Part shown: positions 1-40,620 of the stretch, piece after piece | Position numbering within the stretch: the stretch's first letter is position 1 | Layout: every line of letters begins with the position of its first letter | Source of the DNA: a virus | Strand: one strand, 5' to 3' | Virus record (IMG/VR): IMGVR_UViG_3300042503_001580 | Span: 1 to 40,620 of that record | Length of the DNA stretch: 40,620 nucleotides | Notes under the pieces: generated by a model | What the model was told of the DNA's origin: nothing | Seen by the model: only the letters and a program-made list of their open reading frames with translations | Databases searched by the model: none | Made by a program: the position numbers and the translations under genes

Positions 1-1
1 A

Positions 2-571
2 TACACCACTGACGACATTCAAATAAACGAACTTGGTGAAAAAAACGCCAAGTTGGAAATTGAACTGTTAAGAAATTCCGAACAGTTGAATGAATTGTTG
101 TCAAAAATACAACAGTTAAACGGAGAAATTTCGATTAAGACCACTGAAATTGACAACATCAGACAAGAATCTTCCACTAAAACGACAGAAATGGAAAGTA
201 TTTTCCAAAATGAAATGTCTAAAAAGGATCAAGAATTAGACGAACTTAGACGAACTTTAGACGAAAACGAAAATGATTTTAATGATCTTAAAGATGAAAT
301 GTCATCTAAAATAGACGGAATGGAAAGTAATTTTCAAACTACATTGTCTATGAAAGAAGTTGAATTACAACAACTTAAAATAAGTTTAGAAGAAAACCTA
401 AACAATGAAAAATTGAAACTTCTTCAGCAGACGATACAAAATCTTAGAGGAGAACTTCAACAAAAGAATGAACAAATAAAAGAGTTAGAAAAAATAAACC
501 GAGAACTTTTGAATGGTAACCAAAATCAGGCTTATCTTCTGAGGGGATCAAACTTAAATAGAAGATTATGA
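2..571 (+). CDS. Coiled-coil protein, 5' end outside the window
   Basis: The reading frame is open from the first bases of the window, so the gene begins upstream; a TTG at 53 is only an internal codon. The visible 190 residues are almost entirely heptad-like, rich in E, K, Q and L, and contain a repeated pattern (two copies of a segment with K-x-x-E-M-E-S/D-x-F-Q around residues 57-120). This is a long coiled coil without catalytic motifs. Such proteins serve as scaffolds, tail rods or structural spacers in large phages, but nothing here decides which. Its stop overlaps the next start by four bases (ATGA), so the two genes are probably translationally coupled. Confidence 0.75.
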   Translation, partial: YTTDDIQINELGEKNAKLEIELLRNSEQLNELLSKIQQLNGEISIKTTEIDNIRQESSTKTTEMESIFQNEMSKKDQELDELRRTLDENENDFNDLKDEMSSKIDGMESNFQTTLSMKEVELQQLKISLEENLNNEKLKLLQQTIQNLRGELQQKNEQIKELEKINRELLNGNQNQAYLLRGSNLNRRL

Positions 572-915
572 TAATTTTAATGTGGATTTTGGCGTCATAC
601 GGAATGACAACAATATTGGTGTATGGGTCAATATTTAATGGATTAAGAAATTGGATACATAAATGGGGAAACTCTGATTATTATGCATTTAATGGGATAG
701 GAAAGTTTTTATCGGGATTAATATCCTGTATGTTATGCACATCAACATGGGTAGGATTTTTCTTGTCATTAACACTTTTTGCCCCATGGCACGAATTTGT
801 TGGACTTAATAAATATTTTTCCATATTCTTTGATGGAATCACATCTGCAGGTGCCGTTTGGGCGTTGAATGGTGTAATAGAATGGTTTGAAGAAAATAGA
901 CCTAATAACAATTAA
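568..915 (+). CDS. Small integral membrane protein with C-x-x-C-x-x-x-W motif
   Basis: 115 residues with hydrophobic segments near residues 1-22, 45-72 and 85-105. The centre reads SCMLCTSTWVGF. A cysteine pair followed by a small residue, W and G inside a membrane segment resembles the DUF1360-type small membrane proteins of phages and bacteria (family resemblance recalled, not searched). It starts inside the stop of the coiled-coil gene, so it belongs to the same operon. Function unknown; it may modify the host envelope. Confidence 0.75.
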   Translation: MIILMWILASYGMTTILVYGSIFNGLRNWIHKWGNSDYYAFNGIGKFLSGLISCMLCTSTWVGFFLSLTLFAPWHEFVGLNKYFSIFFDGITSAGAVWALNGVIEWFEENRPNNN

Positions 916-925
916 AAATAAATAA

Positions 926-1078
926 ATGGAAACAAAAAAAGTTATCGAAGTAAATCTCGGAGTTGGAATGGATCAATTATTTCCAAGACCAGTTCAGATC
1001 GTAGTTAATGACGAAGTTGAAGAAACTAATGAAGAAAATAATAATTTAAACACACAAGAAAATGGGGAAGAACGCTAA
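926..1078 (+). CDS. Small acidic protein, 50 aa
   Basis: An ATG at 926 opens a 50-residue frame (METKKVIEVNLGVGMDQLFP...) ending at TAA 1076-1078. It fills the gap between the membrane protein and the next gene, starts 10 nt after the preceding stop, and overlaps the next gene by 17 nt, as is typical of this operon. The last 20 residues are rich in E and N. No family recognised. Coding status rests on its position and the continuous spacing. Confidence 0.6.
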   Translation: METKKVIEVNLGVGMDQLFPRPVQIVVNDEVEETNEENNNLNTQENGEER

Positions 1079-1391
1079 AGAACACAAAAAAAGAGTTGCA
1101 AAACGTAACGCAAGATTGGCACAACAAAAATCAGGAATGCAAAAAGCATTTGACATGTTGGTTCAACAACAACTTGCAAAGTTAAAAGAAGATGAATTAA
1201 AAATTGAAACAAATGGACAAGAAATGAACTATGATGTTGTTCAAGACAAGATTGTTGACACAGCATTTAGTTTCATTCCAAATGATGAAGCATCTTCAAA
1301 AATTAATAATGAATTTGGGGGGAATGTCGCATTTAAAGAAGAAAATCCTGAGATCATTTCAATTAATCAAGATTTAGGTTTAGAAAAATAA
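1062..1391 (+). CDS. Hypothetical protein with basic N-terminus
   Basis: 109 residues. The first 25 are strongly basic (MGKNAKEHKKRVAKRNARLA), followed by a Q/L-rich helix and an acidic tail. The basic helix suggests nucleic-acid contact but no domain is recognised. The next gene, the SbcC-like ATPase, starts 2 nt after its stop, so the two are co-transcribed. It could be an accessory to the recombination complex; that is inference from position only. Confidence 0.65.
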   Translation: MGKNAKEHKKRVAKRNARLAQQKSGMQKAFDMLVQQQLAKLKEDELKIETNGQEMNYDVVQDKIVDTAFSFIPNDEASSKINNEFGGNVAFKEENPEIISINQDLGLEK

Positions 1392-1392
1392 A

Positions 1393-3765
1393 ATGGATTT
1401 ATTCAATCCACCAAAATTATTCAATTATAATATTATGATAAAAGATTTGGACTTTTCAAAATTTGAAAATCCCATTATACAAGTTGTTTGGGAAGATTTA
1501 CCAGAAAACTTTACACAAGATAAAATCAAAAGTGTAAAGCATTATTTTTCCAAAAAGTATAATACAACAAACGTTAATGTTTTAACAAAGGCAAAGAACG
1601 TTGAAAGTGAAACTATGCAAAGTATTGATGTGTCGGTGAATATTACTGACACACAATACCAACTTGATCTTATTACCAATTACCTTAAATCAAAAGGACA
1701 TGAAGACAAAACTGATGATGTGTTAAACATCAACAGAATGGTTGAGAATAAGATGTCTGGTGATGAAGAAACTTCAGCACAATTTAAGAAATGGTATATC
1801 AGAAATATTGAGTTTTCAAACTTTTTATCATACGGTGAAAATCAAAGATTAAATTTTGATGCGTTGAATGGTATTGTGGTGGTTGAATCTGATCCTCCTA
1901 ATTTTGGTGGAAAAACTGTATTAACGGTGGATCTTTTAATGTTCTTGTTTTTTAACGAAACAACAAAGACAACAAAGGCCGAAGAAATATTTAACCGATT
2001 TTCAAACAAAGACAAAGTTCATGTTAAAGGTGAAATCACAATTGATGGTGAAGATTATGTTATTGTTAGAAACATCGAAAGAAAGATGTCCAAAAAAGGT
2101 GAATGGAATGTCAAAACCGAATTGGATTTCTTTAAAAAGTTGTCAGATGGCTCTTTATTAAATTTTACGGGAGAACAAAGAAGGGAAACAGAATCCTTCA
2201 TTAAAAACTCAATTGGGACAAAGGAGGACTTTTTAATGACGATCCTTACAACAGGATCAAACCTTGAGGACTTATTGGAATCAAAACCAACGGCAAGAGG
2301 TCAGGTGTTGTCAAGATTTATGGGTCTTGAGTTTTTGAAAAGAAAAGAAGAGGTTGCAAAAGAAATCTATTCAGAGTTTTCAAAACAAAAAATATCAAAT
2401 CTATATTCTTCAGAACAATTAAAAAATGATATTGAAACACACCAAACTTCAATCATAGAATTAAAGAATACAATCGCCGAAAGCAAAAAAAGTTTATCTG
2501 AAGTTGATGAGGCAATTGTAAAAGGAAAAACATATCGTGATGATATGTTAAAAAGAAAACATACCAACATTGATCAAGAGTTAAGCTTATTAAATCCTGA
2601 TAAAACCAAAGATGAAATAAAAGAAATTGAACGTGAGAAGTCAGGTTATTTAACAAAAATATCTGAAATCAAAGTCGTTGAACCATCTGAGTTTTACCAT
2701 GAGGATAAACATGATGAGGTTAAAGAACAATATAACAATGTTTATAAAGAGGTTATTCAAATTGACACTGAAATCGCATCAATCAACAAATTAAAATCTT
2801 CCGTTGAAGGTGGAATCAAATGTGAGCACTGTGGAATTGAGTTAATGAACGCAGCAATCACAAATTCGAAAATCGCAGAATTAGATGGACTTATTGTGCA
2901 AAAAAACACAAAAACAACACTTATGACGGATTTATCCAACAAAGAACAAAGTTTTGTGAAACTTAAAAAAGAGTTTGATGAATATGAAAAAAATAAGTTG
3001 GTTAAAGAGAAATATGAAATCTCGATTGAAAGTTGTGATTTAAAGATCGGTTCATTAAACGATAAGATTAAACGTTGGGAAGAGATACAAGATAAGATTT
3101 CTGAAAACCAAAAGATTGATTCGTTGTTGATCAAAGCTGACGTTAGATTAGATGAATTGGAACTTCAAAGAAGAACGATCAGTAATTCAATTTTAACAAA
3201 CGAGGGATCAATTAAATCACTTGATGAAAAGATTGATAACAACAAAAAAATGATTGTTAAAATTAAAGAGGAAGAAGAGAAAGAAAAAATCTTTAAGATC
3301 TATTTGGAACTTTATGGTAAAAATGGAATTTCAAAAATGATTATGAAAACTATGATGCCTTTAATCAATACAGAACTTCAAAGACTTATGGAAGATTCAT
3401 GTTATTTCAAAATGGAAATAAGAATTAACGACAAGAATGAAGTTGAGTTTATGATGATTGATAATGGAACTGGGGTTGAAAAACTAATGACTTCAGGAAG
3501 TGGATATGAGAAAACTTTATCGTCATTAGCGTTAAGAGCAGTATTGACTAAGATATGTAGTTTACCAACTCCCAACCTGGTTGTATTAGACGAAGTCTTT
3601 GGTAAAATATCTCCTGAGAACTTAGATATGGTATATGAATTCTTTGTGAAAATTAAGGATTATTTTGAAAAAGTGTTTGTTATATCGCATAATAGCGCTG
3701 TGTCATCATGGGGTGACCATGTGGTGAAAATTAAAAAAGAAAATAATTTGTCAAAAGTTTTGTAG
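1393..3765 (+). CDS. SbcC/Rad50-like recombination ATPase (T4 gp46 analogue)
   Basis: 790 residues. An SMC-type ABC ATPase head is split by a long coiled coil. The Walker A segment is around residues 166-175 (SDPPNFGGKT, K174), the zinc hook is C477-E-H-C480, the signature-like TSGSGYEKTLSSLA begins near 700, Walker B is NLVVLDEV with D733/E734, and an H-loop (VISHN) lies near the end. In T4 the gp46/gp47 pair resects DNA ends for recombination-dependent replication, and SbcCD does similar work in bacteria. The matching nuclease is not in this window unless it lies upstream. The protein is odd in having about 130 extra residues before the ATPase start (WYIRNIEFSNFLSYGE at 134), absent from T4 gp46. 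Family assignment is secure; the exact role is inferred. Confidence 0.93.
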   Translation: MDLFNPPKLFNYNIMIKDLDFSKFENPIIQVVWEDLPENFTQDKIKSVKHYFSKKYNTTNVNVLTKAKNVESETMQSIDVSVNITDTQYQLDLITNYLKSKGHEDKTDDVLNINRMVENKMSGDEETSAQFKKWYIRNIEFSNFLSYGENQRLNFDALNGIVVVESDPPNFGGKTVLTVDLLMFLFFNETTKTTKAEEIFNRFSNKDKVHVKGEITIDGEDYVIVRNIERKMSKKGEWNVKTELDFFKKLSDGSLLNFTGEQRRETESFIKNSIGTKEDFLMTILTTGSNLEDLLESKPTARGQVLSRFMGLEFLKRKEEVAKEIYSEFSKQKISNLYSSEQLKNDIETHQTSIIELKNTIAESKKSLSEVDEAIVKGKTYRDDMLKRKHTNIDQELSLLNPDKTKDEIKEIEREKSGYLTKISEIKVVEPSEFYHEDKHDEVKEQYNNVYKEVIQIDTEIASINKLKSSVEGGIKCEHCGIELMNAAITNSKIAELDGLIVQKNTKTTLMTDLSNKEQSFVKLKKEFDEYEKNKLVKEKYEISIESCDLKIGSLNDKIKRWEEIQDKISENQKIDSLLIKADVRLDELELQRRTISNSILTNEGSIKSLDEKIDNNKKMIVKIKEEEEKEKIFKIYLELYGKNGISKMIMKTMMPLINTELQRLMEDSCYFKMEIRINDKNEVEFMMIDNGTGVEKLMTSGSGYEKTLSSLALRAVLTKICSLPTPNLVVLDEVFGKISPENLDMVYEFFVKIKDYFEKVFVISHNSAVSSWGDHVVKIKKENNLSKVL

Positions 3766-3811
3766 ATTGAAATATTATTGTTAGATTTGTTTTAATATAG
3801 AATAAAATATT

Positions 3812-4273
3812 ATGAAAAAAATAAATGAACACAATGTAGATTGGAATTTAGTTGCAAAAGGTTTTGGGTTAAGTATAAAAGACACAATAGAAATGTTCAA
3901 TGACGGAAGAATGCTAGGTAGGGTTGGTGAATATATACATAAAAGATCTGAAAATGGTATTAGACAAAATGAAAATTCTTCATTTGATGTTAAAGAATCT
4001 GACGGAACTAAAAGTGAAATTAGAAGTATAACAGATAGTGTTAGTTTTGCATCCTCTAAAGAAGTTGGATTTGGTAGAAATGTTACTGAAGAAGGATTTA
4101 ATGAAAAATTAAATTCTTTAGATAGGTATGTATTAATAGATAAAAGACAAATAGTTGATGGAAAACTTTCATTTATTGAAGTGACAAAAGAAGACATAAT
4201 AAATTTAAATTTGGGTAAGAACAAATCCATGGCAGCAAATAAATTTTTTAAAATATATGATAGAACTCAATAA
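3812..4273 (+). CDS. Candidate PD-(D/E)XK restriction endonuclease
   Basis: 153 residues. Residues about 43-75 read as a compact nuclease core: G-E-Y-I-H-K-R, then S-F-D-V-K-E-S-D-G-T-K-S-E-I-R-S. The arrangement D...DG...E-x-R matches the D-(X)n-E-x-K active site of PD-(D/E)XK enzymes with K replaced by R. Its 3' end overlaps the following DNA methyltransferase by 17 nt, the arrangement of a type II restriction-modification pair. It is short for a restriction enzyme, though small ones exist. Alternatives are a solitary nuclease or a DNA-binding partner of the methylase. Function is inferred from motif and context. Confidence 0.5.
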   Translation: MKKINEHNVDWNLVAKGFGLSIKDTIEMFNDGRMLGRVGEYIHKRSENGIRQNENSSFDVKESDGTKSEIRSITDSVSFASSKEVGFGRNVTEEGFNEKLNSLDRYVLIDKRQIVDGKLSFIEVTKEDIINLNLGKNKSMAANKFFKIYDRTQ

Positions 4274-5063
4274 AATTTACAATGAAAATTGTTTAAATAC
4301 CTTGTCTAAAATTCCTAATAATACCATAGATTTAACTGTTACCTCACCACCTTATGATGATTTACGATCATATAATAATTATGTTACCGGTAAAAAAACA
4401 GAATTTAATGGATATTCTTTTGATTTTGAAAATATTGCAAAAGAACTTTTAAGAGTTACTAAAGAAGGTGGAATTTTAGTTTGGGTTGTGGGTGATGGAA
4501 CGGAGAAAGGTAGTGAAACAGGAACATCTTTTAGACAGGCATTGTTTTTCAAAGAAATTGGATTTAATATTCATGATACTATGATTTATATGAAAAATAA
4601 TTTTTCAAATCCATCTTCAAATAGATACCATCAAATTTTTGAGTATATGTTTGTTTTATCTAAGGGTAAACCAAAAACATTTAATTCAATAAAAGATCGA
4701 AAAAATGTTTATGCGGGACAAGTAGGTAGTTGGGGAAAAAATACCTCAAGACAAGTAGATGGGACCATGATTGAACGGAAGAAAAAAATAATACAAGAAT
4801 ATGGTCAGAGATATAACGTTTGGACATATAAAACATCAAAAAATGGTCAAGAAGATGAAATTGCATATAAACATCCCGCAATATTTCCGATACAACTTGT
4901 TAAAGATCATATAATAAGTTGGACAAACCCAAATGATTTGGTTTATGATCCATTTATGGGAAGTGGAACAACGGCAAAAGCCGCAATTCAAACAGAAAGA
5001 AATTTCTTAGGTTCTGAAATATCTGAAGAGTATTTTAAAATTTCACAAAAAAGAATTGGATAA
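4257..5063 (+). CDS. DNA methyltransferase (N4-cytosine or N6-adenine, beta type)
   Basis: 268 residues. Catalytic motif IV is TSPPY at 29-33 and the AdoMet-binding motif I is DPFMGSGTT from D231, so the order is catalytic first, AdoMet site last, as in the beta class. The enzyme should methylate an exocyclic amino group in a specific DNA sequence, protecting phage DNA from restriction or from its neighbour's nuclease. It begins within the preceding candidate nuclease gene. The target base cannot be told from sequence alone. A host-type promoter follows the gene, so this pair looks like a separate cassette between the recombination and sigma genes. Confidence 0.9.
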   Translation: MIELNKIYNENCLNTLSKIPNNTIDLTVTSPPYDDLRSYNNYVTGKKTEFNGYSFDFENIAKELLRVTKEGGILVWVVGDGTEKGSETGTSFRQALFFKEIGFNIHDTMIYMKNNFSNPSSNRYHQIFEYMFVLSKGKPKTFNSIKDRKNVYAGQVGSWGKNTSRQVDGTMIERKKKIIQEYGQRYNVWTYKTSKNGQEDEIAYKHPAIFPIQLVKDHIISWTNPNDLVYDPFMGSGTTAKAAIQTERNFLGSEISEEYFKISQKRIG

Positions 5064-5064
5064 T

Positions 5065-5097
5065 TTGTAACAAATCCCAACTTTATTCGTATATTTG
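5065..5097 (+). promoter_or_regulatory. Bacteroidetes-type promoter upstream of the sigma operon
   Basis: TTG at 5065-5067 and TATATTTG at 5090-5097 (spacer 22 nt) match the Bacteroidetes -33/-7 consensus TTG...TAnnTTTG. The spacer is slightly longer than the usual 19-20. Transcription would start about 5102, some 20 nt before the ATG at 5120. Confidence 0.6.
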
Positions 5098-5119
5098 TAG
5101 AACAATTAAAAACACACAT

Positions 5120-5644
5120 ATGAATTACTTACTTTTTGCATATTACAACGACACAGTAGAAAACACAGAAGAAAAGACACAAGAAATCGGAACCAAATTA
5201 GCGGAACACATGACTAGCGGTCAAGTTAAGTTCATGTATGGTGAAAGACACGCAATTTTCCATTTCGCATACAAAGGAGATTTTCAAGACGTTTCAGATG
5301 TAATGTTTTTTATCAATGAAGAACTTGAAGGGTTTGAATACTTCATTACAAAAAAATCAAAAGATTACTCTTCAAACTTTGATGAAGACAACCTAAATCA
5401 TTTAATGTCGTTAAGAAACACAACACCAAAAAAACGTAAGCCAACACCACCAAGATTGAGAACAAAAGATCTAAATGGTGAAGACACATTTATGGACCTT
5501 TCTGATTTATTTTTACATTTCAAAAAACCAAATGTTTGTAATCTAACTCTTGATGAATTACTTGATAAGATTAGCGAACAAGGTATGGAATCGTTATCTG
5601 AAATCGAAAAAGAAAAATTAGAAGAATACTCAAAATCACTTTAA
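5120..5644 (+). CDS. Unknown protein upstream of sigma factor
   Basis: 174 residues. The first 90 are a mixed alpha/beta region with no recognised motif; the middle is basic and proline-rich (KKRKPTPPRLRTKD). The last 35 residues (LTLDELLDKISEQGMESLSE...EKLEEYSKS) resemble the C-terminal helical motif found at the end of Bacteroidetes rhomboid-family proteins (L-D-x-L-L-D-K-I-x-x-x-G-x-x-S-L-x-x-x-E). This resemblance is from memory and suggests a host-derived tail. It lies 9 nt before the sigma factor gene behind the same promoter, so it may act with it. Function unknown. Confidence 0.75.
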   Translation: MNYLLFAYYNDTVENTEEKTQEIGTKLAEHMTSGQVKFMYGERHAIFHFAYKGDFQDVSDVMFFINEELEGFEYFITKKSKDYSSNFDEDNLNHLMSLRNTTPKKRKPTPPRLRTKDLNGEDTFMDLSDLFLHFKKPNVCNLTLDELLDKISEQGMESLSEIEKEKLEEYSKSL

Positions 5645-5653
5645 AACAAATAT

Positions 5654-6454
5654 ATGAAGGACAAAAACACAGGAGCACCTATTAATCAGGAGGAAATTTC
5701 GCATTACCTTAAAGACATTAGAAAAATTAAGGTAATGACCGCAGAACGGGAGCGTGAGCTGGCTAAAAAAATGAAGTCAGAAGATACGCCAATGTCCGAA
5801 AGACGAAGAATCGAACAAGAGTTAATTGAAGGAAATCTTCGTTTTGTTATTACGGTGGCAAAACAATATCAAAATCAAGGTCTTGATTTATCAGATCTAA
5901 TTGCTGAAGGAAATCTTGGTCTTATGAAGGCCATTAAAAACTTTGATTGGAACAAAGATCTTCGATTTATATCTTACGGGGTGTGGTGGATCAAACAATC
6001 AATCATCCAGTCTTTAAATGATAATTCAAGAACTATTCGACTACCAGTCAATGTTGTTCAGGATCTTCAAAGAGCAAAAAAAGAAGTTGAACAATCAGGT
6101 AAAAAACTTGAAGACAAGTTTGCATCACTACCTTCAATGATAGACTTAGATATGAATATCAATGAAGACGGAGATACATTATTGGATATGATTTCAAATA
6201 AGGACGCAGAATTACCTGATGCAGTATTTGACACCAAAGACATTTTAAAAGATAAAATGTTAAAACTTCTAAACGTATTGGATGATCGTGAAAAGTCGAT
6301 TGTTGGTGATTACTTTGGTCTAACAGGAACTCCAAGAACATTGGAAGACATCGGTTCTGATTTTGGTCTTACAAAGGAGCGTGTTCGTCAGATCAAAGAA
6401 AAGGCTCTTCGTAGACTTAGAAATGATTCTTCAGAGTTATTTGATTATCTATAA
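5654..6454 (+). CDS. RNA polymerase sigma-70 family factor
   Basis: 266 residues with clear homology to the Bacteroidetes primary sigma factor: region 1.2 about 14-45, region 2 about 55-125 (DLSDLIAEGNLGLMKAI...RFISYGVWWIKQSI) and region 4 about 200-258 with the helix-turn-helix LEDIGSDFGLTKERVRQIKEK. Between them region 3 is shorter than in host RpoD: the usual helix with E-x-P-x-x-x-x-L-A-E is missing and only about 65 residues separate regions 2 and 4. It should bind host core RNA polymerase and redirect it, possibly to the RTATTTAT motif seen before late-looking genes here. Family assignment is secure; the promoter it reads is inference. Confidence 0.93.
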   Translation: MKDKNTGAPINQEEISHYLKDIRKIKVMTAERERELAKKMKSEDTPMSERRRIEQELIEGNLRFVITVAKQYQNQGLDLSDLIAEGNLGLMKAIKNFDWNKDLRFISYGVWWIKQSIIQSLNDNSRTIRLPVNVVQDLQRAKKEVEQSGKKLEDKFASLPSMIDLDMNINEDGDTLLDMISNKDAELPDAVFDTKDILKDKMLKLLNVLDDREKSIVGDYFGLTGTPRTLEDIGSDFGLTKERVRQIKEKALRRLRNDSSELFDYL

Positions 6455-6461
6455 AAAAGTT

Positions 6462-6491
6462 TTGGCAGTTTAAAAAAAACACTTATCTTTG
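6462..6491 (+). promoter_or_regulatory. Bacteroidetes-type promoter, first RNA unit
   Basis: TTG at 6462-6464, 19-nt spacer, TATCTTTG at 6484-6491: an exact match to the -33/-7 consensus. About 50 bases around it (6456-6505) are repeated with few changes at 6658-6707. The predicted transcript starts near 6497 and no convincing gene follows. Confidence 0.8.
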
Positions 6492-6496
6492 TATCA

Positions 6497-6640
6497 CAAA
6501 CAACGGGTAAAGGTCAGAATGATATCTAACTGACTGGATGAGTAGAAGTGGCTTGGGATTAAAGAATCTTAAGTTGATAGGAAAATGGGAAACGATTAAG
6601 ATACTAAATAACTATCCTACTCAATCCACCCAAAAAAAAA
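6497..6640 (+). ncRNA. Candidate structured RNA 1
   Basis: No supported gene lies between the sigma stop and 6858. Downstream of a strong promoter the strand folds by eye into nested stems: GTCAG 6513-6517 with CTGAC 6530-6534; GGATGAGTAG 6536-6545 with CTACTC/ATCC 6617-6627 (ten pairs, one bulged A); and inside it ATCTTAA 6566-6572 with TTAAGAT 6596-6602. No terminator is visible before the second promoter, so the transcript may run on to the terminator at 6822. A 44-codon frame from 6538 exists but runs into the second promoter and looks spurious. No known RNA family recognised. Confidence 0.5.
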
Positions 6641-6663
6641 TATTTAAATTGAAAAAAAAAGTT

Positions 6664-6693
6664 TTGGTAATTTAAATATTTCTATTATCTTTG
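6664..6693 (+). promoter_or_regulatory. Bacteroidetes-type promoter, second RNA unit
   Basis: TTG at 6664-6666, 19-nt spacer and TATCTTTG at 6686-6693. The surrounding sequence, including the predicted RNA 5' end (TATCACAAACRACG), duplicates the promoter 202 bp upstream. Confidence 0.8.
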
Positions 6694-6699
6694 TATCAC

Positions 6700-6844
6700 A
6701 AACGACGAAAGATATAGTCAATCAAGTTTGTCGGGAAGCTTACTCCTGGGGTCGTAAGTCGTCGTGACACCGCGGTTAGTGTGTCGGGTTTAAATTCCTC
6801 GAATCGGACCGAAAAATTAAAGGGTGAGTTTTCTCACCCTTTTT
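6700..6844 (+). ncRNA. Candidate structured RNA 2, promoter to terminator
   Basis: A self-contained transcription unit of about 145 nt with no gene. Predicted pairings are ACGACG 6702-6707 with CGTCGT 6760-6765 (closing stem), CTTAC 6739-6743 with GTAAG 6754-6758 (inner hairpin), GACAC 6766-6770 with GTGTC 6781-6785, and TCGGG 6784-6788 with CC(T)CGA 6797-6802. The last two compete for 6784-6785. It ends in an intrinsic terminator. The third hairpin recalls a tRNA T-arm, but no acceptor or anticodon arm fits. Unknown role; a small regulatory RNA made by the host polymerase is the simplest reading. Confidence 0.6.
6822..6844 (+). terminator. Intrinsic terminator of RNA 2
   Basis: GGGTGAG 6822-6828 pairs with CTCACCC 6833-6839 across a TTTT loop, followed by a T run at 6840-6844. 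Confidence 0.9.
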
Positions 6845-6845
6845 G

Positions 6846-6852
6846 TATTTAT
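6846..6852 (+). promoter_or_regulatory. RTATTTAT motif before the gene at 6858
   Basis: GTATTTAT with 5 nt between the motif and the ATG at 6858, directly after the terminator T run. One of the recurrent start-proximal motifs described in the findings. Confidence 0.5.
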
Positions 6853-6857
6853 ATTAT

Positions 6858-7397
6858 ATGAATTTATTATCTGTTTTAAAAAATATTGTATTATCTGAAA
6901 CAAGAAAACAGAAATATAGAGGAACAACCCTATTTTCTAAAATTATTGATAATAAATTAATTCAATTAAAATCAACTCATCACCAAAGAAAAGAAAGATT
7001 TGGTAAAGAAAGTTATGACGACTTAGTTGATATGTATAATGAATATCTTGAAACAAGAAAATCTAAGTTTGAGCAACCACCCAGATTTGCAGTCCCTGAT
7101 TCAATGATAAAGGATCTGTTTGAAAATAGTTTAGATAAAATTTATAATTCTTTTGAGACCGAAAAACCTGAAAACGACCAAATTATTTTTGTAAAAAAAA
7201 GAAATAATAATGAAGACAACGAGCATTTCAAATACGTTGAAATTTTAATAAATAAAGATGGTAATTTTTTTAATATAATAACATCTGCATTTTCAAAAGA
7301 CGGGCAATTTCTAAAAACAAAAAAAGAAGAAAAAAAATCTAAAAGAGTAACTTTGGAGTTTTATAATAAAGAAAAAATAACTATTATTTATCTTTAA
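6858..7397 (+). CDS. Hypothetical protein with tag-like N-terminus
   Basis: I place the start at ATG 6858, because the upstream in-frame TTG lies in the terminator tail. The 179 residues start MNLLSVLKNIVLSE|T, a short hydrophobic helix ending in L-S-E, like the leader of other proteins here. The rest is basic and lysine-rich with no recognised domain; the C-terminal part (YVEILINKDGNFFNIITSAF) looks like a small beta-sheet domain. The gene sits between two structured RNAs and its stop codon overlaps the first stem of the downstream RNA. Function unknown. Confidence 0.65.
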   Translation: MNLLSVLKNIVLSETRKQKYRGTTLFSKIIDNKLIQLKSTHHQRKERFGKESYDDLVDMYNEYLETRKSKFEQPPRFAVPDSMIKDLFENSLDKIYNSFETEKPENDQIIFVKKRNNNEDNEHFKYVEILINKDGNFFNIITSAFSKDGQFLKTKKEEKKSKRVTLEFYNKEKITIIYL

Positions 7398-7530
7398 GGG
7401 TTGAACCGAGATTACCCTTACAACTCGGCGGAATGGGACACGAAGCTCCCTGGGTGAAAATCCCCAATTCTATCTATACGGTAGAATGAAACTACACTCC
7501 CTCATCGGCGCCGGTGAGGGTTTTATTTTT
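7396..7530 (+). ncRNA. Candidate RNA 3 with H-type pseudoknot
   Basis: The 195-nt gap after the preceding gene holds ordered pairings. AAGGGT 7396-7401 pairs with ACCCTT 7414-7419, and CCGAG 7406-7410 pairs with CTCGG 7424-7428; the two interleave as an H-type pseudoknot with loops of 4, 3 and 4 nt. Hairpins follow: GGGA 7435-7438/TCCC 7447-7450, TGGG 7451-7454/CCCA 7463-7466 and ATTCTA 7467-7472/TAGAAT 7482-7487, then a terminator. The first stem shares bases with the TAA stop of the gene before it. No promoter is seen, so it may be a 3'-UTR-derived RNA. No known family recognised. Confidence 0.55.
7499..7530 (+). terminator. Intrinsic terminator of RNA 3
   Basis: CCCTCA 7499-7504 pairs with TGAGGG 7515-7520, with GC-rich inner bases, followed by TTTTATTTTT. 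Confidence 0.85.
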
Positions 7531-7568
7531 TATAGAGTTTATATTTCAAACCTATTCAGTTATTTTGA

Positions 7569-7575
7569 TATTTAT
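7569..7575 (+). promoter_or_regulatory. RTATTTAT motif before the gene at 7593
   Basis: ATATTTAT with 17 nt to the ATG at 7593. Belongs to the long-spacer class (13-17 nt) of this motif. Confidence 0.5.
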
Positions 7576-7592
7576 ATTATAAAAGAAATTAA

Positions 7593-8930
7593 ATGAATAG
7601 AAAATTATTACCCTGGTTATTGTTATTTTGTGCGTTAGGTCTTTCGGGAACTGCGGCTTATTATAGTGTTTATGGTTTATCCATCATATTTTCAGGGGTT
7701 GCAATTCCTGTAATCATCATGGGTAGTTTTTTGGAAGTATCCAAATTATCAATTGCCACTTATCTTCATAATAGTTGGAAAAACATTTATGGATCGTTAA
7801 AGATCTATTTAACTTTTGCAATTGTAATCTTATCGATTCTAACATCTGTTGGTATATACGGACTTTTATCTACAGGATTTCAAAAAAGTATTGCAGGACT
7901 TGAGATTCAAAACAAAAAAATTGAAAACATCGAAGTAAAAAAGAAAAGGTTCGAACAAATCAAAAAAGAAACTCAAAAAGAAAAATCCGTTTTAGATAAA
8001 GACATAACAAGTCTTAGAATGGCACTTTCAACAAATACCACAACACAATCTGTTGATAGACAAACGGGAATTGTTATTACTAGAGCAAATAATCAAAATA
8101 GAAGATCTTTTGAAACCCAATTAAAAATTGCTCAACAGAATAGAGATACTTTATCAAAAAAAATAGATAACATAAATGATAGTATTACAAGTTTGGATAC
8201 AAAGATCTTGGATATGGCATCAAAAGAAATTGAGTCTGGTGAGTTAGGATCTATTAAATATTTAAGTGAGATCACAGGATGGAACATTAAAACAACTGCC
8301 AACTTTTTTATTCTAACTTTAATATTCGTATTTGACCCATTGGCAATCGCTCTTGTTATATCCACAAATCAGGCATTCATTGCTTATAGAAGAAAAAAAG
8401 AAGAGGAAGAGGAAACTAAACCGGTTATTGAAGAAATTTTTGAAGAGGATGAAATTGAAATACCTGAAAGTTATTTAACACATCATACACCCCAAGTTGA
8501 ACCCGAAGTAATTGAAACAATCGTTGAAGTAGAAAAGATCGTTGAAGTTCCCGTAGACAGAATTGTTGAGGTTCCTGTAGAGGTAATTAAAGAAGTTGAG
8601 AGAATCGTTGAGGTTCCCGTTGATAGATTGGTTGAAGTTGTTCGTGAAGTTCCCGTAGATAGAATTGTTGAGGTTATTCGTGAGGTTCCTGTTGAGGTGA
8701 TCAAAGAAGTGGAGAAGATCGTTGAGGTTCCTGTTGAAGTTGAAAAAATAATTCATGTTCCTGTTGAGGTAATCAAAGAGGTAGAAAAGATTGTTGAAGT
8801 TGAAAAAATCGTTGAGGTAATCAAAGAAGTTGAAAAGATTGTTGAGGTTCCCGTTCAAATTGAAGAACAAAAAGAGAATAGTGTTGACTCTTCTGAAGAA
8901 AATGTTAGAGTTTTATCTTATAAAAAATAA
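7593..8930 (+). CDS. Membrane protein with coiled coil and VEVP repeat tail
   Basis: 445 residues. Hydrophobic segments lie near residues 5-25, 30-50 and 70-93, then a charged coiled coil (about 95-215), a fourth membrane segment near 232-255, and a long soluble tail. From about residue 300 the tail is a degenerate repeat of the type (I/V)-V-E-V-P-V-(D/E)-x-I-K-E-V-E-K that runs nearly to the end. The topology suggests anchoring in the host inner membrane with an extended acidic stalk. No enzyme motif is present. It precedes the endolysin by 3 nt, so a link to lysis or membrane remodelling is possible but unproven. Confidence 0.8.
   Translation: MNRKLLPWLLLFCALGLSGTAAYYSVYGLSIIFSGVAIPVIIMGSFLEVSKLSIATYLHNSWKNIYGSLKIYLTFAIVILSILTSVGIYGLLSTGFQKSIAGLEIQNKKIENIEVKKKRFEQIKKETQKEKSVLDKDITSLRMALSTNTTTQSVDRQTGIVITRANNQNRRSFETQLKIAQQNRDTLSKKIDNINDSITSLDTKILDMASKEIESGELGSIKYLSEITGWNIKTTANFFILTLIFVFDPLAIALVISTNQAFIAYRRKKEEEEETKPVIEEIFEEDEIEIPESYLTHHTPQVEPEVIETIVEVEKIVEVPVDRIVEVPVEVIKEVERIVEVPVDRLVEVVREVPVDRIVEVIREVPVEVIKEVEKIVEVPVEVEKIIHVPVEVIKEVEKIVEVEKIVEVIKEVEKIVEVPVQIEEQKENSVDSSEENVRVLSYKK
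8519..8860 (+). repeat. Degenerate VEVPV-coding repeats
   Basis: About 340 bp of imperfect repeats of the type GTTGAGGTTCCYGTWGA, alternating with AAAGAAGTTGARAAGAT. They encode alternating V-E-V-P-V and K-E-V-E-K-I blocks with varied order, which suggests expansion and contraction by slippage or recombination. Confidence 0.85.
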
Positions 8931-8933
8931 AAT

Positions 8934-9527
8934 ATGGATATTATTGAATCAAAATTTGATGTTGACTATTCACACGTAGATAAAAAAACACAAATAATTT
9001 TGATTCATACCTCAAGACCATTGATTGATTTCATGGTGTCATTAAAACATCGTTTTTTAGGTAAACCACCAAGATTACCACATTATTTAATATCAAGAGA
9101 TGGGAAAATACTTCAAACTCTTGATGACAACATGGATAGTAATTATTTCAATAGTGTCACAATTAACTACAAATCTATTGTCATTAGTTTAGAAAATTTA
9201 GGTTGGTTAGAAAAAGTTCCTCTAAGAAAGTATCACATTAATTGGATTGGCAATATTTATAAAGACAAAGTGGTGGAGAAAAAGTGGAGGGATAATTATT
9301 TTTGGCAACCTTATACTGAAGTTCAATATGAAAAAACTGCAGAACTTTGTAGAGAATTGTCAAAAAAACATAACATAAATTTAAATTTTGTTGGACATAA
9401 TACAAAAATAAAAGGGATTGAAACTTTTATGGGTATTATAACAAGAGCAAATTTTGATTCAAATGTTACGGATTTAAGTCCGGCATTTGACTTTGAAAAG
9501 TTTAATAAATTATTGAAAAATGAATAA
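8934..9527 (+). CDS. N-acetylmuramoyl-L-alanine amidase (endolysin)
   Basis: 197 residues matching the amidase_2/PGRP fold. IILIHTSRP contains the first zinc ligand H25, then PHYLISRDGKI (residues 49-59), VGHNTKIKG with H155, and a late acidic residue D180 in the T-D-L-S-P-A-F-D segment typical of Bacteroidetes phage amidases. It should cleave the bond between MurNAc and the stem peptide at the end of infection. No signal peptide is visible, so it would need a holin or another route across the membrane. Two small membrane/coiled-coil genes shortly downstream could be the rest of a lysis cassette. It overlaps the next gene by 8 nt. Confidence 0.85.
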   Translation: MDIIESKFDVDYSHVDKKTQIILIHTSRPLIDFMVSLKHRFLGKPPRLPHYLISRDGKILQTLDDNMDSNYFNSVTINYKSIVISLENLGWLEKVPLRKYHINWIGNIYKDKVVEKKWRDNYFWQPYTEVQYEKTAELCRELSKKHNINLNFVGHNTKIKGIETFMGIITRANFDSNVTDLSPAFDFEKFNKLLKNE

Positions 9528-10113
9528 CTACGAAGAAATAAAAAATTTAATTGAAGCATCAAGAAGGGCTCTTTCTAAAAATATTAATGAAAGTTCAAAA
9601 AAACAAATCAGAAAACAATATGGTTTATTAATTGAACAAAAAGAAGAAGAAGAAGAAGTTGATTTTGAGATTGACGCTGAAGAAACTTTTGATGATAAAA
9701 AACCAAAAAAAGATTCTGATGAAATCGGAAAACCAAAAGACAAACAAAAAACATATAAAATTCAAGGTAATTTGTTGGTTTTAAACGGTAAAACAGAGGC
9801 TGACATTCAATTAACAACAGATGAGAAAAATGCGTTTGTTGAAACCGTTGATGAATTTAGAACTGAAGTCGCTGAATTGGCGGAGTTTGATAAGTTAAAA
9901 GTTTACCATGATAATGTTGAATGGTCAGGTAAAATTTTGGAGTTAGATTTGGAGTTTTTCTACACTATTAAAGAACCAAATGGAATCTATATCAATGGTG
10001 AAATGATGAAATTGGATGAGAAATATTTGGAGATGATTCCCAAGATTCAATCATTCTACGAAAAATTTAAAAATAAATGGAGTAAAATTGTCTCATCAAG
10101 ACTTGAAGATTAA
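9520..10113 (+). CDS. Probable virion-associated protein with tag-like N-terminus
   Basis: 197 residues beginning MNNYEEIKNLIE|ASRRALSKNI, a short amphipathic leader ending in L-I-E|A, the form of a T4-type prohead protease site. A second candidate site, L-L-I-E|Q, is near residue 39. A low-complexity acidic/lysine linker (about 40-75) follows, then a folded-looking domain of about 110 residues with no recognised family. It overlaps the endolysin gene and abuts the next gene. Packaging into the head is an inference from the leader. Confidence 0.7.
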   Translation: MNNYEEIKNLIEASRRALSKNINESSKKQIRKQYGLLIEQKEEEEEVDFEIDAEETFDDKKPKKDSDEIGKPKDKQKTYKIQGNLLVLNGKTEADIQLTTDEKNAFVETVDEFRTEVAELAEFDKLKVYHDNVEWSGKILELDLEFFYTIKEPNGIYINGEMMKLDEKYLEMIPKIQSFYEKFKNKWSKIVSSRLED

Positions 10114-10466
10114 TGAAGGACTTTTTTGTATATAATTGGAAAACAATCACTCTTACAATATTGGGGGTGATTTTTGTGTATTTATTAGTTCGAGTTTTTA
10201 CACCAACACCAGATCATAGTGAATTGAATAAATATAAGTTGGAACAAATTGATCAAAAGGTTAAGGATATTGAAAAACTTCAAAAGGATATTAAAGATTC
10301 TATAAAATTATATAGATCACAAATTAAAGATATTGATACAAAAATTACTAAAATTAAATTACAACGAAACGAAATTAATAATTACTATACTATCAAGGAA
10401 GACGAAATTAAAAGTGCGGACAAGAAAAAAATCGATAGTTTGTTTAAAAAAAGATATAACTTTTAA
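10113..10466 (+). CDS. Membrane-anchored coiled-coil protein, possible inner-membrane spanin
   Basis: 117 residues: a short N-terminal segment, one membrane helix at about 11-29 (TLTILGVIFVYLLVRVF), then a coiled coil to the end. This is the layout of inner-membrane spanin (Rz-like) proteins, which link inner and outer membranes during lysis. It starts in the stop of the previous gene and lies 0.6 kb after the amidase. Spanins have little sequence conservation, so this rests on topology and position only; a structural role is the alternative. Confidence 0.55.
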   Translation: MKDFFVYNWKTITLTILGVIFVYLLVRVFTPTPDHSELNKYKLEQIDQKVKDIEKLQKDIKDSIKLYRSQIKDIDTKITKIKLQRNEINNYYTIKEDEIKSADKKKIDSLFKKRYNF

Positions 10467-10467
10467 T

Positions 10468-10881
10468 ATGAAAAAAAATATATTACTTATCATTTTCACT
10501 TTTTTGTGTTTAGGGTTTCTTTCACAAAAGAATAACTCTGACACTTCTCAAATGTGTATTCCTTATCCTGTGGCAAAACAAATACTATTAGATTTAAATA
10601 ACTACGATAAGTTGCAAGAGGTTGTAAAAACTTATAAAGAGGAGATTTATGAACTCAACAAAAAAACACAAATTCTACAAAAAGAAAACGATTCGTGGGA
10701 AAAAGAAGATAGTCTTAATAGAGAAATAATTAGTGAAAAAAACAAAGCAATTGAAATCATCAAAGAAGAGAATAAAGGTCTTAGAGAAGAAAATAAAAGA
10801 ATCAAAACTAAAAATACTTTATATAATATAATCTCTGCGGTAATCATAGCACCATTAACCTACATAGCACTTTTAAAATAA
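10468..10881 (+). CDS. Exported coiled-coil protein, possible Rz-like lysis partner
   Basis: I chose ATG 10468: the frame is open 135 nt further upstream, but that part lies over the preceding gene, and 10468 opens a clear signal-like segment (MKKNILLIIFTFLCLGFLSQ). The 137 residues continue with a conserved-looking C-I-P-Y-P-V-A-K-Q-I motif, a coiled coil rich in E/K/N, and a hydrophobic C-terminal segment. With the preceding single-pass coiled-coil protein and the amidase this may form the lysis cassette. A canonical lipobox is not evident. Function is inferred. Confidence 0.6.
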   Translation: MKKNILLIIFTFLCLGFLSQKNNSDTSQMCIPYPVAKQILLDLNNYDKLQEVVKTYKEEIYELNKKTQILQKENDSWEKEDSLNREIISEKNKAIEIIKEENKGLREENKRIKTKNTLYNIISAVIIAPLTYIALLK

Positions 10882-11126
10882 TGGCACTGACACAAACAGA
10901 TAAGAATGAAATTGAAGTGATGATCAGAAAAGAAATAAAAAGTTTTCTTGACTCCAACACGTCTAAACAATTTGAAGATAAACTAATGGATAAAATATCC
11001 ACAGAACTTCAAAGAGGAAAATATAAAAATCACGTAAAAGACATTGTCATAAAATCTTTTCAAGAATACTTTAACATGATGTATCATCAAAAAGGATATT
11101 GGGAGTCTAAATTTAGAAACATGTAA
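10881..11126 (+). CDS. Small helical protein of unknown function
   Basis: 81 residues, highly charged and helical (MALTQTDKNEIEVMIRKEIKSF...), ending in an aromatic segment Y-F-N-M-M-Y-H-Q-K-G-Y-W. It shares one base with the stops and starts on both sides, so it is part of a tightly packed operon with 10468 and 11126. No family is recognised; the type is common in phage structural operons. Confidence 0.7.
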   Translation: MALTQTDKNEIEVMIRKEIKSFLDSNTSKQFEDKLMDKISTELQRGKYKNHVKDIVIKSFQEYFNMMYHQKGYWESKFRNM

Positions 11127-11869
11127 TGGAAGATATAATACAAAAACTTCAGTCAGGTTTGGTTAGTGGTGGTGTTAGGCCGAAACAAAGATACGAAATC
11201 AATAAACTGATTGATGCTGAAATGAAAGAAGGTAAAAACAAAAAAAGAGATTATTTAAGTTTTTTAAAAGACGAAGACGATCTTCTTCAGATTTATAACT
11301 TGATAAAAAATAAAAAATTATCAAATAACCAAATCAGAAAAAAAATTAAAGAGTTTTTAAATGACCCTGAAGACTTGAATGATTTTTTAAAATCAATTTT
11401 ATCTGAAAAAGGAAAAAAAGAAGAAAACACTGAAGCTACAGGTGCAGGATCTGCGGGTGGATATTCTATGCCATTATTCTCAACAACAAAGGGTGATATT
11501 ACAAAAAATGTAAAAACAGTAAGAGAAAGTTTAGATGTGGAAGATTCTGAATTGAAAAAAACTGAAACTAAAGAAGCCACGACATCGGCGTCTTCAGGAC
11601 AATATTCACAACCCGCAATTTGGGCAAAATCACTAAAGAAAAAAGATTTTGCTGGTTATAAAAAACCACTATACAAAGGAGGAAAATTTGTTCAAGTAAA
11701 AAAGAAATGTAAAACGTTCCCGTATTGTAATCAAGGTGATATTGGATCTTTAAACATTTTTGAAAATGAATCAGTAAAAAGTGCGGTTGACAGTGTCTCG
11801 AAAAACTATGGGTTGGATAAGAACTACATTTTCGAATTACTTTATCAAGAAATGACTAAAACAAAATAA
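11126..11869 (+). CDS. Protein with two EAT-x-S-G-Y-P repeats, probable virion or scaffold protein
   Basis: 247 residues. A helical N-terminal half (to about 95) is followed by two copies of the motif E-A-T-x-x-x-S-x-G-x-Y-x-x-P, at about 104 (EATGAGSAGGYSMP) and about 150 (EATTSASSGQYSQP), separated by a charged linker. After the second copy comes a basic segment with K-K-C-K-T-F-P-Y-C-N-Q-G-D-I. The repeats recall linker modules seen in proteins of large marine phages (recalled, not searched). Position between the lysis cassette and a tagged protein suggests a head or core protein. Not certain. Confidence 0.7.
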   Translation: MEDIIQKLQSGLVSGGVRPKQRYEINKLIDAEMKEGKNKKRDYLSFLKDEDDLLQIYNLIKNKKLSNNQIRKKIKEFLNDPEDLNDFLKSILSEKGKKEENTEATGAGSAGGYSMPLFSTTKGDITKNVKTVRESLDVEDSELKKTETKEATTSASSGQYSQPAIWAKSLKKKDFAGYKKPLYKGGKFVQVKKKCKTFPYCNQGDIGSLNIFENESVKSAVDSVSKNYGLDKNYIFELLYQEMTKTK

Positions 11870-11874
11870 TAAGA

Positions 11875-11881
11875 TATTTAT
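11875..11881 (+). promoter_or_regulatory. RTATTTAT motif before the gene at 11897
   Basis: ATATTTAT with 15 nt to the ATG at 11897, in the 27-nt gap after the previous stop. Confidence 0.5.
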
Positions 11882-11896
11882 AAAATAAAAAGAAAA

Positions 11897-13333
11897 ATGA
11901 ATCAAAAACAATATATCCGATCAAGATTTGAAAAAATACTTAAAGAAAGTATTCACGAAAAAGCAGAATCTATTATGAATAGATTGAACCTTAAAAAGGA
12001 AACAGATTTGTATGACACAAACGAGTTTGATTATGTTCAAGAGGGTGAAACATGTGAACAATGCGGTTCATCAGAAGTGACAGAAAAAGAGTGTATGGAA
12101 TGTGGTTGGAAGGGTTCATCTGAAGTTATGGAATTTGAAGATGATATTGACTATGGTAATACTAAATATGGTTTAGGTGATGATGACGATGAAGAATTCG
12201 TAAATTATGATGATATTAATTATGACGATGAAGAAGAATATTATCCTGAACTAAGAATGCCTCGTGACATGCCATCATACAAAACTAAATATAGACATAG
12301 TGATGATGAAGAAGAAATAACAGAAAAACTTCATGGTAAACAACGTAAATTAGACAAAAACAAAAATAATAGGATTGACTCCGAAGATTTCAAAATGTTA
12401 AGAAAACAACAAGATGAAACAGAACAACTTTATGAAGTAGAGTTTGAAAAAGAAGTAGGAGAAGGTGAAACTGATGAAAGTAAAGAATTCGCCTATGCCG
12501 CTATGATGGCTAAAAAGAAAGGTAAAAAAACTTTTGAGTTGGATGGGGAAACATTTGACGTTAAAGAATCTTACATGAGAAAAAAATCAAAAGTTAATGA
12601 AAGTATTCTATTTACTGAAACAGACTTAATCGATTTTATCGAAAAAATCGTAAACGAAGATAAAAAATTCAGAAAATCAGAACCTAAAGGTTTTAGAGAG
12701 TATGAAAGAGTTCACAAAGCAGACAAGAAAGAAAATGAAAATTATTTGAAAAGTGTTGCTAAAAAAATGACTGATTATTTGAAAGGTATGAACGACGAAA
12801 GTTCAAAATATGAGATGAAAGAAACTCAAAAATTCCCAACTGAAAATGGTGGATTAAAAAAGGGTAATAGAAAAAAATACACACCATCGGATGCAGTCGA
12901 TGAATACATTGATGCTTTTTCATATCCAGGTCAAACTAATTTAGTTTATGATGAAATAAAACCTAATGAGGAGTGGATAGAAGATTTATTAAAAGGATCT
13001 TCAAGAACAGGAAACGCTCAAGTTGACAAAGATGGAAATGCTTTAGGTAATGTAGTTCCAAGTAAAACAGGAGAAAAGTTCTTTAAAAATTATAAAGACA
13101 ATCTCTATGGTCAAGAACAACAAGAAGCATCTTATAAAAGACAACCACAACCTGTAGACCAAGCTGGCGAACACACTGAAAGAGGATCTTTAAAATCAAG
13201 AAAAGGAAAAAAGACTTCACAATCAGTTCTAAATAAGTTAGAAGAAAATGTAAATGAGAAAGAAAGTAAAAAGTTGAACGAAGAGTTTGATAGAATTCAA
13301 GATTTAATGGGATACAATAGAAAAACTCAATAA
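11897..13333 (+). CDS. Tagged protein with zinc ribbon and EF-hand-like loop
   Basis: 478 residues. The leader MNQKQYIRSRFEKILKE|S fits the L-x-E|S cleavage pattern. A zinc ribbon follows (C53, C56, C66, C69 as CEQC...CMEC). An acidic stretch contains E-E-F-V-N-Y-D-D-I-N-Y-D-D-E-E-E, shared almost exactly with the protein at 22044. Residues 153-165 (DKNKNNRIDSEDF) form a calcium-binding EF-hand/dockerin-like loop. Then comes a short A-A-M-M-A-K-K-K-G-K-K-T-F-E-L-D-G domain near 205 and a long lysine/glutamate-rich tail. It looks like a head-core or internal protein assembled from small modules; its function is not known. Confidence 0.75.
   Translation: MNQKQYIRSRFEKILKESIHEKAESIMNRLNLKKETDLYDTNEFDYVQEGETCEQCGSSEVTEKECMECGWKGSSEVMEFEDDIDYGNTKYGLGDDDDEEFVNYDDINYDDEEEYYPELRMPRDMPSYKTKYRHSDDEEEITEKLHGKQRKLDKNKNNRIDSEDFKMLRKQQDETEQLYEVEFEKEVGEGETDESKEFAYAAMMAKKKGKKTFELDGETFDVKESYMRKKSKVNESILFTETDLIDFIEKIVNEDKKFRKSEPKGFREYERVHKADKKENENYLKSVAKKMTDYLKGMNDESSKYEMKETQKFPTENGGLKKGNRKKYTPSDAVDEYIDAFSYPGQTNLVYDEIKPNEEWIEDLLKGSSRTGNAQVDKDGNALGNVVPSKTGEKFFKNYKDNLYGQEQQEASYKRQPQPVDQAGEHTERGSLKSRKGKKTSQSVLNKLEENVNEKESKKLNEEFDRIQDLMGYNRKTQ
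12191..12239 (+). repeat. 49-bp segment shared with 22143-22191
   Basis: 47 of 49 bases are identical to 22143-22191, both coding for E-E-F-V-N-Y-D-D-I-N-Y-D-D-E-E-E. Both differences are synonymous, consistent with a recent exchange or purifying selection. Confidence 0.9.
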
Positions 13334-13358
13334 TTTACAATAAAATACCTTAACCTAT

Positions 13359-13390
13359 ATTATCCATAGTTAGTAATGACTATGGATAAT
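13359..13390 (+). promoter_or_regulatory. 12-bp perfect hairpin over a start codon
   Basis: ATTATCCATAGT (13359-13370) and ACTATGGATAAT (13379-13390) are perfect inverted repeats around an 8-base loop TAGTAATG. The first ATG of the following gene (13376) is in the loop and the second (13382) in the right arm. In RNA this would hide the start region; in DNA it would be a 32-bp operator-like site. Confidence 0.75.
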
Positions 13391-13849
13391 TTTTTTAACT
13401 ATATCACCAAAAATTTAAATCCTGAAGACGTTGATACGTGGTTTAGGGCTAATAATATAATTTCTGAAAAAATGGAGTTGTATTATGATTTTTCCTATAG
13501 TCTACATCTACTAATTAAAAGCACATATTTAGGGTCAAAAAATGAAAAAAATGAAACCTTAGTTAAAATGACTAATGAGGATGATATTAATCATTTTGAT
13601 TGGTGTTGGAAAAAAACAGTAGAGAACTTTAAAAAAGAAAGTATTATCTTCAGAATGGATGGAGATCATTACAAATACTTTTTTACTTTATTTGATGAAA
13701 TATTCTATAAACAAGAAAAGGAACAAATTAGAGAATCAATAGACGTTTTTTTTAACGACTTGTTTAACAAAGACAAACCATTTACACAAGTTGATTTAGA
13801 CCTTATTTATAACATATATAAATCTTTGGATAATAATCTTATTATCTAA
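13376..13849 (+). CDS. Hypothetical protein controlled by a start-codon hairpin
   Basis: 157 residues, acidic and aromatic-rich (for example NHFDWCWKKTVENF and HYKYFFTLFDEIFY). Probably all helical; no family recognised. The start could be 13376 (MTMDNFF) or 13382 (MDNFF). Both ATGs fall inside a perfect 12-bp inverted repeat, so translation or transcription of this gene is probably controlled. No leader tag and no RTATTTAT motif, unlike its neighbours upstream. Confidence 0.65.
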   Translation: MTMDNFFNYITKNLNPEDVDTWFRANNIISEKMELYYDFSYSLHLLIKSTYLGSKNEKNETLVKMTNEDDINHFDWCWKKTVENFKKESIIFRMDGDHYKYFFTLFDEIFYKQEKEQIRESIDVFFNDLFNKDKPFTQVDLDLIYNIYKSLDNNLII

Positions 13850-13890
13850 ACTTTACTAATATAATATTGAATAGTATTATTTAGTGAAAT

Positions 13891-13901
13891 AAACTATAAT
13901 T
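13891..13901 (+). promoter_or_regulatory. AAACTATAATT element before the H1-like gene
   Basis: The 11-mer AAACTATAATT lies 11 nt before the ATG at 13913. The same 11-mer lies 5 nt before the Dam-like gene at 16916. It contains TATAAT, which may be a -10 element of another promoter class. Confidence 0.35.
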
Positions 13902-13912
13902 TTTAATAACAA

Positions 13913-14083
13913 ATGGAAACATTAGAGAAAATTAAAGAGCTTACTGAACAATTGAGCTTAGATGTAACAAAGTTTTATTCTGGAAACAAAAGTGCCGGAA
14001 CAAGAGCAAGAAAATCATCTCAAGATCTTAAAACTCTTTTACAACAATTAAGAAGCGAAATTCTTGAAGAAAGAAAAAAATGA
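13913..14083 (+). CDS. Histone H1-like (Hc1-type) DNA-binding protein
   Basis: An ATG at 13913 opens a 56-residue frame, METLEKIKELTEQLSLDVTK followed by F-Y-S-G-N-K-S-A-G-T-R-A-R-K. Amphipathic helix, F-Y-x-x-N-K-x-A-G-T-R-x-R-K and a final lysine-rich helix are the layout of the small Bacteroidetes/Chlamydia histone H1-like proteins (Hc1 family). Such proteins bind and compact DNA. In a phage it could condense phage DNA or displace host nucleoid proteins. It overlaps the next gene by four bases. Family recognition is from memory of the consensus. Confidence 0.75.
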   Translation: METLEKIKELTEQLSLDVTKFYSGNKSAGTRARKSSQDLKTLLQQLRSEILEERKK

Positions 14084-14280
14084 TTATGATTAGTTTGGAT
14101 ATTTTTTCCCTTTTTATTTTTATCCTTTCAACACTTTATGTGATGAACGGAATTTTTAGAATTATTAAAAACATTTTAAGTCAGAACCCTTCTGAAATGA
14201 GATACTCAATTTGGGAAAAAATATCCAACTATTTTTTCATCACTTATCTAATAACCTATATTTTAACAAAATATCTATAA
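14080..14280 (+). CDS. Small two-helix membrane protein
   Basis: 66 residues with hydrophobic segments at about 3-22 and 48-64 separated by a basic/polar loop. It is co-translated with the H1-like gene (ATGA overlap). No family recognised. A holin-like role is possible on size and topology, but it is 4.5 kb from the endolysin and nothing else supports it. Confidence 0.6.
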   Translation: MIMISLDIFSLFIFILSTLYVMNGIFRIIKNILSQNPSEMRYSIWEKISNYFFITYLITYILTKYL

Positions 14281-14281
14281 T

Positions 14282-14710
14282 ATGTATAACGAACTCAAAG
14301 ATATATTCGAATATTTAGTTTCAGTTAGAAAACTAAAAAATTATTTAACTGTAGACATTGAATTTCCTAATCATTGGAAAATCCCAAAAAAATATGTTCA
14401 AGAAGACAAAATAATTGAAAATCAAAAAGTGAATGAAAACAAAAGATTTTTTTCATTTGTTAGTGAGTTTAATGAAAATGTTTTAAACAAAACCGTTGAA
14501 AACATTAAAAATATTATAGCATATAATAAAGAAATTGAAATGAAAGAAAGTTTATTAAAACAAAAAATTGATGAACTTAAAAAGATTTTTGAAAAGGAAA
14601 AGTTAGAAAGTTTACAATTATTAAAATTTGATATTTTTGAAGAAAAATTAGACGATGGAGAAGAAATTATTGACACGAGAAGAGCAAGCGGTGGGTTGGT
14701 TGAAGAGTGA
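14282..14710 (+). CDS. Hypothetical coiled-coil protein
   Basis: 142 residues, lysine/glutamate-rich. A predicted coiled coil covers about residues 60-125; the N-terminal 40 residues (YLTVDIEFPNHWKIPKKYV) may form a small folded region. It starts 1 nt after the membrane protein and overlaps the next gene by 56 nt. No recognised family. Confidence 0.65.
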   Translation: MYNELKDIFEYLVSVRKLKNYLTVDIEFPNHWKIPKKYVQEDKIIENQKVNENKRFFSFVSEFNENVLNKTVENIKNIIAYNKEIEMKESLLKQKIDELKKIFEKEKLESLQLLKFDIFEEKLDDGEEIIDTRRASGGLVEE

Positions 14711-14855
14711 AATGGAAAAAGATAACAAAGAGCTTGAAAATGAGAAAAAACGAATCATTGACTCATTGAAACAAATTAAAAAGGATGAAATTATACCAAC
14801 AAAAGAAGAGTTATCATTATGGAAGAGGATAAAAAGAGTGTTGATGGGATCTTAG
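14655..14855 (+). CDS. Small charged helical protein
   Basis: 66 residues (MEKKLLTREEQAVGWLKSEM...), a charged helix ending S-L-W-K-R-I-K-R-V-L-M. Small proteins with this build and the closing L-W-x-R-I-K-x-V-L segment occur in large phages (recalled). The overlap with both neighbours (56 and 37 nt) is larger than usual here, and an internal ATG at 14712 would remove the first overlap, so the start is uncertain. Confidence 0.6.
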   Translation: MEKKLLTREEQAVGWLKSEMEKDNKELENEKKRIIDSLKQIKKDEIIPTKEELSLWKRIKRVLMGS

Positions 14856-15127
14856 AGAACATTGCCCTTATCACCGATGGACTACAGTCATTGTTTCCTG
14901 ATGGAAAGATGATATGTGTCTACGAACTCAATAATGACGATTACAAAAAAGTCCAAACTAATTTTAGAAAAATTGATCACCAACATAAAAGGTTTTCAAT
15001 TGATATTTCTGGTGTGGAACATGTTTTTATTCACGAAGATTACCAAACACCATTACCCAAAGAAGAGGTTGAGATCCCCAAAAAAACTTTAAAAGAGAAG
15101 TTATCTTCTTTCTTTAAACGTAGTTGA
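14819..15127 (+). CDS. Hypothetical protein
   Basis: 102 residues, mixed alpha/beta with no recognised family. A middle segment (KMICVYELNNDDYKKVQ...FSIDISGVEHVFI) looks like a small beta-rich domain; the C-terminal 25 residues are basic. The gene converges with the minus-strand gene 15101-15742, and their 3' ends overlap by 27 nt without an obvious terminator. Confidence 0.65.
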   Translation: MEEDKKSVDGILENIALITDGLQSLFPDGKMICVYELNNDDYKKVQTNFRKIDHQHKRFSIDISGVEHVFIHEDYQTPLPKEEVEIPKKTLKEKLSSFFKRS

Positions 15128-15742
15128 TTTCCGGTATAAGATTTTCTTATCTATACCCATACCATTTAACAAATCATATAAATATTTTTTTTGTTCTTTA
15201 GAACTTTCACTAACTAAAATGGTGTCCGATCTATTTTGAGAAATCATATAGTTAGATAATGACATTAGAAATCTTTCCGATTCAAATTCATTTTTCAAAG
15301 AAAACAAATTAACATCACTATCATTTTGAAGGACTATCTTGTTATTTAAACAAGAAATAAGTTTAATTGAATTTTTTGATAGATACTTTTTTATAAAAAA
15401 ATCAACAGAAATCTTTTTATTTAAAGATACGTCAAACAACATCTCTTCAAGTTTATAGTTTGAAATTTTTATAATCTTATATTCAGGATCGTCAATTTCA
15501 ACTTTAACTTGTCTACCCATATTGTCTTTAACAAACAACGAATCAAAGTTGGAATCAGTCTTTTCTAATAAACCAAGTTCAAATACACATTCTTTTGTGT
15601 TTTCAATTTTTTTATCAAAAATAACAGACTCGTTGTTTTTCAATAAGTTATTATAAAATTCATTACACCTTTCAAATGTCTGAAACTTATTGATTATTTT
15701 TTTTCTTTCTTTATTTTTAAACAATACTACTAAATAGTTCAT
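15101..15742 (-). CDS. Hypothetical protein, minus strand
   Basis: 213 residues from ATG at 15742; an in-frame TTG two codons earlier is less likely. Rich in K, N, L and S, with no recognised motif. The N-terminal MNYLVVLFKNKERKKIINKF and the alternating hydrophobic pattern suggest a soluble globular protein. It is divergent from dnaJ with only 29 nt between the starts, so the two promoters must sit in that gap. It is one of only a few minus-strand genes in the window. Confidence 0.65.
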   Translation of the reverse strand: MNYLVVLFKNKERKKIINKFQTFERCNEFYNNLLKNNESVIFDKKIENTKECVFELGLLEKTDSNFDSLFVKDNMGRQVKVEIDDPEYKIIKISNYKLEEMLFDVSLNKKISVDFFIKKYLSKNSIKLISCLNNKIVLQNDSDVNLFSLKNEFESERFLMSLSNYMISQNRSDTILVSESSKEQKKYLYDLLNGMGIDKKILYRKSTTFKERR

Positions 15743-15771
15743 ATACAAAATATACCCTTTTTAATAAATAA

Positions 15772-16698
15772 ATGAATAATGAAAACTTTTATGACGTTTT
15801 AGGTGTTAGCGAAACCGCAACACAAGATGAAATCAAAAAAACGTATCGAAAATTAGCAAAAGAAAATCATCCCGATATTGGTGGAAATGAAGACCTGTTT
15901 AAAAAAATATCATCGGCTTATGATGTATTGGGTGATGAACAAAAAAGACAACAATACGACCAACAAAGAAAAAATCCATTTGGTGGAGGAGGGTTTAACT
16001 TCAACGAAATGTTTAATGACTTATTTGGTCAAAAACAAAGACCGCAAAATCGACAAGCTCACGTTACAAATATCACCGTCAATATTGGTGTTTTGGATTC
16101 TTATTTATCAAAAAAACATAACCTAACTTATAAAAGACAAACTAAATGTGATCCTTGCAATGGATCAGGTGGTGATAAGAGAACCTGTGTGTCTTGCAAT
16201 GGATCTGGTGTGATTTTAAGACAATTTGGATCAGGAATGTTCACCCAAGTTGCACAATCGGTTTGTGAGTCATGTCAAGGTAAAGGTCACATTTTAATAA
16301 ATGCTTGTTTTTTATGTTCTGGTGTTGGATCAAGACCTGAAATGAAAACAATTGAAGTGGGACTTCCACATGGAATTGATAATGGACAATTTTTAAGATT
16401 ATCTCAAATTGGTGATTTTAAAAATGGAATGTATGGTGATCTAATAATTAGAGTTGATCTAAAACCACAAAACGGATTCAACAAAGTTGGAAATCATTTG
16501 GTGTATGATTGTTTTATGAATATTGATGAGTTAAAAAGTGGGACAATAACCATTCCACATCCTGAAAGTAGTTTGAATATTAAACTACCAAAAAACATTG
16601 ACACGTCAAAACCTTTAAGAGTGAAATCAAAAGGATTCAAATTAGATAGTGTTGGTGATTTAATTGTAAATCAGTTTGTTAAATTTGATCGGGATTAA
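15772..16698 (+). CDS. dnaJ: DnaJ (Hsp40) co-chaperone
   Basis: 308 residues. The J domain occupies 1-65 with the HPD motif at H33-P34-D35. A Gly/Phe linker follows ([10 protein letters not shown] around 71-80). Four zinc-finger repeats start at C126, C139, C165 and C179, in C-x-x-C-x-G-x-G form except the last, which is CSGVG after CFLC. The substrate-binding C-terminal domain is shorter than in host DnaJ (about 375 residues). It should stimulate the host DnaK ATPase and could steer it to phage proteins; no DnaK or GrpE is encoded nearby. Its stop overlaps the 3' end of a small minus-strand gene by 4 nt. Confidence 0.93.
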
Positions 16699-16856
16699 AA
16701 AAGGGAGATAATGTCTTTAATAAACGATACAATACCGTATACGCCAAAAAAGAAAAATATCCCACCAAAAAATAAAACAAATCTTTGGGTATTTTTAACT
16801 TGTCTACTATCTTCACAAGCTTTACACTTAACTTCTGTTGCTTTTTGTTCTTCCAT
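16695..16856 (-). CDS. CxxC-containing membrane micro-protein
   Basis: A 53-residue frame on the minus strand. Residues 1-24 are soluble with C11-K-A-C14, followed by [16 protein letters not shown] and a second hydrophobic stretch to the end. The CxxC could bind metal or be redox-active near the membrane. It fills the gap after dnaJ, with which it converges. A 50-codon frame on the plus strand across the same bases looks less protein-like (see rejected items). Confidence 0.6.
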
Positions 16857-16899
16857 ACCTATAATTTAATTACTATTCAGTTGAAAATAAATAATAAAA

Positions 16900-16910
16900 A
16901 AACTATAATT
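16900..16910 (+). promoter_or_regulatory. AAACTATAATT element before the Dam-like gene
   Basis: Same 11-mer as at 13891-13901, here 5 nt before the ATG at 16916. It contains TATAAT. Confidence 0.35.
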
Positions 16911-16915
16911 ATATC

Positions 16916-17755
16916 ATGTTGAGCTATATCGGAGGTAAGAGTAAAATTGGTAAATGGATTGTTCCATTCTACGACAAAAATATGGAGGTCTATTTAGAGA
17001 CTTTCGGAGGAATGTTTTGGTGTTTTTATAATATGGACCTAAAACAATTTCCTAATTTAAATAAAGTGGTTTATAACGACTTTAACCCACTAAACTATAA
17101 CCTATTCAAGTGTGTTCAAAACCCAACTGAATTGTTAAGAGCAATCAACTCAATTGATTGTCAAAAACAAGGTGAGGATCTTACACCTGAAATATACAAA
17201 CAACAATTTATCAGTTTTCAGGCTGAAGTTTTTAATGAAGGTTTCAGCGTAGAACCTGGCGATTATGAGGTGGCAGCCAAATACGTTTATATTCTAACAC
17301 AAGTTTTCAGTGGATCAAAACCTGAAACATCTAACTTTATTGACCTTAAAGGAAAATACAAATCAAAATATCTTACGTTTAGAGATAAGTTATCTAAACC
17401 TGATTGGGTGGATCACTTTTTAAAGATTACTGATGTTGAAAATATGGATTTTGCAGATGTGATTAATAAGTATGACTCACCATCGACTTACATTTATTTG
17501 GATCCACCGTATTGGAAAACTGAAAATTATTACTCCAACCACGACTTTGATCGTCAAGACCACGAGAGATTGGCAAATGTATTACATGGAGTTAAAGGTA
17601 AGTTTTCATTATCTTATTATGACTTTGAACTTCTTCACCAATGGTTCCCCGAAGATCAATACACTTGGGTTAAAAAAGAGTTTGCAAAAGCAGCTTCCGC
17701 CAAGAAAGGTGAGAAACAAAATATGGGGGAAGAATTATTGATTATGAATTATTAA
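16916..17755 (+). CDS. DNA adenine methyltransferase, Dam/D12 class
   Basis: 279 residues. The N-terminal MLSYIGGKSKIGKWI is the D12-class AdoMet-binding start, followed by motif I (L-E-T-F-G-G-M-F near 28-34) and the catalytic DPPY at D196-Y199 within YIYLDPPYWKTENYY. Order and length fit an alpha-class N6-adenine methylase such as T4 Dam. It is expected to methylate adenines in phage DNA against host restriction; the recognition site cannot be read from the sequence. No nuclease partner is adjacent. Confidence 0.92.
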   Translation: MLSYIGGKSKIGKWIVPFYDKNMEVYLETFGGMFWCFYNMDLKQFPNLNKVVYNDFNPLNYNLFKCVQNPTELLRAINSIDCQKQGEDLTPEIYKQQFISFQAEVFNEGFSVEPGDYEVAAKYVYILTQVFSGSKPETSNFIDLKGKYKSKYLTFRDKLSKPDWVDHFLKITDVENMDFADVINKYDSPSTYIYLDPPYWKTENYYSNHDFDRQDHERLANVLHGVKGKFSLSYYDFELLHQWFPEDQYTWVKKEFAKAASAKKGEKQNMGEELLIMNY

Positions 17756-17773
17756 TTTTTTACTATTTACGAA

Positions 17774-17780
17774 TATTTAT
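17774..17780 (+). promoter_or_regulatory. RTATTTAT motif before the LRR gene
   Basis: ATATTTAT with 16 nt to the ATG at 17797, between the Dam-like gene and the LRR gene. Confidence 0.5.
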
Positions 17781-17796
17781 TAATAAAAAAATTATT

Positions 17797-19179
17797 ATGT
17801 CACTTAGATTCACTAGTCTATTACGAGATCTTATTGTTGAAAGTTCAAGATTTCAAGTATTATTCGATAAGTTCGTAAAACCAAAGGAAAGAGGTCAAAG
17901 AGGTATTATGCCTTTTGAAACATTATTCGCACTTATCGCAGCCGACCCAACCACAAAAATTCCAGAAGGAATGGATATTGATAATGTTAAACCTGAACAA
18001 ATGGAAAAGGTTAAAATTGGAAAATATGCTCAGTGGTTATTAAAAAACTTTGTAACACCTAAGTTACCGGCAGATCACCCATTAATGATTACTGATCCAC
18101 AATCAGGTCAATATAAAGCGGCATTAAAGTCATTCCAAGACCTTTTCATGGAAGACTTATATAAAGTCACAACAAACCTTCAAAAGTTTGAAAGATTCAA
18201 AAATAGATTACCTCAAGAGTTTAGAGATATTAATAAACTAACTCCTGAGACTTTATATGATCAAGTTAAAGATTTCAGTTTAGAAAAAACTAAGGCAACT
18301 GCCGCTGAGAAAAAAGAAGCATCTCAGACATTTGCTCACCCTGGGGCTGACATCGTTTATAGAGGTCAAGATTGGACGGTTGCTAAAATTTCAAACACAG
18401 GACCATTAGGAAAAGAGGCCGCTTGTTTCTACGGTGGATCACATAATGAGGCAAGAAGAGGAGAAACCAATTGGTGCACCTCATCACCAGGATATACTTG
18501 GTTTGAAAGATATATTGCTAAAGGACCTTTATATGTTGTAATTCCAAACACACCAACAACTTTCAAAACTTACGGAAAAGAAACTGGTGAGGTTTCAGGA
18601 CTTCCAGCAAATCGTTATCAATTCCACTTCCCTGATAATCAATTCATGGATGCTGACGACAGACAAATCAACTTGATTGAATTTCTAAACACAAATGAAG
18701 AAGGGTTAAAACAATTCTTCAAACCTGAATTCATGAAGTCATTGGCGGGTGATAAAGGGGAAAAAGTTGTTATCGACTACCCAAGTGATTCGGCATCTAA
18801 GTTTATTGCACTTTACGGATTTGATGAATTTTTTGCTACTCTTCCTACAACATTAAAAAGACTTACATTTAAAAATACATCAAGAGACAAGATCTCACTT
18901 AATATTCCTAACGACATTGGAAGATTCAAACAACTAAACGCAATTAACTTCGTTGGATGTGTCGCATCTCTACCTGAAGCGATCTGTGGTTTAGAAAACC
19001 TACAATATTTATCGTTAGTTAATAATCCTGATTTACAAATGTTACCTGAATGTATTGGTGATATGCCAAACCTTATGGTTTTAAACTTAGGAGGATCTAA
19101 TCCACAACAAGTTCTACCACAATCAGTGTTCAGAAGAGCTGAAGAGGATGAAGACTTCAACTTATTTACACATAGTTAA
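17797..19179 (+). CDS. Tagged leucine-rich-repeat protein
   Basis: 460 residues. The leader MSLRFTSLLRDLIVE|SS has an I-V-E|S site. A helical region to about 175 leads to a domain with C-F-Y-G-G-S-H-N-E-A-R-R-G-E-T-N-W-C-T-S and Y-I-A-K-G-P-L-Y-V-V-I; the T-x-W-C-T...G-P-L-Y-V-x-I core recurs in large-phage proteins (recalled). Residues about 345-445 are leucine-rich repeats of the form L-P-E-A-I-C-G-L-E-N-L-Q-Y-L-S-L, like those of bacterial effectors and host-interaction proteins. It is monocistronic, with its own motif and terminator. The combination suggests a packaged protein that binds a host target; that is inference. Confidence 0.75.
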   Translation: MSLRFTSLLRDLIVESSRFQVLFDKFVKPKERGQRGIMPFETLFALIAADPTTKIPEGMDIDNVKPEQMEKVKIGKYAQWLLKNFVTPKLPADHPLMITDPQSGQYKAALKSFQDLFMEDLYKVTTNLQKFERFKNRLPQEFRDINKLTPETLYDQVKDFSLEKTKATAAEKKEASQTFAHPGADIVYRGQDWTVAKISNTGPLGKEAACFYGGSHNEARRGETNWCTSSPGYTWFERYIAKGPLYVVIPNTPTTFKTYGKETGEVSGLPANRYQFHFPDNQFMDADDRQINLIEFLNTNEEGLKQFFKPEFMKSLAGDKGEKVVIDYPSDSASKFIALYGFDEFFATLPTTLKRLTFKNTSRDKISLNIPNDIGRFKQLNAINFVGCVASLPEAICGLENLQYLSLVNNPDLQMLPECIGDMPNLMVLNLGGSNPQQVLPQSVFRRAEEDEDFNLFTHS

Positions 19180-19200
19180 TATCAAATTAAATAAAAACAT

Positions 19201-19234
19201 AACCCCCCTTCTTTCTTTTGATCGGGGGTTTTTT
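19201..19234 (+). terminator. Intrinsic terminator after the LRR gene
   Basis: AACCCCC 19201-19207 pairs with GGGGGTT 19224-19230, followed by a T run. Confidence 0.9.
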
Positions 19235-19245
19235 GTTTTACAAAG

Positions 19246-19252
19246 TATTTAT
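19246..19252 (+). promoter_or_regulatory. RTATTTAT motif before the tagged array
   Basis: GTATTTAT with 5 nt to the ATG at 19258, directly after the terminator. It is the only candidate start site for the five-gene tagged array. Confidence 0.55.
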
Positions 19253-19257
19253 CTTAT

Positions 19258-19632
19258 ATGAAAATCATTGTAACCCAACATCAACTTGATTTAATCAACG
19301 AAACTTATAAAAGGGATCGTTTTGATGCTAAGTATGAGGACGAATATCCGAAGTATAAGAAGTTGTTTTTAAAGACCATTTCTAAAGATGTTAAAGGTTG
19401 GGGTGAATGGCCAGGATCAATTTATCTAATGAACGAAACTGGGGAACCTTTATTTGTATATAGAATACCATCAAAAACCGTATATTACGATTATTCAATA
19501 GATAGAGACATGGAAGAATATATACCTTACCATATAATATCAAGACATTTAAAAAATGCAGTTTATGATTACTTTAAAGGACTTTTTCCTGATATTGAAA
19601 TAAAAGAGGTAAGTGGGGCTAATATTGGATAG
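19258..19632 (+). CDS. Tagged protein 1 of the MKII array
   Basis: 124 residues starting MKIIVTQHQLDLINE|TYKRD. The leader is the variant form of MKIIITESQ with a possible cut after I-N-E. The body is small and acidic/aromatic (for example WGEWPGSIYLMNETGEPLFVYRIP), suggesting a beta-rich domain of unknown function. First gene of an array of five co-directional genes with 2-nt gaps or short overlaps. Confidence 0.75.
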   Translation: MKIIVTQHQLDLINETYKRDRFDAKYEDEYPKYKKLFLKTISKDVKGWGEWPGSIYLMNETGEPLFVYRIPSKTVYYDYSIDRDMEEYIPYHIISRHLKNAVYDYFKGLFPDIEIKEVSGANIG

Positions 19633-19634
19633 TT

Positions 19635-20186
19635 ATGAAAATAATAATATCTGATAACCAATATGGTCTTATTAAAGAATCTTACCGAAATAAAGGTATT
19701 GGTGCGGTTATTAAGTATTGGAAAAAAGAGTTAGAAAAAGGTAACAAAATTAGATTTGATAGAGATGAACTTGAATTTTGGGGTATAACCGAATTTACCG
19801 ATAAGTTACATGCTCAAACAGAATTTCAAGAATTAGTTGGGGATGAGGTATTTGTTAAAAAATTTATAAATACATTAAAAAACAAGAAATTCTCGACAAA
19901 AGATTTTAGTGAGAGATCAGTTGGTGGTTATGATTTTGAGTGGGAAATCACTAATATGGAATATAGAGATTATGATGTTTTTCTATATGGAAAAACTTTA
20001 CCTGGAGGTTCCGTTACTCTTATGGAGGATGGAAGACATCTAACCTTAGATGAGGCTTTGCAAGATGAAGATATAGGTTGGGAAATCCAAGAAGAAGTTA
20101 ATGATGTTGTTCAAGATTGCATGAATGAAATAATTTTACCTGTTACAGGATATGATGTAACGGTTCCTTTGGTTACTATTTATTAG
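19635..20186 (+). CDS. Tagged protein 2 of the MKII array
   Basis: 183 residues starting MKIIISDNQYGLIKE|SYRNK, with an I-K-E|S site. The body is acidic with an alternating pattern around 95-140 (GGYDFEWEITNMEYRDYDVFLYG) that looks like a beta sheet; no family recognised. It begins 2 nt after the previous stop. Confidence 0.75.
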   Translation: MKIIISDNQYGLIKESYRNKGIGAVIKYWKKELEKGNKIRFDRDELEFWGITEFTDKLHAQTEFQELVGDEVFVKKFINTLKNKKFSTKDFSERSVGGYDFEWEITNMEYRDYDVFLYGKTLPGGSVTLMEDGRHLTLDEALQDEDIGWEIQEEVNDVVQDCMNEIILPVTGYDVTVPLVTIY

Positions 20187-20188
20187 AA

Positions 20189-20539
20189 ATGAAAATAATA
20201 ATTACAGAATCACAATTAAAAACTATAACATTTCAAAATGCGGTTGATATGGCTTGGAAAGACATTGCTGATAACATAAAAGAAGAAGATTATTATGATG
20301 AAGGTGGATATGGAGATAATTACGAAGCAATCACAAAAATTGATGTGGTAACGGCATACAAGACTGATAATGTTGTTGAGTTAGGAATAATTATTTATAT
20401 AGATACAATTTTTGACACATTTGATGTTGGTGACTATTTGTGGGACTTGAAATTAAATTTGGAAAACTATTTGGGAAAAAATAATTTTAAATTTAAACTA
20501 CTCAATGTTATAAACGAAAATCCAAGAACTGATTGGTAA
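20189..20539 (+). CDS. Tagged protein 3 of the MKII array
   Basis: 116 residues starting MKIIITE|SQLKTI. The body is very acidic. Its first 20 bases, ATGAAAATAATAATTACAGA, are identical to the starts at 20539 and 20862, though the rest of the three genes has diverged. Body fold: alternating strands (VVELGIIIYIDTIFDTFDVGDYLW), similar in pattern to its neighbours. Function unknown. Confidence 0.75.
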   Translation: MKIIITESQLKTITFQNAVDMAWKDIADNIKEEDYYDEGGYGDNYEAITKIDVVTAYKTDNVVELGIIIYIDTIFDTFDVGDYLWDLKLNLENYLGKNNFKFKLLNVINENPRTDW

Positions 20540-20865
20540 TGAAAATAATAATTACAGAATCTCAGAAAAAAAAACTAATGAATGATTTTATGAAATCACT
20601 CGTAGATGATACCTTAGATGAAAATGAACCTTCTTATCTTGATTCTTATATTGTTATTTGGGATAAAACTGATGTTTGGAACATTGATAACGAGCCGTTT
20701 ATTGAATATGATAAATCTGATGGTAGATTGTGGATATCAAAAAAATATTTAAACAACTTAGAATCTTGGTTCCCAATCAAAAAAGAAAAAGTGTTAGATA
20801 TGATTAAAAACTCTTTTGAAAATAAATTTAATGTTGATGTAAAATATATCGAAGCGGGGTCATGA
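20539..20865 (+). CDS. Tagged protein 4 of the MKII array
   Basis: 108 residues from ATG 20539, which overlaps the previous stop by one base; an in-frame alternative start lies two codons upstream. It begins MKIIITE|SQKKKLM. The acidic body ends with D-M-I-K-N-S-F-E-N-K-F-N-V-D-V-K-Y. No family recognised. Same leader and likely the same destination as its neighbours. Confidence 0.75.
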   Translation: MKIIITESQKKKLMNDFMKSLVDDTLDENEPSYLDSYIVIWDKTDVWNIDNEPFIEYDKSDGRLWISKKYLNNLESWFPIKKEKVLDMIKNSFENKFNVDVKYIEAGS

Positions 20866-21449
20866 AAATAATAATTACAGAATCACAATATAACAAACTG
20901 ACCGAAGATAACCTTCGAAAACTTTGCTATACGGTATGGAATAAACAAAAAAAGATGGGTGAAGAACCACATCTTGATGATGTTATCTATGATATATCTG
21001 AAATTAGAAAAAATACAAACGAAGACTTCCAACTTATTAGACCCATTTGGTATGAATACAACGGTGGTTTTAGAAATTTGGTTGAAAAACTAAAAAATGA
21101 AATTGAAGATAAAACATATGATCTGAAAAGTAGTTGGGGTAATCTTGACACAAGAATTGAAGTTATTGAAGTAACCCCGTTTGGTAAATTAGGAGAAAAC
21201 TTTGGGGTTGACATATTTGTGTATGTTGATGATCAAGGAACGATTAATTTCAATATGTATGAAGAAGGTACCGATAATGAAATTGAGGTAAATGACACAA
21301 TAGAAGCGGCTTATTTTGAAGCTCAATCTAATTATGAAAGTAGTGATCTTCTTGGTTACTTAAGAGGAGAAGTTTATGATCTTTTTTATAAAAAATTAGA
21401 AAAATACGGCATCCCAATTGATGTGGATGTTGACCTAAAAGAATTATAA
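20862..21449 (+). CDS. Tagged protein 5 of the MKII array
   Basis: 195 residues starting MKIIITE|SQYNKLTE|DN. It overlaps the previous gene by four bases (ATGA). The body contains a beta-like region (LDTRIEVIEVTPFGKLGENF...FVYVDDQGTINFNMY) that parallels the pattern in members 3 and 4, so the array may consist of diverged paralogues. No enzyme motif is seen. Confidence 0.75.
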   Translation: MKIIITESQYNKLTEDNLRKLCYTVWNKQKKMGEEPHLDDVIYDISEIRKNTNEDFQLIRPIWYEYNGGFRNLVEKLKNEIEDKTYDLKSSWGNLDTRIEVIEVTPFGKLGENFGVDIFVYVDDQGTINFNMYEEGTDNEIEVNDTIEAAYFEAQSNYESSDLLGYLRGEVYDLFYKKLEKYGIPIDVDVDLKEL

Positions 21450-21468
21450 TCATATAATTATTATCACT

Positions 21469-21708
21469 ATGGGACCAATCGAAAAAAAAATCTTAGAATT
21501 ATCTAAAACGGAAGGACTTTCTGAAGAAACAAAGTTGGCTTTAACTATAATTAAAAATCAAGTCAAAGAAGACGAGAAACGAATTGTTAATGAAGCTTAT
21601 CACAAAGGGTTTTATGATAAAGAAATGAATAGAAAACCTTCTTGGAACTACTTTGATAGTAAATACAAATGTTATTTTTCAAATACCACATTTGGCCAAA
21701 TCAAATAA
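21469..21708 (+). CDS. Small hypothetical protein
   Basis: 79 residues, charged. The centre reads V-N-E-A-Y-H-K-G-F-Y-D-K-E and the end is aromatic (WNYFDSKYKCYFSNT). Small proteins with an A-(Y/F)-x-x-G-(F/Y) helix and an aromatic tail are common in phages (recalled), but no function is known. No leader tag and no RTATTTAT motif. Confidence 0.65.
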   Translation: MGPIEKKILELSKTEGLSEETKLALTIIKNQVKEDEKRIVNEAYHKGFYDKEMNRKPSWNYFDSKYKCYFSNTTFGQIK

Positions 21709-21722
21709 TTTTCATATCTTTG
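21692..21722 (+). promoter_or_regulatory. Bacteroidetes-type promoter, probably leaderless
   Basis: TTG at 21692-21694, 20-nt spacer, TATCTTTG at 21715-21722, then only 4 nt to the ATG at 21727. The predicted transcription start coincides with the start codon, implying a leaderless mRNA. The promoter overlaps the end of the preceding gene. Confidence 0.7.
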
Positions 21723-21726
21723 TGGT

Positions 21727-22011
21727 ATGGAAGACTTAAACAAACTCGAATTACCCGAAATTAAATCACTTTGCAAACAATATGGTATTAGTGTTGTTGG
21801 TGATAAAAAAACTTTAATTAAAAAACTTAAATACTATTTGGATCCTGTTGAAGATGTGTTAAACACGCATCCTGGAAGAAAATTACCAAAGGGTAAAAAA
21901 ATTGTTGGTGTTAAAGTTGATAATCAAGAGAATATAAATAATGTTTTAAGAAAAAAAGGACAATTTATGTATTATTCTTTGGGTCATCAATATTATATGG
22001 TGCCAGAATAA
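21727..22011 (+). CDS. SAP-like DNA-binding domain protein
   Basis: 94 residues. Residues 4-38 (L-N-K-L-E-L-P-E-I-K-S-L-C-K-Q-Y-G-I-S-V-V-G, then D-K-K-T-L-I-K-K-L) fit the SAP/HeH helix-extended-helix motif, which binds AT-rich or structured DNA. The remainder (P-G-R-K-L-P-K-G-K-K-I-V-G-V-K) is basic and may add DNA contacts. It has its own host-type promoter, suggesting early expression. Role in the phage unknown. Confidence 0.7.
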   Translation: MEDLNKLELPEIKSLCKQYGISVVGDKKTLIKKLKYYLDPVEDVLNTHPGRKLPKGKKIVGVKVDNQENINNVLRKKGQFMYYSLGHQYYMVPE

Positions 22012-22021
22012 AAAACCTTGA

Positions 22022-22028
22022 TATTTAT
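22022..22028 (+). promoter_or_regulatory. RTATTTAT motif before the gene at 22044
   Basis: ATATTTAT with 15 nt to the ATG at 22044. Confidence 0.5.
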
Positions 22029-22043
22029 AATAAAAAAATATCT

Positions 22044-22544
22044 ATGAAAAATAAATTAAATGAAGAATTAAAGGATATTAAATATCTTTTTAATTACAAT
22101 AGAGGTCGTGTAATTTCTGAACAAGAAAGATTTGACGATAAAGAAGAATTCGTAAATTATGATGATATCAATTATGATGATGAAGAAGAATTCGTAGATT
22201 ATGAGGATATTCACTCTAGAACTTCTGAAGAAAGTGACGATTTTTATCCTAGAACTCCTGAAGCAAGTGACGATTTTTATCCTAGAACTCCTGAAAAAAG
22301 AGAAAGGGATATGAGAGACATAGATATGGAAATTGATGAAGAAATGGATTTACCTGTAATGTTACCGGGAACAAAAGAAAAAGAAAGAACGAAGGTAACT
22401 CCTGGAACTAAACCTAAAACAACACCTAAAACTCCTTATAACCCAAAACCTGGACCAAAACCGGATCCTAAAGCAGGAAGAAAAGGAAAAGGTCATATAC
22501 CAAATTGGCTAACATTCAATAAACTTGGAATCGATTTGAAATAA
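22044..22544 (+). CDS. Tagged acidic/proline-rich repeat protein
   Basis: 166 residues. After MKNKLNEELKDIKYLFNYNR and an I-S-E|Q site comes an acidic segment nearly identical to part of the 11897 protein (E-E-F-V-N-Y-D-D-I-N-Y-D-D-E-E-E), then a tandem repeat S-D-D-F-Y-P-R-T-P-E, and a basic proline/threonine-rich tail. It appears intrinsically disordered. The next gene starts 1 nt after its stop, so the two are made together. Probably an internal virion protein. Confidence 0.7.
   Translation: MKNKLNEELKDIKYLFNYNRGRVISEQERFDDKEEFVNYDDINYDDEEEFVDYEDIHSRTSEESDDFYPRTPEASDDFYPRTPEKRERDMRDIDMEIDEEMDLPVMLPGTKEKERTKVTPGTKPKTTPKTPYNPKPGPKPDPKAGRKGKGHIPNWLTFNKLGIDLK
22143..22191 (+). repeat. 49-bp segment shared with 12191-12239
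   Basis: 47 of 49 bases match the copy in the 11897 gene. A partial further copy begins at 22184 within the same gene. Confidence 0.9.
22215..22295 (+). repeat. 33-bp tandem repeat, about 2.5 copies
   Basis: Units at 22215-22247, 22248-22280 and a partial at 22281-22295, coding for P-R-T-P-E-A-S-D-D-F-Y. The copies differ by a few bases. Confidence 0.9.
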
Positions 22545-22545
22545 A

Positions 22546-23781
22546 ATGAGAAATATTAGAAAAAAATTATATACTGAGGGTATATCCAAAAAAGACTTAT
22601 TAAGACTTATGGAAGCCCCAATCGACTACGAAGGACCTGAAAGGATGGCCGGAGATGTCGAGAGAAAGATTACAGGAAAACAAACACCGTTTCATAATTT
22701 TCCTGCTATGCCAGAAATGGATAGAGACTTTATTGAGTTAATATCTTCTAAAAGATTCAAGGACTCAGTTGATAAAGTTAGAATGGCAATGGGAGACACA
22801 AGAACCATTCAAGGATCAAACGCTCTTATGCAGTTGATGGGAACCGTAGGTCAAGCGATGCAAAGACTTATAATGATCCAATCACAAAACAAAGAAGAAC
22901 TTGAAGCACTTGCAGTTAAACTTGTTAAAGATGAATTGGGTATTCCTGAAGGAGCGATGCAATTCGATGCTCAACTTGTAATGCAACCTATGGGTGCTGC
23001 TGAAGGAATGAAAAGTGAGCCTGAAATGCCAAGTGAAGAAGAAGTTGAAGAACTTATGGGAGACATTGAAAACTTTAACTTGGAAAGAGCAAAAAGAAGA
23101 TTTATCAATTCATTAATTCAAGGAGCGGCTTTTAAAGGTGGTCATATGTATGTTATGGTTAGAGATGAGATTAACGACATTAATCCACAATTAATGAATC
23201 TATACGCAGTAACTCAAGCTTTAATGGAACACGCTTATTGGATATTTCCTGATATGGAAGGAATGGCCGGAGGTGGTGGTGGTCAAATGGGACAATCTGA
23301 ATTTGACCCTGAAACAGATCCACCAACAGTAAAGGCGAGAGCCGTTACATTCCCATTACTTGTTCATGAGTTAGTTAAAGGGGTTTACGAGGTATTTGGA
23401 ACACACGGATTACCTGATGACCCAAGACAAGCTGAAATGGTATTAAGTGCTGAAGATTCATTACCATCAGAAATTTGGGATTCTCGTTTGGGACCAATTT
23501 TCTGGGAAAAGTTTGTTGCAACATATCCAATGGAGTTATTCGAAGATGATATGAAACATATCCAACATTATTTGTTTATGCGTTTTTCAGCATTAAATGC
23601 TGAGGAGTTTATGACTTTGGCCAAAAAGATTCTTAAAGGAGAACCTGAAGGGCAGAGGATCATTCAAAGAATGGTTGATGATATTGTTAAAGAATTAAAA
23701 GAACAAGATTACAAAGATGCGATGGGTGGTGAAGATGATGAAGATTTTGATGATGTTGATTTAAGCGATTTGGGACTTTAA
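22546..23781 (+). CDS. Probable conserved virion protein
   Basis: 411 residues. The first 27 residues (MRNIRKKLYTEGISKKDLLR then LME|AP) give an L-M-E|A site. The main body (about 45-390) looks mostly helical and rich in methionine and aromatic residues, with a conserved-looking core A-F-K-G-G-H-M-Y-V-M-V-R-D-E-I-N-D-I-N-P near 190, and a Gly-rich insert (AGGGGGQMGQ). The C-terminus is acidic. This resembles proteins conserved in large Bacteroidetes phages without assigned function. Its size and place after tagged genes suggest a head or core protein. Confidence 0.7.
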   Translation: MRNIRKKLYTEGISKKDLLRLMEAPIDYEGPERMAGDVERKITGKQTPFHNFPAMPEMDRDFIELISSKRFKDSVDKVRMAMGDTRTIQGSNALMQLMGTVGQAMQRLIMIQSQNKEELEALAVKLVKDELGIPEGAMQFDAQLVMQPMGAAEGMKSEPEMPSEEEVEELMGDIENFNLERAKRRFINSLIQGAAFKGGHMYVMVRDEINDINPQLMNLYAVTQALMEHAYWIFPDMEGMAGGGGGQMGQSEFDPETDPPTVKARAVTFPLLVHELVKGVYEVFGTHGLPDDPRQAEMVLSAEDSLPSEIWDSRLGPIFWEKFVATYPMELFEDDMKHIQHYLFMRFSALNAEEFMTLAKKILKGEPEGQRIIQRMVDDIVKELKEQDYKDAMGGEDDEDFDDVDLSDLGL

Positions 23782-23820
23782 TTTTTGACTTAGTTTCATA
23801 AATATATTATTATTGAACTT

Positions 23821-24102
23821 ATGGGAAATATTGACTGCGAAATCTACATAAGCCAACTTATAACTTTTTTTGAAAACAATCCTAATGATTTAATGTCACT
23901 GATCGGTGAGGTTCAAAAGGAAGAGTTTTACAATGCGTTACGAGAACAGTGCGAAACAAATTCAAAAAAAGGTGAAGATCATGTGATCTCAAGAAATCAA
24001 ATGATTAACATCGTTTTAAATTTAAAAATACCTGAACTAACTGAAGAAAGTGTTGAATCTTTTATTCAGACCACAAAATGGGGACAAATTAATTTGAATT
24101 AA
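23821..24102 (+). CDS. Small hypothetical protein
   Basis: 93 residues, helical (MGNIDCEIYISQLITFFENN...), with no recognised family; phage proteins of this build are common (recalled). Upstream there is TATATTAT, a degenerate form of the RTATTTAT motif. Its 3' end overlaps the minus-strand gene 24099-24593 by 4 nt. Confidence 0.65.
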   Translation: MGNIDCEIYISQLITFFENNPNDLMSLIGEVQKEEFYNALREQCETNSKKGEDHVISRNQMINIVLNLKIPELTEESVESFIQTTKWGQINLN

Positions 24103-24593
24103 GACAATGAGGTAGTTGAGGAATTTGATGAGTTGCAAAAGTTTGTTATAACCCCACCGCTGAATCTCATTAATTTATCCCAAACTTTTTTTGACCTTTC
24201 TAAATCTATTTTATCAGATAAATTATGACCGTAAGTTTTTGCATATCCATTTAAAACTGAGCCTAATTCTTCTATTGTTTTTATTTGTCCAATAACATTT
24301 TCTAAATTTTGAAGATTACTAAGTTTTTTTACTTTTTCTTGAATTGCAGAATCGGTTGTTTTTGATTGTCCTTTAACCTTTCGAGCATGTGCGAACAATT
24401 CCATAACTAACTGACGTTTATTTTTAGGATTTTTACAATTACTAAAATTACCACCAGCAACATCATCAGGTATTGATGAACCTGGAACACTTGAGTCTGT
24501 TGTCCAATTACTACCGGCATCTAACAAATTACCTAATGGCACTTGTTCATTAATTAATCGGTTTAATTGAGATTCAGTTAAAATAATTTTCAT
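24099..24593 (-). CDS. Tagged protein, minus strand
   Basis: 164 residues starting MKIILTE|SQLNRLINE|Q, the same leader as the plus-strand array 4 kb away, so the tag follows the gene rather than the locus. The middle is polar and Gly/Ser-rich (40-60); the rest is helical with a K-R-Q-L-V-M-E-L-F-A-H-A-R-K segment. The C-terminus is Ser/Thr-rich. Function unknown. Confidence 0.75.
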   Translation of the reverse strand: MKIILTESQLNRLINEQVPLGNLLDAGSNWTTDSSVPGSSIPDDVAGGNFSNCKNPKNKRQLVMELFAHARKVKGQSKTTDSAIQEKVKKLSNLQNLENVIGQIKTIEELGSVLNGYAKTYGHNLSDKIDLERSKKVWDKLMRFSGGVITNFCNSSNSSTTSLS

Positions 24594-24597
24594 ATTA

Positions 24598-24604
24598 ATA
24601 AATA
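24598..24604 (-). promoter_or_regulatory. RTATTTAT motif before the minus-strand tagged gene
   Basis: On the minus strand this reads GTATTTAT with 4 nt to the ATG (24593-24591), the same geometry as plus-strand members. Confidence 0.5.
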
Positions 24605-24623
24605 CTTTTTTTTATAAAAATGT

Positions 24624-24653
24624 TTGGTATTTATTAAAAGTTATTTATCTTTG
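24624..24653 (+). promoter_or_regulatory. Bacteroidetes-type promoter before the DUF932 operon
   Basis: TTG at 24624-24626, 19-nt spacer, TATCTTTG at 24646-24653: exact consensus. The ATG of the small gene is at 24677. Confidence 0.8.
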
Positions 24654-24676
24654 TAATGTGATAAACAAAAAACAAA

Positions 24677-24793
24677 ATGAAAACAGTTGAACTTACTATG
24701 AAAGAAATATGGGCGGCAACTAAACCGATCGTTCAAAAAAGTAAGAAAACGTATTCTCGAAAACAAAAACACAAAAACAAGGAAAATAATTAA
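24677..24793 (+). CDS. Very small basic protein, 38 aa
   Basis: ATG 24677 opens MKTVELTMKEIWAATKPIVQ followed by a lysine/arginine-rich tail (K-S-K-K-T-Y-S-R-K-Q-K-H-K). It is the first frame after a strong promoter and ends 2 nt before the DUF932 gene. Possibly a small nucleic-acid-binding or host-takeover peptide; coding status rests on position. Confidence 0.55.
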   Translation: MKTVELTMKEIWAATKPIVQKSKKTYSRKQKHKNKENN

Positions 24794-24795
24794 AT

Positions 24796-25557
24796 ATGAT
24801 ATACACACCAGAATTAATCAAATCAGTTGCCCCGGCAGTATTCGCAACATCACCATCTTCAAAAATGACAAACAAGTATGAGTTTGTTCCAACACACGAG
24901 GTTATGGAAATGTTCGATCGTGAAGGTTGGCAACTCTCATCTGTAAAACAAACAGGTAGGGGAATTCATAACGTTCATGAATTAAAATATCGTAACGGAC
25001 AACTACCCAAAGTTGGTGATACGGTTGTTGAAGCGATTATCCGTAACTCTCATGATGGATCGGCAACATTCTCTATGGGAGCAGGACTCTTCAGACTAGT
25101 ATGTTCCAACGGACTCACAGTTCCAACATCAGTTGCAGAACGTTTTTCACTTCGTCACAACCATTTCTCTTTAGATGAGGTTAAAGGATTGGCAGAAGAC
25201 TTCTCTAAAAAACTTCCAAAGATAGAGGCTTCGGTTTCTCGAATGATGGAAAAAGAAATGACCGAGAAAGAAAAACTTCGTCTAATTAAAAAGGCGGTTG
25301 AGATTCGATGGGCTTTGGGTAGTGCTCCTTCAGCACTTGACATTAACGACCTTCTAACACCATTTCGACCTGAAGATGAAGGAAGTGATCTTTGGACGGT
25401 ATTTAATGTGATCCAAGAGAAGATGATGAAGGGTGGATTCTCTTATCAAACACCACGAGGTCGAACAACTAAACTACGAGGAATTAAAAGTATTCAAGCA
25501 TCCCACCGATTAAACACCAAACTTTGGGAAGCCGCTGAGGAATTAGTTTTGGTATAA
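24796..25557 (+). CDS. DUF932 phage/plasmid-like protein
   Basis: 253 residues. The core I-R-N-S-H-D-G-S-A-T-F-S-M-G-A-G-L-F-R-L-V-C-S-N-G-L-T-V and the later K-L-R-G-I-K-S-I-Q-A-S-H-R-L-N-T-K-L-W are hallmarks of the DUF932 family, which is common in phages and mobile elements and has no established activity. A strong host-type promoter drives it, so it is probably expressed early. An intrinsic terminator follows directly. Confidence 0.88.
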   Translation: MIYTPELIKSVAPAVFATSPSSKMTNKYEFVPTHEVMEMFDREGWQLSSVKQTGRGIHNVHELKYRNGQLPKVGDTVVEAIIRNSHDGSATFSMGAGLFRLVCSNGLTVPTSVAERFSLRHNHFSLDEVKGLAEDFSKKLPKIEASVSRMMEKEMTEKEKLRLIKKAVEIRWALGSAPSALDINDLLTPFRPEDEGSDLWTVFNVIQEKMMKGGFSYQTPRGRTTKLRGIKSIQASHRLNTKLWEAAEELVLV

Positions 25558-25568
25558 CAAATAAAAAC

Positions 25569-25590
25569 GGGGGTCAGTGACCCCCATTTT
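25569..25590 (+). terminator. Intrinsic terminator after the DUF932 gene
   Basis: GGGGGTC 25569-25575 and GACCCCC 25579-25585 form a 7-bp stem with a 3-nt loop, followed by ATTTT. Confidence 0.85.
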
Positions 25591-25595
25591 AGATT

Positions 25596-25940
25596 ATGGA
25601 AAAATTTAAACACGAAGAAAGATTTTTAAATATGATCACCGAAAAAACAGGTGAGTTATATTCAACAATAAACTTAAACGACTCTCACGGTCTGAGTCCA
25701 CAAAACCTATTTGATAAACCAAAGTTTTTTGAATTCATGTTGGATGGTATTGAATATTCAAGTGGGGTGGTATATACGGATGCTATTTTCCTGTATGATA
25801 ATAACATTTATATATATTTATCTAAAACAGAACCAATGATTTCTACATTTTTTTGTAAAATTTATTATCCTGTGAATAGAAAGAAAGACGTTGAGTTCTT
25901 TATCTTAAACTTAAAAAAATTAAAAAAAGATGGAAATTAG
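25596..25940 (+). CDS. Hypothetical protein upstream of thioredoxin
   Basis: 114 residues, rich in F, Y and K; an alternating pattern (YSSGVVYTDAIFLYDNNIYIYLS) suggests a small beta-sheet fold. No family recognised. It starts just after the DUF932 terminator and overlaps the thioredoxin gene by 11 nt, so the two are co-expressed. Confidence 0.65.
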   Translation: MEKFKHEERFLNMITEKTGELYSTINLNDSHGLSPQNLFDKPKFFEFMLDGIEYSSGVVYTDAIFLYDNNIYIYLSKTEPMISTFFCKIYYPVNRKKDVEFFILNLKKLKKDGN

Positions 25941-26244
25941 TAGTGTAGAATTACAAAAAAAAATAAATGCCGGTGAAAAACTTATGGTTGAGTTCTGGGC
26001 TGATTGGTGTGGTCCGTGCAAAATGATGAAACCAATTTTTGAAAAAGTATCACAATCAAACGAAAGTGATGTTAAAATGTATACCTTGAATATTGATGAA
26101 AATAGAGAGGCGGCAATTAGTCTTGGAATTAGAAGTATTCCAACAGTTAAAATGTTCAATTCAGGAGAAGTCGTTGAAACAAAAGTTGGACTTTTAAATG
26201 AAGGACAGATAAATAATCTTTTAACGGAATTGATCAATGGATAA
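25930..26244 (+). CDS. Thioredoxin
   Basis: 104 residues, the normal size. The active site W-C-G-P-C is at 26-30, preceded by V-E-F-W-A-D, and the cis-proline is in R-S-I-P-T-V near 74. It should reduce protein disulfides using host thioredoxin reductase; in phages it can supply electrons to ribonucleotide reductase or act as a polymerase factor. It overlaps the glutaredoxin gene by 8 nt, forming a redox pair. No reductase or nrd gene is in the window. Confidence 0.93.
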   Translation: MEISSVELQKKINAGEKLMVEFWADWCGPCKMMKPIFEKVSQSNESDVKMYTLNIDENREAAISLGIRSIPTVKMFNSGEVVETKVGLLNEGQINNLLTELING

Positions 26245-26524
26245 GATAGCAGTTATTTTTAGTATGAAATCATGTCCTTTTTGTAGTATGTTAAAAGAGA
26301 TGTTAGATAAAGAAGACATAGGTTATATTGATCGAGACATTGAAGAATTTGAAGAAGAATATGATATGTTTGTTGAAGCAACAGGTAATGATTTTGTTCC
26401 TGCGTTTATGTTAATCGAAAATTATGATAGCGAAACACCAACAACAGGTTTATATGCTCCCGATCGAGACTTTGAAGATATTGATCACGGACTTAAAATA
26501 ATCAAAGAGTTTTACGAAAGATAA
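26237..26524 (+). CDS. Glutaredoxin-like protein
   Basis: 95 residues with C13-P-F-C16 after the first strand (KIAVIFSMKS) and a V-P-A-F segment at the cis-proline position. The fold and length fit a glutaredoxin or a NrdH-like redoxin that transfers electrons to dithiol substrates such as ribonucleotide reductase. The middle (EEFEEEYDMFVEATGNDF) is more acidic than in classical glutaredoxin. Last gene of the DUF932-thioredoxin-glutaredoxin stretch. Confidence 0.85.
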   Translation: MDKIAVIFSMKSCPFCSMLKEMLDKEDIGYIDRDIEEFEEEYDMFVEATGNDFVPAFMLIENYDSETPTTGLYAPDRDFEDIDHGLKIIKEFYER

Positions 26525-26528
26525 TAAA

Positions 26529-26560
26529 AAACCCCACCTTTAAAGTGGGGTTTGTTTTTT
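26529..26560. terminator. Bidirectional intrinsic terminator
   Basis: AACCCCAC (26529-26536... approx.) pairs with GTGGGGTT (26545-26552) and is flanked by A runs on the left and T runs on the right. It can end both the plus-strand redoxin operon and the minus-strand gene at 26559. Confidence 0.88.
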
Positions 26561-27254
26561 ATACTAATACTATGTCTTTTAGTCGGTCTTGAACCAAGTA
26601 TGGTTTCTCTGTGGTTTGATCTGTTACATCGTTTGTGAAGTCATAATTAGATAGTCTTTCGTTGAACTCAGTTAGATCCATATCAAAACAATCTAAAACA
26701 AGACTTTCAATGGAAGTCTTTGAAAGTCGAGAATCACAAATTACTTTAATTTTATAATCTTCATTTTCATTAAGATCGTTTGTATAACGAAAGTATAATT
26801 GATTCACTCCCAACAAAGAATACATTTGATTAAAGATATAATGTGAATAATAGAAGATTGATCTTCCACATCCTAAACTATGTCCATAAGGAAACTCTGA
26901 TGAAATGTTAATTTCTGAAATGGGTTCGTATTCTGTAACATAAAGAGATTTATTAACCGTGATCCATGACTTTGAAAAATCTGTAATTTCTTGACCATAT
27001 TTAATTATATCAATAATGTTAAGATCTTCTTTGTTTAAAGATTCGAATAATTCTTTGTTTGATTTTATGAACTCCACTTTAAGTGTGTTAAGTTCCAAAA
27101 CATTACCACTTGTGGTTTGACCATTTACAACAACAAAGGTTTCAAAATCTGTTACTTGAATAATGGTATTTTCTTTCTTGTCGAATTGCGATAAGATGTA
27201 GTCTGCAAATAGATTTACAAAATACCGTCTTGTGTTTTTTTCTAATTTTCTCAT
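26559..27254 (-). CDS. Hypothetical protein, minus strand
   Basis: 231 residues, mixed composition, no recognised family. N-terminal MRKLEKNTRRYFVNLFADYI followed by a folded domain with H-S-L-G-C-G-R-S-I-F-Y-Y-S-H-Y near the centre; the C-terminus is polar. The gene pairs with 27305-28420 on the minus strand (gap 50 nt). No leader tag. Unknown function. Confidence 0.7.
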   Translation of the reverse strand: MRKLEKNTRRYFVNLFADYILSQFDKKENTIIQVTDFETFVVVNGQTTSGNVLELNTLKVEFIKSNKELFESLNKEDLNIIDIIKYGQEITDFSKSWITVNKSLYVTEYEPISEINISSEFPYGHSLGCGRSIFYYSHYIFNQMYSLLGVNQLYFRYTNDLNENEDYKIKVICDSRLSKTSIESLVLDCFDMDLTEFNERLSNYDFTNDVTDQTTEKPYLVQDRLKDIVLV

Positions 27255-27304
27255 ATTCTTGGTTTTGTATAATGAATATGAGAATTAAATGAAACTATAA
27301 AGAG

Positions 27305-28420
27305 TTAAATATAATCTAAAAACATTTCGTTAATGTATCTTCTTGTTCTATCCCAATCAGGATAATCAGGGATTCTAATATCAATACATTCTACATCATC
27401 ATTCCAGAACATATTATTCATAAGTTCCGTATATCCACCAAAATATTCTAAAAATGAATCAGAATATGTTCCACCCTTATTATTTTCTAAAAATGTTGTT
27501 ATATTTCCAATAAAGTCTCTGATTTTAATATATTGGTCGTATTTGGTTTTTTCACCAACCTTTCTTGGAATCTCATCAATACGACCCTCGAAGTATTCAT
27601 TAAGACCATTATAAACAGCATCATAAGCTTCATCTTCATATGCTGTATTTTCAGAGTTATAATAGATATTTCTTAGATCATCGCCTATATCTTCTAAATC
27701 TTTTTTGAAAAGTTCGTTTGATGCGTCACTATCTTTTAATAGGTCGTTTAAATCTTCAGGTCTTATTCTAAAATATCCTTCAGTTCCTTGTTCTTCAGAT
27801 AAGTGTTCAAAAAAGTCGGAATTATAATCCTCTAATGATAATTCTTGATCTCCTATTTTTTTATAAATAACATCTTTAAGATGTGTTATATTAGAATCAT
27901 TTAAAACATCTACTATATCGTGTGGTGACATACCAGAATCAAAATACCAATCGTGACCTAAACCTTCTTCACTTAAAATTAGTTTTGCAACATATCTAGG
28001 GCCGATATCACTTCTTCCACTGTCTTTACAAAAATATTCACTTAACTCTTCTCTATCTCTTAATCTTAGATAAAAACCACCATTTCTAATTTCAACATCA
28101 GTTATTAGATTTTTAATTATAAAATAAACTGTGTCTTCGTAGTTTTTTTTTAAACCTTTTAAAAGTAATATATTTTTTAGTTCTTCAGGTGCGTCGTCAT
28201 AACTAAGATTTGTTAAAACACCATTTTCATCTAAAAAATTAATTAGTTCACTGTCCCAATTACGATAACCTATTTGGTCTAAATCAATTTCATCTAAAAG
28301 ATTATATTTTTTAACAAATTTGAAAAAAGTAATGTGGTCGTTAAAATATGGCTCAATTTCATCTTCAAATTCGCCATCATTAAATGAATCAACTAATTGT
28401 CTTGCTCTTTCTAAACTCAT
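27305..28420 (-). CDS. Large acidic protein, minus strand
   Basis: 371 residues, strongly acidic (D/E-rich throughout) with aromatic-rich segments such as E-G-L-G-H-D-W-Y-F-D-S-G. No catalytic motif or membrane segment is seen. Possibly a DNA mimic or a structural protein, but only composition supports this. An RTATTTAT motif sits 5 nt before its start, so it may belong to the same late regulon although no obvious leader tag is present. Confidence 0.7.
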   Translation of the reverse strand: MSLERARQLVDSFNDGEFEDEIEPYFNDHITFFKFVKKYNLLDEIDLDQIGYRNWDSELINFLDENGVLTNLSYDDAPEELKNILLLKGLKKNYEDTVYFIIKNLITDVEIRNGGFYLRLRDREELSEYFCKDSGRSDIGPRYVAKLILSEEGLGHDWYFDSGMSPHDIVDVLNDSNITHLKDVIYKKIGDQELSLEDYNSDFFEHLSEEQGTEGYFRIRPEDLNDLLKDSDASNELFKKDLEDIGDDLRNIYYNSENTAYEDEAYDAVYNGLNEYFEGRIDEIPRKVGEKTKYDQYIKIRDFIGNITTFLENNKGGTYSDSFLEYFGGYTELMNNMFWNDDVECIDIRIPDYPDWDRTRRYINEMFLDYI

Positions 28421-28425
28421 ATGGT

Positions 28426-28432
28426 ATAAATA
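28426..28432 (-). promoter_or_regulatory. RTATTTAT motif before the minus-strand gene at 28420
   Basis: On the minus strand ATATTTAT with 5 nt to the ATG (28420-28418). Confidence 0.5.
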
Positions 28433-28442
28433 TCAATTAAAT

Positions 28443-28470
28443 AAAAAAGGTGTCCCAAATAGAACACCTT
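28443..28470 (-). terminator. Intrinsic terminator for the minus-strand MGCGC gene
   Basis: AAGGTGT 28447-28453 and ACACCTT 28464-28470 pair. Read on the minus strand the stem is followed by a T run (A run at 28443-28448 on plus), 22 nt after the stop of the small gene 28492-28656. Confidence 0.8.
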
Positions 28471-28491
28471 ATTTTCGATGATACGCAAATA

Positions 28492-28656
28492 TTATCTTCT
28501 GTAGTATTTGCTAATTACTTTTTTTACCGACTCTTGAACATTAGTTCTATTTTGAGCGGCACTTGCACCTTGTTGAGCTTGTTGAGTTTGCTGACCTTGT
28601 TGAGTCTGTTGCCCTTGTTGCGCTTGGTTTCCTTTATTTTTGCATCCACAACCCAT
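28492..28656 (-). CDS. Small Cys/Gln-rich protein (MGCGCKNK)
   Basis: A 54-residue minus-strand frame: MGCGCKNKGN, a tract of Q-Q-G/T/A repeats, then A-S-A-A-Q-N-R-T-N-V-Q-E-S-V-K-K-V-I-S-K and Y-Y-R-R. Proteins starting M-G-C-G-C-K-x-K with a Q/T linker and a basic C-terminal helix recur in Bacteroidetes phages (recalled). The Cys pair could bind metal. It has its own terminator, and TATTTAT lies 30 nt upstream on its strand (28687-28693). Function unknown. Confidence 0.7.
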   Translation of the reverse strand: MGCGCKNKGNQAQQGQQTQQGQQTQQAQQGASAAQNRTNVQESVKKVISKYYRR

Positions 28657-28750
28657 GTTTAATCTTTTTTATTGGTTTATTTATCTATAAATAGTATCTA
28701 AAACAAGTTTAATTCATAATAAATAAAAATCAATTATTTTTATTTTGTTA

Positions 28751-28757
28751 TATTTAT
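28751..28757 (+). promoter_or_regulatory. RTATTTAT motif before the gene at 28763
   Basis: ATATTTAT with 5 nt to the ATG at 28763. Confidence 0.5.
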
Positions 28758-28762
28758 CAAGT

Positions 28763-29968
28763 ATGAGAGACTTTCTAAAAAATTTCATATTAGAACAAGA
28801 TGAGAATCTTGTCACATTAACTCCTGAACAATATAAAGAAATTTTAGAAGATGTTGGAGGTATTGCCGCAAGAGTTGCGATGTTAAAACCTTATCGTGGT
28901 AAGGGTATTGTAATTAACGGCGATTTAGATCTTAGAAAATTTAAAACTGTTGGACCACTTACAGGTATTGTAAGAGTTATGGGACGATTAGACGTATCCA
29001 ATACAAATGTCCCACATCTTGATGGTGTTACTGTTGATCGATACATTAGTGATTGGGGATCGACAATGCATACAATAAAGCTAAAAAAACAAAGAGATTA
29101 TAAAATTTCGCAACTTGATGGTTACAGAGAAGATGATGAGTGGAATATTGAAAATAATGATGATGAATCTGAAAGAACTGAAGCGTTATATGAATTCTTA
29201 GTTCAAGAAGGTATTCCTACATTGTATGAAGACGAAGAAGGAAATGAAATAGAAGAAGATAAGTATTTTATTTATCCTAGTGGTCGTGGAACTCATGGTG
29301 TTGGAAAACAATACGAATGGTTGGGTGGTGATACTTTACAACCAGACACATATGATGTTTATGCTCAAGAAGAGTTAGATAGTGCCGCAAGACAATATGT
29401 TGAAAATGCGATTGATGATATGGGTTATGAGGCATTTACAAGTTGGGTTTGGGATCAAGCAATTGATAGAGAACAGTGGAATAGTTGGTTAGAAAGTTTT
29501 TATGAAGATATTATTAGAGACGATCCCGAAAATTATGATATACCACTTCAACTATCTACAAATCAACAACATCAAGTTAATCAATTAACAAAAACTATAG
29601 AAAATCTAAATAACAGATTAAGAAACGAGGAATTGTCTGACGAAGAATACGAAAAAATTGAAGGAAAAATAGAAGGGTTGGAAGAAACAATAGAAGAGAT
29701 CAAAGAAGATCCACAAGGTGATTATGATGAAGATATGATTGAACAAGAAGTTGCCGATAGAGTTAGTGAATATATTGATGACATAGATGATTTTATTAAA
29801 CACTATGGTTATGATAAAGATTTTATCATGGATTTTGTTGATTTAGATGAGGTTACGGATATTATCGTGAATAGTGATGGATATGGTAATCTATTAAACT
29901 CTTATGACGGAGAAATGTTTGAAACACAGGTAAATGGTGATTGGTATTTTGTAATGAGAGCGAGTTAG
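28763..29968 (+). CDS. Tagged large acidic protein
   Basis: I place the start at ATG 28763, because the in-frame TTG 18 nt upstream lies before the RTATTTAT motif. 401 residues starting MRDFLKNFILE|QDEN, an amphipathic leader ending in I-L-E|Q. A segment at about 40-105 (G-K-G-I-V-I-N-G-D-L-D-L-R-K-F, then R-V-M-G-R-L-D-V-S-N-T-N-V) resembles a short beta-solenoid or LRR-like fold. The remainder is an acidic domain with a coiled coil around 265-320. Probably virion-associated; no activity recognised. Confidence 0.72.
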   Translation: MRDFLKNFILEQDENLVTLTPEQYKEILEDVGGIAARVAMLKPYRGKGIVINGDLDLRKFKTVGPLTGIVRVMGRLDVSNTNVPHLDGVTVDRYISDWGSTMHTIKLKKQRDYKISQLDGYREDDEWNIENNDDESERTEALYEFLVQEGIPTLYEDEEGNEIEEDKYFIYPSGRGTHGVGKQYEWLGGDTLQPDTYDVYAQEELDSAARQYVENAIDDMGYEAFTSWVWDQAIDREQWNSWLESFYEDIIRDDPENYDIPLQLSTNQQHQVNQLTKTIENLNNRLRNEELSDEEYEKIEGKIEGLEETIEEIKEDPQGDYDEDMIEQEVADRVSEYIDDIDDFIKHYGYDKDFIMDFVDLDEVTDIIVNSDGYGNLLNSYDGEMFETQVNGDWYFVMRAS

Positions 29969-30011
29969 GTCTTTATTTGTTCATCTTTTTGTATTACTTT
30001 TTAACACAGAG

Positions 30012-30755
30012 ATGGCAAGAAGAAAAAAAATAGAATTTTTATTAAATACCGATTGGATGTTTGAAAAACCAATCGATCGAGAATATAAAGAATACAAATT
30101 ACTTTCTTATTTTCAAAAGATGGGAGAAAAACTCGACAAGTTGGAGTTATACCCAGGATTCATTGAATTGTCATTACATTTAATGAATGTTCAGGCTTTA
30201 ATGAGAGATCAAAAAATTGTTTATACCGATAAAAAACTAAACAATATTGATGATGAATTATTAGTTAAAGACCTCAAAGTCAAAGAAATTCCAAAATTAA
30301 CAGAAGAAGAACAAAAAGAATTCATTTCCATTTTAAGTTATTCGGCACCAAGAATTATGGAATATTTCAACATAGCAAAATCTGTATGGACAATTGTTTT
30401 TGATTCATTGGATATGAAAATTAGACGAAACAAGAAAAATGTTGTAAATCCCAAAGGTTACTTTTACTTCATCGACAATTCAAAAAAACATTATGTTTGG
30501 GAATACACGATAAAAAAACAAACAAAATCTAATCCCCAACAAATGACAAACGTAAATTTGGTTTATTCTGACCAAGTAAATGATTTGACTATTTCAAAAA
30601 TAATAAATAACTTTTCAACATTCACGGTTGAAGAGAGAAGATCCGCACCAATCTTTCAAATGACATGTTCAGGTGAGTTTCCAATAGAAGAAACTTTACT
30701 TCCAATGTTTAAAAGAAGAATATCAGGATTTATTTCACAATCAAAAACTTTATAA
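30012..30755 (+). CDS. Hypothetical conserved-looking phage protein
   Basis: 247 residues. Basic start (MARRKKIEF), a helical middle and a basic C-terminal half (MKIRRNKKNVVNPKGYFYFID), with Q-M-T-C-S-G-E-F-P near the end. No domain recognised. No leader tag and no RTATTTAT motif. It lies 22 nt before the glutamine synthetase gene, probably in one transcript. Confidence 0.7.
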   Translation: MARRKKIEFLLNTDWMFEKPIDREYKEYKLLSYFQKMGEKLDKLELYPGFIELSLHLMNVQALMRDQKIVYTDKKLNNIDDELLVKDLKVKEIPKLTEEEQKEFISILSYSAPRIMEYFNIAKSVWTIVFDSLDMKIRRNKKNVVNPKGYFYFIDNSKKHYVWEYTIKKQTKSNPQQMTNVNLVYSDQVNDLTISKIINNFSTFTVEERRSAPIFQMTCSGEFPIEETLLPMFKRRISGFISQSKTL

Positions 30756-30777
30756 AAGAAAATTTAATTAAATTGTT

Positions 30778-31899
30778 ATGAAACTGAAACTAGAATATGT
30801 ATGGCTAGATGGGTATAAGCCAGAACCAAATTTAAGAAGCAAAGTTAAAATTGTTGATTATGATTCTGTTTCCACAGCATTTCTTGACGGAAATTTTCCA
30901 ATGTGGAACTTTGATGGATCATCCACATCACAAGCAAATACGGGAAATTCAGATCGTTTGTTGAAACCTGTTAGACATTATGTTCAAGACATGCAATCAA
31001 CAATCTATATTTTATGTGAGGTGTTAAACCCAGATGGAACACCACACGAATCAAATAAAAGATCTAGTATTGGTGAAGGATTTGAAGACCTTTGGTTTGG
31101 TTTTGAACAGGAGTATTTCATTCGAGAAGAAGTTAATGGAAACATTTTGGGACACAAGAGAAATATTCTAAAAGGTCAAGGTGAATATTATTGTGGTGTT
31201 GGACATAATGTTGTTGGTCGTGAGTTTGTTGATGAACATTTAAATATGTGTTTGAACTATGGTATTAACATCACAGGAATAAACGCCGAGGTTGCTTTAG
31301 GTCAGTGGGAATATCAAGTATTTTCACAAGGTAAATTACAAGGTGGTGACGATCTTTGGATGACAAGATATTTTCTATTCAAAATCGCAGAAAAATATGG
31401 TTATCATATTGAATTACACCCAAAACCAATCACACACGGAGAATGGAACGGATCAGGTCTTCATACAAACTTTTCAACAGACATGATGAGATTTGATGGA
31501 AACGAAGAATACTTTATGGCATTATTCAACGCATTTGAATCAAGACATGAAGATCATATCAAAGCATACGGATCAAATAATCATTTGAGATTAACAGGAC
31601 AATACGAGACTCAGGCGATTGATAAGTTCAGTTGGGGTGTATCTGATCGTGGAGCGTCAATTAGAGTTCCACAGGACACCGCAAAAGAATGGAAAGGATA
31701 TGTTGAAGATAGAAGACCAGGGTCAAATGCTGATCCATACAAGATCATTCGTGAAATTGTTGATTCTTTGAATGTTACACAAAATTTATATGAGACAAAA
31801 ACTATGATGAATAAACTTGTTGATTTGAAAAGTTTAGATGGTAAATACGGCACGATATCTAGAGATGAATTATTAAATGTGTATAGAGAAGAAGAATAA
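30778..31899 (+). CDS. Glutamine synthetase, type II (GSII)
   Basis: 373 residues, the size of GSII rather than GSI (about 470). Hallmarks include Y-V-W-L-D-G at 7-12, W-N-F-D-G-S-S-T at 43-50, W-F-G-F-E-Q-E-Y-F (metal and glutamate site), H-P-K-P, N-G-S-G-L-H-T-N-F-S near 222-230 and a late D-R-R-P. The enzyme makes glutamine from glutamate, ammonia and ATP, and glutamine feeds nucleotide synthesis. The key motifs look intact, so an active enzyme is likely. Flavobacteria have GSII enzymes of this type, so host origin is plausible. The next gene starts in its stop. Confidence 0.92.
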   Translation: MKLKLEYVWLDGYKPEPNLRSKVKIVDYDSVSTAFLDGNFPMWNFDGSSTSQANTGNSDRLLKPVRHYVQDMQSTIYILCEVLNPDGTPHESNKRSSIGEGFEDLWFGFEQEYFIREEVNGNILGHKRNILKGQGEYYCGVGHNVVGREFVDEHLNMCLNYGINITGINAEVALGQWEYQVFSQGKLQGGDDLWMTRYFLFKIAEKYGYHIELHPKPITHGEWNGSGLHTNFSTDMMRFDGNEEYFMALFNAFESRHEDHIKAYGSNNHLRLTGQYETQAIDKFSWGVSDRGASIRVPQDTAKEWKGYVEDRRPGSNADPYKIIREIVDSLNVTQNLYETKTMMNKLVDLKSLDGKYGTISRDELLNVYREEE

Positions 31900-32249
31900 T
31901 GGTTAATGGATGGGCGTTATTAGTGGGGATAGTTTTTGGATTTTTGGCTCAAATTGGAACGTTCTTCCAACTTCAAGGACCTTTGAAGTATGAATGGATT
32001 AAAAATCATTATTGGGCAATGGTAATGATGGGTATTCCAATATCAATGTTGTTTATGTATTCAGTGAAGAATATGATAATCGCATACAATGGTCAAATGT
32101 GGCCTTCAAGGTTGATTGGGTTTAGTATTGGGGCTGTTGTTTTTACATGGTTAAGTTGGTTGATTTTTAAAGAACCCTTAACATTAAAAACCATAGTTTG
32201 TTTGATTTTAGCAATAGGAATTTTAATAATACAATTATTTTGGAAATAG
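31899..32249 (+). CDS. Four-helix membrane protein downstream of glutamine synthetase
   Basis: 116 residues with four hydrophobic segments at about 4-22, 37-58, 68-88 and 93-114, and few charges. The layout resembles half of a DMT/SMR-type transporter, but no family signature is certain. It is translationally coupled to the glutamine synthetase gene, so a role in moving a related metabolite can be considered. Alternatively it is an unrelated phage membrane protein. Confidence 0.65.
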   Translation: MVNGWALLVGIVFGFLAQIGTFFQLQGPLKYEWIKNHYWAMVMMGIPISMLFMYSVKNMIIAYNGQMWPSRLIGFSIGAVVFTWLSWLIFKEPLTLKTIVCLILAIGILIIQLFWK

Positions 32250-32250
32250 A

Positions 32251-32496
32251 ATGGAAAATAAAGAACATGTAAATCACCCACAACATTATGGGGGATCAGA
32301 AAACATTTATGAAGCCATCAAAGTGATTGATGCTTGGGAGTTAGGGTTTAGTTTAGGAAATACAATAAAATATATAAGTCGTGCAGGAAAAAAAGGAAAA
32401 AACAAAGAATTGGAAGATCTACAGAAAGCCTCGTGGTATCTCCAACACCACATCGAACAACTCGAACAAAAAATCAACTCTGAATCAAGAGATTAA
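32251..32496 (+). CDS. DUF3310 protein
   Basis: 81 residues matching the phage DUF3310 family: N-H-P-Q-H-Y at 7-12, E-A-I-K-V-I-D-A-W, F-S-L-G-N-T-I-K-Y-I-S-R-A-G-K-K-G-K and L-E-D-L-Q-K-A-S-W-Y-L-Q. Members are often called SaV-like and have been suggested to have a nucleotide-kinase-related role; the activity is not settled. It starts 1 nt after the membrane protein. Confidence 0.85.
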   Translation: MENKEHVNHPQHYGGSENIYEAIKVIDAWELGFSLGNTIKYISRAGKKGKNKELEDLQKASWYLQHHIEQLEQKINSESRD

Positions 32497-32776
32497 CATC
32501 TTAGATGCGATCACCACACCAAACGAATTAATTCGTGAAACCCTTATCAACTTTACTTGGGGATTCTTAGGAAATTCTATTGTTGTTTTTGTTGCAAAAG
32601 AACTAGACTTTTTAGTTTTGATAAACTATATTGTTTATTACATTTTAATTTCTTATATTGTGAATAGAAATAAGTATGAAACTATATTAGGTAAGTTTAT
32701 TATTCTTCCTGGATCAGCAGCGGCAGGTGCTTTTACAGGATATAAATTGGCTCAAATAATATCGAATTTTTTATAA
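32381..32776 (+). CDS. Small membrane protein with glycine-rich helix; start uncertain
   Basis: The clearly protein-like part runs from about 32500 (P-N-E-L-I-R-E-T-L-I-N-F-T-W-G-F) and has hydrophobic segments plus G-K-F-I-I-L-P-G-S-A-A-A-G-A-F-T-G-Y-K-L-A-Q-I-I. The first in-frame ATG is at 32381, which would overlap the DUF3310 gene by 116 nt; the residues before about 40 look like frame noise, so a non-ATG start nearer 32480-32500 is possible. Small phage membrane protein of unknown role; holin-like topology cannot be excluded. Confidence 0.55.
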   Translation: MQEKKEKTKNWKIYRKPRGISNTTSNNSNKKSTLNQEINILDAITTPNELIRETLINFTWGFLGNSIVVFVAKELDFLVLINYIVYYILISYIVNRNKYETILGKFIILPGSAAAGAFTGYKLAQIISNFL

Positions 32777-32777
32777 C

Positions 32778-33317
32778 ATGAACTATTACAAAATTACACT
32801 TGGTGGTCGAGGATCTGAAGTTTATCCTTTTGAATTGAATGAAGAACAATATGAAAGTCTTTTGGAAGGGTATGTTGAGACCGATGGTTTAGATTATGAC
32901 GATATATGTCAAATTTTAAATGTTGAATCATATTTTGATTGCACAAATGAAACCATAATGGGACCATATACAGAAACAATTTATATGACAGTTGAAGATT
33001 CAAATGGTGTAATCATATATGAAACTGAAAGTGTTAATTATGACAAGTGTAGTCATAGAGAATTATATAATGAAAATAAAAAATATCTCTTTATTGAAGA
33101 TTATTGTAAAGGACAACATATAGTTTATGATATTCCTTTAGAGGAAGAATTTGACATTTCCAAATTAAAGTTCAAAATTGCAGACATTTCAGAAAGAATT
33201 GAAATTATTGAGGGCGTTTCTTACGAAGGTCAAGATTTTGATTTATACAAAGGATATGGATCAACAGATAGTAAAGGTTACTATTATACATTAAAACAAG
33301 AATATAAAAATGATTGA
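32778..33317 (+). CDS. Hypothetical acidic protein
   Basis: 179 residues, acidic and tyrosine-rich (for example YEGQDFDLYKGYGSTDSKGY), with alternating strand-like segments. No family recognised. It starts 1 nt after the previous stop and overlaps the methyltransferase gene by 8 nt. Confidence 0.68.
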   Translation: MNYYKITLGGRGSEVYPFELNEEQYESLLEGYVETDGLDYDDICQILNVESYFDCTNETIMGPYTETIYMTVEDSNGVIIYETESVNYDKCSHRELYNENKKYLFIEDYCKGQHIVYDIPLEEEFDISKLKFKIADISERIEIIEGVSYEGQDFDLYKGYGSTDSKGYYYTLKQEYKND

Positions 33318-34164
33318 AACAGGAAAAATAATAAACGGTGATTGTATTGAGGTAATGAAGACATTACCAGAAGGGTCTGTAGATTTAGTTGTTACATCTC
33401 CACCTTACGGAGTTGGAATCGATTACGATGTCCATGAAGATGATGTTGAATTTAACGAATACGTTGAGTTTGCTAAGTCTTGGTTGTCTGAAGTGTATAG
33501 ATTATTAAAAGATGATGGACGAATTGCCCTGAACATCCCTTATGAAATTAACAGACAGAAAAAAGGTGGTCGTATTTTCTTTGTGTCAGAGATGTGGCAG
33601 ATTATGAAAGAAATTGGTTTTGGTTTCTTTGGTATTGTTGATTTAGAAGAACAATCACCACATAGAAGTAAGACAACAGCTTGGGGTTCTTGGATGAGTC
33701 CTAGTTCGCCATACATTTATAACCCGAAGGAGTGTGTTATTTTAGCTTATAAAAAACAACATATCAAAAAGGTTAAGGGTCAACCACAATGGACTGGTGA
33801 ATTAACTGAAGTTGAAAAAGAAGATGGGTCTAAACGAAATAAAATGGTTTATAGTGAGAATGATAAGAAAGAATTTATGGAGCTTGTTTTTGGTCAGTGG
33901 AATTACTTTGCAGATACAAAGTCATTGACTAAAGCAACCTTTTCAATGGATATACCAACAAAGGCGATTAAGATATTGTCATATAAGAATGATGTAGTTC
34001 TCGATCCTTTCGCTGGTTCGGGAACGAGTTTGGTCGCCGCAGAAATCTTGGATCGCAGATGGTTGGGAATAGAATTGTCACCAAATTATTGTGATATTGC
34101 AAGAGGACGAGTTCAGTCTTTTGTTGATGAAAAAACAAAAGTTAAAGTTGAAGAGTTAGACTAA
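33310..34164 (+). CDS. Second beta-type DNA methyltransferase
   Basis: 284 residues. TSPPY is at 29-33 and DPFAGSGT from D232, with K-A-I-K-I-L-S-Y before it and W-L-G-I-E-L-S-P-N-Y after it. Motif order marks the beta class; target N4-cytosine or N6-adenine is undetermined. The region between the motifs differs fully from the methyltransferase at 4257, so recognition sites should differ. No nuclease gene is adjacent, so it is probably a solitary protective methylase. Its 3' end overlaps the convergent DUF192 gene by 9 nt. Confidence 0.9.
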   Translation: MIETGKIINGDCIEVMKTLPEGSVDLVVTSPPYGVGIDYDVHEDDVEFNEYVEFAKSWLSEVYRLLKDDGRIALNIPYEINRQKKGGRIFFVSEMWQIMKEIGFGFFGIVDLEEQSPHRSKTTAWGSWMSPSSPYIYNPKECVILAYKKQHIKKVKGQPQWTGELTEVEKEDGSKRNKMVYSENDKKEFMELVFGQWNYFADTKSLTKATFSMDIPTKAIKILSYKNDVVLDPFAGSGTSLVAAEILDRRWLGIELSPNYCDIARGRVQSFVDEKTKVKVEELD

Positions 34165-34500
34165 GTCAACTTTATCACCTTCTTTGATATTATATTTTTT
34201 ACAAGATCCACCTGGAAGTTCTAAAACAAGATTACCACTTCCTTCGTATCTATCACATTCATTAGTGATGCAAGGTTTACAATTATGATGAATTTTTATA
34301 ACCTTATCATCGTTGATAAAAATAATATCTAAATGAACCAAACAATTTTTCATCCAAAAAGAATGTGGTTCGTCATCCATAAAAAATAACATACCATCGA
34401 ATGATCCATCAAATCGTTTTCCCATCATACCTTTTTGAATATCTTTTGATGTTAATAATGTTTTAACGTCAAAAAGACTATCATTTACTTTTACCTTCAT
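34156..34500 (-). CDS. DUF192 protein
   Basis: 114 residues on the minus strand with DUF192 features: G-M-M-G-K-R-F, G-M-L-F-F-M, S-F-W-M-K-N-C-L-V-H-L-D-I-I-F-I, a central C-K-P-C...C cluster, and G-S-G-N-L-V-L-E-L-P-G-G-S followed by I-K-E-G-D. Bacterial members are usually exported; here no signal peptide is visible, so it is predicted cytoplasmic. Activity unknown. It is divergent from the Nudix gene, sharing a 14-bp palindromic gap. Confidence 0.85.
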   Translation of the reverse strand: MKVKVNDSLFDVKTLLTSKDIQKGMMGKRFDGSFDGMLFFMDDEPHSFWMKNCLVHLDIIFINDDKVIKIHHNCKPCITNECDRYEGSGNLVLELPGGSCKKYNIKEGDKVDLV

Positions 34501-34512
34501 ATTTATAAATAT
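34499..34512. promoter_or_regulatory. Palindromic bidirectional RTATTTAT element
   Basis: ATATTTATAAATAT (34499-34512) is a perfect 14-bp palindrome forming the whole gap between two divergent start codons (34500 minus, 34515 plus). It holds a TATTTAT in each orientation, 4 nt from the minus-strand ATG and 8 nt from the plus-strand ATG. Confidence 0.65.
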
Positions 34513-34514
34513 CT

Positions 34515-34931
34515 ATGGTTAAATTTAAAAAATGGGCTGGTATAATTTTAAAACATAACGATGAGGTTTTGTTATGTAAAAGAGCCCCCGAAAAGTCTTT
34601 ACCAAATACTTGGTCAATACCGTCAGGAAAAATGGAAGATGGTGAATCACCGGGTTATTCTGCTTTAAGAGAGTTTTATGAGGAAACGAATATTGAACTT
34701 GATCGAAAAATTGATTTGGTTGGTTTTATAACTAAATATAAAAAAGACGGAACCAAAAAAGGACATATGTTTGTATTCAAGTCCGAAACCCAAGAAAAAC
34801 AAGAACCTGATTTAGAAAAGGCGCAAGACGGATTTGAACATACCTCTTGTAGATATTACAAAAAAGAAGAACTACCTGAACAAGAAGGTAATGAAGAATT
34901 GATGGAACTTATTAAAAAAGTTTTGAAATAA
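34515..34931 (+). CDS. Nudix hydrolase
   Basis: 138 residues with a Nudix box from G38 (G-K-M-E-D-G-E-S-P-G-Y-S-A-L-R-E-F-Y-E-E-T-N-I), including the R-E-x-x-E-E catalytic core at 52-57. Nudix enzymes cleave nucleoside diphosphates linked to another group, for instance damaged dNTPs, NADH or capped RNA. The substrate cannot be predicted. In phages they may clean nucleotide pools or act on host RNA caps. Confidence 0.9.
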   Translation: MVKFKKWAGIILKHNDEVLLCKRAPEKSLPNTWSIPSGKMEDGESPGYSALREFYEETNIELDRKIDLVGFITKYKKDGTKKGHMFVFKSETQEKQEPDLEKAQDGFEHTSCRYYKKEELPEQEGNEELMELIKKVLK

Positions 34932-34932
34932 T

Positions 34933-34963
34933 TTGAAGTATAATTAAAAGTTCATTATATTTG
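34933..34963 (+). promoter_or_regulatory. Bacteroidetes-type promoter before the gene at 34980
   Basis: TTG at 34933-34935, 20-nt spacer, TATATTTG at 34956-34963; the ATG follows at 34980. Confidence 0.7.
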
Positions 34964-34979
34964 TAGAAATATAAGACAA

Positions 34980-35255
34980 ATGATAAAAACAACTTTCCAT
35001 CACACAATCACCATTATGAACGAGAAATTCGGAAATCTTTTATCCGAATCTTTTGTAGACCCGATACAATTCAAAATATTTTTAAAAATGGTGGATGGTG
35101 CTTTGAACTTAAATGATGATCTTTCGTATTATGATGGAAACACATTTTTAGTTCACATCCCATCCAAAATATTAAAAGAATCTGTAGTTTTGACCAATGT
35201 GAAAGAGGTAACTATTGCAGAACAAGTAAGAAATAAAATTGAAACATTAGTATAA
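34980..35255 (+). CDS. Small hypothetical protein
   Basis: 91 residues (MIKTTFHHTITIMNEKFGNL...), with no recognised motif; a hydrophobic core pattern with helices and a final strand-like V-V-L-T-N-V-K-E-V-T-I. Host-type promoter upstream, so early expression is likely. The lipoprotein gene starts at the next base after its stop. Confidence 0.65.
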   Translation: MIKTTFHHTITIMNEKFGNLLSESFVDPIQFKIFLKMVDGALNLNDDLSYYDGNTFLVHIPSKILKESVVLTNVKEVTIAEQVRNKIETLV

Positions 35256-35690
35256 ATGAAATATATAACATCACTTTTTTTATTGGTTTTACTCATTACT
35301 TCTTGTGTAAAAGAAGACGTAACTCCACAACAACCATTACCGCCACAACCCATAATTACTGACACAATAACTGTGGACTCCACCATGAGTCTAAAAAACA
35401 CAACGTGGGTCATTACAAAGATTTTAAATACTAGTTTCAATCAAGAACTTAGATCTGATACACTTTTTTTTATTTCAAATAATGTGTATTCTTTCAATGG
35501 AGTCCAATCGACATATAATTTGTATTCAAATGCTTTCGGATATTCTTTAACTTTGAACAATACGCCTTGGGGTCATATCAGTGGAACTATATATGATTAC
35601 AACTTAACACAAGGTTTAGTTGAAAATTGTCAATTTAAAAACTATTTTACAGGACAAAATAGTGTTAGAATTTGGATGGAAAAACAATAG
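35256..35690 (+). CDS. Predicted lipoprotein
   Basis: 144 residues. The N-terminus MKYITSLFLLVLLITSC is a classic signal with a lipobox ending at C17, so the mature protein would be lipid-anchored. A proline-rich spacer follows, then a probable beta-rich domain (LKNTTWVITKIL..., FFISNNVYSFNG) of the type seen in small lipocalin-like Bacteroidetes lipoproteins. Phage lipoproteins often block the receptor to exclude later phages (T5 Llp is an example); that role here is inference. It shares a promoter with the gene before it. Confidence 0.75.
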   Translation: MKYITSLFLLVLLITSCVKEDVTPQQPLPPQPIITDTITVDSTMSLKNTTWVITKILNTSFNQELRSDTLFFISNNVYSFNGVQSTYNLYSNAFGYSLTLNNTPWGHISGTIYDYNLTQGLVENCQFKNYFTGQNSVRIWMEKQ

Positions 35691-35780
35691 TTTCCTTGTT
35701 CTTTTAAAAACAAGGTGGTGGAGAAATGACACATTCAGTGTCGACCAAAAATAAAGGTGAGAATTTTTCTCACCTTTTTT
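35691..35780 (+). other. Structured 3' region with three hairpins and terminator
   Basis: After the lipoprotein stop: CCTTGTT...AACAAGG (about 35693-35714), GACAC...GTGTC (about 35728-35742), then AAAGGTGAG (35753-35761) with CTCACCTTT (35769-35777) and a T run to 35780. The last is an intrinsic terminator. The first two may stabilise the mRNA or form part of a short RNA. Confidence 0.6.
35753..35780 (+). terminator. Intrinsic terminator after the lipoprotein gene
   Basis: GGTGAG/CTCACC stem with an A/T-rich loop, followed by TTTTTT. Confidence 0.85.
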
Positions 35781-35791
35781 ATTTTTGATGG

Positions 35792-35798
35792 TATTTAT
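35792..35798 (+). promoter_or_regulatory. RTATTTAT motif before the gene at 35815
   Basis: GTATTTAT with 16 nt to the ATG at 35815, directly after a terminator. Confidence 0.55.
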
Positions 35799-35814
35799 AA
35801 TAAAAATATCATTT

Positions 35815-36246
35815 ATGAAAAAAGATCTTTTCAAAATCAACGAAGAAGACAGAAATAGAATTTTGGAAATGCATATAACAGCAACCAAAAATAAATATTT
35901 GTTTGAAGATAACACAACAACAACCACAACTACAGTGGCTGCTACACCTACAACACCAACACCCGCAGCAAGATACACAACAGCAACTTGTGCAGGAAAA
36001 AAACCTAACTGCCAAGAAAAAGTTTTAAAAATTCAAATTAGAATGAATGATGAATGTCCTGCTGAAGTCTTGACCACAAAACTTGTTGAAGATGGGGCTT
36101 GGGGAGCAAAAAGTTCGACAGCGTGGGAAGCTTGTAAAGGTAAATTAAAACCAACAAAACAAGCACCAACAACCCCTACCGATCAAAAACCGGCGGTAGA
36201 CAATACGACAAGTCAAGAAACAATGAACCAAATGTTTAATAGTTAA
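35815..36246 (+). CDS. Tagged protein with peptidoglycan-binding-like domain
   Basis: I place the start at ATG 35815, not the in-frame ATG 30 nt upstream, because the motif lies between. 143 residues. The leader MKKDLFKINEEDRNRILEMH belongs to a second leader type (I/M-x-E...R-I-L-x-L/M-H). A Thr/Pro/Ala linker follows, then a small cysteine-containing domain: V-L-K-I-Q-I-R-M-N, L-V-E-D-G-A-W-G-A-K-S-S-T-A-W-E-A-C. The D-G-x-W-G-x-K-(S/T)-x-x-A-(W/V) segment is the core of peptidoglycan-binding type 1 domains. Probably virion-associated. Confidence 0.68.
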   Translation: MKKDLFKINEEDRNRILEMHITATKNKYLFEDNTTTTTTTVAATPTTPTPAARYTTATCAGKKPNCQEKVLKIQIRMNDECPAEVLTTKLVEDGAWGAKSSTAWEACKGKLKPTKQAPTTPTDQKPAVDNTTSQETMNQMFNS

Positions 36247-36250
36247 AAAG

Positions 36251-37051
36251 ATGGGAAATATAATACTAACAGAAAACCAATATTCAAGAATAAAAAACTT
36301 TTTAGTTGAAAGTGAAATAACTAAATCTTTTTTACTTGAACAGAATGTCACAATAGACAATAAAACAGGATTTGTAACTTTAAATAAAGATTTAAAATTT
36401 AAAGCTAAAGGAAATGACGGGAAAGAAAAAGATATTGAAATAGTAGGTAATAACACAAAATTATATCCAACGACAAAAGGAAATGTTGGAGGTGAAGTAT
36501 TACTTAAAATTACTAATGCAGGCTTCCCAACTCCATATGTGAACAACAAAACTAAGGTATATTTTATGTGTAAAACAGGTGAACTTATGAACGGCCGAGA
36601 AAAATATAAAATTACTGACAAAAAATTGGTTTCTGATATTTGTAAGTCTGTTCAGATTAAGAAAAACTTATCCACAACTTTTGGCACTGAAGCCGTTGGT
36701 GGTGGTTTAGGTTATACTCAAAAATATGATCAACCAATAACAGATCAAGATGGTAAAAAAATGACAATACCAAAAGGAACAGGTTTTGTTCCTAAAAAAG
36801 ATGGTGCGGGTGCTAGTTTTAAACTTGGAAATGATTTTGGTTGGTTTGATTGTAATACCAAAAACTTTGTAATAAATAAAGTTAAATATACTAGTGATAC
36901 TTTATCTAAAACACTATCGGCAAAATTGTGTAAGTCTGAAACTCCAGCACCAAACGTAGTTGGTGGAGGTGGAGGAACTATTACACCAGGTTCGAAAGGA
37001 GGAGGAGGATCTTCCACAGCACTTCCACCTGATATTGATTTATATATTTAA
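36251..37051 (+). CDS. Tagged protein with Gly-rich C-terminus
   Basis: 266 residues starting MGNIILTE|NQYSRIKNFLVE|S, a variant of the MKII leader with a clear L-V-E|S site and a further L-L-E|Q near residue 30. A beta-rich body of about 130 residues is followed by a second lysine-rich domain and a Gly-rich tail (VVGGGGGTITPGSKGGGG). No enzymatic motif. It starts 4 nt after the previous stop, so it shares the transcript. Confidence 0.7.
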   Translation: MGNIILTENQYSRIKNFLVESEITKSFLLEQNVTIDNKTGFVTLNKDLKFKAKGNDGKEKDIEIVGNNTKLYPTTKGNVGGEVLLKITNAGFPTPYVNNKTKVYFMCKTGELMNGREKYKITDKKLVSDICKSVQIKKNLSTTFGTEAVGGGLGYTQKYDQPITDQDGKKMTIPKGTGFVPKKDGAGASFKLGNDFGWFDCNTKNFVINKVKYTSDTLSKTLSAKLCKSETPAPNVVGGGGGTITPGSKGGGGSSTALPPDIDLYI

Positions 37052-37071
37052 AATATAAATAATTTATATAA

Positions 37072-37078
37072 TATTTAT
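37072..37078 (+). promoter_or_regulatory. RTATTTAT motif before the gene at 37092
   Basis: ATATTTAT with 13 nt to the ATG at 37092. Confidence 0.5.
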
Positions 37079-37091
37079 TAAAAAAAAAGAA

Positions 37092-38054
37092 ATGAAAAAT
37101 AAGTTACATATGACAGAAAGCGAAATGAAAAGAATACTTTCGCTTCACAAAGAACGAATCGATAAAGAAAGAAAAATTATCAAAGAACAAAATGGAGACA
37201 TTGAAGAAGATGTTGATCCAGGACAATCTACAGGTAGAATCTTTGCCGGTTCTGCTGCAGGTGCTGGAACAGGTGCTCTTGTTGGATTGTCGGTGGCGGG
37301 ACTTGCTGGACTTCCTGTAGGTGCTGTAATCGGTGCTGGGGTTGGTGCTTTATCAGGTTGGTTTACGACAGGAGGTGGATATGCCGAAAGAGTTCAAAAA
37401 TTATTTAAATTTTGTAGAGATCACAGATCAGATTTAACTAAACCTTTAAATTCAATAGATAAAATTAGAGATATTGCTGACAATCTAAGAGCCGCAATGG
37501 CGGGTGTAGGAACTGATGAAGTTTTAATTGCAAAAAATCTTAGAAAACTTAAAACGATTCCAGATCTTTGTAAGTTGAGTCAAGTATATAATCAAAGATA
37601 CGATCAAACTTTATTTGACGCATTAAATGGCGATATTGACCAAGATGGTGAATGGAGAGATTTTGTATGGGTTCCACTTTCTGAATTAACAAAAAACACA
37701 AAAAAAGTAGATCCTTCCAAATTAAAAGAAAATGCTAAGAAATGTGGTTGGGGTAGTGATATTGATGGTTATAAAAATTCAGGTTGGAGATGTCCAAAAA
37801 ATAAAAATGTAACACCACCACCAGGACCATATCCACCTGGGCCAGGACCAAGTCCTGTTCCTGGAGGTGGAGGATATTCCTTTGATTTTGAAGTAATAAT
37901 AAATGCAATTAACTCCAAGTGTAAAGGAACACCAACACCTGGTGGAGGTGGAGAAGAAGAAATTCAAAATATTGAATGGAGTGTGACAGACGTGAATCAA
38001 CCAAAACAAGACACTAAAGTTTCTTCAGAAACAATTAACAAATTATTTAAATAA
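37092..38054 (+). CDS. Tagged protein with glycine-zipper membrane segment and annexin-like repeat
   Basis: 320 residues. The leader MKNKLHMTE|SEMKRILSLH combines both leader types. Residues 51-90 are a glycine/alanine zipper (GSAAGAGTGALVGLSVAGLAG and following) able to insert into membranes. Residues about 126-185 resemble a single annexin repeat: A-A-M-A-G-V-G-T-D-E-V-L-I-A-K-N-L, then S-Q-V-Y-N-Q-R-Y and L-F-D-A-L-N-G-D-I. Two proline/glycine-rich linkers separate a C-terminal domain. I infer a packaged protein that contacts membranes on DNA entry; this is speculative. The annexin match is by eye. Confidence 0.68.
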   Translation: MKNKLHMTESEMKRILSLHKERIDKERKIIKEQNGDIEEDVDPGQSTGRIFAGSAAGAGTGALVGLSVAGLAGLPVGAVIGAGVGALSGWFTTGGGYAERVQKLFKFCRDHRSDLTKPLNSIDKIRDIADNLRAAMAGVGTDEVLIAKNLRKLKTIPDLCKLSQVYNQRYDQTLFDALNGDIDQDGEWRDFVWVPLSELTKNTKKVDPSKLKENAKKCGWGSDIDGYKNSGWRCPKNKNVTPPPGPYPPGPGPSPVPGGGGYSFDFEVIINAINSKCKGTPTPGGGGEEEIQNIEWSVTDVNQPKQDTKVSSETINKLFK

Positions 38055-38061
38055 TTAAAAT

Positions 38062-38223
38062 ATGGAAAAGAGAAGATTATTAGAGCAGACCATGGGTCAA
38101 ATTAAAGAAGTTCAAAGTAAATTAAATAGTTGTTTTAATGCAGGTTTAGTTGTTGACGGAAAACTAGGACCCAAAACCGCAGACGCAATTATGAAACATC
38201 TCGGTATTAATATATCGAAATAA
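38062..38223 (+). CDS. Small peptidoglycan-binding-like protein, 53 aa
   Basis: ATG 38062 opens MEKRRLLEQTMGQIKEVQSK, followed by L-N-S-C-F-N-A-G-L-V-V-D-G-K-L-G-P-K-T-A-D-A-I. The V-D-G-x-x-G-x-K-T-x-x-A-I core is that of peptidoglycan-binding type 1 domains. An early L-L-E|Q fits the leader pattern. It lies 7 nt after the previous stop and before a terminator, so it closes the tagged operon. Confidence 0.7.
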   Translation: MEKRRLLEQTMGQIKEVQSKLNSCFNAGLVVDGKLGPKTADAIMKHLGINISK

Positions 38224-38242
38224 TATTTTTAGAATTCACATG

Positions 38243-38266
38243 AAGGGAGTTAAACTCCCTTTTTTT
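38243..38266 (+). terminator. Intrinsic terminator of the tagged operon
   Basis: AAGGGAG 38243-38249 pairs with CTCCCTT around a short TTAAA loop, followed by a T run. Confidence 0.9.
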
Positions 38267-38282
38267 ATGCGATTTTTTTTCT

Positions 38283-38290
38283 TATCTTTG
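38283..38290 (+). promoter_or_regulatory. Bacteroidetes -7 element, probably leaderless
   Basis: TATCTTTG ends 4 nt before the ATG at 38295, the same geometry as at 21715-21722. No TTG is seen at -33, where the terminator T run lies. Confidence 0.5.
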
Positions 38291-38294
38291 TTGT

Positions 38295-38684
38295 ATGGAA
38301 AAAATGTTGTATTTAGTAAGAGGTTTACCAGGATCAGGTAAATCAACATTTGCAAAAACTTTGGGTGGAGAACATTACGAAGCCGATATGTTTTTTATAG
38401 ATGGGAACGGTGAATATAAATTTGATGGCTCAAAAATTAAATGGGCTCACGAGTGGTGTCACGATATGGTTTATATGGATATGTTAAAAGAAATACCAAA
38501 AATTGTCGTTTCAAACACATTTACACAAGAGTGGGAAATGGAGACTTACTTTGAATTAGCAAAAAAATATGGGTATAAAGTCTTTTCAATTATTGTTGAG
38601 AATAGACACGAAGGAACAAATGTTCATGGTGTTCCTGAAGAAAAGTTAGAACAAATGAAAAACCGTTTTGAAATAAAATTATGA
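38295..38684 (+). CDS. P-loop kinase-like ATPase
   Basis: 129 residues. Walker A is G10-L-P-G-S-G-K-S-T in MLYLVRGLPGSGKSTFAK, followed by E-A-D-M-F-F (a kinase-type acidic strand) and V-V-S-N-T-F-T-Q-E-W-E-M. This fits the short P-loop nucleotide/polynucleotide kinase family that includes N4BP2L-type and T4 Pnk-like domains. Substrate unknown. It overlaps the phosphoesterase gene by 4 nt; kinase plus phosphatase recalls nucleic-acid end repair, an inference only. Confidence 0.8.
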   Translation: MEKMLYLVRGLPGSGKSTFAKTLGGEHYEADMFFIDGNGEYKFDGSKIKWAHEWCHDMVYMDMLKEIPKIVVSNTFTQEWEMETYFELAKKYGYKVFSIIVENRHEGTNVHGVPEEKLEQMKNRFEIKL

Positions 38685-39337
38685 TGAAATTTGATAAACT
38701 ATTAACGTCTGGTAATGTGTGGATTACATCTGATACACATTACCACCACACAAATATCTGTCGAGGAGTTACAAGATGGAGAACTTTAGATGGTAAAATT
38801 CCCATCACTCAAACAAGAAATTTTCAAGATCTTGATGAGATGGATTCGGTTATTGTTAATAACATAAATTCAAAAGTCGGACCTAACGACACTTTAATAC
38901 ATTTGGGTGATGTGGCTTTTGGTGGGTTTGAAAAGATTGGTGAATTTTTGAATCGACTTGTTTGTAAAAATATTCACCTTGTATTAGGAAATCACGATCA
39001 ACACATAACCAAAAATAAAGAGGACATCAGAAGTAGATTTTTATCCGTTTCAAATTATTTAGAAGTTGAAATAGGTGGGGTTGATTTTGTTCTTTGTCAT
39101 TATCCATTACAGAGTTGGAATAAATTAGGGAAAGGATCTATTCATTTACACGGACACGTTCATTTGTCTGCTAAAGATAAATGGGGTAATGGAAAACGAT
39201 TAGATGTTGGTATGGATGGTAATAACATGTATCCATATAAATTATCAGAGATAGTTCACATGGTGGATCGTCGTGAGGTTAAATCTGAGATGAATCTTGA
39301 TCATCACACATTCGAATTGGTTGGGGTTGTGGGATAA
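38681..39337 (+). CDS. Calcineurin-like metallophosphoesterase
   Basis: 218 residues with the metallophosphoesterase motifs D18-x-H20 (T-S-D-T-H-Y-H-H-T-N), L-I-H-L-G-D-V near 75, L-V-L-G-N-H-D-Q-H near 103, C-H-Y-P and H-G-H-V-H. These bind two metal ions. Similar phage enzymes remove phosphates from proteins, nucleotides or DNA ends. It is shorter than an Mre11/SbcD nuclease, so it is unlikely to be the partner of the SbcC-like ATPase. It may start at either of two adjacent ATGs (38681, 38684). Coupled to the P-loop kinase. Confidence 0.9.
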   Translation: MMKFDKLLTSGNVWITSDTHYHHTNICRGVTRWRTLDGKIPITQTRNFQDLDEMDSVIVNNINSKVGPNDTLIHLGDVAFGGFEKIGEFLNRLVCKNIHLVLGNHDQHITKNKEDIRSRFLSVSNYLEVEIGGVDFVLCHYPLQSWNKLGKGSIHLHGHVHLSAKDKWGNGKRLDVGMDGNNMYPYKLSEIVHMVDRREVKSEMNLDHHTFELVGVVG

Positions 39338-39352
39338 ACCATAACTCCAACA

Positions 39353-39359
39353 TATTTAT
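39353..39359 (+). promoter_or_regulatory. RTATTTAT motif before the metallopeptidase gene
   Basis: ATATTTAT with 4 nt to the ATG at 39364. Confidence 0.5.
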
Positions 39360-39363
39360 TATT

Positions 39364-40611
39364 ATGAAAATTATTATATCTGAAAGTCAACTTCAATATT
39401 TAAATGAAGCTTTAGGTGTTCCTGATTTTATTTTGGATGCTGCTGACATGTTATATGATGTTGTTGAAAATGACATCAGATCAATAGACGACATTCAAGA
39501 TGAATATAATTTTAAAGGTAAAATTGATTTTGAATTAGGAGATAAGAAGAAAATAAGAATCGACTCTTATGAACTTAACGTTAAAATCGAAGAAATGGAA
39601 GATGAAGAGGGAGTCTTAGATATTATTTCAATGGGTATGGGTGGAAGATTTGGTTTTGACAGAGATGTTAATTTAAAAATAAACGAACCTTCAACCACTC
39701 TAAACTTAGATATAACTTTTGCTGTTGGTGACAATTGGAAACCAGAAGAACTTATTGCTAAAATGGAAGAGGAAAGAGACGAACACGTATCGGCTTTGGC
39801 TCATGAGATAAAACATAAATACGATAAACAAGCTAAAGAATATAGTCGTATAGGCCCTGATGCGATTTATCAAGCAACACAACAAAAAGGAAATTTTGCA
39901 ATACCGGCAATCGATAGAGTTTTTTATAGATTTATGTATTACATTCACGCAATTGAAAACCTTGTTAGACCAACAGAAGTTGCATATTCTATGAAGAGAA
40001 AGAACATTACAAAATCACAGTTCAAAGACTTTTTAGAGGACAATAGAGTTTATAAAGAATTATTAAGAATAAAAAACTACACTTTTGATAATTTTATACA
40101 AGATTTAAAACAACAAGAAGATAGATTGGATGCTCTTTTAGAACACATCGGTGAAGACCCATCTGACATGTCTATTGATGAAAAAATAAACCGAGTATTA
40201 GAAGTTGTTTATATTGATTTAGTAAATAACAGAATGGACTTTTTTATGCAAATGACTCAAGGTCCTATGGATGACTTTTTAACATTTGGAGCACAACTTG
40301 GAATGATACCACCAGGATTTGAAGAAAAAATGAAACAACTTCAAAAAACAAATGAGATTAGACAAAAGTTTTTATCACGAACTATGAGGTATGAAAAAAA
40401 CCCAACTAAGTTTTTTGAGGACGAATTTGAAGAATTTAATTATGTTGCAAACAAAATGTTAAAGAAAATTTCTAAACTATATGCAATGGCAAAAGACGAC
40501 GAACAAGTTAGTGAATCGATTCTAAATTGGGATCTTCACCAACAAATTATGGAAAAAAAATATGGAAAAAGAAAAATCGAAACAAAATACAAAAATTGGA
40601 ATCTTAAATAA
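39364..40611 (+). CDS. Tagged HExxH metallopeptidase candidate
   Basis: 415 residues starting MKIIISE|SQLQYLNE|ALG, with two good [I/L]-x-E|[S/A] sites. Residues 147-151 are H-E-I-K-H within S-A-L-A-H-E-I-K-H-K-Y-D, the zinc-metallopeptidase HExxH signature in the right hydrophobic context. The third ligand is not certain; E of E-N-L-V-R-P-T-E-V-A-Y near 197-205 is a candidate, as in gluzincins. The C-terminal half is helical. A packaged peptidase could act on host proteins after injection or on the head during assembly; neither is shown. Confidence 0.75.
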   Translation: MKIIISESQLQYLNEALGVPDFILDAADMLYDVVENDIRSIDDIQDEYNFKGKIDFELGDKKKIRIDSYELNVKIEEMEDEEGVLDIISMGMGGRFGFDRDVNLKINEPSTTLNLDITFAVGDNWKPEELIAKMEEERDEHVSALAHEIKHKYDKQAKEYSRIGPDAIYQATQQKGNFAIPAIDRVFYRFMYYIHAIENLVRPTEVAYSMKRKNITKSQFKDFLEDNRVYKELLRIKNYTFDNFIQDLKQQEDRLDALLEHIGEDPSDMSIDEKINRVLEVVYIDLVNNRMDFFMQMTQGPMDDFLTFGAQLGMIPPGFEEKMKQLQKTNEIRQKFLSRTMRYEKNPTKFFEDEFEEFNYVANKMLKKISKLYAMAKDDEQVSESILNWDLHQQIMEKKYGKRKIETKYKNWNLK

Positions 40612-40620
40612 ATTATTGGT
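40562..40620 (+). CDS. Possible gene start, cut by window end
   Basis: An ATG at 40562 opens a frame (MEKEKSKQNTKIGILNKLL) to the end of the window. It overlaps the metallopeptidase gene by 50 nt, which is more than usual here but not unique. Too short to judge further. Confidence 0.35.
   Translation, partial: MEKEKSKQNTKIGILNKLL

Follow-up and report, generated by a model that had tools for sequence, protein, structure and literature searches.

A phage-encoded protein with a predicted single annexin repeat, a conserved leader and a membrane-type segment

A protein encoded at positions 37092..38054 (+) of a viral DNA stretch very likely carries an annexin repeat, an identification that is well supported by sequence and by predicted structure. 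The window, the whole stretch of 40,620 nucleotides analysed here, comprises positions 1 to 40,620 of IMG/VR record IMGVR_UViG_3300042503_001580. Annexins bind calcium and membranes and are most familiar from animals and plants; they have been regarded as a eukaryotic family with a scattered set of bacterial members, and a survey published in 2014 reported no viral ones (PMC3894181). The domain type is already known; what is new is the phage setting, the cysteine pair, the leader, the membrane segment and the wall-binding partners. No report of phage annexins was found in the open-access literature searched, a scope that leaves out most subscription papers and preprints. Our preferred reading, to which we assign a probability of roughly 0.55, is that the protein is a head-packaged ejection protein that a large tailed phage would place in the host envelope.

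The presence of the ORF was confirmed, with an ATG start and a product of 320 amino acids. Comparison with its relatives yields an overall dN/dS of ~0.24, indicating purifying selection, and residues 1-34 show zero non-synonymous changes in three comparisons. The protein begins with a leader (residues 1-32, MKNKLHMTESEMKRILSLHKERIDKERKIIKE, 37092..37187 (+)), which is conserved in the family and is a putative capsid-targeting propeptide. It is followed by a Gly/Ala-rich uncharged segment, or glycine zipper (residues 49-97, 37236..37382 (+)), predicted from hydropathy and GxxxG motifs to insert into a membrane, and by a pre-helix (residues 97-110, 37380..37421 (+)) that is helical in the model and contains Cys108, whose column is invariant in a 26-row alignment. 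The annexin repeat itself (residues ~122-203, 37455..37700 (+)) is identified by sequence, profile and structure matches. Behind it lie a Cys-pair module (KENAKKCGWGSDIDGYKNSGWRCPK, residues 211-236, 37722..37799 (+)) that occurs in one copy or two copies or is replaced in relatives, and then a Pro/Gly linker, an FDxExxxxAIxxKC peptide and a short C-terminal tail (37800..38051 (+)), the latter recognised by their conservation in the family.

The original prediction, made from the sequence alone, had claimed an annexin-like repeat, and this part held. The top matches of a phmmer search against the PDB were all annexins (annexin VI, E 3.4e-11; A4, E 4.6e-7; A5, E 2.3e-6); the lowest of these E-values sum several repeats of one chain, and single repeats are weaker. 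A profile built from eight relatives reached a best E of 4.7e-13 against solved structures. The annexin family model PF00191 scored 24.1 bits by hmmscan (E 3.8e-5), slightly below its cut-off of 25, and 26.7 bits, above the cut-off, in a six-frame search that matched none of 14 control genomes. Among related records, 9 of 15 matched the annexin profile at E up to 0.01, again with 0 of 14 control genomes. The claim is refined in that there is a single repeat, whose last part reads L-x-G-D-I-D-x-D-x-E-W. One repeat does not make the four-repeat disc of the eukaryotic core, which excludes the eukaryotic four-repeat type and not the annexin domain family, since bacterial single-repeat annexins are known (PMC3894181).

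Absence of the annexin helix bundle would have refuted the original prediction, and the bundle is present in the predicted structure. A domain model derived from 26 phage sequences (pLDDT 82) displays the annexin five-helix repeat, with helices A (122-136), B (143-150), C (156-169), D (174-181) and E (185-204). When this model was compared using VIA-align, all of the top 50 rows were annexins or giardins, with a best Z of 9.6 for annexin A2, and the annexin A2 entry 5lpx agrees with it to 2.1 A over 75 residues. The full-length AlphaFold2 model has a mean pLDDT of only 49 and is poor outside the annexin domain; despite this, its Foldseek list consisted of annexins, those entries titled PDZ domains being annexin A2 fusions. 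For the domain model, Foldseek E-values were only about 1e-2. Middling Z values can be common with helical models. We accept the annexin fold despite this caveat because of the purity of the list and its agreement with the sequence matches, and the predicted fold and the sequence relationship are shown. In the viral structure library BFVD a single clear match emerged (probability 1.00), to A0A6J5RF64, an 801-aa phage protein that is uncharacterised, so proteins of this type already sit in the databases without annexin annotation.

An A/B-loop GxGT followed ~40 positions later by an acidic residue in the D/E loop identifies a type II Ca2+ site (PMC3894181). The phage repeat meets this pattern, with an A/B loop of M136-A-G138-V-G140-T141-D-E and the acidic D181 opening the D/E-loop motif D181-I-D183-Q-D185-G-E187-W188-R-D (37632..37661 (+)). 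In the 26 aligned sequences T141, D181, D183, D185, W188 and cysteines 108 and 160 are invariant. GxGT is found in 20 of the 26 rows, the others having GFxRT or VWxGT, and since the A/B loop is altered in these six, Ca2+ binding may not be universal. Binding of Ca2+ and of acidic phospholipid by the repeat is inferred, without binding data. Cysteine is almost absent from bacterial annexins (PMC3894181), and the cysteine pair therefore marks the phage branch; that the paired cysteines form a disulfide is possible and remains a guess.

The Gly/Ala-rich segment is of membrane type. Residues ~49-97 lack D, E, K, R, N, Q and H entirely, are 31% Gly and include 7 GxxxG motifs, with a best 19-residue Kyte-Doolittle mean of 2.09, and the low-confidence model places helices at 58-72 and 74-92. 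The predicted glycine-zipper membrane segment was thus upheld by composition and hydropathy. The curated Pfam zipper models stayed below their cut-offs (PF13441, 15.9 vs 28.9 bits; PF13488, 13.3 vs 25), and we describe the segment as zipper-like in composition and claim no membership of a Gly-zipper Pfam family. The P22_gp7 Pfam model touches the Gly-rich segment (E 0.38), and residues 35-217 weakly match a tape-measure PHROG (E 1.3e-4). That the protein is membrane-active, as had also been proposed, is an inference from the zipper and the annexin together, with no activity data.

In T4, the gp21 protease cuts after L/I-X-E and internal proteins bear short capsid-targeting propeptides (PMC9026906), and capsid-targeting sequences can package foreign proteins (PMC3012670). 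We found [IL]xE within residues 16-42 in 24 of 25 distinct leaders of the annexin family, compared with a shuffled mean of 14.3 and with 0 of 2000 shuffles as high; as the leaders are mutually related, this test overstates their independence. In the window leader, a gp21-type cut could fall after IKE-32 or IEE-39, a position that is inferred, without data on cleavage. Across all window genes, [IL]xE near the N-terminus is only mildly enriched (p 0.05) under a loose definition of a leader. The leader of the annexin protein is shown to be both conserved and common to unrelated proteins of these phages; for example, BLAST aligns the annexin protein of contig L102 with the window protein 35788-36246 over the leader alone, across 30 residues at 47% identity, the two being unrelated elsewhere. 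To this extent the predicted targeting leader held, with targeting as well as cleavage inferred.

The gene order in relatives places the annexin gene near head genes. A gp23-type capsid gene has an annexin gene downstream in six records (G007, G008, G009, G012, G013 and G014), and five of these six contain the gp21-type protease family. The order in G007 is gp21, a 577-residue ORF occupying the place of the scaffold gene, gp23, a small ORF, annexin and the gene for a small protein with a peptidoglycan-binding-like domain (PGBD). In G007, G008 and G012 the gp23-type capsid protein has a site of the same type, LINE|A, at residue 60; T4 gp23 is cleaved near that position. Neither the window nor its nearest relatives (G001-G006, G010 and G011), which are fragments or divergent, yielded a gp21 or gp23 homologue, so the packaging inference for the window runs through the family. 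Delivery from the virion, as originally predicted, is backed by context only, namely the L/I-X-E leaders, the sharing of leaders and the capsid-gene position in six records, and is not shown.

Directly after the annexin gene is a 53-aa gene (38062..38223 (+)) with the leader MEKRRLLEQ and a peptidoglycan-binding-like domain (PF01471, 20.2 bits against a cut-off of 23, E 6.6e-4). Such a small leader-bearing gene directly follows the annexin gene in 56 of the 69 loci with enough sequence, distant ones included, a count that is redundant among overlapping loci. The previous gene (36251..37051 (+)) encodes 266 aa with a leader ending in SFLLEQ, and L034:9827-10717 encodes an annexin fused to its homologue, as BLAST to both window genes indicates. 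The constant PGBD partner and this fusion suggest that these genes form one functional unit. Upstream, 35812..36246 (+) encodes another leader protein (ending KYLFED), in which a stretch appears on reading to resemble a peptidoglycan-binding domain; Pfam gave no match for this protein, and the homologous stretch in L034 matched a local PGBD profile weakly (E 0.017). Separately, the protein of 35256-35690 has a lipoprotein-like N-terminus (LITSC), and in related contigs its gene likewise lies immediately upstream of the annexin cassette.

The window has a GC content of 30.7%, and Shine-Dalgarno-like sites precede 1 of 33 genes, a pattern familiar from Bacteroidota. From this indirect evidence, the host is probably a member of the Bacteroidota. 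A Bacteroidota promoter pattern occurs at 12 sites vs 6.3 expected, which is not decisive. Most bacterial annexins have been found in Bacteroidota (PMC3894181).

In IMG/VR, 52 contigs encode the related annexin domain and 14 a second annexin family; one record, G006, contains both, and together the two families occupy 65 distinct viral contigs. Architectures of the first family vary around a constant core, with either a single Cys-pair module or two of them. In five of its contigs (L052, L060, L061, L051 and L063) the C-terminal stretches read like peptidoglycan-binding domains, and the PGBD profile matches those of L051, L061 and L063 weakly (E about 0.1-0.4). The protein of L065 is without the membrane segment, and in L036/L037 the annexin is, by reading, inserted into a homologue of the window 11897-13333 protein. 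Proteins of the second family consist of a leader with LNE/INE sites, one conserved hydrophobic helix (FLGLGPVGW) that replaces the Gly/Ala segment, the annexin and a C-terminal peptidoglycan-binding-like part. Their annexin scores lie at or above the Pfam cut-off (25.0-31.5 bits), and the same two cysteines are kept. We found no meaningful annexin relative in the INPHARED collection (50,697 phage records) or in plasmid collections, and pattern scans of genome collections turned up nothing in bacteria that is related to the phage domain. A stretch of 31 residues in a solute-binding-like protein of a Clostridia MAG (L067) was rejected as chance or local convergence.

In the ejection reading, the leader would target the protein to the prohead core and be removed by the gp21-type prohead protease, and at infection the protein would exit the head together with the DNA. 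The Gly/Ala-rich segment would then enter a host membrane, and the annexin repeat would lie on the membrane surface, with Ca2+ held by the A/B loop GxGT and D181/D183/D185 bridging to acidic phospholipid. The annexin would probably be on the periplasmic side, a face we prefer because of the peptidoglycan binding, the paired cysteines with their possible disulfides and the high Ca2+ there. Peptidoglycan-binding modules would tie the protein to the wall; in the window such a module would be supplied by a distinct partner protein, and in the second family by a stretch at the C-terminus. The outcome may be a patch or conduit, anchored in the envelope where injection takes place, that eases DNA entry or seals the punctured membrane. 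Packaging, ejection, topology and purpose are all inferred, and the sequence cannot tell whether the protein is a conduit, a seal or a block to superinfection. Against this reading, there is no virion proteomics and the PGBD matches are below the Pfam cut-off. A bolder version, which we consider improbable, is that head-carried annexins are Ca2+-triggered membrane patches, as in animal cells. If it were true, the patches would leave the head with the DNA, be anchored in membrane and wall, seal or frame the injection wound, keep the host alive and perhaps block superinfection.

Other explanations can be proposed for these features. The protein could be a structural component retained in the virion, in the neck, portal or tail-tube interior or as a tape-measure-like protein, with the annexin a protein-protein scaffold that does not bind lipid. 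The adjacency of annexin and capsid genes in relatives, the weak tape-measure PHROG match and the fact that tape measure proteins too carry Gly-rich membrane segments favor this possibility. However, the PHROG match may stem from the Gly-rich segment alone, the leader is like those of internal head proteins, and the peptidoglycan-binding partners and the conserved acidic loop suggest the envelope, and we regard a structural role as unlikely. We also doubt that the protein is an envelope protein made during infection, such as a superinfection exclusion or lysis accessory factor, whose leader would be a regulatory or assembly tag. The membrane segment, the wall-binding partner and the nearby upstream protein with a lipoprotein-like N-terminus would fit; however, the annexin protein has no evident secretion signal or lipobox, its gene is in a head-gene position in relatives and its leader is common to other proteins. 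A much weaker case can be made for an effector that disturbs the host membrane, since injected toxins contain single annexin domains (PMC3482391, PMC8213781). In those toxins an enzymatic toxin domain always follows, whereas a Pfam search of the annexin protein and its relatives found none, although a missing match is no proof. Finally, chance or convergent likeness of a helical domain with a GTDE loop that is no annexin could draw on the hmmscan score slightly below the cut-off and the weak Foldseek E-values, yet it is all but ruled out by sequence and structure lists whose tops are filled by annexins alone, by the 31.5 bits reached in the second family and by the placement of the GxGT and D/E loops at the correct helix boundaries.

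Parts of the arrangement resemble known systems. Bacterial single-domain annexins, such as those of Cytophaga hutchinsonii (Kodavali et al. 2014, PMC3894181), likewise have one domain and a GxGTD loop and come mostly from Bacteroidota; the proteins described here differ in being phage-encoded and in having two invariant cysteines, an expanded D-x-D-x-D-x-E-W loop, a leader and a membrane segment. Toxins delivered by PVC/eCIS particles, which are phage-tail-like machines, also contain a single annexin domain, whose suggested role is to aid in breaching membranes (Zhang et al. 2012, PMC3482391; Geller et al. 2021, PMC8213781). In contrast to these, the phage protein has no detected enzymatic toxin domain and has peptidoglycan-binding partners and a head-protein-type leader. 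The internal head proteins of T4 share with it L/I-X-E leaders on otherwise unrelated proteins, and gp21/gp23-type head genes adjoin in relatives (PMC9026906, PMC3012670); however, the phage annexin leader is ~32 residues compared with 10-20 in T4. T4 internal proteins enter the cytoplasm, which fits poorly with a peptidoglycan-bound role, and are not known to contain membrane and wall modules. P22 gp7 and T7 gp14-16 are envelope-inserting proteins carried in the head of short-tailed phages. We found no significant sequence relationship to them, and annexin is not part of those proteins. A viral annexin branch is relevant to how annexins arose and spread horizontally, and phage annexins offer a handle on how large phages move proteins and DNA across the inner envelope without immediate killing of the host.

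Several further observations concern leaders and neighboring genes. At least eight unrelated window proteins begin with MKIIIxESQ-type or related leaders, many having L/I-X-E near residue 15; they include 19258-21449, 24099-24593, 36251-37051 and 39364-40611 and may form a large packaged set. The 164-aa leader protein of 24099-24593 (-) (MKIILTESQLNRLINEQ) contains a possible divergent second annexin: residues ~92-130 match the phage annexin profile weakly (14.4 bits, E 2.4e-4), the next window ORF scoring 4.8 bits, and Pfam and PDB searches gave no match for this protein. In the 613-aa protein of L037 (L037:9524-11365), the C-terminal part reads as homologous to window 11897-13333, and zipper and annexin are inserted behind a CxxC-rich N-terminus. 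Ahead of its hydrophobic helix, the second-family annexin protein at L117:5290 has a lengthy series of GAEVA repeats. The window protein 22546-23781 is probably a virion protein and is 64% identical to a G007 protein (L102:1114-2457), whose gene immediately precedes a 591-aa ORF resembling, by reading, a large terminase. By reading, 30778-31899 resembles glutamine synthetase, an unusual phage gene that is conserved in related contigs.
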